From assembly GCF_036013915.1 (NCBI RefSeq), contig NZ_CP107899.1:7530001-7594000 (forward strand): a stretch of DNA of 64,000 nt. Direction: 5' to 3'. Source of the DNA: Streptomyces sp. NBC_00464. GTDB taxonomy: Bacteria > Actinomycetota > Actinomycetes > Streptomycetales > Streptomycetaceae. A model generated the notes under the pieces. It was given only the letters and a program-made list of their open reading frames with translations. It was not told the origin of the DNA and made no database searches. Made by a program: the position numbers and the translations under genes. Positions within the stretch are counted from its first letter, which is position 1, and every line of letters begins with the position of its first letter. This document shows positions 1 to 64,000 of the stretch, piece after piece.

Positions 1-2
1 CC

Positions 3-1841
<1,839 letters not shown>

Positions 1842-1850
1842 GCGTGACAT

Positions 1851-1879
1851 CCGGGCCGGCCCCACGCGGGCCGGCCCGG
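1851..1879 (+). terminator. Terminator hairpin of katG
   Basis: Ten-base perfect stem CCGGGCCGGC / GCCGGCCCGG with a 9-base loop, starting 10 bases after the katG stop. It has no T-tract, which is common for Streptomyces terminators. Confidence 0.6.
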
Positions 1880-1969
1880 GACCGCCACCGGGCTACCCGA
1901 GCCGGGCGGGTGCCCGCCCGGATGGCAGGAGGGGGGAACCGTCCGGCGGTGCAGGCTGCGCGCCGAGGG

Positions 1970-2713
1970 TCATTGCGCCTGGGACATCTGCCAAACCGTC
2001 AGCTCGAAGTTGAGCGGTGGCAGAGATCCGCTTCCCTTGCCGACGTACCGAATCCACGCCACGTTCTCGTCGTCGGACACAATGCAGAATGCGTCACCGG
2101 GCTTCAGGTCGGAATGATCGAGTTCGCCGATCGCGCTGCGCTCGGCATCCTGAATGCATTCTTCCGCGCTGCTCGGGCGCTGGGCAGATGATTTCCCGAC
2201 GAAGGCGTCGTTGTCCGCCTTCAACTGACCCCAGGTGGAGTCGTATACGAGTTCCGCGCCATCCTTTCCGCCACGACTGGCTCTGATCCTGTCGATGTCC
2301 AACTTGCCCGGAGCGTACGTGTCCGGCTTGGGCAGGCTGATGGCGACCCGATCTGCCTTGATCGCGTACGCGGGCAGCGGAGACTCGGCAACCGGCGAGA
2401 CGGACGCCTCGGACGGCGGAGCCGAAGTGGCTCCCGCGGGCGAAGGAGTCGGCGTCGTCGGTACCTGCGCCGATGGTGACGCCGCAGCCGGCCCGGGACT
2501 CGCCTTGTTCGAGCCGTCAGGCTGGAACAGTCCGGTCACGACAGCGGCAGTGACCGCCGCCGCGAAGGCTGCCACCCCGCCGATGACGGCCACGAGTATC
2601 TTGATCTTCTCTTCCCTGGGAAGAGCTCCGAACCTCGCCGCCGGCGTCCGCCTTGCACGAGGTCCGGGCGGCGGTGCGCCCGGACCTGGCACCGGCGGGC
2701 CACTGCTTGCCAT
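1970..2713 (-). CDS. Membrane-anchored hypothetical protein with Pro/Ser-rich linker
   Basis: Not recognised as a named family. From the start at 2713, preceded by GGGGAAGG, the protein has a cytosolic proline- and arginine-rich segment of about 35 residues. One strongly hydrophobic helix follows ([20 protein letters not shown]), then a long Pro/Ser/Ala/Thr linker of about 60 residues, then a globular outer domain of about 125 residues ending in [14 protein letters not shown]. Topology is therefore N-in, with an exported C-terminal domain. Two Cys residues in the outer domain could form a disulfide. An upstream in-frame extension to 2830 lacks a ribosome site. It is convergent with katG and divergent from the nitrobindin-like gene. 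Function unknown. Confidence 0.75.
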
Positions 2714-3010
2714 GCCTTCCCCAATCGTCGTACGGACAGCAGATGGCAGACACGGTCCCAGACGCCCATCCTGCTTACGCTCAGTACTCAGGATTTGGCA
2801 TATGCCATCACTCAAGCCTGTGATGGCCAACCAAATAAGGGTTACTCACGCGGCGTCATCGAATACGCTCTGCAATTTTGGTGCGCCCCTGTACGAGCGA
2901 AGTCGGGCAACGGTCTCGCGGTGCAGGCGCCGGCAGGACCCTCCGTCTCACGGGGCGGGACAGCCCTTAGGCTGCGAACCGGCAACGGCCCCGACCCAGG
3001 AGCGCACCTC

Positions 3011-3559
3011 ATGTTCGACCCCGCCCGGAAGCACCCGTACGGCGATGCCCTTCGGCCGGACCAACTGCCCGCACCGCACCCCCTGTTGGAACCTCTGCTC
3101 GGATTCCTGGGCAGCTGGACCGGCGGGGGCCGCGGTGGGTATCCGACCCTTGCCGAGGAATTCGTGTACGGGCAGGAGGTCACCTTCAGTCATGACGGGC
3201 GGCCGTTCCTCCACTACGAGGCGCGCGCCTGGCTGCTGGACGCGGACGGTGACCCGCTGCGCCCTTCGGCGCGGGAGAGCGGCTGGTGGCGGATGCAGCC
3301 GGACGGGCGTGTAGAGGCGCTGATCACCCAGCCCACCGGCGTCGCGGAGATTCTGACCGGCCGTGCGGCCGACGGAGCGGCCGACCTCGCCACCCACCGA
3401 GTCGCCCTCACCCCCACTGCCAAGCAGGTCGACGCCACCCGTCGGCGCTATACGCTCAACGACGACGACACGCTCGACTTCACCCACGACCTCGCGGCGG
3501 TCGGCCTGCCCCTCCAGCACCACCTCTCGGCGCAACTGCGCCGCGCGGGCCGCGACTGA
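3011..3559 (+). CDS. Nitrobindin-like haem-binding beta-barrel protein (FABP-like family)
   Basis: 182-residue protein of the nitrobindin/THAP4-C family, small beta-barrels that bind ferric haem and take part in nitric oxide or peroxynitrite chemistry. The family signature is near the N-terminus in [15 protein letters not shown] (about residues 31-45). The C-terminal [13 protein letters not shown] carries the His that ligates haem in characterised members. The start at 3011 is preceded by AGGAG at good spacing; a longer frame from 2795 has no such site. No signal peptide, so cytosolic. The next gene on this strand begins 75 bases later and is unrelated. Ligand binding is inferred from the family only. 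Confidence 0.85.
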
Positions 3560-3633
3560 CCTGCTGTCGGGGAACGCAACGGACTCGTGCCGTGGGCACG
3601 GGACCACGAAATCGGTGGGGTGGGTCCGTGGGA

Positions 3634-4068
3634 ATGGTCGGGCGGCTGTGGGCGGCCGGAGAGATGCCCTACGAGGACGCGCTGTACCGGCCGGACGACA
3701 CCGCCCCGGAGATCCATGTGGATGGTCCCGGGGCCTACCACCCGGACGCCGGACGGCCGATCCCGTTCCGTCTCGGCGGGCCGGTCGACGTGGCCCAGCT
3801 CATCGAGTTGAGCGGGACCACCGAGGTGGACCCCCACTTCGAGAGCCTGCTGCCGGACGGAACGGGATGGATGTGCGGCGGCGGCAGCGGGATGGGCAAC
3901 GTCGGCTACCTCGCCCGTCTCGGCAGCGACCACTCCTTGCGGTGGGTGGCCGTCATGTGGAACTCCAATCCCTTCGTGGGGGTGCACTACGAGGGCGCGA
4001 CCGCCGTTTTCACCAATGACTGGAGAAACCGGCTGCGCCTCGACCTCACGGACCCAGCTCTGGCCTGA
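3634..4068 (+). CDS. Hypothetical protein, about 144 residues
   Basis: No family recognised with confidence. The protein is acidic and Trp- and Gly-rich, with a central GTGWMCGGGSGMGNVGYLARLG segment followed by LRWVAVMWNSNPFVG, a beta-rich pattern resembling small immunity-type proteins (Imm1-like). This is only an impression. No signal peptide or membrane helix. The start is uncertain: ATG 3634, GTG 3628 or ATG 3664 (the last preceded by GGAGAG but very close). It ends 6 bases from the convergent HelR-like gene. Confidence 0.6.
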   Translation: MVGRLWAAGEMPYEDALYRPDDTAPEIHVDGPGAYHPDAGRPIPFRLGGPVDVAQLIELSGTTEVDPHFESLLPDGTGWMCGGGSGMGNVGYLARLGSDHSLRWVAVMWNSNPFVGVHYEGATAVFTNDWRNRLRLDLTDPALA

Positions 4069-4074
4069 GTGGAC

Positions 4075-6312
4075 TCAGCGCAGCGCCTCGGGCAGCTTCT
4101 CCCGGTGGATGATGCCCAGGCACTGCGTGGCCCGGGTCAGGGCCACGTACAGATCACTGGTCCCGAACAGCGCAGGCTCCACGACCAGCACATGGTCGAA
4201 TTCGAGCCCCTTGGCCTGCCGGGGATCGAGCAGGACCACCGGGTGGGTCAGATCGGGCTCGGTGCCGGCCGTGACCCCCTCCAGGGGAGCGGCGATCTCC
4301 TGGTGGAGCGCCCTGGGCGCGATCACGGCGAGGCGCCCCTCCTCGGGCGTCAGCTCCACCACCGCCCGAGCCACCGCGCCCGCCAGGTCGTCCCCGGCGT
4401 CCCGCATCCACGGCACCTCGCCGGTGGACCGCACCGAGGCGGGCGGCTCGAAGGAGGGGTCGTGGGCGCGCAGTACCCTGGCGGCCAGCTCCATGATCTC
4501 GGCGGGCGTACGGTAGTTGACCTTGAGCGCGACGTGCTCGAAGCGGTCGTCGACGTACGGACCCAGGATCTTCTCCCACGAGCCGACCCCCGCCTCCTCC
4601 GAGGTCTGCGCGGGGTCGCCGACCAGGGTCATCGAGCGCGTCGGTGAGCGGCGCATGAGCAGCCGCCACGCCATCGGCGACAGCTCCTGCGCCTCGTCGA
4701 CGATGATGTGCCCGAAGGCCCAGGTACGGTCGGCGGCGGCGCGCTCGGCCGCGCTGCGGTGATCGGCCTCCTCCTGCCGTTCCGCCATCCGCTCGGCGTC
4801 GATGATGTCGTGGGCGGCCAGGACCTCGGACTCCTCGTCCTCGAACTCGAAGGACTCCGAGCCCCTCGACAGCTCCAGCACGCCCTGCGCATACGCGATC
4901 CGCTCCTGGCGCTCGGCCTCCGCGGCCGCCTGCTCGGCGCTGTCGTCTACCCCGAGCAGTTCCGCCGCCTCGTCGAGCAGCGGTACGTCCGCGGGGGTCC
5001 ACCGTCCGTCGCCGGGTGCACGCCGGATCGCCGCCGCGTCATCCTCCGGTACGTAGACGGGCTCGGCCAGGTAGTCGCCGAGGAACCCCTCCGGGGTGAG
5101 CGGCGGCCACAGCTCGTCGATGGCGCTGTGCACTGCCTTGCTGACGGCGACACCCTTGCCGAGCTGGGCGATGTCGTCGGGGCCGAGGAAGTTGGGACCG
5201 CCGTACGGGTCGGCACCGATGCGCTCCGTGAGCTGTGCGGTGAGGGCGTCGATGATCCGGAACGCGAAGTGCGGGCGGGCCAGGTTGTGCGGCAACAGGG
5301 TTTCGCGGGCCGCCTGCCGGGCCTCGTAGGCGATCTCCCAGTCCAGGATCAGGTCCCCGTCGTCGTGCCGGATGATCAGCGGGGCCCCGGGCTCGGGCAG
5401 CACCTGCCGGTCGCGTACGGCCATGGCGAGCGCCTCGGCCATGGGCTCAGCGCCCTTGACGGCGGCGGCGCGGGGCGTGTCGGTCCCGTCGGCGTGGACC
5501 CCGGGAAAGAGCTCGGCCTGAGTGGCGAGCAGCACTCCGGTCTCGCCGAGCGCGGGCAGCACTTCGCCGATGTAGCTCAGGAAGGCCGGGTTGGGGCCCA
5601 CGATCAGGACGGCGCGCTTGGCGAGCAGCTCACGGTGTTCGTACAGGAGGAACGCCGCCCGGTGCAGTGCCACCGCCGTCTTTCCGGTACCGGGCCCGCC
5701 CTCGACGACGAGCACACCGCGGTGCGGGGCGCGGATGATGCGGTCCTGCTCCGCCTGGATGGTCCGCACGATGTCGCCCATGCGGCCGGTCCGGGCGGAG
5801 TTCACGGCGGCGAGCAGCACGGTGTCGCCGCTCGGGTCCTCGAATCCGGTGCGCCGGCGGTCTCCGACGTCGAGGATCTCGTCGTGCAGCTCGGTGACGG
5901 AGCGGCCCTCGGTGGTGATGTGCCTGCGCCGGCGCAGTCCCATGGGCGTGTGACCGGTGGCGAGATAGAAGGGGCGGGCGACCGGCGCACGCCAGTCGAT
6001 CAGCAGAGGGGTGTGCGCGGTGTCGTCCTCGCGGATTCCGATGCGGCCGATATGGTGCGCGGCGCCGTCGGAGAGATCGATGCGGCCGAAACAGAGCGAG
6101 CCGTCCACCGCATTCAGGGCGGCCAGCAGACCCGAGCGTTCGGAGACGAGCACATCGCGTTCGAGACGGGCCTGCAGCCCGTTGCCGACCGGCGTCAGCG
6201 CGTCCTCGACGTGCTGAGCGGCGACTCCGCGCACCGCGTCGACACGTTCGTAGAGCCGGTCGATGAATTCCTGCTCTTTCTGCAACTCATCGATTTCCCG
6301 AGTTGACAACAT
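4075..6312 (-). CDS. helR: HelD/HelR-type UvrD-like ATPase, RNA polymerase recycling factor
   Basis: 745-residue superfamily 1 helicase-like ATPase. HelD proteins do not unwind DNA in the usual way. They pry stalled RNA polymerase off nucleic acid, and the actinobacterial HelR branch also displaces rifamycin from polymerase. Seen here: a charged N-terminal coiled coil (residues 1-40), Walker A GGPGTGKTAVAL with Lys211, the family insert, the DEAQELSPMAWRLLMRR motif (motif II) and the C-terminal GLEFDHVLVVEPALF / LYVALTRATQ motifs. The start could be ATG 6312 (GGGAG only 2 bases away) or TTG 6309 (better spacing of 5). The leader contains an unusual cluster of hairpins. Whether this one confers rifamycin tolerance cannot be read from sequence. 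Confidence 0.92.
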   Translation of the reverse strand: MLSTREIDELQKEQEFIDRLYERVDAVRGVAAQHVEDALTPVGNGLQARLERDVLVSERSGLLAALNAVDGSLCFGRIDLSDGAAHHIGRIGIREDDTAHTPLLIDWRAPVARPFYLATGHTPMGLRRRRHITTEGRSVTELHDEILDVGDRRRTGFEDPSGDTVLLAAVNSARTGRMGDIVRTIQAEQDRIIRAPHRGVLVVEGGPGTGKTAVALHRAAFLLYEHRELLAKRAVLIVGPNPAFLSYIGEVLPALGETGVLLATQAELFPGVHADGTDTPRAAAVKGAEPMAEALAMAVRDRQVLPEPGAPLIIRHDDGDLILDWEIAYEARQAARETLLPHNLARPHFAFRIIDALTAQLTERIGADPYGGPNFLGPDDIAQLGKGVAVSKAVHSAIDELWPPLTPEGFLGDYLAEPVYVPEDDAAAIRRAPGDGRWTPADVPLLDEAAELLGVDDSAEQAAAEAERQERIAYAQGVLELSRGSESFEFEDEESEVLAAHDIIDAERMAERQEEADHRSAAERAAADRTWAFGHIIVDEAQELSPMAWRLLMRRSPTRSMTLVGDPAQTSEEAGVGSWEKILGPYVDDRFEHVALKVNYRTPAEIMELAARVLRAHDPSFEPPASVRSTGEVPWMRDAGDDLAGAVARAVVELTPEEGRLAVIAPRALHQEIAAPLEGVTAGTEPDLTHPVVLLDPRQAKGLEFDHVLVVEPALFGTSDLYVALTRATQCLGIIHREKLPEALR

Positions 6313-6342
6313 TGCTCCCTGCCGGATATGGTGCTTCTTAGT

Positions 6343-6381
6343 GGCCCCCTGAGAGGGGCCTTTTCTGTGGGCGCACAGAAA
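6343..6381. promoter_or_regulatory. Paired hairpins in the helR leader
   Basis: Two adjacent inverted repeats lie just upstream of helR: GGCCCC-6-GGGGCC (6343-6360) followed by TTTT on the plus strand, and TTTCTGTG-4-CACAGAAA (6362-6381). Both flanking genes run on the minus strand. The first is therefore terminator-like only against plus-strand RNA, and on the helR transcript it would be a 5'-leader structure. A protein operator or leader-control role is inference. Confidence 0.45.
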
Positions 6382-6398
6382 GAATCAATATACCCGGG

Positions 6399-6434
6399 AA
6401 AACCCCCGGTCCACCATTGCGGACCGGGGGTTTT
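6399..6434 (-). terminator. Bidirectional intrinsic terminator after the M23 peptidase gene
   Basis: Perfect 14-base stem AAAACCCCCGGTCC / GGACCGGGGGTTTT with an 8-base loop. It has A and T tracts on both sides and sits 39 bases beyond the peptidase stop, so it separates that gene from helR. Confidence 0.85.
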
Positions 6435-6461
6435 CTGTGCTGTATGTCAGGTGATGTCGAC

Positions 6462-6799
6462 CGTGGTGCGGTTCAGTCCCACTGGTCCTGGTTGATGAAG
6501 CGGCTGTAGCCCCGCCAGGAGTTGGGGCCCATCACGCCGTCGATGGGTCCCGTGTAGCCGTGGGCCGCGGCCAGCCGCTGGACGGCGGCCCAGGTGTTGG
6601 TTCCGGGTACGCCGTCGAGGGGGCCGGTATAGCCCCAGTTACGCATGTTCAGCTGGAGTGCCGCGTAGGTGTTGGGGCCCGGGACGCCGTCGATCGGTCC
6701 GGTGTACCCCGACTGGATCCGCAGCCAGTTCTGCGTCCGCTGCCACATCACCGGCCCCGGAACACCGTCCTGCTCCGTCGACGTCTTCGGCAACCCACC
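6462..6799 (-). repeat. Left arm of a 338-bp inverted repeat
   Basis: Read base by base against the reverse complement of 8240-8577, I found no mismatch over 338 bases. It covers the C-terminal 108 codons of the M23 peptidase, its stop codon and 11 bases beyond. Identity ends abruptly on both sides. Confidence 0.95.
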
Positions 6800-7339
6800 A
6801 CCGCCCCCGAGGTAGTTCAGCGGGTTGACGCGGGTGCCGCCCGGGGTGATCAGATGCCAGTGCACGTGCGGTCCGGTGGAGCTCCCGGAACCGGGCGCGC
6901 CGACGGCACCCCCGGAGCGGCCGACGATTCCGCCCTTGCCGACCGAGGCGCCGTTGGCCAGCAGGAACTGCGACAGATGCATGTACTGCGTCCGGTAGCC
7001 GTCGCTGTGGGTGATGGTCACCGTGTGGCCGCCGGTGCCGTTGTCCGGGATGTTCGTGATGACTCCGGCTCCCGCGGCCGGCAGCGCGGTGCCGACCCCC
7101 ATCCCGTAGTCGATTCCACCCAGGGAGCCGTCGTTGAGGTGGTCCTGCCAGGTGCCGGTGATCTGATAGCCGCTGAACGGGTTGTAGATGTCCAGCGCCT
7201 GGGCGGGGTTGCCCGAGAACAGGACCCCGCCGGCCGCCAGGCCGAGCGTGGTGACCGAGCCCCGCAGTAACGTGCGCCTGCTTATCTCAAGCCGCGGCCG
7301 GATCTCCCGGCCGTCTTCGGATCCGTGCTTCTCACACAC
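6473..7339 (-). CDS. Secreted M23 metallo-endopeptidase with three peptidoglycan-binding-like repeats
   Basis: Zinc peptidase predicted to cut peptide cross-links of peptidoglycan outside the cell. A Tat signal (SRRTLLRG, then a hydrophobic stretch) covers about residues 20-50. The M23 domain has GGIDYG with Asp77 and the GPHVHWH motif (His158, His160, His162). After a Gly linker come three tandem repeats of type GYTGPIDGVPGPNTYAALQ to the C-terminus, identical to those in the divergent muramidase. The start is GTG 7339, preceded by GGGAG at spacing 5; the ATG-like frame to 7393 has no ribosome site. Codon 24 is TTA, so translation may depend on bldA. Confidence 0.92.
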   Translation of the reverse strand: MCEKHGSEDGREIRPRLEISRRTLLRGSVTTLGLAAGGVLFSGNPAQALDIYNPFSGYQITGTWQDHLNDGSLGGIDYGMGVGTALPAAGAGVITNIPDNGTGGHTVTITHSDGYRTQYMHLSQFLLANGASVGKGGIVGRSGGAVGAPGSGSSTGPHVHWHLITPGGTRVNPLNYLGGGGGLPKTSTEQDGVPGPVMWQRTQNWLRIQSGYTGPIDGVPGPNTYAALQLNMRNWGYTGPLDGVPGTNTWAAVQRLAAAHGYTGPIDGVMGPNSWRGYSRFINQDQWD

Positions 7340-7483
7340 AGCAACTCCCTTATGAATAAGGCTACTTGGCCTGGCCAGAGGGTGCGGGGTCACGGTAGCC
7401 TACGCGCATAGATTTTGATAAGCACATGACATGTTCACTCCTGGTGCATCCGCGCCGGGATCCCCGCCCCCACCGGAGAAGAC
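7340..7483. promoter_or_regulatory. Divergent promoter region between the two lytic enzyme genes
   Basis: This 144-base region is AT-richer than its neighbours and must hold both start signals. It contains the palindromes CTTATGAATAAG (7349-7360) and ACATGACATGT (7424-7434), candidates for regulator sites. No clear -10/-35 pair could be assigned. Confidence 0.4.
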
Positions 7484-8566
7484 ATGCGTAGGAGAACCCT
7501 GATTCGTGGTGCCGTGGCGACGGCGCTGGCCCCGGCCGGAATCGTCCTGGCCGCCGGTGCCGCGGCTGCCGACGGTCCTGTCGGCACCCGGGCGGCCGAC
7601 CTGGAGGGCGTGGACGTCTCCAACTATCAGCAGGGCATCGACTATGCCCGGGTGGCGGCGGAGGGTCGGCGCTTCGTCATCGCCAAGGCCGGGGGGTGTC
7701 AGCTTGCCGAGGGCCCCTACACCACATCCTCCTATCCCGGCCATGTCGACGGAGCCCGAGCCGCCGGACTGCGAGTGGGGCACTACTGGTTGTCGGGGGA
7801 CTTCCTCGCTCCCACTGCCGCCGCCGACTACTTCGTGGACCACCTGCACGACTACCGGGTCGGCGACGTGCTCGCGCTGGATGTCGAGGTGCTGGACGAC
7901 TCGACCCGCCTGTGGGGCGACGCGGACGTGTCCGCCTGGTTCAACCGTGTGCGGGAGCGGGTCGGCAGTTATGTGCCCTGGTTCTACATCAGCACCGGAG
8001 CACTGCGGTCCGGCACCTGGAGCCGCACGATCGCCGCCGGCGCCCATCTGTGGGCCGCCTCCTGGGGGCCGAACGACGGCACCTGGCCCGGTGCACCCGA
8101 CCTCGGCGGCCGCTATCCCGACTGGGCGGCGCACCAGTACACCTCCGTGGGGTCCGCCGGTGGCGCTTCCCCGGTCGATCTGAACCTCGCCCGCTCCTGG
8201 GCGTTCGACCTCACCGAGCCGACCGACCCGCCACCGGACGGTGGGTTGCCGAAGACGTCGACGGAGCAGGACGGTGTTCCGGGGCCGGTGATGTGGCAGC
8301 GGACGCAGAACTGGCTGCGGATCCAGTCGGGGTACACCGGACCGATCGACGGCGTCCCGGGCCCCAACACCTACGCGGCACTCCAGCTGAACATGCGTAA
8401 CTGGGGCTATACCGGCCCCCTCGACGGCGTACCCGGAACCAACACCTGGGCCGCCGTCCAGCGGCTGGCCGCGGCCCACGGCTACACGGGACCCATCGAC
8501 GGCGTGATGGGCCCCAACTCCTGGCGGGGCTACAGCCGCTTCATCAACCAGGACCAGTGGGACTGA
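7484..8566 (+). CDS. Secreted GH25 muramidase (lysozyme) with three peptidoglycan-binding-like repeats
   Basis: Exported 360-residue 1,4-beta-N-acetylmuramidase of the Cellosyl/GH25 type. It has a Tat-like signal (MRRRTLIRGAVATALAPAG, residues 1-30). The catalytic barrel begins GVDVSNYQ with Asp44, and the acid/base pair lies in LALDVEV (Asp133, Glu135). From about residue 253 the last 108 residues are identical to the M23 peptidase tail: three GYTGPxDGV repeats that probably anchor the enzyme in the wall. GGAGAAG precedes the start at 7484. Together the pair would cut both the glycan and the peptide parts of the wall. Confidence 0.93.
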   Translation: MRRRTLIRGAVATALAPAGIVLAAGAAAADGPVGTRAADLEGVDVSNYQQGIDYARVAAEGRRFVIAKAGGCQLAEGPYTTSSYPGHVDGARAAGLRVGHYWLSGDFLAPTAAADYFVDHLHDYRVGDVLALDVEVLDDSTRLWGDADVSAWFNRVRERVGSYVPWFYISTGALRSGTWSRTIAAGAHLWAASWGPNDGTWPGAPDLGGRYPDWAAHQYTSVGSAGGASPVDLNLARSWAFDLTEPTDPPPDGGLPKTSTEQDGVPGPVMWQRTQNWLRIQSGYTGPIDGVPGPNTYAALQLNMRNWGYTGPLDGVPGTNTWAAVQRLAAAHGYTGPIDGVMGPNSWRGYSRFINQDQWD

Positions 8567-8577
8567 ACCGCACCACG
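8240..8577 (+). repeat. Right arm of the 338-bp inverted repeat
   Basis: Reverse complement of 6462-6799 with no difference seen. It encodes the muramidase tail, runs through its TGA and ends 11 bases later. Confidence 0.95.
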
Positions 8578-8645
8578 CCGGCACCCGCATCCCGCGGGCG
8601 GCGAACCGGCGTCGGTTCAGGGGCCCGGCCCTCCGGTTGTCGCGG

Positions 8646-9461
8646 TCACGCCCGGGTGAGTACGTCCTGAAGCCGTGCCGCGTACGCACGGGGGTGCGTG
8701 GTGTTGCCGTTGTGCCCGCCGGGAAACGGCACGGTCCGCCGGCCCATCAGTTCGGCGAGGCTCTGGGCGCACTGTCCGACGAAGGCCGACGGCGCCGTGG
8801 TGCTGCCGCAGGCGGCGACGATGCGTACGGGCGCTGCCCGCAGGGACTCCGGGGCGAGTTCGGCCTCGGCCACTGCCGTGAAGTCGCGGTCGATGAAGAA
8901 GTCGAAGTTGGCGAGGCGGCGCGGGGTGAGCGGCATGGGGGTGAGGTCGGGCTCGGTCTCCTGGTGTGCGGGATCGATGCCGAGCACTCTGGCGATTTCG
9001 GGGAAGGCCGCTTCGAGCCCGCCGTCGCGGTAGACCTTCTGCAGGTGCGCGAGTTCGGCGGTGTGGCGCTCGCGCTGCCCGGTGGGCAGCAGTGACGGTG
9101 TGACGGGATCGTGGGCGACGAGCCGTTCCAGCTGTTCGGGGTGGGTGATCGCGAGGTGCAGTCCGATGGCGGCGCCCATGCTGCATCCGAGCATCAGGGC
9201 GGGCTCGTCCGTCAGTTCGGCCAGGATCCGGTGCACGTCGTCGGCGTGCTGCGTCATGCTCACCCGTTGCCCGGGATCGGCGAGCGTGCTGCGGGACAGG
9301 CCCCTCCGGTCGTATGTGACCACCGTGTAGCGGTCGACGAGCAGATCGACCAGGTCGGTGCTGCGGTCGGCGTCGCCCTCGCCGCTCTGGGAGACGAGCA
9401 GCAGCGGGCCGGAACCGCGGACTTCGTAGTGGAGTGTGGCGCCGTCGGTGGCAAGGAACAT
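8646..9461 (-). CDS. Alpha/beta hydrolase
   Basis: 271-residue hydrolase of the alpha/beta fold. It has a nucleophile elbow GCSMG (Ser94), an oxyanion segment VSQSGEGDADR near the N-terminus and a C-terminal FPGGHNGNTTHP with the likely catalytic His. The start at 9461 is fixed by a perfect AGGAGGT; the frame upstream to 9530 would enter the regulator's operator region. Cytosolic, substrate unknown. It is divergent from a MarR-type gene with GATGCATC repeats between them, so it is the likely target of that regulator, in the manner of small detoxification pairs. Confidence 0.88.
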   Translation of the reverse strand: MFLATDGATLHYEVRGSGPLLLVSQSGEGDADRSTDLVDLLVDRYTVVTYDRRGLSRSTLADPGQRVSMTQHADDVHRILAELTDEPALMLGCSMGAAIGLHLAITHPEQLERLVAHDPVTPSLLPTGQRERHTAELAHLQKVYRDGGLEAAFPEIARVLGIDPAHQETEPDLTPMPLTPRRLANFDFFIDRDFTAVAEAELAPESLRAAPVRIVAACGSTTAPSAFVGQCAQSLAELMGRRTVPFPGGHNGNTTHPRAYAARLQDVLTRA

Positions 9462-9525
9462 CGGACCTCCTGTGTCGGTGGGGCATGCGGGGCGGCGAGC
9501 ACCTCGACTGTCCTCCGTAACGTAG

Positions 9526-9559
9526 TGCATCTATGATGATGCATCAATAAAGATGCATC
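9526..9559. promoter_or_regulatory. Repeated GATGCATC operator between hydrolase and MarR genes
   Basis: Two perfect palindromes GATGCATC occur at 9538-9545 and 9552-9559, 14 bases start to start, with a further TGCATC just upstream at 9527-9532. The sites lie between the divergent hydrolase and MarR-type genes, where an autoregulatory MarR dimer would bind. Confidence 0.65.
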
Positions 9560-9582
9560 GTTAGTGATGAATCTGGAGTAGC

Positions 9583-10062
9583 ATGCGGGCCATGAGCCCC
9601 TCGATGACCCCGGTTCGGCTGTTCCTCCTCGGCCGGACTCTGATGAAGATCGGGGAGGAGGCCCTTCCGGAGCCGCCTCCCTCGGCGGACACGCGCCGCG
9701 TCGGCACCCGTGCGGCTCTCGTCGTGCTGAGTGACCTCCTCGGCCACCCGGACACCTCGGTGAGTGCGATCGCGGTGCGCACGGGGCTGCCCCAGAGTCA
9801 GGTCTCGGGCGCGGTGGCCCGGCTGAAGGACGCGGGTTCGATCGTGACGGCGCCCGACCCCGCCGACGGCAGGCGGCAGTTGATCCGAAGGGCGCCCGAT
9901 GTGTCCGATCGGGTTGCCGAGGTGCGGGCGTCCCGGATCGACGACGCGCTGGCCGCAGCCCTCGGTACGGACGACCCCGGGCGGCTGCGCGAGGTCGCCG
10001 AAGCTCTCGATGTGCTGGCCCGGCACCTCACCCCTGAGGCGGTGGGCCGCCTGCGGGCGTGA
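9583..10062 (+). CDS. MarR-type transcriptional regulator
   Basis: 159-residue DNA-binding protein. The winged helix spans about residues 45-110: TSVSAIAVRTGLPQSQVSGAVARLKDAG is the helix-turn-helix, and PDPADGRRQLIRRAP is the wing with the Asp-Gly-Arg-Arg signature typical of MarR. A C-terminal helix would complete the dimer interface. The start at 9583 has GGAG at spacing 6. It is divergent from the alpha/beta hydrolase with repeated palindromes between, which suggests autoregulation and control of the hydrolase. Confidence 0.85.
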   Translation: MRAMSPSMTPVRLFLLGRTLMKIGEEALPEPPPSADTRRVGTRAALVVLSDLLGHPDTSVSAIAVRTGLPQSQVSGAVARLKDAGSIVTAPDPADGRRQLIRRAPDVSDRVAEVRASRIDDALAAALGTDDPGRLREVAEALDVLARHLTPEAVGRLRA

Positions 10063-10233
10063 AGCGGGGCCGGGTGCCCGCGTAGGCCGAACGGCTCGGG
10101 GCGGGGGGTCGGCCCGATATCGCTCGACAGGCCGACGGCGGCGCTCATATGATCGCGGGACGGCATCGCGTGCTGGTCACCGGCTGGGTGAGGCATGGAG
10201 GTGTCCGTGAGATGCCTTCGGAGGCATTCCACT

Positions 10234-10638
10234 TTGTCTGTCGAGTTGAATCACACGATCGTCCACGCCCGGTCCAACCGGGAATCCGCCGAGTTCCTGG
10301 CTCATCTTCTGGATCTCGAAGTAGGCACGGAGTGGGGTCCGTTCATTCCGGTCTCGCTCAGCAACGGCGTCACGCTGGACTTCGCCACCATTCCGGCCGA
10401 ATCGATCACCCCGCAGCATTACGCCTTTCTCATCGGCGACGCCGAGTTCGACGTCGCGCTGCAGCGTATTGAGGCGGCGGGAGTGACGTACTACGCCGAT
10501 CCGCACCTCAAGCAGCCCGGCGAGATCAACCGCCACCACGGCGGGCGCGGGCTGTATTTCATGGATCCCGCAGGTCACGGCATGGAGATCATCACGCGCC
10601 CGTACGGAAGTCACGAAGTGACGCCCGCGGCGTCGTAA
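10234..10638 (+). CDS. VOC-family (glyoxalase/dioxygenase fold) protein
   Basis: 134-residue protein of the vicinal oxygen chelate superfamily, metal-using enzymes or binding proteins built of beta-alpha-beta-beta-beta units. It starts SVELNHTIVHA (metal His in the first strand). It then has LDFATIP, QHYAFLI and the C-terminal GLYFMDPAGHGMEIITRPYG, a typical last unit with a metal-ligand Glu. The start chosen is TTG 10234, 9 bases after GGAGG, because it places the conserved first strand at the N-terminus. An ATG at 10195 would add 13 atypical residues. Substrate unknown. Confidence 0.8.
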   Translation: MSVELNHTIVHARSNRESAEFLAHLLDLEVGTEWGPFIPVSLSNGVTLDFATIPAESITPQHYAFLIGDAEFDVALQRIEAAGVTYYADPHLKQPGEINRHHGGRGLYFMDPAGHGMEIITRPYGSHEVTPAAS

Positions 10639-10776
10639 GGCCGCTCCCGCGTCCTTCTCCGCACGCGCGCGGTCGCGCCCTGTGCCGGTCGGCTGCCGCG
10701 GCTCCGACGGAGCCGCGGCAGTGCTGTTCCCGCTGTTCGTCAGGGCTCGCTCTCGCGGAAGCTTGTACGCAAGGAT

Positions 10777-10808
10777 TTGACTAGTCATATTCTTGAGTAC
10801 GATGTACT
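10777..10808 (+). promoter_or_regulatory. Candidate promoter and operator of the PadR gene
   Basis: TTGACT (10777-10782) overlaps the palindrome TGACTAGTCA (10778-10787). It is followed by AGTAC-GAT-GTACT (10796-10808), a dyad positioned where the -10 element should be. This arrangement suits repression by a dimer such as the PadR protein encoded just downstream. Confidence 0.5.
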
Positions 10809-10862
10809 GCGGCCGGTGTCACCGGGCTGACGGGCGAGGGGCGAGAGAGGGAGGCTGCTTCG

Positions 10863-11432
10863 ATGGCCTTGCGACATGCCGTGCTGGCGGCGCTGCTGGA
10901 CGGCGAGTACAGCGGATACCAGCTGGCGAAGGCGTTCGACATCGGCGTGGCGAACTTCTGGCACGCCCTGCCCCAGCAGCTGTACACCGAACTGGCCAGG
11001 CTGGAGAAGGAAGGGCTGGTCGTGGGCCGCCAGGTGGTTCAGGAGACCCGGCCCAACAAGCGACTCTTCCACGTCACCGACGCCGGGCGGGACGAGCTGG
11101 AGAAGTTCGCCGCAACGCCGTCGAAGCCGTCGTTCATCCGCGACGACCTCCTCGTCAAGGTCCAGTCGGCCGACGGCATCGGCACCGCGCAGGTGATCGA
11201 ACAGCTCGAAGAGCGTGTGTCCGCGGCCGAGGCGAAGATCGAGCTTCTCGACAAGCTGCTGCGGCAGATGCGCGGGGACGCCGACGAAGAGGAGTTCCTC
11301 CGCCACGGCGACCGGATCGGGCCGTACCTCACGTGCCTGCGCGGCGTGGCCTTCGAGCAGGGCCACCGGGACTGGTGCCTGCGGACCACCGCCGTGCTGC
11401 GGGAGAGGCAGGCAGCCCATGCAGAGCGGTGA
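10863..11432 (+). CDS. PadR-family transcriptional regulator
   Basis: 189-residue regulator. The N-terminal winged helix (residues 1-80) has the PadR pattern ALRHAVLAALLDGEYSGYQLAKAF, LYTELARLEKEGLV and the wing RLFHVTDAGRDEL. The C-terminal half is a helical coiled-coil dimer domain (VIEQLEERVSAAEAKIELLDKLL). The gene is translationally coupled to the following SGNH hydrolase by a 14-base overlap. The dyad AGTAC-GAT-GTACT lies upstream. Ligand unknown. Confidence 0.9.
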   Translation: MALRHAVLAALLDGEYSGYQLAKAFDIGVANFWHALPQQLYTELARLEKEGLVVGRQVVQETRPNKRLFHVTDAGRDELEKFAATPSKPSFIRDDLLVKVQSADGIGTAQVIEQLEERVSAAEAKIELLDKLLRQMRGDADEEEFLRHGDRIGPYLTCLRGVAFEQGHRDWCLRTTAVLRERQAAHAER

Positions 11433-12201
11433 GTTCCTGAGGTACGTCGCGCTGGGCGACAGCCAGACCGAAGGCATCGGCGACGGCGACGACACCGTGG
11501 GCCTGCGGGGCTGGGCGGACCGGTTCGCCGAGCATGTCGCGGCGTCCAACCCCGGCCTTCAGTACGCGAATCTGGCCGTTCGAGGACGTGTCGCCGGTCA
11601 GGTGCACAGGGAGCAGCTGGGCCCCGCGCTGGCCCTGCGCCCCGACCTGGCCACCGTCGTCGCCGGGGTCAATGACGTGCTCCGGCCGCGGTTCGACGCC
11701 GCAGAGGTGGTCGGGCACCTGGAGGAGATGTTCGCCGCGCTGACGGCCGCCGGGGCCCAGGTGGCAACGCTGACCTTCCCCGACGTGGGAAAGATCGCGC
11801 CTGCCGCCCGGCCCCTCGGGTCCCGGGTGTCGGACCTCAACACCCATATCCGTGCCGCGGCGGCCCGCCACGGGGTCGCGGTCGCCGAGATCGACCTGCA
11901 CCCGGTGGCCACCGATACGCGCCTGTGGAGCGTGGACCGGCTCCACACCAGCTCCCTCGGCCACGCGCGGATCGCTGCCGCCGTCGCCCAGGCCGTCGGC
12001 CTGCCCGGCAGCGACGACACCTGGACACACCCCCTTCCGCCCCAGGCGCTCCCCACGGGCCTGCGGTCCGCAGGAGCCGAACTGCGGTGGGCGGCCGCCT
12101 TCCTCGGCCCCTGGCTCGGACGCCGGCTGCGCGGTCGGTCGTCCGGCGACGGGCGTACCGCCAAGCGCCCGCAGCTCCTGCCGTTGAGCGACGGTTCCTG
12201 A
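11419..12201 (+). CDS. SGNH/GDSL hydrolase
   Basis: 260-residue esterase or lipase-like enzyme without a signal peptide. Block I is YVALGDSQTEGIGDG (Ser15). Block II is LAVRGRVAG, block III is VVAGVNDVLRP (the family Asn) and block V is SVDRLHTSSLGH with the catalytic Asp173 and His176. The C-terminal 60 residues (LRWAAAFLGPWLGRRLRGRS) are basic and amphipathic, which may allow membrane contact. Its start lies inside the end of the PadR gene, so expression is probably autoregulated through PadR. Substrate unknown. Confidence 0.88.
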   Translation: MQSGEFLRYVALGDSQTEGIGDGDDTVGLRGWADRFAEHVAASNPGLQYANLAVRGRVAGQVHREQLGPALALRPDLATVVAGVNDVLRPRFDAAEVVGHLEEMFAALTAAGAQVATLTFPDVGKIAPAARPLGSRVSDLNTHIRAAAARHGVAVAEIDLHPVATDTRLWSVDRLHTSSLGHARIAAAVAQAVGLPGSDDTWTHPLPPQALPTGLRSAGAELRWAAAFLGPWLGRRLRGRSSGDGRTAKRPQLLPLSDGS

Positions 12202-12279
12202 CGACCCGGGGCGCGTAACAGCGGGTGAGGCGGAAGCCGTCCGTACGCCGGCCGCTGTGGCCCATGGGCCGGACGTCCG

Positions 12280-12711
12280 TCAGCAGGCGTCGGGCGGGTC
12301 CCCTTCGTCCGGGACCTCGAACAGCCGCTGCGCCCGGTGTTCGTTCTTCTGCCGGAGCCCGGTGAGCCACGAGGGGGCGTCCTCAAGGGCGAGGCAGGGG
12401 CAGACGGCGCGGTGCGCGATGCGGCACCGGGTGCCGGGCAGCGGTTCGGCATCCCAGAGGTTCATGGCGGTGCCGTCCGGGGCGAGGATCCAGCGCCGGC
12501 GCGGCGGGACGGTGTGGGCGGCGACGACGACCCGGGGTTCGAGGAGGACCCAGTGCCCGTCGTAGCCGGTCGGATGGCGGTCCTGGACGAGGCCGCAGTG
12601 CGGGCAGTCGGGCGGGGCGGGCGGAGGCGGGGCGGTGGCACCTTCGAGGGCCGCCTGCGTCGCGTCGTCGGGTCGGTCCGGACCGGTGGCGGAATTCTCG
12701 ATGTCCCCCAT
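12280..12711 (-). CDS. DUF6083-like zinc-motif hypothetical protein
   Basis: 143-residue soluble protein. A Pro-rich N-terminus leads to CPHCG (about residue 36) and, later, RCRIAHRAVCPCL. The CPHC and CPC pairs suggest a zinc site. The middle (GHWVLLEPRVVVAAHTVPPRRRW, DGTAMNLWDAEPLPGTRC) matches my memory of the Streptomyces DUF6083 family, which is widespread and uncharacterised. Family name from recall, function unknown. Confidence 0.7.
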   Translation of the reverse strand: MGDIENSATGPDRPDDATQAALEGATAPPPPAPPDCPHCGLVQDRHPTGYDGHWVLLEPRVVVAAHTVPPRRRWILAPDGTAMNLWDAEPLPGTRCRIAHRAVCPCLALEDAPSWLTGLRQKNEHRAQRLFEVPDEGDPPDAC

Positions 12712-12953
12712 ACCCCACAGCGTCCATACAGGCCGTCGGGTCCGGTAGGCCGCAATCCGGCCGTACCGGGTCGGAAGAACCCGCGCGGTGTGCTGCCATG
12801 CACCGCGCGAGAAACGGACCGGACACAGCGGCGGTGGGTCGGTCGTCCTGCCCGAGTACCTGAGCGACCGGCGTTGTCAGTGGTCGCACGTAGGTTCAGT
12901 GGTGTTCCGCCGTTGTGGCGCGGACACCCCCTCGGTGCATAGGAGATGGTGCG

Positions 12954-13457
12954 TTGTCGGACTGGGAGAGGTCGAGCACGGCGCGGGTGACCGCCCCCGC
13001 GCGGCCACGCAAACTGGCCAAGGTCCCGTTCGTCGAGCTGGCCGGCGGGCGCCTGCAGGGCGTCGTGTCGAGCGGCTCGGACATCGGGCGGGTCTACGTC
13101 TCGTCGGTCGCCGCCGGCGCGTACGCGTTCGCCTGCAGCACCAACAACAACAGGCCCTGCGGCGGCGCGCGCGGTTCGTTCTGCAATCACATCAGGGCCC
13201 TGATCAACGAGGCGGTGCTCCAGTACGGCGCCGAGCGCGTGGCCGGCTATCTGAAGGTGGAGACCGCGGACGGGGAGCCGAGCGCGCAGACCATCGAGGC
13301 CTGCATGAGCGGGACCCGTCCCTCGCAGGGGGACACCAAGGACGCCGCCCCCGTATTCAGCCGCTTCCTGCGCCACCTGGCCTACCTCGAACTCGAGCCG
13401 AGCACCGCACCGTTGCCGGAGATGCAGTGGTTCCCGCCGACCAGGACGGTGGCGTGA
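12954..13457 (+). CDS. SWIM-like zinc-finger protein, first gene of the MoxR/vWA operon
   Basis: About 167 residues. A basic N-terminus leads to a beta-rich stretch and a putative zinc site of pattern C-x7-C-x7-C-x-H (Cys61, Cys69, Cys77, His79). Its CNHIRAL ending resembles the CxH half of SWIM domains. SWIM proteins accompany MoxR/vWA operons in many bacteria (for example the yeh cluster of E. coli), which supports the reading. The start is TTG 12954, seven bases after AGGAGA; GTG 12915 is an alternative without a site. The stop overlaps the next start (TGATG). The role is probably recognition of nucleic acid or protein, which is inference. Confidence 0.72.
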   Translation: MSDWERSSTARVTAPARPRKLAKVPFVELAGGRLQGVVSSGSDIGRVYVSSVAAGAYAFACSTNNNRPCGGARGSFCNHIRALINEAVLQYGAERVAGYLKVETADGEPSAQTIEACMSGTRPSQGDTKDAAPVFSRFLRHLAYLELEPSTAPLPEMQWFPPTRTVA

Positions 13458-14845
13458 TGCGCACCGATCTGCTCCTCGAATCCATTCCGGGGCTCGACGA
13501 GGCCCTGGAGGCCGTCGACTCCTTCGACCGGGCCCTCGTCGACGGTCTGCTGCGCCCCCGGCCCGACCGGGCCGCCGCCCTGGCAGAGTTCGCCCACGCC
13601 GTCGCGGGCACGCCACTGGCCGAGAGGGTCGCCGAGGCGGCCGGGAGGACCGCGGACGGATCCGCGGGCGAGGACGACTTCGTCGCCCTCGCAGCCGCCC
13701 GCACCGCGCTGCTCGGCTCCGTCCACGACGCGCTGATGAGTCGCGTCGAGGAAGCGATCGGCAGACCGGGCGGCGAGGCCGGAGTACCGGCACCTGAGAG
13801 CAGGGCCGCGGTGAATCTGCTCACGGCCGCTCGATCCTGGCTCGCCGATCTGGCCCGTGCCGGCTGGCAGGGAATGGACCACGACGTCGTCTCGGGGGCG
13901 GCGCCCGTCGTCGCCGCGATGCTCCCCGACCCCGCTCTGCGCCGGCTTGCGACCCTGCTCGACGGATTCGCAGCCGAACTCGCCGCGTCCTGCCCGGGTG
14001 CGTCTGCGAAACGGGTGCCGGCGCGCCGCTGGGCCGACCTGTGGTCGCGCGCGCTGCTGCTGACGCTGCCCGGTGCGGCCGAGGCGTCCGCGACGGACAC
14101 GGCCACCGGCCGGCTCCTGCCCCTCGGCGTCGACCTGCATGAACACCCCACCGCAGCGCAGGCCCAGGTCCACGCGGTGTTCGAGCCCGCCGACGGCACC
14201 GCTCCCCGTCTGGTGCGGGCCGGCATAGCGGTGCCCAAGCCCGACACGGTGGTCGGAGCCGGCGTCTGGCAGCTGCTCCGCCCGCACATGTCCCTTCTGG
14301 CCGCCGTCGGTGAGGGCCGCTCGATGGAGCTCGACGCCATGCCGGTCACCGGTGCGGGCGACCTGATCTGGAGCGAAGCACACGCACGTCAGGGCGAGCC
14401 CGCCGACGCCTTCGTCACCGCCAGGGTTGCCCTGCCCGCTGCCACCGACACGGTCACGGCACCCCTGGACCGCCATCCGGCGCGCATCGCCGTTCCCGTG
14501 TTCCTGGAGGGATATACCGTGCAACAGGACGACGGCACGCTGACCTTCACCGTGGCCGGTCATCCGCTGGAGGTCGACACCGACCGCATTCCGGCCGCCG
14601 GGCCGCTCACACCGGAAGCCGTCGCCGGGTCCGGCGCGTGCATCGCCCTGCTGCGTTGGGACGCAGGAGCCTACCGCCTCCAGCCCCTGGCCGTCGAGAC
14701 GACCGTACGGAAGAAGGCCGTCGCGCTGCACGCCGGTGGCTGGGCCGGCGGCACGACCGACAAAACCGGCGTCAGGGCCGAGAAGGCCGCCACCGACGCC
14801 ATGGCCGTACTCAGGGAGCGTGCGGGAAGGCTGCTGCGGAAATGA
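13457..14845 (+). CDS. Uncharacterised protein of the MoxR/vWA operon
   Basis: 462 residues with no family recognised from sequence alone. The N-terminal half is helical and Ala-rich (residues 1-200). The C-terminal half is mixed, with repeated strand patterns (IAVPVFLEGYTVQQDDGTLTFTVAGHPLEVDTD). No signal peptide or membrane helix. It starts within the stop of the SWIM-like gene and its own stop overlaps the vWA start, so all three are translationally coupled. In comparable operons this position is held by DUF5691-type proteins, but I cannot confirm that match. The likely role is a scaffold or substrate-recruiting partner. Confidence 0.8.
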   Translation: MRTDLLLESIPGLDEALEAVDSFDRALVDGLLRPRPDRAAALAEFAHAVAGTPLAERVAEAAGRTADGSAGEDDFVALAAARTALLGSVHDALMSRVEEAIGRPGGEAGVPAPESRAAVNLLTAARSWLADLARAGWQGMDHDVVSGAAPVVAAMLPDPALRRLATLLDGFAAELAASCPGASAKRVPARRWADLWSRALLLTLPGAAEASATDTATGRLLPLGVDLHEHPTAAQAQVHAVFEPADGTAPRLVRAGIAVPKPDTVVGAGVWQLLRPHMSLLAAVGEGRSMELDAMPVTGAGDLIWSEAHARQGEPADAFVTARVALPAATDTVTAPLDRHPARIAVPVFLEGYTVQQDDGTLTFTVAGHPLEVDTDRIPAAGPLTPEAVAGSGACIALLRWDAGAYRLQPLAVETTVRKKAVALHAGGWAGGTTDKTGVRAEKAATDAMAVLRERAGRLLRK

Positions 14846-16272
14846 CGGAGCACATGACCGACCAGTCGGCCCGGTCCGCGTCGGACCCGGCCGTGTCCCC
14901 GCGCACCCCCGAGGCCGACCCGCACGAGAACCGCCGCCAGGTCCTGTACTGGCGCCTCCTTGCCCGCCTCTTCGACCCCGAGGAGCAGCCCGCGCTGGAG
15001 TCGGCGAGCCTCGCCGTCGTCGAGGACCTCCGGTTGCCGTCCGCACTGCTGGACCCGCAGGCCTCGGTCGACTCGGTCGTGCAGCGCCACCCCGAGCTGG
15101 CCGACGAGTTCGACGGTCTGATGACCCCCGGGCCCGACGACGACGGCACCCGGGACCGGGCCGCGGAGGTGCGACGGGCGGCGCTGGTGTCGAAGGTGCT
15201 CCTCAACGTCTTCTCGTCCGGCTCCGGTACGGTCACCGCCGGACAACTGGCGCGCTGGCAGTCCGACGCGGGATGGCTGGAACGTGCGCTCGGCTGCACG
15301 CCCGGCGAACTGCGCGGCGGCCGCACCGGGGGAGGAGGCTCCGGGCGTGGTCCGCAGCCCGACCTCGCCCGGCTGATTCCCACGATCGGGCCCGAACTCG
15401 GCGCCCTCGAAGCCGACCTCGTCCGGCGGATGCACCTGCGTGAGGTGCTGGCCGACCCCGTCCTCGCGTCGCAGCTCACCCCCAGCATGTCGCTCATCGA
15501 ACAACTGCTGCGGGACAAGAACAACCTCTCGGGCATCGCTCTGGCCAACGCCAAGGCCCTGATCCGCCGCTTCGTCGACGAGGTCGCCGAAGTGCTGCGT
15601 ACCCAGGTGGAGAAGTCCACGGTGGGAGCCGTGGACCGCTCCGTCCCGCCCAAGCGCGTGTTCCGCAATCTCGACCTCGACCGCACGATCTGGAAGAACC
15701 TCACCAACTGGAGCCCGGAGGAGGAGCGGTTGTACGTCGACCGCCTCTACTACCGGCACACCGCGCGCAAGACGACACCCCAGCGGCTGATCGTCGTCGT
15801 GGACCAGTCGGGCTCGATGGTCGACTCGATGGTGAACTGCACCATCCTGGCGTCGGTCTTCGCCGGACTGCCGAAGGTGGACGTCCACCTGATCGCGTAC
15901 GACACCCAGGCGCTCGACCTCACCCCCTGGGTGCACGACCCCTTCGAGACCCTGCTCCGCACCAAGCTCGGCGGGGGAAACGACGGTCCCGTCGCGATGG
16001 CGATGGCCCGTCCGAAGATCACCGACCCCCAGGACACCGTGATGGTGTGGATCTCCGACTTCTACGAGTTCGACCGCTCCCAGCCGCTCTACGAGGGCAT
16101 CGAGGCCGTCCACCGCTCCGGAGTGAAGTTCATCCCCGTCGGCTCGGTCACCAGCTCCGGCCGCCAGGAGGTCAACCCCTGGTTCCGCGAGCGCTTCAAG
16201 GCCCTTGGCACGCCGGTGCTCTCCGGCCACATCCGCAAGCTCGTCCACGAGCTCAAGACGTTCCTCGCCTAG
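14842..16272 (+). CDS. von Willebrand factor A (CoxE-like) protein
   Basis: 476 residues. The N-terminal 300 residues are helical, with a Gly-rich linker (GGRTGGGGSGRGP) near 160. The vWA domain follows with the metal-ion-dependent adhesion motif DQSGSM (Asp321). A later Thr in the LRTKLGGGNDGP segment and Asp in MVWISDFYEF complete the usual metal site. Such proteins act as adaptors that bring targets to MoxR AAA+ ATPases. ATG 14842 overlaps the stop of the preceding gene; ATG 14854 is an alternative. The MoxR gene starts 12 bases downstream. Cytosolic. Confidence 0.92.
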   Translation: MTEHMTDQSARSASDPAVSPRTPEADPHENRRQVLYWRLLARLFDPEEQPALESASLAVVEDLRLPSALLDPQASVDSVVQRHPELADEFDGLMTPGPDDDGTRDRAAEVRRAALVSKVLLNVFSSGSGTVTAGQLARWQSDAGWLERALGCTPGELRGGRTGGGGSGRGPQPDLARLIPTIGPELGALEADLVRRMHLREVLADPVLASQLTPSMSLIEQLLRDKNNLSGIALANAKALIRRFVDEVAEVLRTQVEKSTVGAVDRSVPPKRVFRNLDLDRTIWKNLTNWSPEEERLYVDRLYYRHTARKTTPQRLIVVVDQSGSMVDSMVNCTILASVFAGLPKVDVHLIAYDTQALDLTPWVHDPFETLLRTKLGGGNDGPVAMAMARPKITDPQDTVMVWISDFYEFDRSQPLYEGIEAVHRSGVKFIPVGSVTSSGRQEVNPWFRERFKALGTPVLSGHIRKLVHELKTFLA

Positions 16273-16284
16273 AAAGGGCCTCTC

Positions 16285-17397
16285 ATGTCCGACCTGTTGC
16301 GCGCCCCCGCCGAGATCAAGTACGCCGAGGAACTGGCGTGGCTCGAGTCCGTCGACGACAGCCCCAAGCCCTTCTCCTGGCGGCTCTCCCCGAAGATGGT
16401 CCGCCTGTTCATCCTGGGCTCCGAACGTGCCGACGGCCTCGACCGGGAGATCACACAGAAGTGGTACGGCGACCGCAGTTTCGTCGAGCGCTCCATCGTG
16501 ACCCTGGCCTCCGACCGCGGACTGCTGCTCATCGGCGACCCCGGCACCGGCAAGAGCTGGCTGGCCGAGTTGCTGTCCGCCGCGATCTGCCGCAACTCCA
16601 CGCTGGTCGTGCAGGGCACGGCCGGTACCACGGAGGACCACATCAAGTACTCCTGGAACGTCTCCATGGTCATCGCCAAGGGACAGTCGCGGCAGTCCAT
16701 GATCCCCTCACCGATCATGACGGCGATGGAGGCCGGTGCGATCGGCCGCTTCGAGGAGCTGACCCGTTCCACCAGCGACGTCCAGGACGCGCTGATCTCG
16801 ATCCTGTCCGAGAAGTACATCTCGGTCCCCGAGCTGGACAGCGACAACATCGTCTTCGCCAAGCCCGGCTTCTCGATCATCGCCACGGCCAACAGCCGGG
16901 ACCGGGGTGTCAACGACCTGTCCTCGGCGCTCAAGCGTCGCTTCAACTTCGTACGCATCCCGGTGGTGACGAACAAGAAGAGCGAGGCGGAGATCGTCCG
17001 CTTCCGCACCGAGGAACTGCTGCGCCGCCACAGCATCGAGCTCGACGTGCCCCCGACGCTCCTCGACGTGCTGCTGCAGAGCTTCGCCGATCTGCGTGCC
17101 TCCGCGGCCGCGGCCGGCAGCGACGACGAGAAGCTGGAGTCCGCCCTGTCCACCGCCGAGCAGATCGGCGTGCTGGAGGACGCGATCCTGCACGGCAACT
17201 TCTTCGGTGAACGCGACCTGACCGCCCGCACCCTGGCATCCTCGCTCGTCGGCTCGCTGGCCCGGCGGGACCCCGAGGACCTGGCCATCCTCAACAAGTA
17301 CCTGCACGGCGTCGTCGAGCCCCGCAGCAAGGAAGAGGGCGGATCCTGGCCCGAGTTCCTGGAGGGCGGCCGCGAGACGATCGCCACCCTGTCATGA
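16285..17397 (+). CDS. MoxR-family AAA+ ATPase
   Basis: 370-residue ATPase. Walker A GDPGTGKS lies at residues 84-91. The MoxR region GAIGRFEELTRSTSDVQDALISILSEK holds Walker B-like and sensor positions, followed by SIIATANSRDRGVNDLSSALKRRF (sensor 1 Asn and arginine finger). The C-terminal lid helices include ALSTAEQIGVLEDAI. MoxR ATPases work as chaperones with vWA partners to activate or remodel targets. Here the partner gene is 12 bases upstream and the DUF5682-like gene overlaps the stop (ATGA). A weak AAGGG lies 9 bases before the start. Confidence 0.95.
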   Translation: MSDLLRAPAEIKYAEELAWLESVDDSPKPFSWRLSPKMVRLFILGSERADGLDREITQKWYGDRSFVERSIVTLASDRGLLLIGDPGTGKSWLAELLSAAICRNSTLVVQGTAGTTEDHIKYSWNVSMVIAKGQSRQSMIPSPIMTAMEAGAIGRFEELTRSTSDVQDALISILSEKYISVPELDSDNIVFAKPGFSIIATANSRDRGVNDLSSALKRRFNFVRIPVVTNKKSEAEIVRFRTEELLRRHSIELDVPPTLLDVLLQSFADLRASAAAAGSDDEKLESALSTAEQIGVLEDAILHGNFFGERDLTARTLASSLVGSLARRDPEDLAILNKYLHGVVEPRSKEEGGSWPEFLEGGRETIATLS

Positions 17398-20192
17398 CCG
17401 GCTCGCACGAGCGGAGCTTCGAAGAGCTGCGCACGCAGTTGCAGGAGGCCGCCGCGACGTTCGCCGACGGACCCGACGCCCTGGAGTCCATCCTCCTCGG
17501 CATCGTCGACGACGTGGACCGTGCCGTGCGTGAGCCCCTGGAGATCTTTCCCGTCTGTCACCACTCGCCCGCCTCGGCGATCGCGATGGCACGCCGGCTG
17601 CGGGAGAAGCAGCCGAAGGTCGTCTACCTGGAGCTGTGCGAGGACATGGCTCCGCTCCTGGCCGAGCTGCGCAACTGCCGGCTCCCCGTGGCGGTCCAGG
17701 CGTTCGCGACCGAGACTGACGGCTTCCCGGCCGAATGGGCCCCGTTGTCGGTGGTCGCCCCGATCACCGAGGCCTCGGCCGAGTACCAGGCGATCGCCTA
17801 CGCACTCGACACGCCGGGCGTCGAACTGGTCCTCGTCGACCGCTCATCGGACCACGTCTACCAGTGGGACGCCCGAGCCGAACACCCCGACAACGACTCG
17901 GCGTCACCCGGCTCCGAGGCGCCGCCCGCCGAGGAGGAGGCCGCCCTGCACGGCGACGCGGTCGGCGTGGGCATCGGCGACCTGCGGCCCCGCTTCGCCG
18001 AGCTGGAGGAGCATCTGCTGCGTCACGGCAAGGTGCGGCACTGGTCGGAGTGGTGGCACCAGTACGTGGAACTGCCGCTGGGCGAGGGCGACCGCGACAC
18101 CTACCGCCAGGTCATGCTCCTGATCGGCAGCCTCTTCCGCCACCTCGCTCCGGGCGACCCGCACCGGGTACGCGTGGACGAGGACCGCGAACGCCACATG
18201 TGGACGCGGATGCGCGCCCACCTGGCCGCGACCGGGACCGACCCCGCCGACGGTCTCTACGTCTGCGGCGCCTTCCACGCCGCCAGCCGGGTCGCGGAGT
18301 TCGGCATCCACGGCAGCGACACCTTCGAGATCGCCCCGCGCACCGCCACGAAGTGGCAGCACGGACTGATCCCGTCCAGCCACGCGGCGATCGAGGCACA
18401 GTTCGGCCTTGCCGCCGGCTCGGTGTCGATCGCCGCGACACTCTGGGCGAAGAACCTCCGGCGCACCCGCGTGGAGCCGTTCCGCCTGGCCGGGCAGGCG
18501 GGCGGGAGGAAGCCGAGGGCCAGAAAGGCCGTGGCCGCGCCGGTTCCCGGACCGGCGGCCGAACCCGACGACAAGCTGTCCGGATTCCTCCGGCGGCCGC
18601 CCGTCCTCGACCGGCTCGACGAGGCCGAACTGCTCGGCTGGTGCGTGGAGATCGTGCGCGCCGCCCGCCGCAACGGCTATCTCGCCTCCACCGCCGATGC
18701 CATCGCGGTGTTCGAGACGTCGATCCTGCTGGCCGGAATGCGCGACCGGGCGAGGCCGACGCCGTACGACTTCCAGGACGCGGCCGTCACCTGCATCGAG
18801 AAGGACACCGTGCCCGGCCGGCGCGATGTGCGCCGGCTGGTGGAGATCATGATGGGCGGCGACCGGGTCGGCCAGGTCGGCTACGACGCCCTGCCACCCT
18901 TGGCCCGCGACGTGCACGACCGGCTCGCGGCTCTCGATCTGCGGCTCGAACAGCGCGGTGTGCAGCGGGCACTCCTCGACATCGCCTCCCGGCCGGAGCT
19001 GGAGCGGTGCTCCGACGTCCTGTGGATGCTGCGCCGACTGATGCCACCGGGCGCCGCGAGGCCGATCATGGGTGAGCGGAGCCTGGGGGAGCGGTCGATC
19101 CAGGAGTCGTGGGACCTGGCTCTGGGCACCCACCAGCGGGCCCTCATCGAGCTCGGCTACGAGGGCGTCAGCATCGAACAGGTCCTGGAGCAGCGGCTGC
19201 GCCGTGCGGCCTACGCCCCGCAGGCCACCGCGGCGAGCGTCCTGGAAGCCGTCGAGGACGCGACGCTGTACCTGCGCAGCAGCCGCCTGGCCGACGAACT
19301 GGGCACCCGCGCGCTGGATGTGCTGGCGGCCGAACGCAACGTCGACGGGGCACCGGAGGTACTGCGCAGGGTACGGCGGCTGCTGGCGTACTACCGCACC
19401 AGCGAGCCGGTACTGCCTCCATGGATCGAGTCCTTCGTCAAGACCGGGTACGCGCACTACTGCACCCTGCTGCCGATGTCGTTCACCGACGACGACGCCA
19501 CCGTCCGCCAAGTGGCGGCCATGCTCGGCTTCCTGTTCAGCATGGAGAACCTGGCCCTCTCGCTGGGCTGCGACCGTGCCCAGCTCCAGCTGGCCCTGGC
19601 CCAGTCGCATCCGCAGGAGCCGTCGAGGACGGCGCTCCTGTGGGCAGCACAGGTGCAGCTCGGGCATCTCTCCCGCGCGGAGCTGCGGTCACGGTGCGAC
19701 GCACTGCTGGGCAACCCCCTGGTGGTGCCCGCGTACCCGCGCTACCTCAGCGGCCTGGTCCACGCCCTGGAACCCGTCCCGGGCCTCACGGACTTCGTGG
19801 TGGAGGCGGTGTCGCAGGCGTTCGGACGGCTGCCCGACCCGGTGCTCCTGCCCTGGCTGCCGACCCTGGTCACCACCTTGCGGGCGGGCGGCGCCGACCT
19901 GGCCCCGCTGCTGATCCGTGAGGCCGGACGGACCTTCCCCGGCAGTCTCGCGGCGCTCGACGCGTGGATACCGCCGTGGCGGGTGCAGCCGGAGGCGCCG
20001 TCGGCCGGCCGTCGGGAGGCTGCCCGTGGCTGCACGCTGCTCGCCGCCCACCCGGGGACCTGCGACGCGGTGGCGGCTCTGCTGGGCTGCGAAGGGACAT
20101 GGGAGGAGCCCGGTTCCGGCCGGGCGGGGGTGGCCCTGGCCGACAGGCACCCGGACACCGCGGTGGCTCTGGAAGCACTGCTGGCCGGCTGA
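17394..20192 (+). CDS. DUF5682-like protein, large last gene of the MoxR/vWA operon
   Basis: 932 residues, cytosolic. The N-terminal domain (about 1-330) has FPVCHHSPASAIAMARRL (residues 50-67), then VVYLELCEDM, ELVLVDRSSDH and GLYVCGAFHAASR. This order of His, Glu and His motifs recalls TraB/ChaN/erythromycin-esterase-like folds and is the mark of DUF5682 as I know it. The rest is an Ala/Leu-rich helical repeat region. The start overlaps the MoxR stop. DUF5682 proteins occur beside MoxR and vWA genes, so this may be the effector or a client. An enzymatic role is inference only. Confidence 0.85.
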   Translation: MTGSHERSFEELRTQLQEAAATFADGPDALESILLGIVDDVDRAVREPLEIFPVCHHSPASAIAMARRLREKQPKVVYLELCEDMAPLLAELRNCRLPVAVQAFATETDGFPAEWAPLSVVAPITEASAEYQAIAYALDTPGVELVLVDRSSDHVYQWDARAEHPDNDSASPGSEAPPAEEEAALHGDAVGVGIGDLRPRFAELEEHLLRHGKVRHWSEWWHQYVELPLGEGDRDTYRQVMLLIGSLFRHLAPGDPHRVRVDEDRERHMWTRMRAHLAATGTDPADGLYVCGAFHAASRVAEFGIHGSDTFEIAPRTATKWQHGLIPSSHAAIEAQFGLAAGSVSIAATLWAKNLRRTRVEPFRLAGQAGGRKPRARKAVAAPVPGPAAEPDDKLSGFLRRPPVLDRLDEAELLGWCVEIVRAARRNGYLASTADAIAVFETSILLAGMRDRARPTPYDFQDAAVTCIEKDTVPGRRDVRRLVEIMMGGDRVGQVGYDALPPLARDVHDRLAALDLRLEQRGVQRALLDIASRPELERCSDVLWMLRRLMPPGAARPIMGERSLGERSIQESWDLALGTHQRALIELGYEGVSIEQVLEQRLRRAAYAPQATAASVLEAVEDATLYLRSSRLADELGTRALDVLAAERNVDGAPEVLRRVRRLLAYYRTSEPVLPPWIESFVKTGYAHYCTLLPMSFTDDDATVRQVAAMLGFLFSMENLALSLGCDRAQLQLALAQSHPQEPSRTALLWAAQVQLGHLSRAELRSRCDALLGNPLVVPAYPRYLSGLVHALEPVPGLTDFVVEAVSQAFGRLPDPVLLPWLPTLVTTLRAGGADLAPLLIREAGRTFPGSLAALDAWIPPWRVQPEAPSAGRREAARGCTLLAAHPGTCDAVAALLGCEGTWEEPGSGRAGVALADRHPDTAVALEALLAG

Positions 20193-20220
20193 GGGCCGGG
20201 GGTGCGGCCCGATGGCGCCG

Positions 20221-20263
20221 AAGGGGTCCGGCCCACCGCGTGACACGGTGGGCCGGACCCCTT
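20221..20263. terminator. Bidirectional terminator between DUF5682 gene and beta-propeller gene
   Basis: Perfect 18-base stem AAGGGGTCCGGCCCACCG with a 7-base loop, centred between the convergent stops. The outer A and T pairs give weak tracts in both directions. Confidence 0.85.
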
Positions 20264-20280
20264 CGGCGGGTGATGAGGAA

Positions 20281-21342
20281 TCAGCGTGCGAGGCGGATGC
20301 GGTGCAGCTGGTCCTTGCCGTCGGCGCCCGCGCCGGACTTGTCGACGACGTAGGCGGAGCCGCCGGCGACCTCGATGTGGTTGGGGTTGGCGCCGGTGGT
20401 CACGGTCTCCACGACGCCGCCCTTGCGGGGGTCGACGACCGAGACGGTGGCGTCCGTGCGGTTGACCACGAGCACGTTGCCCGAGCGGGTGTCCGTGGCG
20501 ACGGACAACGGGCCCTGGCCGGTGGCGACGGACTTGGTGACGAGGCCCTTGCGAAGGTCCACGACCGAGACGTCCCCGCCGGTCTGGTTGGCGGTGTAGG
20601 CGGTCCGGCCGTCCTTGGACAGGGAGACGGAGATCGGGCCGTCACCGGTGGGGATGAGCCGCGGGGCCGTGGAGCGGGTGGTGACCTGGATGATCCGGTC
20701 GTTGGTGAGGTCGGCGGCGTAGACGGTGCCGGACTTCTCGTCCAGGGCCAGGCCGGCCGGGCCCGAACCCTCGACCGTGACGCGCTTCTTCTCCTTGAGG
20801 GTGCGGCTGTCGAAGGCGACGAGCGTGCCGTCCCCGTAGGAGCTCGCCCACACGGTGTCGTGGCGCTCGTCGACGACGATCTCCCGGGCGTGCGCCACGT
20901 TCGGGAGCGTGGCGAGGTGCTCGCCGGTGCGCTGGCTGTAGACGGCGACCGAGTTGTTGCGGGTGTTGGTGGTCCAGACGGTGTTGTGCTCGTCGTCGAC
21001 CGCCACCCCGTAGACCGCCTCGACCGCGCCGGTGGCGGCGTCCGTGACCGGCGGCGTGTAGGTCGCCTTCACCTTGAGCGTCAGGGGGTCCACCTTTGTC
21101 AGGGCGGAGTTCGTCACCGGCGGCCGCCCCACCGAAGAGGTGGTCCACAGAACGTGGTTCCGCTCCGAGTAGGAGGACTGGTAGAGGCCGGTGGCCACCG
21201 GCGCGGTGGTGACCGGCGAAACGGCCGGCCGGCTCTGCGCGGTCGCCGTGCCCGTCAGTGCCGCGGTGCTGCCTGCGGCGAGCACGACGGCGATGGCCGC
21301 ACAGGTTCCGGTGCGACGCAGGCTGCGGGTGGGTGAGGTCAT
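20281..21342 (-). CDS. Secreted YncE/YVTN-type beta-propeller protein, iron-regulated
   Basis: 353 residues. A Sec-type signal (RRTGTCAAIAVVLAAGSTAAL, then ATAQ) is followed by seven-bladed propeller repeats of type VAVDDEHNTVWTTNTRNNSVAVY and GLALDEKSGTVYAADLTNDRI. E. coli YncE is a Fur-repressed exported propeller beside an iron receptor gene. Here a near-perfect iron box (21394-21412) lies 52 bases upstream, and the siderophore esterase is divergent. A part in siderophore or cell-surface iron handling is therefore likely, but its ligand is unknown. The start at 21342 is chosen to begin the signal peptide; GTG 21372 is possible. Confidence 0.88.
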   Translation of the reverse strand: MTSPTRSLRRTGTCAAIAVVLAAGSTAALTGTATAQSRPAVSPVTTAPVATGLYQSSYSERNHVLWTTSSVGRPPVTNSALTKVDPLTLKVKATYTPPVTDAATGAVEAVYGVAVDDEHNTVWTTNTRNNSVAVYSQRTGEHLATLPNVAHAREIVVDERHDTVWASSYGDGTLVAFDSRTLKEKKRVTVEGSGPAGLALDEKSGTVYAADLTNDRIIQVTTRSTAPRLIPTGDGPISVSLSKDGRTAYTANQTGGDVSVVDLRKGLVTKSVATGQGPLSVATDTRSGNVLVVNRTDATVSVVDPRKGGVVETVTTGANPNHIEVAGGSAYVVDKSGAGADGKDQLHRIRLAR

Positions 21343-21393
21343 GCTGGGGTCAACTCCCTGAAGGTGGTTCACGGGGATTCGTACTCCAGAAAT

Positions 21394-21412
21394 TTAGCTT
21401 AGGCTTACCTAA
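21394..21412. promoter_or_regulatory. Iron box (DmdR/IdeR operator) upstream of the beta-propeller gene
   Basis: TTAGCTTAGGCTTACCTAA matches the actinobacterial iron box TTAGGTTAGGCTAACCTAA at 17 of 19 positions. It lies upstream of the minus-strand propeller gene and could also influence the divergent esterase. Confidence 0.9.
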
Positions 21413-21467
21413 GTAACACTCTTTCAGGTGTGTGACCTGGATTACGCGACAACCGGCTGTGCGGTTT

Positions 21468-21486
21468 GAAGGTAAGGTGACCCTAA
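21468..21486. promoter_or_regulatory. Weaker iron box upstream of the enterochelin esterase gene
   Basis: GAAGGTAAGGTGACCCTAA matches 13 of 19 positions of the iron-box consensus, with AGGT and CCTAA kept. It ends 31 bases before the esterase start. Confidence 0.6.
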
Positions 21487-21517
21487 GTAGAACACCCCGT
21501 CATTCGGAGCCACTTTC

Positions 21518-22786
21518 ATGATCACGTCCGTGCCGCCCCAGGGCGCCCCTCAGCGACCGCCCAGGACAGCACGGCCGGACCCGCTGACCCGGCTCATGGA
21601 ACCCGTCTGCGCCCTGCCGGGCCCGGACGGCGCCGAGGAGTTCTGGGCCCGGGTGGCCGGATCCGGAACGCCGCTCGTCGGGCCGGACCCCATGGGCGGC
21701 GACGACCACGTCGCCGTGACGTTCCTCTGGCGCGGTGCCCCCGGCACCCGCGCCGTACAGGTGCTGCCCAACAAGCTCGGTGACCCGCGGGACCCCGAGG
21801 GCAACCTGATGGAGCACGTGCCCGGTACGGATGTCTGGCACTGGACGCTGCGTCTGCGGCACGACTGGCGGGGCACGTACGACTTCTACGTCGACGAGGG
21901 CGAGGGGCCCGGTCCGGAAGCGGCCGACTACTGGCAACGGCTGCGCACCCTGCGCCGTCACGATCCACTGAACCGGCTTTCGCTTCCCCGTCGTTGGGGT
22001 GGCGACCCGGTCTCCTGCGCCGAGCTCCCGGCCGCCCCGAGCGCCCGGGACTGGCGGCCGCGACCGGGCGTCGCCCGGGGAGAGGTGTCCGCGCACGAGG
22101 TTCCGTCCGAGCGCCTCGGCGGCAGCCGGCGCGTATGGATGTACGAGCCCGCAGGCGAGCACGGAGCGACGGAACTGCCGGTGCTCGTCCTCCTGGACGG
22201 CGAACACTGGCAGCCGCACCTCGGGCTCGCCCATCTCCTGGACAACCTCATCGCCGACGGACGCATCCCCCCGCTCGTGGCCCTCCTGCCGGAGTCCGTC
22301 GATGCGGCCACCCGCTGGTCGGACCTGGCCTGCAGCCCCGACTTCGTCGCGTTCCTCAACGACGAACTGCTGCCCTGGACGGCCGCGCGGCTGCCGGTCA
22401 CGGACGACCCCGCGAGCACCGTCGTCGCCGGCCAGAGCCTGGGCGGACTCACCGCCGCCTATGCGGCGCTCACCGCGCCCGGCCGTTTCGGCAACGTCCT
22501 TGCGCAGTCCGGATCGTTCTGGTGGCCGGACGGTCCGGAAGCCGAGTGGCTCACCGCGCGGATCGCTGAATCCCCGCGCCTGCCGGTCCGGTTCTGGCTC
22601 TCCTTCGGCGAGCAGGAGTGGGTGGCCCTTCCCGCTGCACGCCGGCTGCGCGACACGCTCGCGTCCGCCGGCTACGAGGACGCCTCCTACCGGGAGTTCA
22701 ACGGCGGCCACGACTACCTCTGCTGGCGTACGGAACTCGCGGACGGTCTGGTGGACCTGCTGACCCCGGGCACCCCGGCCCCCTGA
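21518..22786 (+). CDS. fes: Enterochelin (ferric enterobactin) esterase, Fes-like
   Basis: 422 residues, cytosolic. It hydrolyses the serine trilactone of imported ferric catecholate siderophore so that iron can be reduced and released. The N-terminal Fes domain (about 1-170, FLWRGAPGTRAVQV, WHWTLRLRHDW) is followed by an esterase domain with nucleophile GQSLGG (Ser307) and the C-terminal NGGHDYLCWR (His398), both typical of Fes and IroD. The start at 21518 is preceded by GGAG at spacing 9. It is convergent with entF, and an iron box lies upstream. Its presence predicts that the cognate siderophore is a cyclic or linear trilactone. Confidence 0.94.
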   Translation: MITSVPPQGAPQRPPRTARPDPLTRLMEPVCALPGPDGAEEFWARVAGSGTPLVGPDPMGGDDHVAVTFLWRGAPGTRAVQVLPNKLGDPRDPEGNLMEHVPGTDVWHWTLRLRHDWRGTYDFYVDEGEGPGPEAADYWQRLRTLRRHDPLNRLSLPRRWGGDPVSCAELPAAPSARDWRPRPGVARGEVSAHEVPSERLGGSRRVWMYEPAGEHGATELPVLVLLDGEHWQPHLGLAHLLDNLIADGRIPPLVALLPESVDAATRWSDLACSPDFVAFLNDELLPWTAARLPVTDDPASTVVAGQSLGGLTAAYAALTAPGRFGNVLAQSGSFWWPDGPEAEWLTARIAESPRLPVRFWLSFGEQEWVALPAARRLRDTLASAGYEDASYREFNGGHDYLCWRTELADGLVDLLTPGTPAP

Positions 22787-22800
22787 CCAATGGGGCCGGG
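22774..22800. terminator. Terminator between fes and entF
   Basis: CCCGGCCCC / GGGGCCGGG perfect 9-base stem with a 9-base loop. It overlaps the fes stop codon and lies 12 bases beyond the convergent entF stop. Confidence 0.6.
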
Positions 22801-22811
22801 CCGCCCCTCGG

Positions 22812-25800
22812 TCATGCGTCCAGCTTCTCCAGCCGTGCCGTCAGCACATCCCCGATCGTGTCCAGGAACCGGTCCTGCATCAACTGCGGGTGCGTGCAGT
22901 CCAGATCGTGGTTGACGACGGCGCCCGTCACATGGGTGCGCCACGCCTCACGCGTGAGCCAGTCCTCCGCCCGCGGAGCCGCCGCGGTGAAGAACAACAG
23001 GTCGCCCTCGTAACTCCGGTGCACGTGCTCACGCATCATGCGGGCATGGTTGGGCACGATGTCGACGATCTTCGACAGCGTCCCGTCCGCGAGCCCGGCG
23101 AGCGGACTGCCCGCCCGGCGCAGCGTGGCGAGCACGTCCTCGCGGGTGCGTTCCCCGGTGCGCTCGAAGCCCGCCATGCGCAGCACCGCGGTGAGGGCGT
23201 CGCCCTCCTCGGGTGCCGGCCGCTCCCGCCACTGTTCGGCGGGGAACGCGTCGAGCAGTGCGAGGAGTTCGACCTCCTGACCGCTCTCCTGGAGCAGCAC
23301 GGCCACCGTGTGCGCGAGGACCCCGCCCACCGACCAGCCCAGCAGTCGGTAGGGGCCGTGCGCCTGCACCTCCCGGATGCGCATGACGTAGTCGGCGGCC
23401 TCGTCCTCCAGCGTCCTCGGCAGCGGTTCATCGCGGAGCAGACCGCGTGCCTGGATGCCGTACACCGGTTGATCCGGACCCAGACGGGCGGCCAGCCCGG
23501 CATAGCACCAGGCGATGCCGCCCGCCGGGTGGATGGCGAACAGCGGTGTCCGCGCGTTCCCGCCACGCAGTCGAAGGACGACGTCCAGGGCGTCCCCGGA
23601 CGCGGTTCCCGCATCGTCGATCCGGGCGGCGAGCGCGGCCGGGGTGGACGCCTCGAACAGCGAACCGATCGTCAGCTCGGTGCCGAACTTCTCCCGCACC
23701 CGCCCCACGAGCCGGACCGCGAGCAGAGAGGTCCCGCCCAGGTCGAAGAACGCGTCGTCGGGCCCCACCGCGGCAGCCCCGAGCACCTCCGCGAACAGCA
23801 GCGCCAGCGCCTCCTCACGGGCGCTCATCACCCGCTGCCCGCCTCCGCCGCCGCCTCCGGTGAAGACGGGGGCGGGCAGTTCGCGGCGGTCCAGCTTCCC
23901 GTTGGGGCTCAGCGGGAAGGCGTCGAGCGCGACCACCGCCGACGGCACCATGTGCTCCGGAAGCGCACGGGCCAGTGCGGCCCGCACGGCCGCGGGATCG
24001 GCGGATCCCGTCACGTAACCGACGAGCCGCTGTTCGCCGGGCCCGTCCTCACGCACCAGGGCGCAGGCGCCGTCCACCTGCGGCAGGGCGGCCAGCGCGG
24101 CCTCGATCTCGCCGAGTTCGATGCGCTGCCCGCGCAGCTTGACCTGGTGGTCCGTGCGTCCGAGGTACTCGGCCTCGCCCTGCTCCGTCCAGCGCGCCAG
24201 ATCCCCCGTGTGGTACATCCGCTGCCCCGGGGCCCCGAAGGGGTCGGCGACGAACCGGGCGGCGGTCAGCTCCGGCCGGTCCAGATAGCCGTCGGCGAGC
24301 TGCCGGCCCGCCAGGTACAGCTCGCCGGGCACCCCCGGCGGACAGGGCCGCAGCGCCGCGTCGAGTACGTACAGACGGGTGTTCCACACGGGCTGCCCGA
24401 TCGGCACAGGCCCGGTGTCGTGGGCCGCGCACGCGTGGAACGTGACGTCGACGGCCGCTTCCGTCGGACCGTACAGATTGTGCAGCTCGACATGCGGCAG
24501 CCCGCGCCCGAAGGCGTGCGCGGTCTCCCGGGGCAGTGCCTCCCCGCTGCAGAACACCTGCCGCAGTCCGGCGCACGCGGCGGGGTCCGCCTCCGCGAGG
24601 AAGACCTGGAGCATCGACGGCACGAAATGGCAGGTGGTGACGGACCGGTCGCGGATCAGCCGGGCCAGATAGCCGGGGTCCTTGTGGCCGCCCGGCTCCG
24701 CGACGACCAGTGCCGCACCCTCGCGCAGCGGCCAGAAGAACTCCCATACGGACACGTCGAACGACGAGGGCGTCTTCTGCAGCACCCGGTCGTCCGCCGT
24801 CAGACCGTAGGTGTCCTGCATCCAGCGCAGCCGGTTGTCGATCGCGCCGTGCGACACGACGACACCCTTCGGCCGGCCGGTGGACCCCGAGGTGTAGATG
24901 ACGTACGCCGGGTGGGCGGGTGTCAGCGGGCGCGACGGATCGCACCACGGGTACCCGGACACATCGAGGCCGTCCAGGATGACCTGCGCCGTCGCCGCGT
25001 CGTCGGGGAGGCGGCCGGCACGGTCGGTGACGACACAGACGGGTGCCGCGTCCCGCAGCATGTACGTGATCCGCTCCGCCGGGTACTCCGGGTCGAGCGG
25101 CAGGTACGCGGCTCCCGCCTTCAGTACGGCGAGCAGTGAGACGATCAGCTCCACGGAGCGCGGCACCGCCACGGCCACCACGGTCCCCGGCCGGGCGCCC
25201 AGGGTCCGCAGGTGCCGGGCCAGCCGGTTGGCGCGGGTGTTCAGCTCCGCGTAGGTGAGGGCGGCGTCCCCGTACACCAAAGCGGTCGCGCCCGGGGTGC
25301 GGGCGGCCTGCGCCTCGATCGGCCCGATCAGCGTCGTCGGCGGCAGCACCCGGTCCGTGCGGTTGAACTGATCGACCACCAGGGCGTGTTCGGCAGGGGT
25401 CGCGATGCCGTGCGCGGCAAGCGCGGCGTGCGGGTCCGCCGCGGTCAGCCGGTCCACGAGGTGCAGGAAGCGCTCCTGATGGGCGGCGAGGGCGTCCTCG
25501 TCGTACAGGGCCGGATTGCCGTCGTGGTCGATGCGCAGCCCGCGGCCGTCCGCGCGGTCGTAGATGTTGACGGTCAGGTCGTCCACCGGGCCCGCGGACA
25601 GGTTGCGGGCCCGGACCGGCGCACCCGCGAAGTCCACGTCGTAGTCGAAGGGCATCACATTGACGAGCGGACCCACCAGGCCCCGGTTCTCGCCGAGCAA
25701 CCGCAGATCGCGGCGGATGTCCTCGTAGCGGTAGCGCTGATGGCGGCGGACCTCGCGGATACCCACCACGACCTGGCGTACCAGCTCGGCGAAGCTCCCG

Positions 25801-26750
25801 CCCGGGGTGACGGTCAGCCGCAGCGGCAGGACGTTCATCACCATGCCCGGCACGCGCAGCGCGACCGACCCGACCCGGCCCATCATGGGCAGCCCGAGCA
25901 CCACCTCGGAGCAGGCGGTCGCCCGGGAGGTGTAGAGCGCCTGTGCGGCGATCAGCACCTCCGGCCAGGTCGCGCGGAGGCGCGTCGCGAGTTCTCGCAC
26001 CCGGTCGGTCGAGTGCGGGCCGAGGTGGGCGCTGCGGCGCAGGAACGTGCGCGACGGCAGCGCGCCACGGCCCGCGAGCCTCGGCACCTCGGGCCGGTCG
26101 GCGAAGGTCTCGGACCAGTGGGTGCGGTCGGCCGTGAACGCCTCCGACGCCCGGTAGCCCGCGTCGTGCGCGACGAGGTCGCGGAGCGTTCCGAAGACCC
26201 GAGGGCTCGGACCCTCCTCCCGGACCAGTGCCGAGTAGATCTCGGCCGTGCGCCGGACGAGCAGGGAATAGCCGAAGCCGTCCATGACGAGGTGATGGAT
26301 CCGCTGATACCAGAGCCAGCGTTCCTCCCCGACGCGGAAGAGTGCGTGCCGGAACAGCGGTCCGGCCGTCAGATCGCACGGCTCGGCAAGGTCGGCACGC
26401 ATCCACGCCTGCGCCTGCCGGTCCGCGTCGGGCACACCCGTCAGGTCGTGCACCGTGAACGGGAGCTCGATCGAGGCCGCGACGATCTGACGCGGGCCCT
26501 GCGGACCGTCCTCGATCCGGACGCGCAGCGCGTCCGCCTCGGCGGTGACCCGGCGCAGAGCCGTGGCGAACACCTCAGGGTCGAGCGGTCCGTCGATCTC
26601 CAGGAACTCCGCGGTGTTCTGCGCCGGACTGAGTGGGTCGAGCGACTGCGCGTACCACATGCCCGACTGGGCAGCGGTCAACGGCAGTACGGTGTCCGGC
26701 CCTTCCGTCGCCGTGCCGACGCCGGTGCCGTCGGTGAGCAGGGCCGTCAT
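22812..26750 (-). CDS. entF: Enterobactin synthetase component F, NRPS with C-A-T-TE domains
   Basis: 1312 residues, close to the 1293 of E. coli EntF. The condensation domain has HHLVMDG (152-158). The adenylation domain has YTSGSTGRPKG (620 onward), FDVSVWEFFWPL (Asp665), HFVPSML, VFCSGEALP and NLYGPTEAAVDVT. Reading the pocket residues from these motifs gives the serine code of EntF. The thiolation domain has DLGGTSL (Ser1008) and the thioesterase GWSVGG (Ser1140). It would join carrier-bound 2,3-dihydroxybenzoate to serine and release a trimer as trilactone. ATG 26750 overlaps the carrier-protein stop (ATGA). No MbtH-like gene is visible nearby. Confidence 0.95.
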   Translation of the reverse strand: MTALLTDGTGVGTATEGPDTVLPLTAAQSGMWYAQSLDPLSPAQNTAEFLEIDGPLDPEVFATALRRVTAEADALRVRIEDGPQGPRQIVAASIELPFTVHDLTGVPDADRQAQAWMRADLAEPCDLTAGPLFRHALFRVGEERWLWYQRIHHLVMDGFGYSLLVRRTAEIYSALVREEGPSPRVFGTLRDLVAHDAGYRASEAFTADRTHWSETFADRPEVPRLAGRGALPSRTFLRRSAHLGPHSTDRVRELATRLRATWPEVLIAAQALYTSRATACSEVVLGLPMMGRVGSVALRVPGMVMNVLPLRLTVTPGGSFAELVRQVVVGIREVRRHQRYRYEDIRRDLRLLGENRGLVGPLVNVMPFDYDVDFAGAPVRARNLSAGPVDDLTVNIYDRADGRGLRIDHDGNPALYDEDALAAHQERFLHLVDRLTAADPHAALAAHGIATPAEHALVVDQFNRTDRVLPPTTLIGPIEAQAARTPGATALVYGDAALTYAELNTRANRLARHLRTLGARPGTVVAVAVPRSVELIVSLLAVLKAGAAYLPLDPEYPAERITYMLRDAAPVCVVTDRAGRLPDDAATAQVILDGLDVSGYPWCDPSRPLTPAHPAYVIYTSGSTGRPKGVVVSHGAIDNRLRWMQDTYGLTADDRVLQKTPSSFDVSVWEFFWPLREGAALVVAEPGGHKDPGYLARLIRDRSVTTCHFVPSMLQVFLAEADPAACAGLRQVFCSGEALPRETAHAFGRGLPHVELHNLYGPTEAAVDVTFHACAAHDTGPVPIGQPVWNTRLYVLDAALRPCPPGVPGELYLAGRQLADGYLDRPELTAARFVADPFGAPGQRMYHTGDLARWTEQGEAEYLGRTDHQVKLRGQRIELGEIEAALAALPQVDGACALVREDGPGEQRLVGYVTGSADPAAVRAALARALPEHMVPSAVVALDAFPLSPNGKLDRRELPAPVFTGGGGGGGQRVMSAREEALALLFAEVLGAAAVGPDDAFFDLGGTSLLAVRLVGRVREKFGTELTIGSLFEASTPAALAARIDDAGTASGDALDVVLRLRGGNARTPLFAIHPAGGIAWCYAGLAARLGPDQPVYGIQARGLLRDEPLPRTLEDEAADYVMRIREVQAHGPYRLLGWSVGGVLAHTVAVLLQESGQEVELLALLDAFPAEQWRERPAPEEGDALTAVLRMAGFERTGERTREDVLATLRRAGSPLAGLADGTLSKIVDIVPNHARMMREHVHRSYEGDLLFFTAAAPRAEDWLTREAWRTHVTGAVVNHDLDCTHPQLMQDRFLDTIGDVLTARLEKLDA

Positions 26751-26974
26751 GAGACCCCCAGCAGCGGGGCCCAGGCCTCGATGGCGGGCTGTTCGGCGAG
26801 ATCGGCGAAGTCGGCCCGCACGCCGTGATCGCGACGCCACCGCCCGAGCAGTGCCATGATGCGGACCGAGTCGAGACCGTAGTCGAGGAGGTTCTCGTCG
26901 AGGGGGATGTCCGAGGGATCCTCGCCCAGGGACTCGGCGACGTCGTTGCGGATCCGTTCCAGGGTGAGGGCCAC
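26747..26974 (-). CDS. Free-standing aryl carrier protein of the siderophore pathway
   Basis: 75-residue carrier domain. The phosphopantetheine site is NLLDYGLDSVRIM with Ser36. It corresponds to the C-terminal domain of bifunctional E. coli EntB, here split off as its own gene. EntE would load it with 2,3-dihydroxybenzoate and EntF would use it as donor. The start is GTG 26974, six bases beyond the isochorismatase stop, with AAGGAG overlapping the end of the upstream gene. It overlaps entF by 4 bases. Confidence 0.92.
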   Translation of the reverse strand: MALTLERIRNDVAESLGEDPSDIPLDENLLDYGLDSVRIMALLGRWRRDHGVRADFADLAEQPAIEAWAPLLGVS

Positions 26975-26979
26975 GGTGC

Positions 26980-27612
26980 TCAGATCTCCTTCAGGAGGGC
27001 GTCGGTGGTGGTCACGACCGCGCAGCGGCCCGCTGCCCAGCGCAGCGCCATGTCGTGGTCCTCGCGCGAGAAGTCGGCGACGGCATCGGCCACGACGAAG
27101 GCCTGGATGTCCCGCATCCACGCATCGGCGGCGCTCATGAGTACGCCGATGTGTGCGTACACACCGGTGATCACCAACTGGTGGCGGCCCGACTTCCGTA
27201 TCAGGGACTCGAGTTCGGTACGGACGAACGCGCTGTACTTCCACTTGGTGAGCACCGTGTCACCGGCGGCCGGTGCGACGGAGTCCGGCATGGCCAGGGC
27301 CTCGGCGTCGTCGGCCGCTCCGGGGCCCCAGAAGTCGAGCTGGAGCCCGCGCTCCTCAGCGGTCTGGCCGCCGCGCTGCGCGGAGTAGACCACCGGGACG
27401 CCGGCGCCTCGGCACTCCTCGATGATGCGGGCCGTGTTGCCGAGCATGCCGGTCAGTGGCTGTTCGCCGGCGCGGTAGGCGCCGAGGAAGTGGTTCTGTA
27501 GGTCGTGGACGAGCAGCACGGCGCGCGCCGGGTCGACGGTCCACGCGACCCGGTTCGCGGGGAGGTCGTCCGCGCCGGGCAGGGGATAGGGGGCAATGGC
27601 GGGAAGTGCCAT
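26980..27612 (-). CDS. entB: Isochorismatase, single-domain EntB/DhbB-like
   Basis: 210 residues. It hydrolyses isochorismate to 2,3-dihydro-2,3-dihydroxybenzoate and pyruvate. It shows AVLLVHDLQNHFLGAY with the family Asp, VVYSAQRGGQ, LTKWKYSAF (the active-site Lys) and HQLVITGVYAHIGVLMSAADAWMRD. It stops after the hydrolase domain, without the aryl carrier domain found in E. coli EntB; the next gene supplies that part. It starts 11 bases after entE ends. Cytosolic. Confidence 0.94.
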   Translation of the reverse strand: MALPAIAPYPLPGADDLPANRVAWTVDPARAVLLVHDLQNHFLGAYRAGEQPLTGMLGNTARIIEECRGAGVPVVYSAQRGGQTAEERGLQLDFWGPGAADDAEALAMPDSVAPAAGDTVLTKWKYSAFVRTELESLIRKSGRHQLVITGVYAHIGVLMSAADAWMRDIQAFVVADAVADFSREDHDMALRWAAGRCAVVTTTDALLKEI

Positions 27613-27623
27613 GGGGCGGCCTT

Positions 27624-29327
27624 TCAGTGCCGGGCGTGTTCGGCGGAAGCGGAAGCGGGGGCGGGGGCGGAACCGGGGGCGGGTGCGGAGCCGGACCTGG
27701 AGCGGGGCGCGGAGCCGGAGCGCAGCCCCTTCTTGCTGACCTTGCCGATCCCGGTCTGCGGGAACGCGTCGACGAACTCGACGAGGTCGGGAACCTTGTA
27801 CGCGGCGACTCCGCGCTCGCGTACATGCCGTTTCACCGCGACCGGCCGCAGCGGTTCGGTGCCGGCGCGCAGGATCACGTACGCGAGCGTGCGTTCACCC
27901 AGGAACGCGTCCGCGACGCCCACCACCGACACGTCGTGCACGGACGGATGGGTGAGGATGATGTTCTCGATCTCCTCCGGCGCGACCTTCTCGCCGCCCC
28001 GGTTGATCTGGTCCTTCGCCCGGCCCTCGACCACGAGACTGCCGTTCGCGGTGCGGCGCACGATGTCGCCCGTACGGTAGAAGCCGTCGTCGGTGAAGGC
28101 GGTCCTGTTGTGTTCGGGGGCGCGCCAGTAGCCGCGGATCGTGTACGGGCCACGGGTCAGCAGATGCCCGAAGTCGCCCTCGGCGACGTCCTGTCCGGCG
28201 TCGTCCACGATCCGGATCTCGTCGTCCTCGGAGATCGGCCGGCCCTGTGTGGTGACCACGGTCTCCTCGTCGTCGTCCAGCCGGGTGTAGTTGACGAGGC
28301 CCTCGGCCATGCCGAAGACCTGCATGAGCCGGCAGCCCAGCGCGGGCTCCAGCCGACGGGCCGCCGCCTCGCTGTACTTGGCACCTCCGACGAGGACCAG
28401 TTCCAGACTGGACAGGTCCTGCTCCGCGTCCGCCGCGGCCTCCGTCCATACCAGGGCGAGCGGCGGCACCATCCCCGTCATGGTGACCCGTTCCTGCTCG
28501 ACGACCGGGAACGCCGTCGCCGGATCGGGGCGCGGACACAGGACGACCGTGCCGCCCGCGTACAGCGCGCCGAGCCAGCCCGGCGAACTCATCGGGAAGT
28601 TGTGCGCGGCCGGCAGCACCACGAGGAAGCGGGTGTCCTCGTCGACGCCGCAGATCTCGTTGGAGCCGCGCAACGAGTAGATGTAGTCGTCGTGCGTACG
28701 CGGGATGAGTTTGGGCACTCCCGTCGTGCCGCCGGACAACTGGAGGAAGGCCAGGTCGTGCGGCTCGGGCCCGTCGAGCGGACCGCCCTCCTCGCAGGGC
28801 ACCTCGGACAGCGCGGTGTGCTCGCCCGGGTCACCGATGACGAACACGTGCTCCAGCCCGGGAGTCCGCGCCTTCACCGCGGTTGCCAGCGCACGGTGGT
28901 CGAACCCGGCGTGCCGGTCCGGGATCACATAGGCGACGGCCTCGGTGAACGAGCAGAAGTAGCCGATCTCCGTCTCCCGGTGGGCGGGCAGGGCGAAGAC
29001 GGGCAGCGCACCGATCCGGAAGAGGGCGAAGACGACCTCGACGAACTCGGCGACGTTGGGCAGCTGGACGACGACCCGGTCGCCCTTGGCGATGCCCCGG
29101 TCCGCGAACCCCGTCGCCAACCGGCCCGCACGCGCGTCGAGTTCGCCGTACGTCCAGGCGCGGCGCCCGCCCGCGGGGTCGATGACCGCCACGCGGTCGC
29201 GGTGGGCGGCGGCGCGCGCCCGGAGTACGCCGGTGAACGTCTCGCCGCGCCAGTGACCGGCCGCGCGGTAGCGCTCGGCGAAGCCGGCGGGCCAGGTGGG
29301 GGCGTCGTCCTGCGGGGCGGCGCTCAC
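27624..29327 (-). CDS. entE: 2,3-dihydroxybenzoate-AMP ligase, EntE/DhbE-like
   Basis: 567 residues. It activates 2,3-dihydroxybenzoate with ATP and transfers it to the aryl carrier protein. Motifs: [18 protein letters not shown], the aryl-acid pocket [35 protein letters not shown] and a C-terminal Lys in GIGKVSKK. Stand-alone ligases normally end soon after that motif. This one adds about 30 residues of low complexity (SGSAP repeats, then EHARH), encoded by near-repetitive GC-rich DNA. GTG 29327 overlaps the entC stop (GTGA). Confidence 0.93.
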
Positions 29328-30529
29328 AGCGCGGCCCCCACGGCGCTGAGGAAGGTGCGGAACTTGGCAGCGGTCTCCGCGGTCTCCGCCTCGGGCGAGG
29401 AGGCGGCCACCACACCGGCGCCGGCGAACAGCCGCAGTGAGCGGCCCTCGGCCTCGGCGCAGCGGATCGTCACGACCCACTCGCCGTCGCCGTCCGCGTC
29501 CTGCCAGCCGACCATGCCGGTGTAGGCGCCGCGGTCGAAGGGTTCCGACTCCGCGATGACGGCGCGGGCCGTCTCGGTCGGGGTGCCGCACACCGCCGGT
29601 GTGGGGTGCAGCGCCGAAGCGAGATCGAGGGAGGTGGTGGCGTGGTCGGCGAGTGTTCCGGTGACGGTCGTCGACAGGTGCCACATGGCGGCGGTCCGTA
29701 CGAGCGTGGGGTGTTGGGGGACGTCGAGGCCCGGGCAGAACGGGGCGAGGGCTTCCCGTACGGCGTCGATGACCACCGCGTGTTCGTGCAGGTCCTTGGC
29801 GGACTCCAGCAGTGCGGCCGCCCGTCGCACGTCCTCGGCCAGATCACTGCTGCGCGGTGCGGAGCCGGCCAGCGGGTTGGCGGTGAGTACGTTCCCGGCT
29901 CGGGCGACCAGCAGTTCGGGGCTGGCGCCGATCAGGGTGCGGTCCGGCCCGCTGGGCACGGCGAAGGTGTAGCCCTTCGGGTCGTGCTGCGCGAGCCGGC
30001 GCAGCATGGCGGGCAGGTCGAGCTCGTGCGGGGAGGTCAGCTCCAGGGTGCGGGCGAGGACGACCTTGTCGAACTCCCCGGCCCGCATCCGCCGGACCGC
30101 CGCGGCGACGGCCGCGGTGTACGCGCCGGCCTCGGGGACCTCGCGGGTCTGCCAGGTGCCGGGCTCCGCCGAAGGGCCGGGGAGCGCGATGAGCGGGTCC
30201 TCGCAGAGCGCCGAGGTCCGGCGGACGGACTGCGGGACCGCCAGTGAGTGGGGGGCGCCCGGTGTGAAGGGCAGTGCGCCCACCACGATCGGTGCCGGGT
30301 CCCCGGCGCGCCGCCGGGCATCGAGCACCTCCCGCACCCGGGTGCTCAACGGCCTTGCATCGTCTGGGACTTGGGCTGCTGTGCCGGATGCGAGCAGGGT
30401 CCGGCGCGACGAGGCGAGGAAGCGGTCGGTGCCGGGCCGGTAGGCGTCGAGCAGTGCGGTGGCCGCACCGGGGGAGGCGTGGGGAGTGGACGGGGCCGGG
30501 GCGGTGGGTACGCGCAGTGAGGCAGACAT
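29324..30529 (-). CDS. entC: Isochorismate synthase, EntC/DhbC-like
   Basis: 401 residues of the chorismate-utilising fold. It isomerises chorismate to isochorismate, the first committed step. Seen are [44 protein letters not shown] and the C-terminal [14 protein letters not shown], which carry the Mg and chorismate ligands. The start at 30529 ends the family N-terminus sensibly; the open frame further upstream runs into the entA gap. It is separated from entA by 139 bases and overlaps entE. Confidence 0.94.
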
Positions 30530-30668
30530 GTCTTCTTGTCTCCAGTGGGGGAGGGCTGCGATCCGCTGTCGAAGGTGCCGAACGAGAGGTCCTGGGGCGT
30601 GTTCCGGCAGTACCGCCGCGAGCGTGCGTGCCGGGCGTCGCCGGGCAGGCGGGACTTTCGGAACAGGC

Positions 30669-31466
30669 CTAGGCCCGCAGCGTGGCGCCGCCGTCGACGT
30701 AGAGGTCGTGCAGGGTGATGTGGCGGGCGCGGTCGGACACGAGGAAGGCGACGGCGTCGGCGATGTCGGACGGGTCGGCGATCCGGCCGAGCGGAATGCC
30801 GGTGCGGTAGCTCGCCGGGTCCCCGTCGATGACGCGGCGGGCGGCGGCCGCTTCGACCTGTGCGTCCCCGGCCGGCCACATGCCGCGCTGCATGTCGGTG
30901 AGGGTCGAGCCCGGTGAGACGGTGTTGCAGCGGACGCCCAGGGGGGCCAGTTCCAGGCCGAGGCACTTGGTGAACATGACGGCCGCGGCCTTGGACGCCG
31001 CGTACGCGGCCATGTCCGTGCGGGGGATGCCCGCGGCGTTGGATGCGACGGTGACGATGCTGCCCGTTCCGCGTCCGGCCATCCGGCGTGACACGGACCG
31101 CGAGACATGGAACACCCCGTTGGTGTTGACGGCGAACGTGGCCGCCCAGTCCTCGTCCGTCAGCTCGGCGACCGCCGAAGTCCGCAGTACTCCGGCGACG
31201 TTGACCACGATGTCCAGCGGGCCGAGCGTGTCCTCGGCCTCCGCGACGAGTGCCTCCACGGCTTGGGAGTCCGTGACGTCGAGTGTGCGGGCCACGACCT
31301 GCCCGCCGTACTTCAGGGCGAGCGCGCGGACGCCGTCGGGGGCGACGTCGGTGGCCAGGACCCGGGCGCCGCGCTCGACGAGGGCGTGCACCACCGCCTC
31401 GCCGATCCCGCGGCCCGCCCCCGTCACGAGGGCGAGCCGGCCGGTGAGTTCCGGGGCGGGGTTCAC
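30669..31466 (-). CDS. entA: 2,3-dihydro-2,3-dihydroxybenzoate dehydrogenase, EntA-like
   Basis: 265-residue short-chain dehydrogenase. It has the NAD site [10 protein letters not shown] (about residues 14-23), NVAG, catalytic YAASKAA and the C-terminal [12 protein letters not shown]. In this context it oxidises dihydro-DHB to 2,3-dihydroxybenzoate. Start GTG 31466 overlaps the stop of the binding-protein gene (GTGA), which couples uptake and synthesis genes on one message. Confidence 0.92.
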
Positions 31467-32458
31467 TTGACCATGGCCTTGCGGATGTCGTCGAGCACCG
31501 AGACGGCCGCCTGCGCGCCGCCCAGGCTCGTCCACTTCGTTCCGTCGATCACGGTCGCACGATCGTTGCTCACGGCCTTGAGCTGCTTGTACGCAGGCTT
31601 CTTGGACAGTTCGCCCACAAGGTCCTGGTCCGATCCGGTGGAGGTGAGCGTGCCGATGAAGAGCCAGTCCCCGTCGATCTCCTTGAGGTTCTCGTCGCTG
31701 ATCGGGGTGGAGTGGCCCTCGCCCTTCTCGTTCTGGATTCCGGGGCGGGTGAAGCCCAGGTCCTTCAGGACGTCGCTGATGAACACGCCCTGCTGCATGA
31801 CGGCCGAGCCCTTGGCCGAGTAGCGGGCGACGGACACGCTCTTGCCGGCCTCCGCGCCCAGGTCCTTCTTCAGGGCGGCGGCCCGGGTGTCGTAGTCGGC
31901 GAGGAACGCCTCGGCCCGGTTGCCCTTGCCGAGCGTCTTCCCGGTGAGCGAGAGCGCCTTCTTCCAGTCCTTGGCGCCGTCGATCGTGACGACCGTGGGC
32001 GCGACCTTGCGCAGCTGCTGGAGGACTTGTTCGTCGGCGAGCTGACCGGCGAGGATCACATCCGGCTTGGCCTGGACGACCTTCTCGATGTCCGGTCCGG
32101 TGACCGCGCCCACCACGGGGATGCCCTTCGCCCGGTCCGCGAGGTAGCCGGGCGCGCCCTTCTGGCCGCGGCCGGCGGTCAGACCCACCGGCTTCACGCC
32201 CAGTGCGAGAGCCGCGTCCAGGTCCATCTCGCTGAGGACGACCACCCGCTCGGGCGCCGAGGGGACCTTCACCGACGTCCCGGTCGCGTCCGTCACCTGA
32301 GTCGTCGTCGCGGACTTGGACCCGCCCGAACCGTCAGATCCCTCCGAGGCATCCGAGGACCCGCAGGCGGTCAGCGCCAGGGCACAGATGCCGATCAGAG
32401 AGGCCGCCACCGAGGGGCGGGCAAGGCCGTGGGAAGAGAAGGTCGAATTCGGGGCCAT
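31463..32458 (-). CDS. fepB: Ferric siderophore ABC transporter substrate-binding lipoprotein
   Basis: 331 residues. The lipoprotein signal ends in LALTAC with Cys32, followed by an acidic Ser/Gly tether. The periplasmic-binding fold of the iron-siderophore class follows ([47 protein letters not shown]). It sits on the outer face of the membrane and passes ferric catecholate to the divergent FecCD permeases. It heads the biosynthetic operon and shares the intergenic iron box with the permease operon. The 3' end overlaps entA. Confidence 0.93.
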
Positions 32459-32601
32459 GGCCTGGAATCTCCGTTGCGTTCGAGTGATGGGGTCGGTCCG
32501 GGTGGCTGCTCCGCCGCACCGAAGGGGGACAGGGCAGGGCGATTGACGCCGTTTCAGGGCATGGGGGAGCCCTGGGGGCCGCCGACATCCACCCGGCTTA
32601 C

Positions 32602-32620
32602 TTAGGTTAGGCTAACCATA
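32602..32620. promoter_or_regulatory. Iron box shared by the binding-protein/biosynthesis operon and the permease operon
   Basis: TTAGGTTAGGCTAACCATA matches 17 of 19 consensus positions, with a perfect core. Its last base is the A of the permease start codon. It is the only box in the 161-base divergent region, so it must serve both operons. Confidence 0.92.
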
Positions 32621-33702
32621 TGTCGATCGCGCAAAGGGGACGGCCCGAAGCCGAGTCCCGCCCCACCGAAGCCCTGCCGCGGGAGGGACGCGCGGCCGTG
32701 TGGGCGGCCGCCGGTCTCGTGCTCCTGCTGCCCGTCCTCGTCCTGCTGTCTCTGCTCGTCGGCACCGGGTCGAGTTCGGCGGGAGGCGCCTGGCACTACC
32801 TCGTCGGCGATCCGGCCGCCCGGGCGGACGCGCAACTGCGCCTGGCCGTCGTGGACGTACGCCTGCCGCGCACGCTTGCCGCGGTCCTGGTCGGGGCGTG
32901 TCTGGGAACGGCGGGATGCCTCCTGCAGGCCGCCACCCGCAACCCCCTCGCCGAGACGGGACTGCTCGGCGTCAACTCGGGCGCCGCCTTCGCCGTGGTG
33001 CTGGGGCTCACCTTCTTCGGTGCGGACTCTCCCGCCTCGTTGCTGGTGTGGGCCCTGGCCGGAGGGATGGTCGCGAGCGCGGCCGTCCTGCTGTTCGCCG
33101 CGTCCGGACGCGGCGGCGGATCCCCGCTGCGTCTCGTCCTGGCCGGATCGGCGCTCGGCGCCACCTTCCACGGACTCACCTCGTACGTCCTGCTGGGTAC
33201 GCAGTCCACTTTCGACACCTACCGCTACTGGACGATCGGCTCGCTCGCCGGCGTCGAGCTCTCCGACCTGCTGCCTCTCCTGCCCCTGATCGCGCTGGGG
33301 CTGCTCACCGCATTCTGCAGCGCCCGCCCGCTGGCGGCGCTCGGGCTCGGGGACGACGGAGCCCGCTCCCTGGGGCACCATCCCGGCCGGATCCGCCTCG
33401 TCGTCGCCGCGGCCGTCTCGCTGCTCGCCGGATGCGCCGTCGCCGTGGCCGGGCCCATCGCCTTTCTCGGCCTGTTCGCGCCCTACGCGGCCCGGGCACT
33501 GGCCGGAGCGCGGATGACCGCCCAACTCGCCCTGTCCGCCCTGATCGCGGCCGACATCATGATCATCGCGGACCTTCTCGCGCGGATCGTCATCCGGCCC
33601 TGGGAGACCCCGGTCAGCGTGCTGCTCGCCTTCGTCGGCGGCCCCCTGCTCGTGTGGATCGCCCGCTCCTCCCGGCTGTCCACCGCGGGGGTACCGGCAT
33701 GA
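32620..33702 (+). CDS. fepD: FecCD-type siderophore ABC permease, first subunit
   Basis: 360 residues with about nine to ten membrane helices from residue 25 on. Family markers are RLPRTLAAVLVGACLGTAGCLLQAATRNPLAETGLLGVNSGAAFA and GPIAFLGLFAPYAAR. It forms the inner-membrane channel with the next gene's product. The ATG at 32620 directly abuts the iron box, so the mRNA is probably leaderless; no ribosome site is seen. Its stop overlaps the second permease start (ATGA). Confidence 0.94.
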   Translation: MSIAQRGRPEAESRPTEALPREGRAAVWAAAGLVLLLPVLVLLSLLVGTGSSSAGGAWHYLVGDPAARADAQLRLAVVDVRLPRTLAAVLVGACLGTAGCLLQAATRNPLAETGLLGVNSGAAFAVVLGLTFFGADSPASLLVWALAGGMVASAAVLLFAASGRGGGSPLRLVLAGSALGATFHGLTSYVLLGTQSTFDTYRYWTIGSLAGVELSDLLPLLPLIALGLLTAFCSARPLAALGLGDDGARSLGHHPGRIRLVVAAAVSLLAGCAVAVAGPIAFLGLFAPYAARALAGARMTAQLALSALIAADIMIIADLLARIVIRPWETPVSVLLAFVGGPLLVWIARSSRLSTAGVPA

Positions 33703-34748
33703 GCGACGTGACCCCGCCCGACAGCGTCGTGGTCCGCACCGGGACGCTGTCCTGGCTCCTTCCGAGGCGCAGCGCGCTCACTGCCGCGCTGCTCCTTCCG
33801 CTGCTGGCCCTTCTCATCACCCTGGCGGTGATGGCGAGTTCGACCGGCATGAGCCTTTCGCAGACCCTCTCGGGACTGCTGGGAACCGGTGATGCCGGCA
33901 CCGTCATGATCGTGCGGGACTTCCGGCTTCCCCGCATCTTCACCGGTCTGCTGGTCGGCGCCGCTCTCGGTGTCGCGGGCTGTCTCACCCAGACCCTGGC
34001 CGGCAACCGGCTCGCCACACCGGACCTGGTCGGGGTCAACGAGGGAGCCACCGCTGCCGTGGTGGCCGCCGCCGCGGGGTCCGCCACCGGCATGGTCGGC
34101 AACTGGTGGCTCGGGCCGCTCGGCGCCATCGCCGCCGCGGTCCTCGTCGTCCTCTGCGCCGGGGGAGCGGGCAGTGCCGGATACCGGCTGCTGGTGGCCG
34201 GTATCGGCGTCTCCACCTTCATCGGCGCGGTCAGCGACCTGATCATGTCGCGCGAGAACGACAACACCGCGGGCGGCGTGTTCCTCTGGGCCGTCGGCAG
34301 CCTCAACGGACGCGACTGGGACGCCGGAGTGCCGCTGGCCGTGGCCCTGCTGTTCCTCGTCCCGCTCTCGCTGGCGGCCGGGCACCGCCTTCAACTCCTG
34401 CGCTTCGGCGACGAGGTGGCGAGCTCCCTCGGTGTCGACCTGCGGCGGGTACGTACCTGCGCACTCGTCCTCGCCGTACTGCTGGCCGGTACGGCCGTCG
34501 GGGTCGGCGGTCCCATCGCCTTCGTGGCACTGGCCGCGCCGATCCTCGCCCAGCGGCTGAGCGGTCCCACCCGGGTCCCGGTCACCGGCTCGGCGCTGAC
34601 CGGGGCCGCGCTGATTGCCGCGGCCGATGCGATCGGACGCGTTGCCGCGCCGGTCGAACTGCCCGTCGGGGTCGTCACCAGCGTCCTCGGCGGCCCCTTT
34701 CTCCTGTGGGTACTGCTGCGGCCCGACCGGGCCGCCGGAAAGGCGTGA
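33699..34748 (+). CDS. fepG: FecCD-type siderophore ABC permease, second subunit
   Basis: 349 residues. It is a paralogue of the preceding permease with the same order of helices and motifs: RLPRIFTGLLVGAALGVAGCLTQTLAGNRLATPDLVGVNEGA and GPIAFVALAAPILAQRL. The two would form a heterodimeric channel. ATG 33699 overlaps the previous stop by 4 bases, and the ATPase gene begins 7 bases after the end. Confidence 0.94.
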   Translation: MSDVTPPDSVVVRTGTLSWLLPRRSALTAALLLPLLALLITLAVMASSTGMSLSQTLSGLLGTGDAGTVMIVRDFRLPRIFTGLLVGAALGVAGCLTQTLAGNRLATPDLVGVNEGATAAVVAAAAGSATGMVGNWWLGPLGAIAAAVLVVLCAGGAGSAGYRLLVAGIGVSTFIGAVSDLIMSRENDNTAGGVFLWAVGSLNGRDWDAGVPLAVALLFLVPLSLAAGHRLQLLRFGDEVASSLGVDLRRVRTCALVLAVLLAGTAVGVGGPIAFVALAAPILAQRLSGPTRVPVTGSALTGAALIAAADAIGRVAAPVELPVGVVTSVLGGPFLLWVLLRPDRAAGKA

Positions 34749-34755
34749 GCCGCAC

Positions 34756-35589
34756 ATGACCGAGAATCCGACCGCTGCGAAGGCGGGCCTCGAAGTCCTT
34801 GGCCTGCACGCCGGATACCCGGGCCGCCCTGTCGTCGAGAACGTCGAACTCACCGTCCCCGCGGGACAGGTCGTCGCGATCGTGGGCCCCAACGGCTGCG
34901 GCAAGTCGACCCTGCTGCGGACCGTCGCCCGGCTCCACCGGCCCGAGTCCGGCAGGGTCCTGATCGGCGGGACGGACATCTGGGAGACCGGCCGGCGCCG
35001 GGCCGCCCACCATGTCGCCCTGCTGCCGCAGTCGCCGCGCGCCCCCGAGGCGGTCACCGTGGCCGGCCTGGTGCGCTACGGCCGCAGCCCGCATCAGGGG
35101 CTGCTGCGCCAGTGGTCGCGCGAGGATGAGCGGGCGGTACGCGACGCACTCGACGCCACCGGCACCACCGCACTGGCCGGCGAGCGCATCGACCGGCTGT
35201 CCGGCGGCCAGCGCCAGCGCTGCTGGCTCGCCATGGTCCTCGCCCAGCAGACCCCGGTCGTCCTGCTCGACGAACCCACCAGCGCCCTCGACCTCGGCCA
35301 TGCCGTCGAGGTCCTGGAACTCGTCCGCGAGGTCGCGGCCACCGGCCGCACCGTCGTCATGGTCCAGCACGACCTCGCCGCCGCGGCCCGTTACGCCGAT
35401 CTGCTCGTCGCGATGAAGGACGGCCGCGTCATCGCCCGGGGTGCTCCCCGCGAGACGGTCGACGAAGCCCTGGTGAAGGAGCTGTACGCGCTCGACGCGG
35501 ACATACTCGACGCCCCGGGCGACGGCTCACCCGTCGTGGTGGCGCGCAGCCGCACCGGCGTGACCACGAGGCCGACTCTCACTCCGTAA
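34756..35589 (+). CDS. fepC: Siderophore ABC transporter ATPase
   Basis: 277 residues. Walker A GPNGCGKST, Q-loop LLPQSP, signature LSGGQRQR, Walker B VVLLDEPTSALDLGH and switch His in MVQHDL are all intact. It powers the two upstream permeases. It is last in the three-gene operon, and a hairpin at 35717-35739 may be its terminator. Confidence 0.95.
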   Translation: MTENPTAAKAGLEVLGLHAGYPGRPVVENVELTVPAGQVVAIVGPNGCGKSTLLRTVARLHRPESGRVLIGGTDIWETGRRRAAHHVALLPQSPRAPEAVTVAGLVRYGRSPHQGLLRQWSREDERAVRDALDATGTTALAGERIDRLSGGQRQRCWLAMVLAQQTPVVLLDEPTSALDLGHAVEVLELVREVAATGRTVVMVQHDLAAAARYADLLVAMKDGRVIARGAPRETVDEALVKELYALDADILDAPGDGSPVVVARSRTGVTTRPTLTP

Positions 35590-35865
35590 TGTCGCATTTG
35601 GGCGATTGTTCGGAATAGTTAAGAATGCTCGACGGAGTCACCTTTCTCCGGGTCATAGCTTCTGAATATCGAGCAAATCGCCCCTTTCGGGCGCAGTGGC
35701 CAGCGTCACGTTTTCGGCCTCCGACGCAGAATCGGAGGCTCTGGTTCCCTGTCGTGCCAAGAAAGTTGACCCGCCCCGGTGTGACCGGCGTCCCACATTT
35801 CCTTTGATTGATCTTGCGAATTAATTGCGATCAAGAATTCCGGGCTTGTTTCGCCTGCCCTTTCT
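35590..35865. other. Intergenic region after fepC, AT-richer, no convincing gene
   Basis: A 60-codon open frame at 35625-35807 has no ribosome site and no recognisable product. The region holds a perfect hairpin GCCTCCGA-7-TCGGAGGC (35717-35739), which could end the fepC transcript. It probably also contains the promoter of the riboswitch RNA that follows. Confidence 0.55.
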
Positions 35866-36006
35866 CGCTTACGGTCGCCGTCAATCCGGATGGAACGCCG
35901 AATCCTGCCGCCGTCCGGTAACCCGACCACTCACGTACGGCAGGAGCGGGGGACCCAGGTTTGCCGCCGTTCCGGAATCCGGAGCGGCTAGGGGTGAAGT
36001 CGCCAT
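35866..36006 (+). promoter_or_regulatory. ydaO-type cyclic di-AMP riboswitch
   Basis: The leader carries the conserved islands of the ydaO/yuaA class: ATCCGGATGGAACGCCGAATC, then CCGTCCGGTAACCCG, CGGCAGGAGCGGGGGACCCAGGT and, after a stem, GGGGTGAAG. Their order and spacing fit actinobacterial members, which sit before resuscitation factors and LysM hydrolases. The ligand is cyclic di-AMP, which generally turns expression off. The downstream gene starts at 36074 and encodes exactly such a wall enzyme. Ends are approximate. Confidence 0.88.
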
Positions 36007-36073
36007 GTGCGGCCGGACATCTCCAGTCCGAACCCGACAGCTCACCTCGCAGGCGGCGGAGAGGAAAAGCGCC

Positions 36074-36952
36074 ATGCCCTTCAAGGGTCACCACCGTCGT
36101 TCCAAGTCCACGTCCCTGACCCGCGGTTTCATCGCCGTGAGCGCGGGCGGAGTCGTTCTCGCGCTCCCCCTGATCGCTGCCGGTTCGGCTTCCGCCGCAC
36201 CCGCCCAGGCGGTCGTCGCAGAAAAGGCCGCGGCCCCGACTTCCGTGTCCGGCAAGGAAATTGCCGCACAGAAGACCGAGTCCACCACCTATTCCGTGAT
36301 CTCCGGTGATTCCCTTTCCAAGATCGCCCGGGGGCATTCCCTCAGCGGCGGCTGGGAGCGGCTGTACCAGGACAACCGAAGTGTGGTGGGCGGCAACCCC
36401 GACCTCATTCACCCGGGCCTGAAGCTGACCATCGGCGCCAAGTCCGCGGCCGCTGCCCCCAAGGCGGCGACCAAGAGCGAATTCAAGGCGGAGAACACCT
36501 CCGGCAGCGCCTCGCAGCCGTCGGCCGACCGGGCCGAGAGCGCCGACCGCGCCGACCGTTCCCAGCGGACGGCGGCGCCCGTCGCCGTGGAAACCGCCGC
36601 GACCACCTCCACGCAGACCGCGACGGCGTACACCGACGACCTCGACGGCTGGATCAAGGAGTCGCTCGCCGTCATGGCCGAGCACGGCATCCCCGGCAGC
36701 TACGACAGCATCCACCGCAACATCCTGCGCGAGTCCTCGGGCAACCCGCAGATCGTCAACAACTGGGACTCGAACGCGGCCGCCGGCACCCCGTCCAAGG
36801 GTCTCCTCCAGGTCATCCAGCCCACGTTCGACGCGTACCACGTGCCCGGCACCTCGCTGGACATCCTGGACCCGGTCGCCAACATCACGGCCGCGTGCAA
36901 CTACGCCGCCGCCACGTACGGCTCGATCGACAACGTCTTCGGGGCCTACTGA
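36074..36952 (+). CDS. Secreted LysM and transglycosylase-like cell-wall hydrolase
   Basis: 292 residues. A Sec signal peptide (residues 1-42, ending SASAA) is followed by a LysM domain (TTYSVISGDSLSKIARGHSL to HPGLKLTIG, about 73-116) that binds peptidoglycan. A linker rich in Ala, Ser and Asp comes next. The lytic-transglycosylase-like domain begins near residue 190 (ILRESSGNPQIVNNWDSNAA, SKGLLQVIQPTF), with the likely catalytic Glu in RESSGNP. GAGGAAA precedes ATG 36074. It is controlled by the riboswitch upstream, so it should respond to cyclic di-AMP and hence turgor or developmental state. Confidence 0.92.
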   Translation: MPFKGHHRRSKSTSLTRGFIAVSAGGVVLALPLIAAGSASAAPAQAVVAEKAAAPTSVSGKEIAAQKTESTTYSVISGDSLSKIARGHSLSGGWERLYQDNRSVVGGNPDLIHPGLKLTIGAKSAAAAPKAATKSEFKAENTSGSASQPSADRAESADRADRSQRTAAPVAVETAATTSTQTATAYTDDLDGWIKESLAVMAEHGIPGSYDSIHRNILRESSGNPQIVNNWDSNAAAGTPSKGLLQVIQPTFDAYHVPGTSLDILDPVANITAACNYAAATYGSIDNVFGAY

Positions 36953-36985
36953 TCCACCGCGGATCCGCCCCCGCGCGGAGCCGTG

Positions 36986-37029
36986 AACAGGGGTGGAAGG
37001 GAGCTGAACAGCTCCCTTCCACCCCTGTT
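36986..37029 (+). terminator. Terminator after the LysM hydrolase
   Basis: Perfect 20-base stem AACAGGGGTGGAAGGGAGCT with a 4-base GAAC loop, 33 bases after the stop, ending in GTTG. Very stable. Confidence 0.85.
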
Positions 37030-37149
37030 GCGATGCCGTACAACCCTTGTGCCGCGGAGCCGGTCCAACAGGGCGTCAGGAGGGTAACGGGCCCTTCCCG
37101 GCGTCCCCCCCCGGACTCGCCCGGTCATCCTTGAACCGAGGAGCCGCTC

Positions 37150-38625
37150 GTGCGCACCTACCGACCCGCCGCCGTTGCCGCGGCCTCATTTCTCCTGATG
37201 GCGGGGGCCGCCGTCGCCGCGCCTTCCGCCTCTGCCGGTACCCCCGGCGGAACGCACGCGGACGACCGCAACACCGACTTCAACGGTGACGGCTACGAGG
37301 ACGTACTCATCGGCGCGCCAGGCGGGACCATCGGCGGCGAGAAGGGCGCGGGCTACGTGACCGTGCAGTACGGCGGGCCGGGCGGCATCGGCACCAGCCG
37401 GGGTGCCGTCCTCAGCCAGAACACCACCGGGGTGCCGGGTTCCGCCGAGGCCGGGGACGGCTTCGGCCGCGCACTGGCCACCGGGGACCTCGACGGGGAC
37501 GGGTTCGACGACGCGGTCGTGGGCCTCCCCGGCGAGAACATCGAACCGGTGGCCGACGCGGGCGGCGTCGTCGTCCTGTGGGGCTCCGCGCAAGGGCTCT
37601 CCGGCGCGGACAGCGACTGGCTGCAGACGGCGGAGCCTGCCTCCGGCGGCAGATTCGGCAGCGCGCTCGCCGCGGCGCACTTCAGCCCCGACATCCCCGG
37701 CGACCAGCTGGCCGTCACCGACCGTACCGACTTCACCCTGTTCCAGTACGACCCGGGAACCCGCCGGAACGCCACGTCGAGCATCAGCCACATCCCCGGC
37801 ACCCCCGGGCGCGAGATCGCACCCCGCGCCCTGACCACCGGCGACTACGACGACAACGGTCTCGCCGACCTCGTCATCTCCGGTGTCACCGTCGGCGACG
37901 AGCCGGGGCACGGCTGGTCCGCGGTCCTCCTCGGCGAGGTACAGGGACTCCGCTACGACCACGACCTGCGCGGCGGCCCGGCCGTCGCCTCCGGAGACAT
38001 CGACAACGACGGCTTCGACGACCTCGTCACCGGGGAGCCCGGCAGCCCCGACGGCGGCGAGTCGATGACCGGCGGTGCGGTCGGCGTGTACCACGGCAGC
38101 ACGGGCGACGGACCCGTGGGCGCCGAGGGTCCGGGCACCCCGCCCGTGTGGTGGACGCAGGACACCACGGGCGTCCCCGGCAGCCCGGAGGCAGGCGACG
38201 GCTGGGGCGCCGACCTATCGGTGGCGGACACCGACGGGGACGGATACGCGGACGTGGCCGTCGGAGCCCCCGGCGAGGACATCGGCGCGGTCGCCGACGC
38301 GGGAGCCGTATGGGTGCTGCGCGGTGCGGCCGGCGGACTCACCGCCACCGGCGCCGCCTCATGGGACCAGAACTCGGTGGACGTGCCGGGCGTCCCCGAG
38401 AAGGGCGACCGCTGGGGCGGCCAGGTGCGGCTGACCGACCCGAACAAGGACGGCCGGTTCGGTCTGCTGACCGCAGCACCGGGAGAGAACGCCGGCGACG
38501 GCGTCGTCTGGGTGTTCTCCGCCGGCGCCGGCGGCGTGACGCCCGCCGGCTCGTGGACGTTCGACGCCCGGCCGTTCGGCGGTGCGAGGACGGGCGCCGG
38601 ATACGGAGCCACGATCGACGAGTAG
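37150..38625 (+). CDS. Secreted FG-GAP (integrin-alpha-like) repeat protein
   Basis: 491 residues. A signal peptide of about 30 residues is followed by seven FG-GAP blades of an integrin-alpha-like propeller. Each blade carries a calcium-loop motif, such as DFNGDGYEDVLIGAPGG, DLDGDGFDDAVVGLPGE, DIDNDGFDDLVTGEPG and DTDGDGYADVAVGAPGE. GTG 37150 has AGGAG at spacing 7. Such proteins are exported or wall-associated and may bind protein or sugar ligands; the ligand is unknown. It stands alone between two strong terminators. Confidence 0.92.
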   Translation: MRTYRPAAVAAASFLLMAGAAVAAPSASAGTPGGTHADDRNTDFNGDGYEDVLIGAPGGTIGGEKGAGYVTVQYGGPGGIGTSRGAVLSQNTTGVPGSAEAGDGFGRALATGDLDGDGFDDAVVGLPGENIEPVADAGGVVVLWGSAQGLSGADSDWLQTAEPASGGRFGSALAAAHFSPDIPGDQLAVTDRTDFTLFQYDPGTRRNATSSISHIPGTPGREIAPRALTTGDYDDNGLADLVISGVTVGDEPGHGWSAVLLGEVQGLRYDHDLRGGPAVASGDIDNDGFDDLVTGEPGSPDGGESMTGGAVGVYHGSTGDGPVGAEGPGTPPVWWTQDTTGVPGSPEAGDGWGADLSVADTDGDGYADVAVGAPGEDIGAVADAGAVWVLRGAAGGLTATGAASWDQNSVDVPGVPEKGDRWGGQVRLTDPNKDGRFGLLTAAPGENAGDGVVWVFSAGAGGVTPAGSWTFDARPFGGARTGAGYGATIDE

Positions 38626-38630
38626 AGCGC

Positions 38631-38682
38631 CGGGAGAGCGGACCGGGGCGGGCCGCCGGACCCGCCCCGGTCCGCTCTCCCG
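38631..38682 (+). terminator. Terminator after the FG-GAP gene
   Basis: Perfect 22-base stem (38631-38652 with 38661-38682) and an 8-base loop, starting 5 bases after the stop codon. Confidence 0.85.
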
Positions 38683-38747
38683 TCCGCTCCGAACCCGGTG
38701 CGCGATGCCACTATGAACCTTTCATCCCGCGCGCTACCCTCCGCCGC

Positions 38748-39827
38748 ATGATTTCCACGGTGGTCTGGGGTACCGGCAATGTCGGCCGCGCGGCCATCCG
38801 CGCCGTCGAGGCCCATCCGGCCCTGAAACTCGCGCACGTGCTCGTCCACGACCCCGCCAAGGTGGGCCGCGACGCGGGCCTCCTCGCCGGCCTGGACCGC
38901 GATCTGGGCGTCGCCGCGACCGACGACATCGACGCGGTGCTGGCCGGCTCTCCCCGGGCCGTCGTCTACGCGGCCTCCGGCGACATCCGCCCCGACGAGG
39001 CACTCGCCGACATCATCAGGGCGGTGGCCGGGGGCGCCGTCGTCGTCACCCCGGCGCTGTACGCGCTCTACGACCAGCGCGGGGCCCCGCCCGAGCTGCG
39101 CGATCCGGTGCTGGCCGCCGTCGCCGGCGGGGGCGGCTCGCTCTTCGTCTCGGGCGTCGATCCCGGCTGGGGCAACGACGTGCTGCCCCTGCTCATCAGC
39201 GGACTCGGCACCGCGGTCGACGCGATCCGCTGCCAGGAGATCTTCGACTACTCCACCTACGACCAGCCCGATTCGGTCCGCCACCTGATCGGTATGGGAC
39301 ACCCCATGGAGTACGAGCCGCTGATGCTCGCGGCCTCCGTCCCGACCATGGTGTGGGGTGGGCAGATACGCCTGATGGCCAGGGCCCTGGGCGTGGAACT
39401 CGACGACATCCGCGAGACCATGGCCCGGCGGCCGCTCGAAACCACCGTCACCACCAGGACGATGGGCGAGTTCGAGGCCGGCACCCAGGGCGCGGTCCGC
39501 TTCGAGGTCCAGGGCATCGTCGAGGGCGAACCCCGCATCGTGATCGAGCACATCACCCGCATCCATCCCTCCTGCGCGCCGGACTGGCCGTCGCCGCCCG
39601 ACGGGGCCGGTGCCCACCGCGTGATCATCGAAGGGCGCCCCCGCATCGAGGTCACCGTCGAGGCCACCGACGAGGGCGAGAACCGGTCGGCGGGCGGCAA
39701 CGCCACCGCGGTCGGCCGGCTGGTGAACGCCATCGACTGGCTGGTGGAAGCGGAACCCGGACTCTACGACGCCCTCGACGTCCCCCTGCGTCCCGCAGCC
39801 GGCCGACTCGGAAGGAAGCAGCCATGA
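38748..39827 (+). CDS. Dihydrodipicolinate-reductase-like NAD(P)-dependent dehydrogenase
   Basis: 359 residues. An N-terminal Rossmann fold (STVVWGTGNVGRAAIRAV) and a DapB-like arrangement (VVYAASGDIRP, SLFVSGVDPGWGNDVLPLL) place it with the amine or 2,4-diaminopentanoate dehydrogenase-like group. This group also contains many proteins found near steroid and lipid catabolism. ATG 38748 follows a weak site. The CMD-family gene overlaps its stop, so the two form an operon. The cholesterol oxidase gene is convergent next door, which makes a steroid or lipid link possible but unproven. Confidence 0.85.
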   Translation: MISTVVWGTGNVGRAAIRAVEAHPALKLAHVLVHDPAKVGRDAGLLAGLDRDLGVAATDDIDAVLAGSPRAVVYAASGDIRPDEALADIIRAVAGGAVVVTPALYALYDQRGAPPELRDPVLAAVAGGGGSLFVSGVDPGWGNDVLPLLISGLGTAVDAIRCQEIFDYSTYDQPDSVRHLIGMGHPMEYEPLMLAASVPTMVWGGQIRLMARALGVELDDIRETMARRPLETTVTTRTMGEFEAGTQGAVRFEVQGIVEGEPRIVIEHITRIHPSCAPDWPSPPDGAGAHRVIIEGRPRIEVTVEATDEGENRSAGGNATAVGRLVNAIDWLVEAEPGLYDALDVPLRPAAGRLGRKQP

Positions 39828-40303
39828 TCATCGATATCCCCGAGGGCCAGGAGCCGATCGGCTACGTGTGGGGCGACATGGTCCCCGGCATCGGTATGGC
39901 CGCCGCGAACTTCTCCCTGTCGGTGTACGAGCACACGACTCTCGGGCTCCGTGAGTTCGAGGCCGCCCGGCTGCGCATCGCGCAGATCAACGGCTGTCTC
40001 TTCTGCCTGGACTGGCGCACCGAACGCGACGGTCAGAAGGTCGAGGAGGAGTTCGCCGGTGCGGTGAGCGAGTGGCGCACCACCGGAGTCTTCGACGACC
40101 GGACCAGGCTGGCGGCCGAGTACGCCGAGCGGTACGCCCTGGACCACCACGGCCTGGACGACGCCTTCTGGGCCCGGATGACCGCGCACTACAGCCAGCA
40201 CGAGATCGTCGAGCTCAGTATGAGCATCGGTTCCTGGCTGGCGTTCGGCCGGCTCAACCATGTGCTCGGCCTCGACGCGGTGTGCGTACTGCCGGGGCAC
40301 TGA
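39824..40303 (+). CDS. Carboxymuconolactone decarboxylase (AhpD-like) family protein
   Basis: 159 residues, all-helical CMD fold. The redox or proton-relay motif CLFCLDWR (CxxC) follows EFEAARLRIAQINGC, and HYSQHEIVELSMSIGSWLAFGRLNHVLGL forms the C-terminal helices. ATG 39824 overlaps the dehydrogenase stop (ATGA). Members act as peroxidases, thiol reductants or decarboxylases; the substrate cannot be told. It ends at a convergent terminator. Confidence 0.9.
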   Translation: MIIDIPEGQEPIGYVWGDMVPGIGMAAANFSLSVYEHTTLGLREFEAARLRIAQINGCLFCLDWRTERDGQKVEEEFAGAVSEWRTTGVFDDRTRLAAEYAERYALDHHGLDDAFWARMTAHYSQHEIVELSMSIGSWLAFGRLNHVLGLDAVCVLPGH

Positions 40304-40335
40304 AGAACAGCCCGCGGGCCCTGTTGTGGCGCGCA

Positions 40336-40370
40336 TCCGGTAGGAGGCCTGTCCGTCGCCTCCTACCGGA
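40336..40370. terminator. Bidirectional terminator between CMD gene and cholesterol oxidase
   Basis: Perfect 13-base stem TCCGGTAGGAGGC / GCCTCCTACCGGA with a 9-base loop between the convergent stops at 40303 and 40395. Confidence 0.8.
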
Positions 40371-40394
40371 AGACTCACGCGAGGGGACCCGCCG

Positions 40395-42221
<1,827 letters not shown>

Positions 42222-42246
42222 TCAGCGTTCCATGAGGAGGAAAGTC

Positions 42247-42435
42247 ATGAGCATGCTCGACAAGATCAAGGGCCTGATGAAGGGGCACCCTGACCAGGCC
42301 CGCCAGGGAGTCGAGAAGGGTGGCGACTTCATCGACAAGAAGACGGGTAACAAGTACAGCGGTCAGGTCGATTCCGCCCAGCAGAAGCTCCATGACCAGA
42401 CCGGCGAACGCCGTCCGCCCGCCGACGAACGGTAG
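42247..42435 (+). CDS. Small MT0933-type antitoxin-like protein
   Basis: 62 residues: MSMLDKIKGLMKGHPDQARQ, then GVEKGGDFIDKKTGNKYSGQVDSAQQK with part omitted here. This is the pattern of the MT0933 antitoxin-like family (Rv0909 relatives): charged, helical and repeated K-G-D-F-D. A perfect AGGAGGAAAG lies 4-6 bases before ATG 42247. No toxin gene is adjacent. In Streptomyces these proteins are usually solitary and may be stress-related, so the name antitoxin is by family only. Confidence 0.85.
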   Translation: MSMLDKIKGLMKGHPDQARQGVEKGGDFIDKKTGNKYSGQVDSAQQKLHDQTGERRPPADER

Positions 42436-42452
42436 AACGCCCGCACCCTCCA

Positions 42453-42484
42453 CCAGGCCTCCGCCCGTACGGGCGGAGGCCTGG
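42453..42484 (+). terminator. Palindromic terminator after the antitoxin-like gene
   Basis: A 32-base perfect palindrome (16-base arms, GTAC at the centre) that begins 18 bases after the stop. Confidence 0.85.
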
Positions 42485-42535
42485 GGTCTGTCGTGAGGTG
42501 ATGAGGCGAAGGTGGTAACGGGGCCGTGGAGTCAT

Positions 42536-42618
42536 CGCGACCGCAGGACGGCAGCGATGGAGTGGCAGCCGCCATGTCCTGGCCGCCGTCGCTCCGTCGT
42601 TGCCGTCCTGCGGTTGCG
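42536..42618 (+). ncRNA. Candidate long-hairpin RNA between two tiny genes
   Basis: Positions 42536-42566 can pair with 42588-42618 as a 31-pair helix around a 21-base loop. Five positions are not Watson-Crick, and every one becomes a G-U pair in plus-strand RNA. In minus-strand RNA they would be A-C mismatches. This asymmetry suggests that a plus-strand transcript is the functional form. It lies 52 bases after the antitoxin terminator and antisense to the tail of the 56-residue gene. No expression evidence can be drawn from sequence. Confidence 0.5.
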
Positions 42619-42634
42619 CCGGGTCGCCCGAAGG

Positions 42635-42805
42635 TCAGTTGTGGCCGAACTTCCGTTCGCGCTTGTGGGAGACCTGCTCGGAGATCGCCTTCACCGCGTC
42701 GGGTTCGGGCGTCGTGCCCGTCTGTGCCTTGGCTTCGGTGGTCGCGGCGTGCTCATGCCCCCCGGTGCGGGCGCCGCGGTTCTGCCGGCTCTGCTTCTTG
42801 CCCAT
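42635..42805 (-). CDS. 56-residue basic hypothetical protein
   Basis: It starts at 42805 after GGAGG at spacing 6 and reads MGKKQSRQNRGARTGGHEHA, then a Thr/Glu/Ala segment, ending VSHKRERKFGHN. Highly charged, no hydrophobic helix and rich in Lys, Arg, Gln and His, so probably disordered or nucleic-acid binding. Codon third positions are GC-rich as in real genes. I know similar short MGKK-starting proteins in streptomycetes, all without function. Its stop lies 17 bases from the long plus-strand hairpin. Confidence 0.75.
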   Translation of the reverse strand: MGKKQSRQNRGARTGGHEHAATTEAKAQTGTTPEPDAVKAISEQVSHKRERKFGHN

Positions 42806-42939
42806 GATCGTGCCTCCTCGCGGATGTCGGACGATGGGTCGCCTTCAGACTTGCACACAAGGACGAAGAGTGCATTTCGGTCACCGGTGCGGTGCTTCCT
42901 GAAGTGCGCGGCACGGCGGCGGGGGAGCATGCTGGCTGT

Positions 42940-45450
42940 GTGACCTGGTACGGCGCTGCCCGGCGTACTCCGCTCAGTGCGAGCGGCAGTCTGTCCGGGA
43001 GACTGGACAGTGGCCGGGCGCCGGACGAACTGTCCCTGGTGCTCGCGCAGGCTGTCGTGAACGCGATCGAGTCCGCCGGCGGGCAGGCCGGCGGCGTCTA
43101 CCTGCCTTCCCTCACCCCGGGGCTGCTGCGTCTGGCCGTGCTTGCGGGGCTGCCAGGACCGTTGTTCCGCCCCTGGTGGCGGATGCATGTGAACCGCCCG
43201 TTCCCGGTCGCCGAAGCCTTCCGGTCGGGCCACGCCGTGCACCTCGCCGACGCGGAGGAGGCGATGCGGCGCTTTCCGCAGCTGATGGCGGGCCTGCCGT
43301 TCCCCTTCGGCTCTCTCTATGTACCGGTCGTCAGCGGGGGGAAGACGGTCGCGGTGCTGGTCGTACTGCGCCCGGCGACCCCCGGGAAGCCGGTGGGAAC
43401 CGCCGACCGGCGCAGGCTGCGGAGCGTCGCCGAAGGGCTCGGCTCGGCACTGGCCGGACTGGAGTCCGCGGGAACGAAGGCGGCGTGGGACGAGGAGCCG
43501 CTTCCCGTCCAGCTTCCGGCAGGAAGTTCGCCACCGGTACGGATCGGCCGTTTCGACTGGGACCTCGAAAGCGGCGCCGTCGGCGCGGACGACGAGCTGT
43601 GCGCCATCCTGGGCACCGCACCGGAGGAGTTCCCCGGAACCATCGACGCGCTGGCGGCGCGGCTTGCCCCGGAGGACCTGTACGGGCTGTGGGCGCTGGG
43701 CCGCCAGGCGGTGGGCTCGGGCGGGCCGGTCGTCCGCAGGATGCGGCTGCGCGGCCCCGACGGACGCTCGCACCTGCTGGAGGTGTCCGGTCGCCGGGAC
43801 AACGCCGCGGACCCCACCACCACGACCCATCTGGCGGGGTTCCTGGTGGACCTCGGGATCGGCCCGGTCGTCGCGGAGGCGGCCGACCGGCTGCCGCGCG
43901 GCATCTTCTCCCTCGACCGCTTCGCCCGGATCACCTACATCAACCACCTGGCCGAGGAGATCCTCGGCCGTCCCCGGTCGGAGCTGGTCGGACAGGTCCT
44001 CTGGGAGGCCCTGCCGTGGTTCGCGAACCCCGCCTACGAGGATCACTACCGTGCCGCGATGATCTCCGACGCGCCGGTCCACTTCCTCGCCCGCCGCGCC
44101 GTCCCTCCGTCGTGGCTCTCCGTCTCGCTGTACCCCGGTCACGACGGTCTGACGGCCGTCCTCGCCCCGACCGAACAGCCGGCCTACACACCGGGGTCCG
44201 TCGTCTCGCCCGGCCTGGGTCTCGGCTCGCCCGCCGACCGCTCCGCCGCGCTCTACCGGCCGGTCGCCCTGGCCATCGCCCTCACCGAGGCCGTCACCGC
44301 CCGCCAGGTGTCCGCCGTGGTCACCGAGGAGCTGCTCCCCGCCTTCGGCGGCCGGCAGCTCGCGATCTACCTGCTCAAGGAGCGCCACCTCTACCTGGAG
44401 TGGGAGACCGGCTTCCCGCACGGCTTCCTGGACCGGTTCGACGGCGTCGCCCTGGACGCCCGTATCCCCGGGGTCGAGACCCTGACCACCGGGCGCCCCA
44501 TCTTCTTCGAGTCGATGCAGCGGCTGGCCGCCGCGTATCCCGGCATCCCCATGGACGCCGACGTCGGCGCGCGCGCCTTCCTTCCTCTGATCGCCTCCGG
44601 GCGGCACGTCGGCTCGTGCATTCTCGGCTTCGACCAGCCGCGCGGCTTCAGCCCGGAGGAGCGTACGGTCCTGACCGCGTTGGCCGGCCTCATCGCGCAG
44701 GCGCTCCAACGAGCCCAGCGGTACGACACCGAGGCGGCCCTGGCCCGCGGACTGCAGGACGTCCTGCTCCCGCACGGACTGCCCGTCGTGGACGGCGTGG
44801 ACACCGCGGGCCGCTACCTCGCCGGCACCCAGGGTATGGACGTCGGCGGTGACTGGTACGACGTCATCGAGACCGGCCGCAAGCTCGCCCTGGTCATCGG
44901 GGACGTACAGGGTCACGGCGTCGCCGCCGCCGCGACCATGGGGCAACTGCGCAGCGCACTACGGGCGTTCGCGCTCAGCGGGCACGATCCGCAGGAAGTG
45001 ATGAGCGGGACCAACCGGCTGCTCATCGATCTCGACCCCGGCCAGTTCGCCAGCTGCTGCTACGTCGTCATGGACCCGGCCACCGGCCGCACCCAGGCCG
45101 TGCGAGCCGGTCATCCGCAACCCGTGATGCGCCGGCCCGACGGCACGGCCGAGGTCATGGACCTGCCGGGCGGCATCGTCCTCGGGATCGACGCCGAGGC
45201 GTCCTACCCCGTCACCGAGCTGCACCTCGCCCCCGGCGCGATGCTCGCCCTGTACACCGACGGCATGGTCGAGGAGTCGGGAACGGACATCGACGTGGGC
45301 GTCGAGCGGTTGCGCAGCACGATCGCCGGATTCGGCCCGGCCTCCCTGGCGGAAACGGCCGACCATGTGATCGGCCGTGCCAGGCAGGCCGCGGACCGTC
45401 CCGACGACATCGCCCTGCTTCTCGCCGCCCGGTGGGCCGACGACCCCTGA
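42940..45450 (+). CDS. GAF/PAS sensor PP2C-type serine phosphatase (RsbU/SpoIIE class)
   Basis: 836 residues from GTG 42940 (a GTG at 42892 is possible). Domains in order: GAF-like (about 30-180), a PAS-like segment (RFDWDLESGAVGADDELCAILG), a second PAS (GIFSLDRFARITYINHLAEEILGR), a GAF (VVTEELLPAFGGRQLAIYL to LAGLIAQAL), then the PP2C/SpoIIE domain with MDVGGDWYDV, VIGDVQGHG and LYTDGMVEE. It lacks the HATPase domain. Such phosphatases dephosphorylate anti-anti-sigma factors and so release stress sigma factors; the partner is not in the window. Soluble, with sensing through GAF and PAS domains. Confidence 0.92.
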   Translation: MTWYGAARRTPLSASGSLSGRLDSGRAPDELSLVLAQAVVNAIESAGGQAGGVYLPSLTPGLLRLAVLAGLPGPLFRPWWRMHVNRPFPVAEAFRSGHAVHLADAEEAMRRFPQLMAGLPFPFGSLYVPVVSGGKTVAVLVVLRPATPGKPVGTADRRRLRSVAEGLGSALAGLESAGTKAAWDEEPLPVQLPAGSSPPVRIGRFDWDLESGAVGADDELCAILGTAPEEFPGTIDALAARLAPEDLYGLWALGRQAVGSGGPVVRRMRLRGPDGRSHLLEVSGRRDNAADPTTTTHLAGFLVDLGIGPVVAEAADRLPRGIFSLDRFARITYINHLAEEILGRPRSELVGQVLWEALPWFANPAYEDHYRAAMISDAPVHFLARRAVPPSWLSVSLYPGHDGLTAVLAPTEQPAYTPGSVVSPGLGLGSPADRSAALYRPVALAIALTEAVTARQVSAVVTEELLPAFGGRQLAIYLLKERHLYLEWETGFPHGFLDRFDGVALDARIPGVETLTTGRPIFFESMQRLAAAYPGIPMDADVGARAFLPLIASGRHVGSCILGFDQPRGFSPEERTVLTALAGLIAQALQRAQRYDTEAALARGLQDVLLPHGLPVVDGVDTAGRYLAGTQGMDVGGDWYDVIETGRKLALVIGDVQGHGVAAAATMGQLRSALRAFALSGHDPQEVMSGTNRLLIDLDPGQFASCCYVVMDPATGRTQAVRAGHPQPVMRRPDGTAEVMDLPGGIVLGIDAEASYPVTELHLAPGAMLALYTDGMVEESGTDIDVGVERLRSTIAGFGPASLAETADHVIGRARQAADRPDDIALLLAARWADDP

Positions 45451-45514
45451 GGTCCGCCGCCCGGAGGACGTACGGATCTCAGCCCTCGCGCAGCCCGGCC
45501 CCCGGGGCGTCCGG

Positions 45515-46975
45515 TCAGGCCGGGCCGGTCGCCGGATGGGCGGCAGTCGCCGGATCGGCCCCCGAGGGTTCGGGCTGCGGCCTGCCAGGGAGCAGCAGTC
45601 CCGCGACGAAGACCACGGCCGCCGCTGCGACGGGCCACCAGAAGGCGCGGGAGAAGGTGGCGGCCGTGGGTGTCGTGACGGAACCGCCGTCCTGGAGGAT
45701 CAGCGCGACGACGGCGATGCCCAGCGACGCCCCGATCTGGTTGAGGATGAAGACGGCGCCGGTGGCGCCCGCCACGGCGTCACCCGGCACGGTCCGGTAG
45801 ACCGATCCCATCGTCGGCGCGCCGACCAGTCCCATACCGAAGCCCGCGGCGAACTGCGCTGCGGTCAGTGCGAGTTGTGGGGTGTCTGCATCGGAACCTG
45901 TGAAGACCAGGGCGCCGGCCCCGATCAGCAGGGCGCCGGTGGGCACCAGCCGGCGGGCGCCGACACGGTCCGCCAGCCGGCCCGCCACCGGCATGCCGAT
46001 GAGCGTGCCGAGGCCCAACGGGGCGAGCAGCAGACCGGACCGGAGCACGCTGTGCCCCTGCACCTGCTGGTAGTAGAGGGGCAGCAGGAAGAGCAGGGAG
46101 AACAGCCCGCCGCCGAGCAGGAACATGGTGGCGACGCTTGCCCCGAAGCCCTTGCCGGCGAACAGCCGCAGATCGAGCAGGGGCGTGCGAGTGGTGCGCA
46201 GAGCGTGTGCGGCGTACGCGGTGAACAGGGCGAGGCCGAGGCCCAGAGCGATGATCACCCCGGCATCGCCGAACCCTTCGCCGCCGGCCCGTGACAGGGC
46301 GAACACGAGCGCGGCAAATCCGGGGCAGAGCAGCGCGACGCCCAGCGAGTCGAGCGGGACGGGGCCTTTGTCCGGCGGCGGGTCGGCCGGCAGCACCCGT
46401 ACCGCCAGCACGATCGCGGCGAGCGCGAACGGGATGTTGACCAGGAACATCCACTCCCAGGAGAGGTTGTCCAGCAACAGACCGCCGATGATCGGGCCGA
46501 CCACCGGTCCGAGCGTGATCGGTACGGAGACCAGGCCCATGACCCGGCCGACCCTGGCAGGTCCCGCGGCACCCGCCACGACCGTCATCATGATCGGGTC
46601 GACCATTCCGCCGCCGAGGCCCTGGACGATACGGAAGGCGATCAGGCTCTCCGCGTTCCAGGCGAAGGCGCAGAGCGTGGACCCGGCCAGAAAGACCGAG
46701 AGGCCCAGCAGCCACATGCGCTTGGCGCCGAAGCGGACCATCGCCCATCCGGCCAGCGGAATGGCGAGGGCGACCGCGAGCAGATAGCCGGTGGTGACCC
46801 ACTCGACGGTGGCCAGGGATGCGTGGAACTCGCCGCCCAGCGTGCTGATCCCGACGTTGACGATCGTCGCGTCCAGGTAGGACATCATCCCGCCGAGCAC
46901 CATGACGCCGACCAGGGTGAGCAGGGCGCCATCGAGCCCGGCCGGCCCGCTTCCCACTCGCTTCTTGCCTAACAC
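45515..46975 (-). CDS. DHA2-family MFS multidrug exporter
   Basis: 486 residues with 14 predicted helices. It has the motif SYLDATIVNVGISTLGGEF at the first helix, GWAMVRFGAKRMWLLG (motif A) and GPVVGPIIGGLLLD (motif C of drug-proton antiporters). GTG 46975 is preceded by AAGGAG at spacing 6; the open frame to 47116 crosses the operator and has no such site. Codon 2 is TTA, making expression bldA-dependent in principle. It is divergent from a TetR gene with a perfect dyad between, so it is the probable repressed target. Substrate unknown. Confidence 0.93.
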   Translation of the reverse strand: MLGKKRVGSGPAGLDGALLTLVGVMVLGGMMSYLDATIVNVGISTLGGEFHASLATVEWVTTGYLLAVALAIPLAGWAMVRFGAKRMWLLGLSVFLAGSTLCAFAWNAESLIAFRIVQGLGGGMVDPIMMTVVAGAAGPARVGRVMGLVSVPITLGPVVGPIIGGLLLDNLSWEWMFLVNIPFALAAIVLAVRVLPADPPPDKGPVPLDSLGVALLCPGFAALVFALSRAGGEGFGDAGVIIALGLGLALFTAYAAHALRTTRTPLLDLRLFAGKGFGASVATMFLLGGGLFSLLFLLPLYYQQVQGHSVLRSGLLLAPLGLGTLIGMPVAGRLADRVGARRLVPTGALLIGAGALVFTGSDADTPQLALTAAQFAAGFGMGLVGAPTMGSVYRTVPGDAVAGATGAVFILNQIGASLGIAVVALILQDGGSVTTPTAATFSRAFWWPVAAAAVVFVAGLLLPGRPQPEPSGADPATAAHPATGPA

Positions 46976-47007
46976 GGCAACTCCTTTTAACTGCTCTGCT
47001 TGGATAG

Positions 47008-47025
47008 TTTTACTGGGTAGTAAAA
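47008..47025. promoter_or_regulatory. TetR operator between exporter and regulator
   Basis: TTTTACT-GGGT-AGTAAAA, a perfect dyad in the AT-rich divergent promoter, 33 bases upstream of the exporter start and 30 bases upstream of the TetR start. Confidence 0.75.
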
Positions 47026-47054
47026 TTCTGTGGCTGGCACGGTAGCATGGCGGG

Positions 47055-47753
47055 ATGAGAGTCGGCGAGAACGCGCAGATGGCCGGTGGCCCGGCGGACC
47101 GAGGGCGGCTGGACAAACGCCGGGCGATCGTGGAGGCCGCCCTGCGGGTCTTCGCACAGGTCGGCTATGCGCAGGCGAGCCTCGATGTGATCGCGGCAGA
47201 GGCCGGGGTCTCCAAGCCGACGATCTACAACCACCTGGGGTCGAAGGAGAATCTGTTCCGGCACGTCATGACGGAGACGGCGGCCCGGGCCAATGCCAAG
47301 ACCCTCGACGTGCTGACGGCCTTCCCCACCGATCCGGCGGAGCTGCGGTCGGGTCTGGAGGACGTGGCGCACAAGCTCGTCGACTGTTACTGCGACGAAC
47401 AGTCCGAGGCCGTGCGGCGGCTGCTGTATGCGGAGGCCGTGCGTTTTCCGGACCTCTTCGACGTGGTCCGGGCCAGTGGGCCCAACCAGTTCACCGAGGC
47501 GCTCGCGGGCCGGATCGCCCGGCTCGCGAACGCCGGGTACCTGCGCATCGAGGACCCCGTCCGGGCGGCCAACCAGTTCATCGCGCTGGTCTACGAGGAG
47601 GTCCCTGCGATGAGTGCGCTGGGCACCCGCCCTCTCGACCCGGTGGACGTCTCGAAGGTCGTCACGGCGGGTGTGGACACGTTCCTGCGCGCCTTCGGCC
47701 CGGCTCCCTCCGGTGCGCCCATTGCGGGAGCGGGCGGAACCGGAGAGGCCTGA
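47055..47753 (+). CDS. TetR-family transcriptional regulator
   Basis: 232 residues. The helix-turn-helix is DVIAAEAGVSKPTIYNHLGSKENLFRHVM (about residues 44-72), with RAIVEAALRVFAQVGY before it. The ligand domain includes LVDCYCDEQSEAVRRLLYAEAVRFPDLFDVV and resembles the AcrR/TetR_C type. The start ATG 47055 has no clear ribosome site, and a leaderless message is possible. It faces the DHA2 exporter across a perfect dyad and is its likely repressor. Confidence 0.92.
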   Translation: MRVGENAQMAGGPADRGRLDKRRAIVEAALRVFAQVGYAQASLDVIAAEAGVSKPTIYNHLGSKENLFRHVMTETAARANAKTLDVLTAFPTDPAELRSGLEDVAHKLVDCYCDEQSEAVRRLLYAEAVRFPDLFDVVRASGPNQFTEALAGRIARLANAGYLRIEDPVRAANQFIALVYEEVPAMSALGTRPLDPVDVSKVVTAGVDTFLRAFGPAPSGAPIAGAGGTGEA

Positions 47754-47766
47754 CGGCGGCGGTGGC

Positions 47767-49095
47767 TCAGCGGCGCCGGGCGTTCGGGGCGGGGACCAGG
47801 CGCACCGCCGTGTTCAGGACATGGTCGATCACATCGCGCGAGGGCCTGTCCGTGAGATTGGTGAGCAGCCGGGCCAGGGTGTTGAGGAGGAACGGGGAGC
47901 CCATCACGTAGCGGTTGAGCACGGGCTGGAACCCCGACCGGCTGAACACCAGATCCGCGGCCGTGTTGCCGAGCCGGTAGTAGCTGCCCCAGCGGCGGTT
48001 CATCTCGACCGGGTAGTGGTGGAGCGCCCTCTCCCGCCTCGGGCCCGCCGGCAGGGCCAGTGCGAGCGCGGCCGTCTCGGCCGCCACCTCGCCGGCCTCC
48101 AGTGCCTGGCCGATGCCCTCGCCGTTCCAGGGGCTGATCATGCCTCCTGAATCGCCGACCAGGAGGAGTCCCCTGGTGTACAGCGGATGACGGTTGAAGC
48201 CCAGCGGCAGCGCGGCGCTGCGGACGGGCCCCTCGGCGTTCTCCTCGCGCAGCCCCCACGCCTCGGGTGTCCGGGCCAGCCACCGGTCCATCGTGGCCCG
48301 CAGGTCGGCCTTGCCGTGGCGGCGATGGGGGATCGCGCCGAGTCCCACGTTGACCCGGCCGTCACCCATCGGAAAGATCCAGCCGTAGCCCGGCAGGAAG
48401 CGGTCGCTCCGGGGATGGCGGAGGTCGGCCCAGAGCTCCAGGAACTCCTCACGGGACCGCTCGGGGCTGCGGTAGTAGCGGCGGGCAGCCGTGGCGATCT
48501 GCCGCTTCGTGTCACGCTCCAGCCCCATCGCGAGTGCGAGCCGCGCGGAGGCGCCGTCCGCCGCGATGACGACCGGAGCCCGGTGCACCACCTGCCCTCC
48601 TCCCGCACCGGACACCGCCGTGACCCCGGTGATCCGGCCGGTCCGGTCGGTCACCGGCTCCGTCACCTTCACACCGGTGCGCAGCCGGGCCCCGGCGGCC
48701 ACCGCGTGGCGGGCCAGGATGTCGTCGAAATCGTGCCGGCTGCGCGTGAGGCCGAAGTCCGGGTAGCCGCCCAGTGCGGGCCAGTCGATCTGCACCTGCC
48801 GCTCGCCGGCCACCCAGCGCATTCCGCGCGACCGCGTCCACCCGGGGGCCTTGATGTCGACGCCCATCCGGATGAGCTGGTGCACCGCGCGCGGGGTGAG
48901 GCCGTCACCGCACACCTTCTCCCGAGGGAACGAGGACTTCTCCAGCAGCAGCACGTCGACACCCGCCCGGGCGAGGTGGAAGGCGGCGGACGAGCCGGCC
49001 GGCCCCGCACCCACCACGATCACCTGGGCGTCCTCGGACGGGCCGGGGGCGGAGCGTTCGTCCGGGGCGGACTGGTCTGCGTGCGCTTCCCGCAT
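47767..49095 (-). CDS. Geranylgeranyl-reductase-family FAD oxidoreductase
   Basis: 442 residues. It has the FAD site QVIVVGAGPAGSSAAFHLARAG, the family motif REKVCGDGLTPRA, the PGYGWIFP (PxYxWxFP) substrate-side motif and GLLLVGDSGGMISPWNGEGIGQALEAG. Members saturate isoprenoid chains, for example in menaquinone (MenJ) or archaeal-type lipids. In Streptomyces a paralogue lies near respiratory complex I genes, not seen here. The start at 49095 has GGAAAGGG upstream. It is convergent with the TetR gene. Confidence 0.88.
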   Translation of the reverse strand: MREAHADQSAPDERSAPGPSEDAQVIVVGAGPAGSSAAFHLARAGVDVLLLEKSSFPREKVCGDGLTPRAVHQLIRMGVDIKAPGWTRSRGMRWVAGERQVQIDWPALGGYPDFGLTRSRHDFDDILARHAVAAGARLRTGVKVTEPVTDRTGRITGVTAVSGAGGGQVVHRAPVVIAADGASARLALAMGLERDTKRQIATAARRYYRSPERSREEFLELWADLRHPRSDRFLPGYGWIFPMGDGRVNVGLGAIPHRRHGKADLRATMDRWLARTPEAWGLREENAEGPVRSAALPLGFNRHPLYTRGLLLVGDSGGMISPWNGEGIGQALEAGEVAAETAALALALPAGPRRERALHHYPVEMNRRWGSYYRLGNTAADLVFSRSGFQPVLNRYVMGSPFLLNTLARLLTNLTDRPSRDVIDHVLNTAVRLVPAPNARRR

Positions 49096-49237
49096 GGGAA
49101 CCCTTTCCTGGGACGGCCGGCAACCGCCCGAGGGCGGTGACCCTGTACACCGACATCCTGCCGGTTCGCTCCGTGCCGCGGCAGGGCGATCAACCTCCCG
49201 GAGACCGCGGACAGCCGGACCCCGCTCCGGAACACAC

Positions 49238-49266
49238 CTCGGGGCCGCACGGAGTGCGGCCCCGAG
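49238..49266 (-). terminator. Terminator of the 31-residue peptide gene
   Basis: CTCGGGGCCGCAC / GTGCGGCCCCGAG, a perfect 13-base stem with a 3-base loop. It lies 25 bases beyond the peptide stop and upstream of the next minus-strand gene. Confidence 0.75.
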
Positions 49267-49290
49267 GGCAACGGATGATCGGCACGGGCG

Positions 49291-49386
49291 TCAGTACGGC
49301 AGCGGGCGCCCGGACGGGGTGCGCAGATCGAGCGGGGGCGGCCGGGACGGAAGCTGGGGACGTCGGACGATCCTGATGCGGCCCAC
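49291..49386 (-). CDS. 31-residue Pro/Arg-rich small peptide
   Basis: GTG 49386 is eight bases after a perfect AGGAGG (49395-49400). The product begins MGRIRIVRRPQLPSRPPPLD and ends LRTPSGRPLPY: net positive, eight prolines, eight arginines, no cysteine and no hydrophobic signal. It has its own ribosome site and its own terminator, so it appears to be a stand-alone message. I do not recognise the family. It could be a leader or attenuator peptide, a small membrane or ribosome-interacting peptide, or a precursor. The longer open frame to 49485 lacks a start signal. Confidence 0.55.
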   Translation of the reverse strand: MGRIRIVRRPQLPSRPPPLDLRTPSGRPLPY

Positions 49387-49453
49387 TGACACCACCTCCT
49401 GTCGGTAATCCGTCCTATGCCCTCGCAGCGCGCCGTTCACACGTCCAGCGGTC

Positions 49454-52294
49454 ATGAACGCGGCCGGTCCAGGACGGGCGGCCACGACGAATCGTGTTAA
49501 ACCTGAAGATGTGGGTGGTACAGGTCGGTTCCGGACGCGGTTTCACCACTCCGCCCGGCAGCCGCATCGGCACGATGACGGACACCCGGGCGGTGACGAG
49601 CCTGCGCCCTCCGGCCCGAACCCCGGGCGGTCCTCACCGGGCCGCCGCCTGCGCGCCCTCTTCAGCGTTCGCACCGTGGCGGGGCAGGTCTTCCTCCTCA
49701 TGCTGGGAATCGTGTCGCTGCTCGTCGTGACGGCCGTCGTCGCCCTGGTGGTGCAGGGCAGACACGACAGCATGAACGTGGCCAGGGCCCGCTCACTGAG
49801 CGTCGCGGAGACCTTCGCCCACGCGCCCGGCATCGCGGCGGCCCTGGACAGCAGGGACCCCACCGCCCTCCTGCAGCCCCGAGCGGAGGAGATCCGCCGC
49901 AGCACCGGGGTGGAGTACGTCGTCGTGGCGGGGACCAACGGCATCCGCTACACCCACCCTGACATCGCGCTGATCGGGAAGCACATCATCGGTCCGTACA
50001 AGGAAGCCCTGGAGGGCAAGCCCTTCACCAAGACCGTGACGGCAAGCCGAGGCCTCGCGGTCAATTCCGTGGTGCCCGTCCAACGGCCCGACGGCACGGC
50101 CGCCGGGCTGGTCTCCGTCGGCATCAAGGTCGACACGGTGAACAAGCGGGCATTCCCGAGCATCCCGCTCGCCCTGGGCGCCGCAGGGGCCGCACTCGCC
50201 CTCACAGCGGGCGGCGCGGCCCTGGTGAGCCGACGTCTGGGCCGCCAGACGCGCGGCCTCGGCCCGGCCGAGATGACCCGGATGTACGAACACCACGACG
50301 CGGTGCTGCACGCGGTCCGCGAAGGCGTCCTCATCATCGGCGCGGACGGCCGGCTGGTCCTGGCCAACGACGAGGCCCGCCGCCTCCTGGGGCTGCCCGC
50401 CGAAGCCGAGGGCCGCGCGGTGACGGAGCTGGGACTGGACCCCCGCACCGCGGAGCTGCTGGCCTCCGGACGCGTGGCCACCGACGAGCTGCGGCCTGCC
50501 GGGAGCCGGCTGCTGGCCGTCAACCTCCGCCCCACGGGCGAACGCGGCGGACCGCCCGGCACGGTCGCCACCATCCGGGACACCACGGAACTGCAGGCAG
50601 TCACCGGCCGGGCGGAGACCGTGCGTGAGCGGCTGCTGCTCCTGTACCGGGCGGGGGCCCGCATCGGGACCACTCTCGACGTCACCACGACCGCGCAGGA
50701 ACTGGCGGACGTGGCCGCCCCCGGCTTCGCCGACTGCGCGACGGTCGACCTCGCCGACTCCGTACTGCGCGGAGAGGAACCGGCGCAGCCCTCCGGCGAC
50801 GTGATGGACATGCGCCGCACCGCTGTGAGCGGCGTCGGCCCGGACCATCCCCTCTACCCGCTGGGCCGCGTGATCGGCTTCGTACCCACCAGCGTCGAAG
50901 GTCTCGGCAGCAGCAGCGGGCACACCTGGATGGTGCCCGACCTGACCGCGTCCCAGCAGTGGCGCCTGACCGACCCCGAGCAGGCCGCGCGGATCCTGGA
51001 GTACGGGTTCCACTCGCTGCTCTCGGTGCCCCTGCACGCGCGCGGGGTCATTCTCGGCATGGCCAACTTCTGGCGCGCGCAGAACGAGGCCCCCTTCGAC
51101 GCGGAGGACCTTTCCTTCGCCGAGGAACTGGTGGCCCGGGCGGCGGTCAGCGTCGACAACGCCCGGCGTTTCACCCGCGAGCACGAGATGGCGGTGACCC
51201 TGCAGCGCAGCCTGCTCCCGAGCGGCCTTCCCGAGCAGAACGCCCTGGACGTCGCCTACCGCTATCTGCCGGCCCAGGCAGGGGTGGGCGGGGACTGGTT
51301 CGATGTGATCCCGTTGTCCGGAGCCCGGGTCGCGCTCGTCGTCGGCGACGTGGTCGGGCACGGTCTGCACGCCGCGGCCACCATGGGCCGGCTGCGCACC
51401 ACGGTGCACAACTTCTCCACGCTGGACCTGCCGCCGGACGAACTCCTCGGCCATCTCGACGAACTCGTCGTCAGGATGGACCAGGACGAGGAGACCGGCG
51501 GCGGGTCGATCACCGGGGCCACCTGTCTGTACGCGATCTACGACGCGGTCTCCGGGCGGTGCTCGGTGGCCCGGGCCGGGCACCCCGGACCCGCCCTCGT
51601 CCTGCCCGACGGCACCGTGGAGTTCCCCGACATCCCGGCCGGTCTGCCACTCGGGATCGGTGGCATGCCCTTCGAGGCGATCGAGTTGGAGGTGCCCGAG
51701 GGGAGCCGTCTGGTGCTGTACACGGACGGTCTGGTGGAACGCCGTGACCAGGACATCGACGAGGGTGTGGCACAGCTGCGGAACGCCCTGGCAGGCCGCG
51801 ACCGCACACCGGAGGAGACCTGCGACGACGTGCTGGAGGCCCTGCTGCCCACCCGCCCGGGCGACGACGTCGCCCTGCTCGTCGCCCGCACCCGCACCCT
51901 GGACCCGGCACGCCGCGTCCAGTGGCAGGTGGACCCGGACCCCGCAGCCGTCGCCGGCGTCCGCAAGGAGGCGATGCGCTGGCTCGCCGACCGTGGCCTC
52001 GACGAGGAGGGGTTCGTCACCGAACTGATCCTGAGCGAGCTCGTCACCAACGCGATCCGGTACGGCTCCGAGCCGATCAGCGTCCGGCTGCTGTACGACC
52101 GGGCCCTGATCTGCGAGGTGTCGGACTGCAGCAGCACCTCCCCGCACCTGCGCTATGCCGCGACGACCGACGAGGGCGGACGGGGCCTGTTCCTGGTCGC
52201 CCAGTTCGCCGAGCGCTGGGGCACCCGCTACACGGAGCGCGGCAAGGTCATCTGGTCCGAGCAGACGCTCGACGAGTCCCCGCCTTCCGGGTAG
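49454..52294 (+). CDS. Membrane sensor PP2C phosphatase with HATPase domain
   Basis: 946 residues. Two membrane helices (VFLLMLGIVSLLVVTAVVALVV near 80 and a second near 240) flank an outer Cache-like domain of the CitA/DcuS kind (VVVAGTNGIRYTHPDIALIGK). A cytosolic PAS (ADGRLVLANDEARRLLGL), a GAF, the PP2C/SpoIIE domain (GVGGDWFDV, VVGDVVGHG, LYTDGLVERRD) and a C-terminal GHKL ATPase (LILSELVTNAIRYG, GGRGLFLVAQFAERWGTRY) follow. It thus joins phosphatase and anti-sigma-kinase-like parts in one protein, a layout frequent in Streptomyces. The start is uncertain; ATG 49454 is the first. Confidence 0.9.
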   Translation: MNAAGPGRAATTNRVKPEDVGGTGRFRTRFHHSARQPHRHDDGHPGGDEPAPSGPNPGRSSPGRRLRALFSVRTVAGQVFLLMLGIVSLLVVTAVVALVVQGRHDSMNVARARSLSVAETFAHAPGIAAALDSRDPTALLQPRAEEIRRSTGVEYVVVAGTNGIRYTHPDIALIGKHIIGPYKEALEGKPFTKTVTASRGLAVNSVVPVQRPDGTAAGLVSVGIKVDTVNKRAFPSIPLALGAAGAALALTAGGAALVSRRLGRQTRGLGPAEMTRMYEHHDAVLHAVREGVLIIGADGRLVLANDEARRLLGLPAEAEGRAVTELGLDPRTAELLASGRVATDELRPAGSRLLAVNLRPTGERGGPPGTVATIRDTTELQAVTGRAETVRERLLLLYRAGARIGTTLDVTTTAQELADVAAPGFADCATVDLADSVLRGEEPAQPSGDVMDMRRTAVSGVGPDHPLYPLGRVIGFVPTSVEGLGSSSGHTWMVPDLTASQQWRLTDPEQAARILEYGFHSLLSVPLHARGVILGMANFWRAQNEAPFDAEDLSFAEELVARAAVSVDNARRFTREHEMAVTLQRSLLPSGLPEQNALDVAYRYLPAQAGVGGDWFDVIPLSGARVALVVGDVVGHGLHAAATMGRLRTTVHNFSTLDLPPDELLGHLDELVVRMDQDEETGGGSITGATCLYAIYDAVSGRCSVARAGHPGPALVLPDGTVEFPDIPAGLPLGIGGMPFEAIELEVPEGSRLVLYTDGLVERRDQDIDEGVAQLRNALAGRDRTPEETCDDVLEALLPTRPGDDVALLVARTRTLDPARRVQWQVDPDPAAVAGVRKEAMRWLADRGLDEEGFVTELILSELVTNAIRYGSEPISVRLLYDRALICEVSDCSSTSPHLRYAATTDEGGRGLFLVAQFAERWGTRYTERGKVIWSEQTLDESPPSG

Positions 52295-52309
52295 GGCACG
52301 TCGACGGGA

Positions 52310-52338
52310 CGGGGCCCGGCAGCAACTGCCGGGCCCCG
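52310..52338. terminator. Bidirectional terminator after the membrane phosphatase
   Basis: CGGGGCCCGGCAG / CTGCCGGGCCCCG, a perfect 13-base stem with a CAA loop between convergent genes. Confidence 0.8.
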
Positions 52339-52364
52339 CAAGGTTCGTTCACCTCACAAGTGCG

Positions 52365-54548
52365 TCAGGGGAACGACACCACGTTCGATGGGACCGTGGA
52401 GGTGCCGGACGTGGGAGATCCGGTGTTGTTGATGACGTGTTCGTACTGGCCCTGGCCGCCGAGGGAGACGACGAGCAGGTCGTGGAACTTCACGCCGGGC
52501 TTCACCGGTGCCTCGAAGCCGTGGCCCTGAATGATCGTCGGGTCGACGTTGTAGTAGCAGTAGCTGCCCAGTCCCCAGCCTTCGTGGGTGGTGACGGAGT
52601 CGTCGACCTTGTAGGCCGCGAACCCCTTGGTGTCACCGTTCTGGACGGCGGCCTGGTTGGGGGCGTCGTACGACTTCTCGTTCTGGAAGAAGATCGTCTT
52701 GCCCCTCTCGCCGGACCAGCGGACGTCGTACTTGTTGAAGTGCTCGACGAACAGGCCGGTCGCCAGCACGTCGTCGCCGTTGACCTGGAGGCCGTAGTCG
52801 GAGCGGTTGGTCTCCCAGCCCACCCCGTCGCCATGGTCGGCGCGCCACAGCCAGGTGTGGTCGACGATCGTGTCGTCGTTGTTGATGACCATGGCGGTGG
52901 TGGCCTTGCCGGCCCCCGCGCCGCCGACCCGGACGAAGACGTCCTGGACGGTGGTCGGGTTCGCCGCGTGGTCGGCCGAGGCGCCGTCGGGGCCGACCTG
53001 CACCAGTACCTGCGAGTTCTGCGGACCGGCGTCGACGAGGAGTCCGGCGAGCTTGACGCCGTCCACGTCACCGACCTTGATGGCGGTGACCCCGTTGTCC
53101 GGGATGATCGTCGCGAGACCCAGGCCGAGTACGACCGTGTTGGCGCGGTCGATGTTGATCGTCTGGTCGACGTGGTAGATGCCGGGCGTGAACAGCAGGT
53201 GCAGGCCCTGCTGCACCGCCGCGTTGATGGTGGCGGCTGAGGCGCCGGGCTTGACCACGTAGAACTGGCTCAGCGGGATGGACTCGCCCTGCGGGGTGCC
53301 GTTCCAGGAGACCCCGCGGGCGTTGGTGCGCTTGGCGGGGACGAACACCTTGTAGTCGTTGCCGTCCAGGTAGAGGAAGGGCTTCTCGCGGGAGACCGGG
53401 GTGTTGTCGAGGGTGGTGTACGGGGGATTCGGGAAGCTCTGGGCGGGGGCGCCCTCGACGCCGGAGAACGTCATGTTCCAGACGCCGTTGCCCCAGCTGC
53501 CGATGGAGCTGTCCCGGGTGTACCACTGCTGCTGCGAGTACGGTCCGACCTGGCCGTCGATCTTGCTGTCGGCGATGTACCCGCCACTTGCCCAGCCGTA
53601 GCCGTTCGGCGCGAGGTTGAGCCCGCCCTTGACGTGCATGCGGCGGAAGGGCGCAGCCTGTGAGACGGCCCAGCGGTCGGTTCCGCTGACCGGGTTGAGC
53701 GCGAGGTTCTCGGCCGAGCGCCAGAAGTTCTGTGTGGCGTTGCCGTTGAACCAGCCCGCGTCGACGGTCACATCACCGTTGAACGTGGTGTCGTCCGGCT
53801 TCAGCCCGAGACCGGCGATCGAGGTGTAGAAGCCGATCTGCGCGTTGATGTTGTTGTACGTGCCCGGCTTGAACATCAGCGCGTAGCGGCCGGTGCCGAA
53901 CTGCGCCGACTCCTGCTGCTTGAAGATCTGGTCGACCTTGGCCTGGATGCCCGGCGTCGACGGGTCGAAGACCAGGACGTTCGGGCCGAGGTCGCCGCCG
54001 CCGGGAATCTGCGGGCCGCCTCCGCCGCCGGTCGTGCCGAACACCTGGAACTCCCAGAGCGAGTACCCGTACTGGGTGGCCCTGGTGGTGCCGGTCAGCC
54101 GGACGTAGCGGGCGTTGCCGGAGACGTTGAGCGTCTCGGTGCCGCCGGGGCTCGTGGTGGTCGAGTAGGCGGTGCTCCAGGTGCTGTCGTCCGTGGAGAA
54201 CTCGATCCGGTAGCTCTTGGCGTAGGCGGTCTCCCACTTCAGCGCGATCTGGCTGACCGAGGCGGTGGAGCCCAGGTCGACCTTGATCCACTGGGGGTCG
54301 GAGGCGGCGCTCGACCAGCGGGTGCCGTTGTCGCCGTCCACGGCGGACGTGGCGGGGGTGCCGTAGTTCTCCTGGCTGGAGGCGGTCACCGTCTTGCCCT
54401 GCGAGAGCAGCGAGGGTGCCGCGCTCGCGGAAGTGGACGGCACGAAGGCCAGCAGCGAGACGACGAGACCGGCGACGGCGGCCAGTACGCCGGTGCGTCT
54501 TCTTCCGGTCGACGGCGCGGGTCTGTGGAACAAGGGGGGTGCATACAT
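52365..54548 (-). CDS. Secreted discoidin (F5/8C, CBM32-like) plus parallel beta-helix protein
   Basis: 727 residues. After the signal peptide (about 1-44, ending SASAA) comes an F5/8 type C or CBM32-like sugar-binding domain (SLLSQGKTVTASSQENYGTP to LWEFQVFG). A Gly linker leads to a long right-handed beta-helix with pectate-lyase-like turns (INIDRANTVVLGLGLATIIPDNG, GLFVEHFNKYDVRWSG). The fold is that of polysaccharide lyases and GH55/GH87-type glucanases, but I cannot assign the family or substrate. ATG 54548 has AGGAG at spacing 10. An extracellular carbohydrate-active role is most likely. Confidence 0.85.
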   Translation of the reverse strand: MYAPPLFHRPAPSTGRRRTGVLAAVAGLVVSLLAFVPSTSASAAPSLLSQGKTVTASSQENYGTPATSAVDGDNGTRWSSAASDPQWIKVDLGSTASVSQIALKWETAYAKSYRIEFSTDDSTWSTAYSTTTSPGGTETLNVSGNARYVRLTGTTRATQYGYSLWEFQVFGTTGGGGGPQIPGGGDLGPNVLVFDPSTPGIQAKVDQIFKQQESAQFGTGRYALMFKPGTYNNINAQIGFYTSIAGLGLKPDDTTFNGDVTVDAGWFNGNATQNFWRSAENLALNPVSGTDRWAVSQAAPFRRMHVKGGLNLAPNGYGWASGGYIADSKIDGQVGPYSQQQWYTRDSSIGSWGNGVWNMTFSGVEGAPAQSFPNPPYTTLDNTPVSREKPFLYLDGNDYKVFVPAKRTNARGVSWNGTPQGESIPLSQFYVVKPGASAATINAAVQQGLHLLFTPGIYHVDQTINIDRANTVVLGLGLATIIPDNGVTAIKVGDVDGVKLAGLLVDAGPQNSQVLVQVGPDGASADHAANPTTVQDVFVRVGGAGAGKATTAMVINNDDTIVDHTWLWRADHGDGVGWETNRSDYGLQVNGDDVLATGLFVEHFNKYDVRWSGERGKTIFFQNEKSYDAPNQAAVQNGDTKGFAAYKVDDSVTTHEGWGLGSYCYYNVDPTIIQGHGFEAPVKPGVKFHDLLVVSLGGQGQYEHVINNTGSPTSGTSTVPSNVVSFP

Positions 54549-55024
54549 GGGGGCTTGTCTCCTGAGTCGCGGTACGGGTGCACGACACGAAGCCGGAGAG
54601 CGCTCTCTCCGGCAGATGGGGATACTTCTCCCTTGCGTCCCCTTGCGTCAATAGGTGTGCAACCTCGGCTTGGACATGCGTCGTTGAGAACAACAACTGA
54701 TGACTGATACGTCATGATTGAACGCATTGCCTACGCCTTGGTGCAGTCTCTGCGGGAGATCTGACGGGCCATCCGGTTCAGATGGTGATGCTGTGGCCAA
54801 GAGGGAGCGGGGCAGGCCGGCATGACGCGCCCGCCGTAGCCGGTCGGCTGCCGGACACCTGCGTGAAGAGCCGGGGCACGCACGCACCGGAAACCGCTGC
54901 GCCTGTTACCGGACATCTTGTCGACGTGCGGGGGACAGCGGGCACGGCTGCTCGCTATCCTCCGGGGCATGAGCCGTGAGCGTGGCACGCGTGGCGTCCT
55001 TGACCAGGCGCGACGGGGTTCCGG
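54549..55024. other. Intergenic region between divergent beta-helix and XRE genes
   Basis: 476 bases with no convincing gene; short frames in it lack ribosome sites and have atypical codons. The stretch 54690-54730 is AT-rich, with repeated TGATGACTGATACGTCATGA, which could be the promoter and operator of the secreted protein. Confidence 0.5.
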
Positions 55025-56455
55025 GTGAGCGAGGGCATGGGTCCTGCCCCGGCGGACGCCCGTACCGCTGAGGTGTGGCGGTCGTTCGGTGCCCGGTTAC
55101 GGCAGTGGCGCAGACGGGCCGGGCTCACACAGGCCCAGGTGGGTGCCCGGGTCGGCTACGACCACACCGCCATCAGCAAACTGGAGCACGGCAGCCGCAG
55201 GACTCCACTGCCGCTCGCACGCCGGCTGGACGAACTGTTCTCTGCCGATGGAGAGTTGGTTGCGGCCTGCGAGGCCGCGGAGGAACAGGAGCGGGCGGGA
55301 GGGGAGCGCGGCGCGCCGGCCGCCGTACGGCGGGGACCGTTGCCCGGGGAGCCCGCGGGCGGAGCACTTCTGGCGATGCTTCCGCCGGGGACCGTGCTGC
55401 CCGCGCGCCTGCCCGCCTACGGGCTCGTCTGCCCGGTGCACGACCGGGCCGGCTGCTCGGTCCCCGTACTCACGGATGTCATCGCCCTGCACACGGCCTT
55501 CTGCGCACTGGGCCCGGACACCCGGTCACGCCCCGCTCTGGACAACGACACCGTGCACGCGCTGACGGCCCTGCTCGCGGTCTGTCTGCGTGCCGACGAG
55601 GAACGCGCCTGGCCGGGAGCGACCGCCGTCGTCGAACGCACGCTGCACGCCATGCTCCGCTGGATGGCGCTTCCCGCGGCGCCGTACCAGCGTCAACTGG
55701 CCCCGCTCGCGGCCGAGTACGCGCAGTCGGCCGGCTGCCTGCGGCTGCTGTGGGGCCGCAACGGGACCGCGATGGCCTGGCTCGACCGCTCGCTGCTCTG
55801 GGCTGCCATGGCCGGTCACGTCGGGACGCAGGTCGCGGCACTCGGCGATATGAGCACTCTGGCCCGGCTGGAGGGCGACGGACCGTCGGCGCTGGCCTAC
55901 GGTGGGGCGATCGGCCAGGCTGCCGCGGGCCGGCCCTGGGCGGCAGCCATGAGCGATCTGTACCAGGCGCGCGGTCACGCGGTCCGCGGCGACGCGGCCC
56001 GGACCCTGAAGCACATCGACCGGGCCCGGTCGCAGATGGACCGGGCCGGTGAACGCGACGAGACGGAGGCGCCCTGGCTCTCTGTCGCCTCGGTACGCCT
56101 GCGCGTGGAGTCCGGTGCGGCCGGCGCCCTGCGCGATCTTGCCGCGGCCACCGGTGACCCCCGTTTCGCACTCCGGGCCGTTGACGCGGCCCGCACGGCG
56201 CTCGGCCTGCTGCCACCCGGCATGCACTCCGCGAGGATGCTGTTCCTGGCCCGGATGGCCGACGCCCACGCGTGCGCCGGCGACCCGGCGGCGGCGCAGG
56301 CCGTGGCGGGACCGGTCCTGGACACCACCGAGGTGAATCCGTCCACGCTGCTCGGCCAGGAACTGCGCGGACTGCACGCCAGACTGGCGGCCCGCTCCGG
56401 CGGCGGCCCGGAGACCGACGACTTCGTCAGGAGACTGGCGGCGGCGATCCGCTGA
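55025..56455 (+). CDS. XRE-family regulator with helical-repeat C-terminus
   Basis: 476 residues. The helix-turn-helix lies at about 17-75 (FGARLRQWRRRAGLTQAQVG, TAISKLEHGSRRTPLPLARRLDEL). The remainder is a TPR-like array of Ala/Leu-rich helices (HALTALLAVCLRADEERAW, ALAYGGAIGQAAAGRPWAAA). Such XRE-TPR proteins are common in Streptomyces and often act with small partner proteins or peptides. GTG 55025 has a weak GACGGGG site. Codon 25 is TTA, unusual for a regulator and a sign of bldA control. Target unknown. Confidence 0.88.
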   Translation: MSEGMGPAPADARTAEVWRSFGARLRQWRRRAGLTQAQVGARVGYDHTAISKLEHGSRRTPLPLARRLDELFSADGELVAACEAAEEQERAGGERGAPAAVRRGPLPGEPAGGALLAMLPPGTVLPARLPAYGLVCPVHDRAGCSVPVLTDVIALHTAFCALGPDTRSRPALDNDTVHALTALLAVCLRADEERAWPGATAVVERTLHAMLRWMALPAAPYQRQLAPLAAEYAQSAGCLRLLWGRNGTAMAWLDRSLLWAAMAGHVGTQVAALGDMSTLARLEGDGPSALAYGGAIGQAAAGRPWAAAMSDLYQARGHAVRGDAARTLKHIDRARSQMDRAGERDETEAPWLSVASVRLRVESGAAGALRDLAAATGDPRFALRAVDAARTALGLLPPGMHSARMLFLARMADAHACAGDPAAAQAVAGPVLDTTEVNPSTLLGQELRGLHARLAARSGGGPETDDFVRRLAAAIR

Positions 56456-56565
56456 GCCACGAGCAGACGAACTCATGGCTTCCCCGAACCCGGGGTGAAC
56501 AGTGAACACGGAGCCGGCGGAGCTCCGTCGCGTCGACGGACAAGCCCAAGGCGCCGCGCGCATCA

Positions 56566-56598
56566 GGGGGCGGAGCGTATGGATCACGCCCCGCCCCC
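56566..56598 (-). terminator. Terminator of the M4-M28 peptidase gene
   Basis: A 13-base stem (GGGGGCGGAGCGT with ACGCCCCGCCCCC) and a 7-base loop. The single non-pair becomes G-U in minus-strand RNA and A-C in plus-strand RNA, so it best fits the minus-strand peptidase transcript ending at 56617. Confidence 0.65.
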
Positions 56599-56616
56599 GC
56601 GCTTTGCGACGGTGGA

Positions 56617-59600
56617 TCAGCTCACGTCCAGTGCCACGTCGTCCACGACGAAGCTGGTCTGCAGGTAGGCGTCCTCCTTACTGGTGAACCCCAGCGTCAC
56701 CGTCTGCCCCGCGGCGGATCCGACGTCGAAGGACTGCTGGACATAGCCGCTGCTCGCGTCGAGATTCGAGTACGTCGCCAGCGTCCGGGAGCCCAGCTTC
56801 ACGGTGAACGTGTCGTAGGCGGTCGCATCGCCCGCCGACTCGTCGGTGTCGGTGCGCAGGTAGAACGACAGCCGGTACGTCGCGCAGCCCGCCGGAACCG
56901 TCAGTGACTGCGTGGCGATGTCGCTGTGGGTGCTGCCCCAGCCGCCGAACCAGGCCTGGTAGGCACCGCTGTGCGCGGGCTTCTCGGAAGTCCGGTTGTT
57001 GATGATCTCGTCCGACTGGGTCCACGGCGTCGTGCCGTTCTCGAAGCCGCCGTTGGCGACGACCTGCCGCGCCTGGCAGGTGCCGCCGCCACCGACGACC
57101 AGCGAGTACGTGGTGGTGTGGGTGGCGGTGCCCGTCCCGGTCACGGTGAGGGTGTACGTACCCGCGGTGGTCTGTGCCCCGGCGGAGACGGTCATCGTGG
57201 ACGAGGAGCCCGACTGTACGGAGGACGGGGCGAAGGAGACGGTGACCCCGCTCGGCGCACCGGATGCGGTGAGCCGCACACTCTGCGCGGAACCGCCGGT
57301 GGTGGCCGTGGACACGGTTGCCGTGACGGAAGCGCCGGTCTGGACACTGCCGGACGCCGGGTTCACCGAGACGGAGAAGTCGTCGGTGGGTGCGGTGGTG
57401 CCGACGGCCGTCTTCCACACCGTGTAGGCGACCCCGTCCGCGCTGCGGTCGAGTGCGGTCGCGTTGATGTTGGCCGTGGTGTCGCACGACTGGTGGTAGC
57501 ACGGATCGTACGAACGGCCCGCGGTGCCGCCCCACTTGGAGGCCTGGGCGGCGGACTTGGTGTCGCTGGCGCCGGTCGCGTATCCCGAAGTGGCTATGCC
57601 GCCTTGCTGGAACGAGTAGTCGTCCGAGCGCCCCTGGCCCTCGACGTTCTCCTCCGGGGCGAGGCCGAGCGAGGTCCAGTACTCCTTCATCGGGGCCGAT
57701 GCGGCGGAGTTTAGGTTGTTGACGAAGTAGCCGCCGTTGGTGGAGGCGACCATGTCGAAGTTGTAGTAAGCGCTGATGGCGGTCCGCTGGGCGGCGGTGA
57801 GCTGGCCGACGTAGTACTCGGATCCCTCCAGGCCCTGTTCCTCGCCGTTCCACCAGGCGAAGCGCACATGCTTGGTCATGGTCGGGTTCTGCTGGGCCAG
57901 GGCGAGCGCGTTCTCCAGCAGGGTCGCGGAACCGGAGCCGTTGTCGTTGATGCCGGGACCGGCGGCCACCCCGTCCAGGTGGGCGCCGAACATCACGGTC
58001 CGGTCGGCCGGACCTCCCGGCCAGTCCGCGATCAGGTTGTTGCCGCGGTAGGTGCAGGTGGTGCAGGTCTGTTCGCTGACGGTGTAGCCGGCCGCCTGCA
58101 GCTTGCCCTTCACATAGGCGAGCGAGGCGGTGTAACCGGCGCTGCCGGCCCGCCGGTTGCCACCGTTCTGCGAGGCGATGGTGTTCAGCTGGGCGAGGTG
58201 GGTCTGCACGTTGGCGACACTGATGTCGGGGGGTGTGCCACCGGGATTTCCGCCGCCGTCGGTGAGGGTCAGCGTGTACTGGGCGGTGTGCTCCTGAGTG
58301 CCCGCGCCCTTCACGGTGAAGGTGTACGTCCCGGGCGCCGCGGCCGACGTCGTCGAGACGGTCATGGCCGAGGTCGCGCCGGACTGCACCGAGGACGGGC
58401 TGAACGACACGGTCGCCCCGCTCGGCAGGCCGCTCGCGGAGAGGTTCACGCTCTGCGCGCTGCCGGAGCTGACAGTCGTCCGGACCGTGGCGGTCACCGA
58501 ACTGCCGGGCTTCACCGATCCGGAGGCCGGGTCCAGTGACAGCGAGAAGTCGTTGTTGCCGCTGGGCGCGCAGGTCGGGTCACCGCTCTGGGCGGGGACG
58601 CTGACCGCGTCCCAGGCAGCCTTCGCCCGGTTGAACAGCACACAGGTCGCGTCGAGGTTCTTGGCCGCGGTGAGCGTGGCGGTGCGGTAGCGCTTGTACG
58701 TCATGCCGCTGGTCTTGAGCAGCATTCCGCCGTAGAAGACCTTGCCGGCACTCTGGATGCCCACACCGGTGACCGAGGAGCTGTTGCAGGTGGGGCTGGA
58801 CGGTTTGCCGCCGCCGGGGTTCGATCCCTCGGCCAGCAGATAGAACCAGTGGTTGAGGGGACCGGCCGCCGCATGCTCCTCGGTGCTGGGTATGGAGGAG
58901 CTGTAGCAGTTCGGGTCGCCGATCTGGCCCGGGTTGTACATGATCCGGATCGGCCCGTTGCCCACCAGGTTGATCTTCTCGCCGACGGTGTAGTCCGGGT
59001 CGTCGTACGGGGCGGGCTCGTTGGTGTAAGCCTCGGTCAGCGCCCCCATGATGTCGCCGGTCGCCTCCCCGAGGCCGGACTCGTTGTTCGCGCCGCCGGG
59101 CGTGTACTGGTCGATGCCGTGGCCGAACTCATGGCCCACGACGTCCATGGCGCCGATCCACTGATTGGCGTTGTTGTGGCCGATGGAGACGGTGGAGCCG
59201 TCCCAGTAGGCGTTCACGTCGTTGAGCCCGACCTTGACCGGCCAGCTGCGGCCGTTGCCGTCGTGGCCGTTGCGTCCCAGCCAGTCGCGCAGCATGTCCC
59301 ACTCGTGCTGGGCCGCCCACATGACGTCGACGCAGCCGGTCTCCTTGCTGGAGGCACTGCCCGTTCCCCAGGAGTCGCTGGACTTGGTGAAGACGCTCCC
59401 GGTGCTGTAGTCGGCGCAGCTCAGCCCGGGGCGGGCCGGGTCGCGCAGCGAGTAACTGCCGCCCGAGGAAGTGGTGTTGATGGACAGCGGGGAGGGGCCG
59501 TTCCACTGGCTGTTGCCGGTCCCGGCCTTGACGTCGTCGTAGCTGTCGAGCACCTTGCCGGTGCCCGCGTCGACGAAGACGTGGAGCCGGCTCGGCGCCT

Positions 59601-60114
59601 TCGAGGTCCGGCCGGTGAGCACGGTCTCCCAGGCCAGCCGGGACTTCGTGCCGGTGGCCCGGACGACCAGACGGTGGCTGTCGACCCGCTCCACCGTGCT
59701 GAGCTTCCCGCGCGAGGTGGTTTCGGCGGCCTCGGCGGAGACGGTCGCGGTGGTCGGTACGTTGATGCGCCGGGAGACGGCCGACTGGGATCCGCGGATG
59801 CGCCCCTTGGAGTCGGCCACCACGACGGCGTCGCCGCCGACGACCGGCAGGCCGCGGTAGGTGCGTTCGTACGCGATGGAGTAGAGCCCGTTGACCCAGG
59901 GGGTCACCATCTGCCGCTCGTACCGCTCCTCGGGTCCCTTGGCCAGGGTGTCGAGGCCACTGGCTGCCGCGCGGTCGGCCGCCGACACGGCAGCCGAGAG
60001 TGCGGTCGGCGCGGGCGGGGACGGTTCTGCAGAAGCTGACTGGCCACTGGTGGCGACCAGCATTCCGGCGAGGACGGCCAGGGTTGTCCCGGCCGTCATC
60101 GGTCTGCGTTTCAT
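56617..60114 (-). CDS. Secreted double peptidase: thermolysin-like M4 fused to M28 aminopeptidase
   Basis: 1165 residues. Signal peptide (1-30); FTP/PepSY propeptide to about 215; M4 catalytic domain with [10 protein letters not shown] (His328, Glu329, His332) and [11 protein letters not shown] supplying the third zinc ligand. Then an Ig-like repeat ([20 protein letters not shown]) and an M28 domain with GAHLDGV (His712), [14 protein letters not shown] and [12 protein letters not shown] second Ig-like repeat and a C-terminal sugar-binding-like domain ([16 protein letters not shown]) follow. The protein joins an endo- and an aminopeptidase. ATG 60114 is preceded by GAGGAG; the frame above it is unlikely. 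Confidence 0.94.
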
Positions 60115-60578
60115 CGAGGCTCCTCGGTTCGTGGGGACCTCGGTCACGGGCAGTGGCATGGGAAGTCGGGCCCGCCCACGCTGTCGGCGCCGGCCCGTCC
60201 GCCCAGGTGGTGTCCGTGATCGGGCGACCGAACACTCACACGTAGCCATGTCTCCGTCAACGAACTGCGGTCACAGGCAAGGGACTTGGCAAGTCTGGTC
60301 AAGTCGCCATGGTGCGATCGCACAGCAGATGCACAGGGAGAGGTGAGGCAGCGGGTCCCGGGCGAAGGCGGGCGTTCGAGGGGGCTCGTTGTGGCGCGAT
60401 GGCCGGGAGGGCTGGACAGGATGACGGAGTGGATCTATCCTGCACTCGCATCAAGTGACGGAAGCGTCAGACGCGCTGGCGCCAACATATCATGAATGAA
60501 GGTATTGCGCAAGGTGTCTGACGTATCGTTACTTGGCGGATCTCGGCTCATCGCTCATACGGACGGAAGGCTTCAGTC
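60115..60578. other. Intergenic region between divergent peptidase and aldo/keto reductase genes
   Basis: 464 bases, no convincing gene. It contains the spaced inverted pair CGTCAGAC (60465-60472) and GTCTGACG (60516-60523) around an AT-rich core with ATATCATGAATGAAGG. This is a possible regulator site for the reductase promoter. Confidence 0.45.
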
Positions 60579-61493
60579 TTGACTTCGCAAACCCCCGACG
60601 CAGCGGCAGCCGGTACCTGGAAGCTCGGCGATCTGACCGTCAACCGGATCGGCTTCGGCGCCATGCGCCTGACCCAGAACGGTGCCGCGTTCGGCGACGA
60701 CCGCGGACCGCACGACCGGGAAAGGGCGATAGCCGTGCTGCGCCGGGCCGTTGAGCTCGGTGTGAACCACATCGACACGGCGGCCTTCTACTTCTCACCG
60801 CTGCGCTCGGCCAACGAACTGATCAACCGGGCCCTGGGCCCGTACGCGGACGACCTGGTCATCACCACCAAGGTCGGCCCCGGCCGCGGCCCCGGCGGCG
60901 ACTGGCTGAACTGGGCCCGCCCCGAGCAGTTGCGCGGACAGGTCGAGGAGAACATCCGGCAGCTCGGCCGCGACCACCTCGACGTGGTGAACCTGCGGAT
61001 GAACGGTCCCGCCCCGATCAGCGAGCAGTTCGGCGCGCTGGCCGACCTGCGGAAGGAGGGACTCATCCGCCATCTGGGTCTGTCCAACGTCTGGCCGGAG
61101 CAGATGGTCGAAGCCCGGGCCATCGCGCCCGTCGTCTGCGTGCAGAACAGATACGGCATCGGCGAACGGCGCGCCGACTCGCAGGACATCCTGCGCACGT
61201 GTGGTGAACTCGGCATCGCCTTCGTGCCGTTCTACGCCATCGCCGCCGGGGGTCGCGAGGCCGGGGCGAACATCACCGCGGAGCATGAGGCGCTGCTCGA
61301 CATCGCCAGGGCCCACAACGCCTCTCCCGCCCAGGTCCGGCTCGCCTGGACGCTCCAGCAGGGCCCGCACGTCCTGGCCATTCCGGGCACGGGCAACCCG
61401 GCTCACCTGGAGGCCAATGTGGCGGCCGGGGCCCTTCGACTCACCGAGGACGAGACGCGGCGGCTCACCACGCTGGGCCAGAGCACCGACTGA
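60579..61493 (+). CDS. Aldo/keto reductase (first of two)
   Basis: 304 residues, TIM-barrel NADPH reductase. It has the motif VNHIDTAAFYFSPLRSANELI: the Asp and Tyr of the active site are present, and the later Lys is in VITTKVGPG. VNLRMNG replaces the usual His-containing segment, so the tetrad is altered. C-terminal QVRLAWTLQQGPHVLAIPGTGNPAHLEAN binds the cofactor. TTG 60579 lies 8 bases after GGAAGG. Substrate unknown; a different branch from the neighbour at 61593. Confidence 0.9.
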   Translation: MTSQTPDAAAAGTWKLGDLTVNRIGFGAMRLTQNGAAFGDDRGPHDRERAIAVLRRAVELGVNHIDTAAFYFSPLRSANELINRALGPYADDLVITTKVGPGRGPGGDWLNWARPEQLRGQVEENIRQLGRDHLDVVNLRMNGPAPISEQFGALADLRKEGLIRHLGLSNVWPEQMVEARAIAPVVCVQNRYGIGERRADSQDILRTCGELGIAFVPFYAIAAGGREAGANITAEHEALLDIARAHNASPAQVRLAWTLQQGPHVLAIPGTGNPAHLEANVAAGALRLTEDETRRLTTLGQSTD

Positions 61494-61592
61494 CCGGCCC
61501 CGGCAGGTGGCCGGTCGGGCGGGGAACGGCGCATCCAGCCCGGTGCGTGCGGTGACAGCGGCGCCCCGGGCCGGCCGCCCTGCGGACGTAAC

Positions 61593-62585
61593 ATGATCCT
61601 CATGGAGCAGCGCGAACTGGGCAGGACCGGACGGGACGTATCGGTCGTCGGGCAGGGCACATGGCAGCTCGGCGGGGACTGGGGCGAGGTGCGCGAGGAG
61701 GATGCCTTCGACGTCCTCGACGCCGCTGTCGGGGCGGGCGTCACCTTCTTCGACACCGCGGACGTGTACGGGGATGGGCGCAGCGAGCAGCTCATCGGCC
61801 GCTATCTGAAGGAGCGCCCCGACGCGGGCGTCCTCGTGGCGACGAAGATGGGCCGGCGTGCCGATCAGGTCCCGGAGAGCTACGTCCTGGACAACTTCCG
61901 TACGTGGAACGACCGGTCGCGGGCCAACCTCGGGGTCGACACCCTCGACCTCGTGCAGCTGCACTGCCCGCCCACGGCCGTCTACTCCTCCGACGAGGTC
62001 TACGACGCCCTCGACACGCTGGTCGTCGAGGAGCGGATCGCCGCCTACGGGGTGAGCGTCGAGACGTGTGCCGAGGCGCTGACCGCCATCGCCCGCCCCG
62101 GTGTCGCGAGCGTGCAGATCATCCTCAACCCGTTCCGCCTCAAGCCGCTGGACGAGGTCCTCCCGGCCGCGCGTGCGGCCGGGGTCGGCATCATCGCCCG
62201 GGTGCCGCTCGCCTCCGGCCTGCTCTCCGGCAGATACACCGCGGACACCGTCTTCGCGCCCGAGGACCACCGCACGTACAACCGGCATGGCGAGGCGTTC
62301 GACCAGGGCGAGACCTTCTCCGGTGTCGACTACGGCACCGGGGTGGCCGCGGCTGCCGAGTTCGCCGGGCTCGCTCCGGAGGGGGCGACTCCCGCTGGGA
62401 CGGCCCTGCGCTGGATCATTCAGCAGGACGGCGTCACGAGTGTCATTCCCGGTGCCCGGTCGGTGGAGCAGACCCGGGCCAACGCGGCCGCGGCGGCGCT
62501 GGAACCGCTGTCGCCCCGGACCGTCGACGCGGTGCGGGACCTCTACGACCGCAGGATCCGTGCGGCGGTCCACGGCCGCTGGTGA
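61593..62585 (+). CDS. Aldo/keto reductase (second of two)
   Basis: 330 residues. Catalytic Asp and Tyr are in VTFFDTADVYGDGRSEQLIG, Lys in LVATKMGRR and His in LDLVQLHCPP, so the tetrad is complete. SVIPGARSVEQTRANAAAA binds NADPH. It may start at 61593 or at ATG 61602 (MEQRELGRTG); no good ribosome site. It lies 99 bases after the first reductase, so co-transcription is possible. Convergent with the kinase gene, 9 bases away. Confidence 0.92.
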   Translation: MILMEQRELGRTGRDVSVVGQGTWQLGGDWGEVREEDAFDVLDAAVGAGVTFFDTADVYGDGRSEQLIGRYLKERPDAGVLVATKMGRRADQVPESYVLDNFRTWNDRSRANLGVDTLDLVQLHCPPTAVYSSDEVYDALDTLVVEERIAAYGVSVETCAEALTAIARPGVASVQIILNPFRLKPLDEVLPAARAAGVGIIARVPLASGLLSGRYTADTVFAPEDHRTYNRHGEAFDQGETFSGVDYGTGVAAAAEFAGLAPEGATPAGTALRWIIQQDGVTSVIPGARSVEQTRANAAAAALEPLSPRTVDAVRDLYDRRIRAAVHGRW

Positions 62586-62594
62586 CGGGTCCGG

Positions 62595-63782
62595 CTACCG
62601 GCCGGTTGCGGGGGAGGGCGCGTCGCTCGTCGAGGTGCCGCCGCCCGGAGTGGTGGCGGAACTGGAATCGGGGGAGAACAGGCTCATCCCCAGGTAGACC
62701 GCGGCAAGGAAGGCGACCGTGCCCGCGATGGCGCTGGCCACTCTGGGCCGGCGTCTGATCGCCTCGCGGGTGCTGCGCCGCCGGTTGTTACGGGGCCGGC
62801 TCGCCGCACGCCGCCCACGGCCCTGTGCCTGGGGCAGGCGGTACGTCGTCGGGGAACCGGAGTCCGCGCCGCTGCGCTGCGCGGCAGGCGTGGGGGATGC
62901 GGGCGTCGGCGCATAGGCGACGGCCGGGGCTCGCGGGGGTGCGGGCCGGTGCTGCGGCAGTGGTTCCGCCTGCCCCCGCCAGGCCTCGCTGTGGAACCAG
63001 TCGGCGACCTGCTGGGCGGTGGGCCGGTCCTCCGGCTGTTTCGCGAGCAGGCCCAGAAGGTACGAGTCGAAGGCGGCGGACATGTCGACCCCCCGCTGCC
63101 GCAGTGGCACGGGAGGCGTGTCCACGTGCTGGTACAAGGTCGCGGTCGGGGTGTCCGAGCGGAACGGCGGCTGGCCGAGCAGCAGTTGGTAGATGACACA
63201 GCCGAGGGAGTACATGTCCGAGGCGGCACCGGCGGTGCGGCCGAGGGCCCGTTCCGGAGCGAGGTAGAGACTCGTGCCGACGATGTGGCCCGTCGTGGTG
63301 AGGGCGGCCGAGGGGTCGTCGACGAACTGGGCGATCCCGAAGTCGCCGATCTTGACGGAGCCCTCGGCGTCCAGCATCAGGTTTCCCGGCTTGATGTCCC
63401 GGTGGACGATGCCCTGCCGGTGGGCCGCAGCCAGTCCGGCGGCCGCCTGGCCGGCGATCCGGGCGACCTGTTCCGGACCCAGCCGCTCCTGTGACAGGAG
63501 CAGGTCGGAGAGGCTCCTGCCCTCGACGAGTTCCATCACCAGGAAGAGGCGGTCCTCCCAGGACCCGAAGTCGAACACGGCCACCAGATGCGGGTGGCTC
63601 AGCCGGGCGGCGGTCTGCGCCTCCAGCCGGAACCGCGCGGTCGCCGACTCGTCGGCGTGTTCCCCCAGCAGCAGCTTCACGGCCACGGCCCTGCCGAGGA
63701 CCTCGTCCGTGGCCCGCCAGACCTCACCCATCCCGCCACGGCCGATGGCGGATATCAATCGGTACCGACCAGCAACCAGCAC
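62595..63782 (-). CDS. Membrane Ser/Thr protein kinase, PknB type
   Basis: 395 residues. Kinase domain 1-265: GRGGMGEV loop, AVKLLL Lys, HRDIKPGN catalytic loop, DFGIA and APE. A Pro-rich juxtamembrane segment, a basic stretch (RPRNNRRRSTREAIRRRPR) and one helix (VASAIAGTVAFLAAVYLGMSLF) follow, then a short outer tail of Ser, Thr and Gly without PASTA repeats. GTG 63782 begins the family N-terminus. It would phosphorylate cytosolic targets from the membrane; signal and substrates are unknown. Confidence 0.94.
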   Translation of the reverse strand: MLVAGRYRLISAIGRGGMGEVWRATDEVLGRAVAVKLLLGEHADESATARFRLEAQTAARLSHPHLVAVFDFGSWEDRLFLVMELVEGRSLSDLLLSQERLGPEQVARIAGQAAAGLAAAHRQGIVHRDIKPGNLMLDAEGSVKIGDFGIAQFVDDPSAALTTTGHIVGTSLYLAPERALGRTAGAASDMYSLGCVIYQLLLGQPPFRSDTPTATLYQHVDTPPVPLRQRGVDMSAAFDSYLLGLLAKQPEDRPTAQQVADWFHSEAWRGQAEPLPQHRPAPPRAPAVAYAPTPASPTPAAQRSGADSGSPTTYRLPQAQGRGRRAASRPRNNRRRSTREAIRRRPRVASAIAGTVAFLAAVYLGMSLFSPDSSSATTPGGGTSTSDAPSPATGR

Positions 63783-63940
63783 CTGTGCACACCTATCTCG
63801 AATAGCTCGCGTATCTCGAAAAGCCCGGGCCGGGGACCGCTCCGGCCGCCGCGGCGGCGACCTCGCCCGGAACGATGGACGGGGTGGGGGTACGCGGCAA
63901 GATCAGGATATCCGGCGCGCGGACCCGGGTCGACCGGCCG

Positions 63941-64000
63941 TCACCCCACCCCGGCAGCCCGCACGGTGACGGGCCGCCAGGCCTCGCGCGAAGGCGGCGC
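63941..64000 (-). CDS. Possible 3' end of a further minus-strand gene
   Basis: From the right edge, a minus-strand frame reads APPSREAWRPVTVRAAGVG and stops at 63941. Seventeen of 19 codons end in G or C, as in coding DNA here. With only 19 codons visible, this is a weak call. Confidence 0.3.
   Translation of the reverse strand, partial: APPSREAWRPVTVRAAGVG

Follow-up and report, generated by a model that had tools for sequence, protein, structure and literature searches.

Two divergently oriented genes for probably secreted, wall-acting proteins are found in the window (the whole 64-kb stretch of DNA that was analysed), one coding for a GH25 muramidase and the other for a protein with an M23 peptidase domain. 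The two genes are non-paralogous and have only their C-terminal tail in common. The relevant features are listed in order of position.

4075 to 6312, minus strand: HelD-like UvrD-type helicase gene (we take this gene to be HelD); conserved flank, used to score orientation
6398 to 6435, minus strand: terminator-like 17-bp hairpin in the HelD-side flank, located 3' of whichever gene faces HelD
6462 to 6799, minus strand: arm A of the inverted repeat; end of the M23-domain gene (final 108 codons, stop codon and 11 nt), PG_binding_1-like
6473 to 7393, minus strand: M23 peptidase-domain gene; N-terminal RR-x-L-L-RG signal-like motif, C-terminal PG-binding region, start codon uncertain
6800 to 8239, no strand assigned: invertible core with the catalytic-domain parts of both genes and the intergenic region between them
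7394 to 7483, no strand assigned: divergent intergenic region, 90 nt in length provided that the M23 gene starts where its longest ORF does; moves with the core
7484 to 8566, plus strand: GH25 muramidase gene; C-terminal PG-binding region
8240 to 8577, plus strand: arm B of the inverted repeat, the reverse complement of arm A without a mismatch; end of the GH25 gene (final 108 codons, stop codon and 11 nt)
8646 to 9530, minus strand: alpha/beta-hydrolase gene; flank on the opposite side

The GH25 ORF matches PF01183 with 73.9 bits and the M23 ORF matches PF01551 with 62.9 bits, both above the respective Pfam cut-offs, and the common tail is recognized by Pfam as PG_binding_1 with 28.2–28.9 bits. 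An earlier note on this DNA had described the pair as a muramidase and an endopeptidase, which agrees with the domain matches, but the endopeptidase activity is doubtful because the first His of the canonical M23 motif HxGxD, a zinc ligand, is a Leu in 14 of 15 aligned sequences, including that of the window, and a His in G267 only. As judged from this exchange, the M23 protein is possibly inactive as an endopeptidase and may represent a degenerate M23 protein; the HxH motif of the domain is retained in all 15 sequences. The longest M23 ORF starts with a GTG codon at 7393. An RR-x-L-[LI]-RG motif resembling a twin-arginine export signal is present at the start of both proteins (7250–7290 on the minus strand for M23, 7484–7510 on the plus strand for GH25). 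The intergenic region at 7394–7483 presumably holds the promoters of both genes; the promoter and terminator scan listed no sigma-70-like match there. In the distant divergent M23-GH25 pairs at L044, L081, and L082, several overlapping PG-binding repeat matches are observed, and the inverted arms are 75–78% alike.

The earlier note's perfect inverted repeat at the ends of these genes was confirmed by a repeat search of the window, which returned the arms at 6462–6799 and 8240–8577 as 338 nt of 100% complementary sequence separated by 1440 nt, while no second inverted repeat of at least 60 nt was found in the 64 kb. The genome consists of three contigs, of which one of 8.47 Mb contains the window, and a search of all 8,961,255 bases, in which 40 of 181 candidates were scored, returned only two arm matches, both belonging to this pair. 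A chance origin of a perfect match of 338 nt is far out of range. The arm starts at codon 253 of the 360-codon GH25 ORF and corresponds to the equivalent part of the M23 ORF. A flip/flop arrangement of the type known from yeast (see below) should show common repeat boundaries across species and repeated changes of orientation on a tree. The boundaries are indeed nearly alike in the resolved pairs, the repeat starting in the linker, 318–330 nt ahead of the stop codon, and ending 6–11 nt past it, except in AW19M42, where it runs 28 nt past the stop codon.

The named relatives carrying the pair belong to Streptomyces, with the addition of one Wenjunlia. A full-length GH25 match (E < 1e-150) was obtained in 5 of 295 genomes of the genus, namely that of the window, G052, G166, G065, and G019, and a genus search with a different completeness cut-off yielded no additional pair. 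Besides the window, both arms are readable in G052, G166, G065, RKAG290, sk2.1, AW19M42, and NBRC 109706, and all of these except NBRC 109706 (83.3% arm identity) form, together with the window, the seven resolved homogenised pairs considered below. Outside this set are also G019, in which the two genes are unlinked, the distant pairs of G267, G364, and G381, and G203, where GH25 is mostly deleted and 169 nt of the remaining arm show 97.6% identity. The same applies to the pairs with one arm cut or gapped, which are those of S. poriferorum (G372), S. laculatispora (G354), S. atratus, and Wenjunlia vitaminophila, whose second arm copy lies at a contig end (336 of 337 positions identical). Draft contigs stop or have N runs in or beside the arms, which calls for caution with draft Streptomyces assemblies, where breaks or gaps may occur at such repeats. 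In G203 (L036, 6569–6784), the GH25 gene is cut down to a part of its tail and a short start piece, with the M23 gene and its arm kept.

The arms show concerted evolution. When their last 324 nt are compared within a genome, they are identical in the window, G052, and AW19M42, and agree at 323 positions in sk2.1, 321 in RKAG290, 319 in G166, and 316 in G065, compared to a mean identity of 86.0% (81.5–90.7%) in 84 comparisons of arms between the seven genomes. All seven resolved homogenised pairs therefore have arms closer to each other (97.5–100%) than to those of other genomes, and this is also evident from synonymously differing codons, which amount to 3 of 756 within genomes, summed over the seven pairs, and to a mean of 24.9 of 108 (16–34) for the same gene between genomes (42 comparisons). 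In a tree of the arms, the two arms of each genome pair up in all seven cases, three of these pairs being identical, three supported at 100/99 or 100/100, and that of G166 at 94/77; S. laculatispora, a near twin of G166, contributes one arm only. The earlier note had left the choice between a recent duplication and continuing gene conversion, and had proposed an alignment of the orthologous loci to see whether the arms match each other better than their orthologues. Since they do so in all seven pairs, the alignment points to continuing conversion, and the recent duplication can be dropped.

The state of the other pairs shows that linkage alone is insufficient for homogenisation, because the linked pairs of NBRC 109706, G267, G364, and G381 are not homogenised. 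The arms of NBRC 109706 agree at 270 of 324 positions, yet are still grouped in the arm tree (support 90/78), and those of the distant pairs in G267, G364, and G381 are 75–78% alike over 510–524 nt. The genes of G019 are placed on one contig at 4.34 and 1.55 Mb; their tails agree at 252 of 324 positions (77.8%) and group with different relatives in the arm tree. Among the pairs compared, arm identity of linked pairs looks bimodal, with values of either 97.5–100% or 75–83% and none in between. It thereby becomes directly testable how mutation and conversion are balanced and when a repeat escapes this balance.

Between species, the 1.4-kb core has changed its orientation towards the flanks several times. 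As scored from the conserved HelD flank, the M23 gene faces HelD in three of nine genomes (window, G065, and AW19M42, in the latter with about 2 kb in between), and GH25 or its remnant does so in the other six (G166, G203 with the remnant, RKAG290, sk2.1, S. poriferorum, and S. laculatispora). The alignment of RKAG290 to the window runs on the plus strand for window positions 574–1841 and 4074–6792, on the minus strand for 6470–8569, and again on the plus strand for 8641–10074, corresponding to an inversion bounded by the arms with collinear flanks. By nucleotide alignment, the core is also reversed in G166 and sk2.1 and in what has been assembled of S. poriferorum and S. laculatispora; G065 and AW19M42 are collinear with the window. 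The flip of 6800–8239 predicted in the earlier note is thus seen between species, with one genome each, as a core found in either orientation between collinear flanks. Its expectation that a flip leaves two intact genes applies to the resolved pairs, where both are open; the GH25 gene of G203 is mostly deleted. Several genomes were left out of the orientation count: or43 (G070), where an N run lies at one arm and the core is unassembled (arms identical at 299 of 299 positions); S. atratus, where the HelD-side arm lies beside an N run, its identity of 99.3% to the M23 arm being consistent with GH25 facing HelD; G052, which has no HelD within the 16 kb examined and carries the THAP4-like gene (see below) on the GH25 side; and W. 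vitaminophila and NBRC 109706, which have no orthologous HelD flank in the stretch examined.

Three orientation changes are needed on the rpoB tree and on the HelD tree (nine genomes each, with rpoB of AW19M42 being partial, 2159 of 3096 nt), and three on a tree of the GH25 catalytic part (eight genomes); the 5–95% bootstrap range of the count is 3–3 for all three trees. Shuffled orientation labels require a mean of 2.6–2.7 changes, so the observed states are no more clustered than shuffled ones and the orientation is without phylogenetic signal. This is compatible with frequent flipping, although random misassembly would look alike. Note that the orientations of AW19M42, sk2.1, S. poriferorum, and S. 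laculatispora, four of the nine, were read on draft contigs, where a misjoin is possible since the arm is longer than a short read. With the longer contigs only (window, G065, G166, G203, and RKAG290), which probably represent long-read assemblies, two changes remain by a hand count on the rpoB tree. The repeated change of orientation expected for a flip/flop arrangement is therefore observed with either set.

Further local differences are observed around the module. In the window, S. poriferorum, and or43, a THAP4-like heme-binding gene (window positions 2795–3559) is located between a gene presumed to be KatG and HelD; the gene is found across the module from there in G166, G203, RKAG290, AW19M42, and S. 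laculatispora (loci compared: L034, L036, L045, L047, L049, and L052). This is a separate local rearrangement, as the alignment with RKAG290 also shows window positions 2961–3545 within this gene to have moved separately from the core. Where the gene lies beyond the pair, its partner varies, with GH25 on that side in AW19M42 and M23 in G166, RKAG290, S. laculatispora, and G203. For the alpha/beta-hydrolase flank gene, G166 (L034, 11229–11602) and S. laculatispora (L052, 5176–5534) give nothing but matches in separate fragments.

As seen from the resolved pairs, a flip leaves the reading frame, tail and upstream region of both genes as they were and gives them a different 3' neighbour. The exchange of the downstream flank was anticipated by the earlier note, and it means that the gene facing a strong terminator-like hairpin is swapped. 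This hairpin (6398–6435) is GC-rich, flanked by AAAA/UUUU, and folds with –34.8 kcal/mol (z –5.55); it was spotted by eye and then folded, and is absent from the list of the promoter and terminator scan. Hairpins of this type occur less than 200 nt from the stop codon of the HelD-facing gene in seven of the eight genomes with sequence there, the exception being AW19M42, and none of this sequence type was found in the eight other-side flanks examined; that of G065 contains a different hairpin of 16 bp. A sigma-70-like match, with a terminator-like hairpin after it, was also observed over the start of HelD in the window (6303–6360, on the plus strand and thus opposite to HelD), a layout as if for a very short transcript headed away from HelD. 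The flip may be silent, as the earlier note had proposed. It seems quite unlikely that it acts as a functional 3'-end switch, in which, depending on the orientation, either the M23 or the GH25 gene runs into the strong HelD-side terminator and its partner reads into the other flank. If it did, the two wall-acting genes would alternate in their transcript ends and read-through within a population, and arm identity would be held by selection to keep the switch working.

We consider it highly probable that homologous recombination between the arms accounts for the concerted evolution and the inversions together, with conversion homogenising the arms and an occasional crossover inverting the core. 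A RecA-type process would produce both outcomes, since non-crossover repair would copy one arm onto the other and a crossover would flip the core. With in-frame arms and an upstream region enclosed by the core, each product would consist of two intact genes and hence be tolerated. Arm identity would be self-sustaining in this way, and pairs that have drifted to about 83% or less, or have been separated, would escape conversion.

Among the alternatives, RecA-independent template switching between the arms at replication forks has a small but real chance of being the process that homogenises and inverts, a spacer of 1440 nt being long for a switch at a fork. Template switching between short inverted repeats has been reported to homogenise arms and invert spacers (PMC8604942), and the pneumococcal spnIII inversions, including one with a 333-bp repeat, are described as RecA-independent and dependent only in part on the recombinase CreX (PMC6620402). 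It is unlikely that the homogenisation is real while the orientation states are old alleles transferred between species rather than repeated inversions. The HelD and rpoB trees do disagree in places, e.g., in the position of AW19M42 with its partial rpoB, but the trees of the flank (HelD), the core (GH25), and rpoB need three changes each, and none of them sorts the genomes by orientation. A dedicated site-specific invertase acting at a short site within the arms, with arm identity as a side effect, is very unlikely. Such an enzyme would agree with the varying orientation, and the longest run invariant across the 14 arms of the seven pairs, 21 nt, is long enough for part of a site; this run falls within a conserved coding stretch, however, and site-specific exchange leaves unexplained why the arms are alike along their full length. 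No recombinase domain was matched among the 14 window ORFs scanned with Pfam, four of which gave no match at all. That independent recent tail duplications in each lineage or an assembly collapse made the identity, as the exactly identical window arms and the draft contigs broken or carrying N runs at the arms might suggest, is hardly credible: duplication is rejected on account of the nearly common boundaries across the compared species and the presence of the region in both genes of the more distant pairs as well, and collapse is unlikely as a general cause because the assemblies resolve arms that differ at 1, 3, 5, and 8 of 324 sites in four of the seven pairs.

Conversion and crossover between the arms, as favoured here, may be compared with several known systems. 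Site-specific invertons and shufflons also invert reversibly between inverted repeats, but they rely on short sites (repeats of about 10–40 nt) and a dedicated recombinase and switch expression or a protein, whereas the arms described here comprise 338 nt inside coding sequence instead of short flanking repeats. In Lactobacillus acidophilus, a segment with two sequence-sharing surface-protein genes (slp) reportedly inverts and interchanges an active and a silent gene (Boot 1996), whereas each gene retains its own upstream region in the present case. Ectopic recombination between inverted repeats also flips a small segment in natural genomes of Wolbachia, where the repeats are transposon ends (PMC3004938) rather than coding tails. 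Inversions bounded by intragenic inverted repeats have been attributed to homologous recombination in Helicobacter pylori, where the repeats are near-identical within the genome in some strains; these cases concern paralogous genes and larger rearrangements within one species (PMC3046158), unlike two non-paralogous genes with only a tail in common.

The closest precedents are the flip/flop region of yeast and the tuf genes of Salmonella. For the former, on chromosome XIV of Saccharomyces, gene conversion with occasional crossover has been proposed, providing the same link between arm homogenisation and inversion in a eukaryote, with 4.2-kb repeats containing whole paralogous genes and a region of 24 kb (PMC9731477), compared to coding tails of about 330 nt from two non-paralogous bacterial genes and a 1.4-kb core here. 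In Salmonella, inverted homologous genes are kept alike by recombination that also inverts, with inversions in 5 of 59 selected clones of inverted test cassettes and up to a quarter as cited for tuf (PMC8262849). Those are whole paralogous genes with inversions selected in the laboratory (PMC8262849), whereas the present module is local and its inversions are observed between species. Arm homogenisation coupled with inversion is therefore already known. Since no description of this pair was found in titles and abstracts among the best-ranked literature matches, what appears to be new is a module whose arms are coding tails shared by two non-paralogous genes, with every flip restoring two intact genes and with flips recurring between bacterial species. 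It represents a natural bacterial example where genome sequences record the homogenisation of the arms as well as repeated inversion, and where the anatomy of the gene pair makes each inversion harmless to the reading frames.
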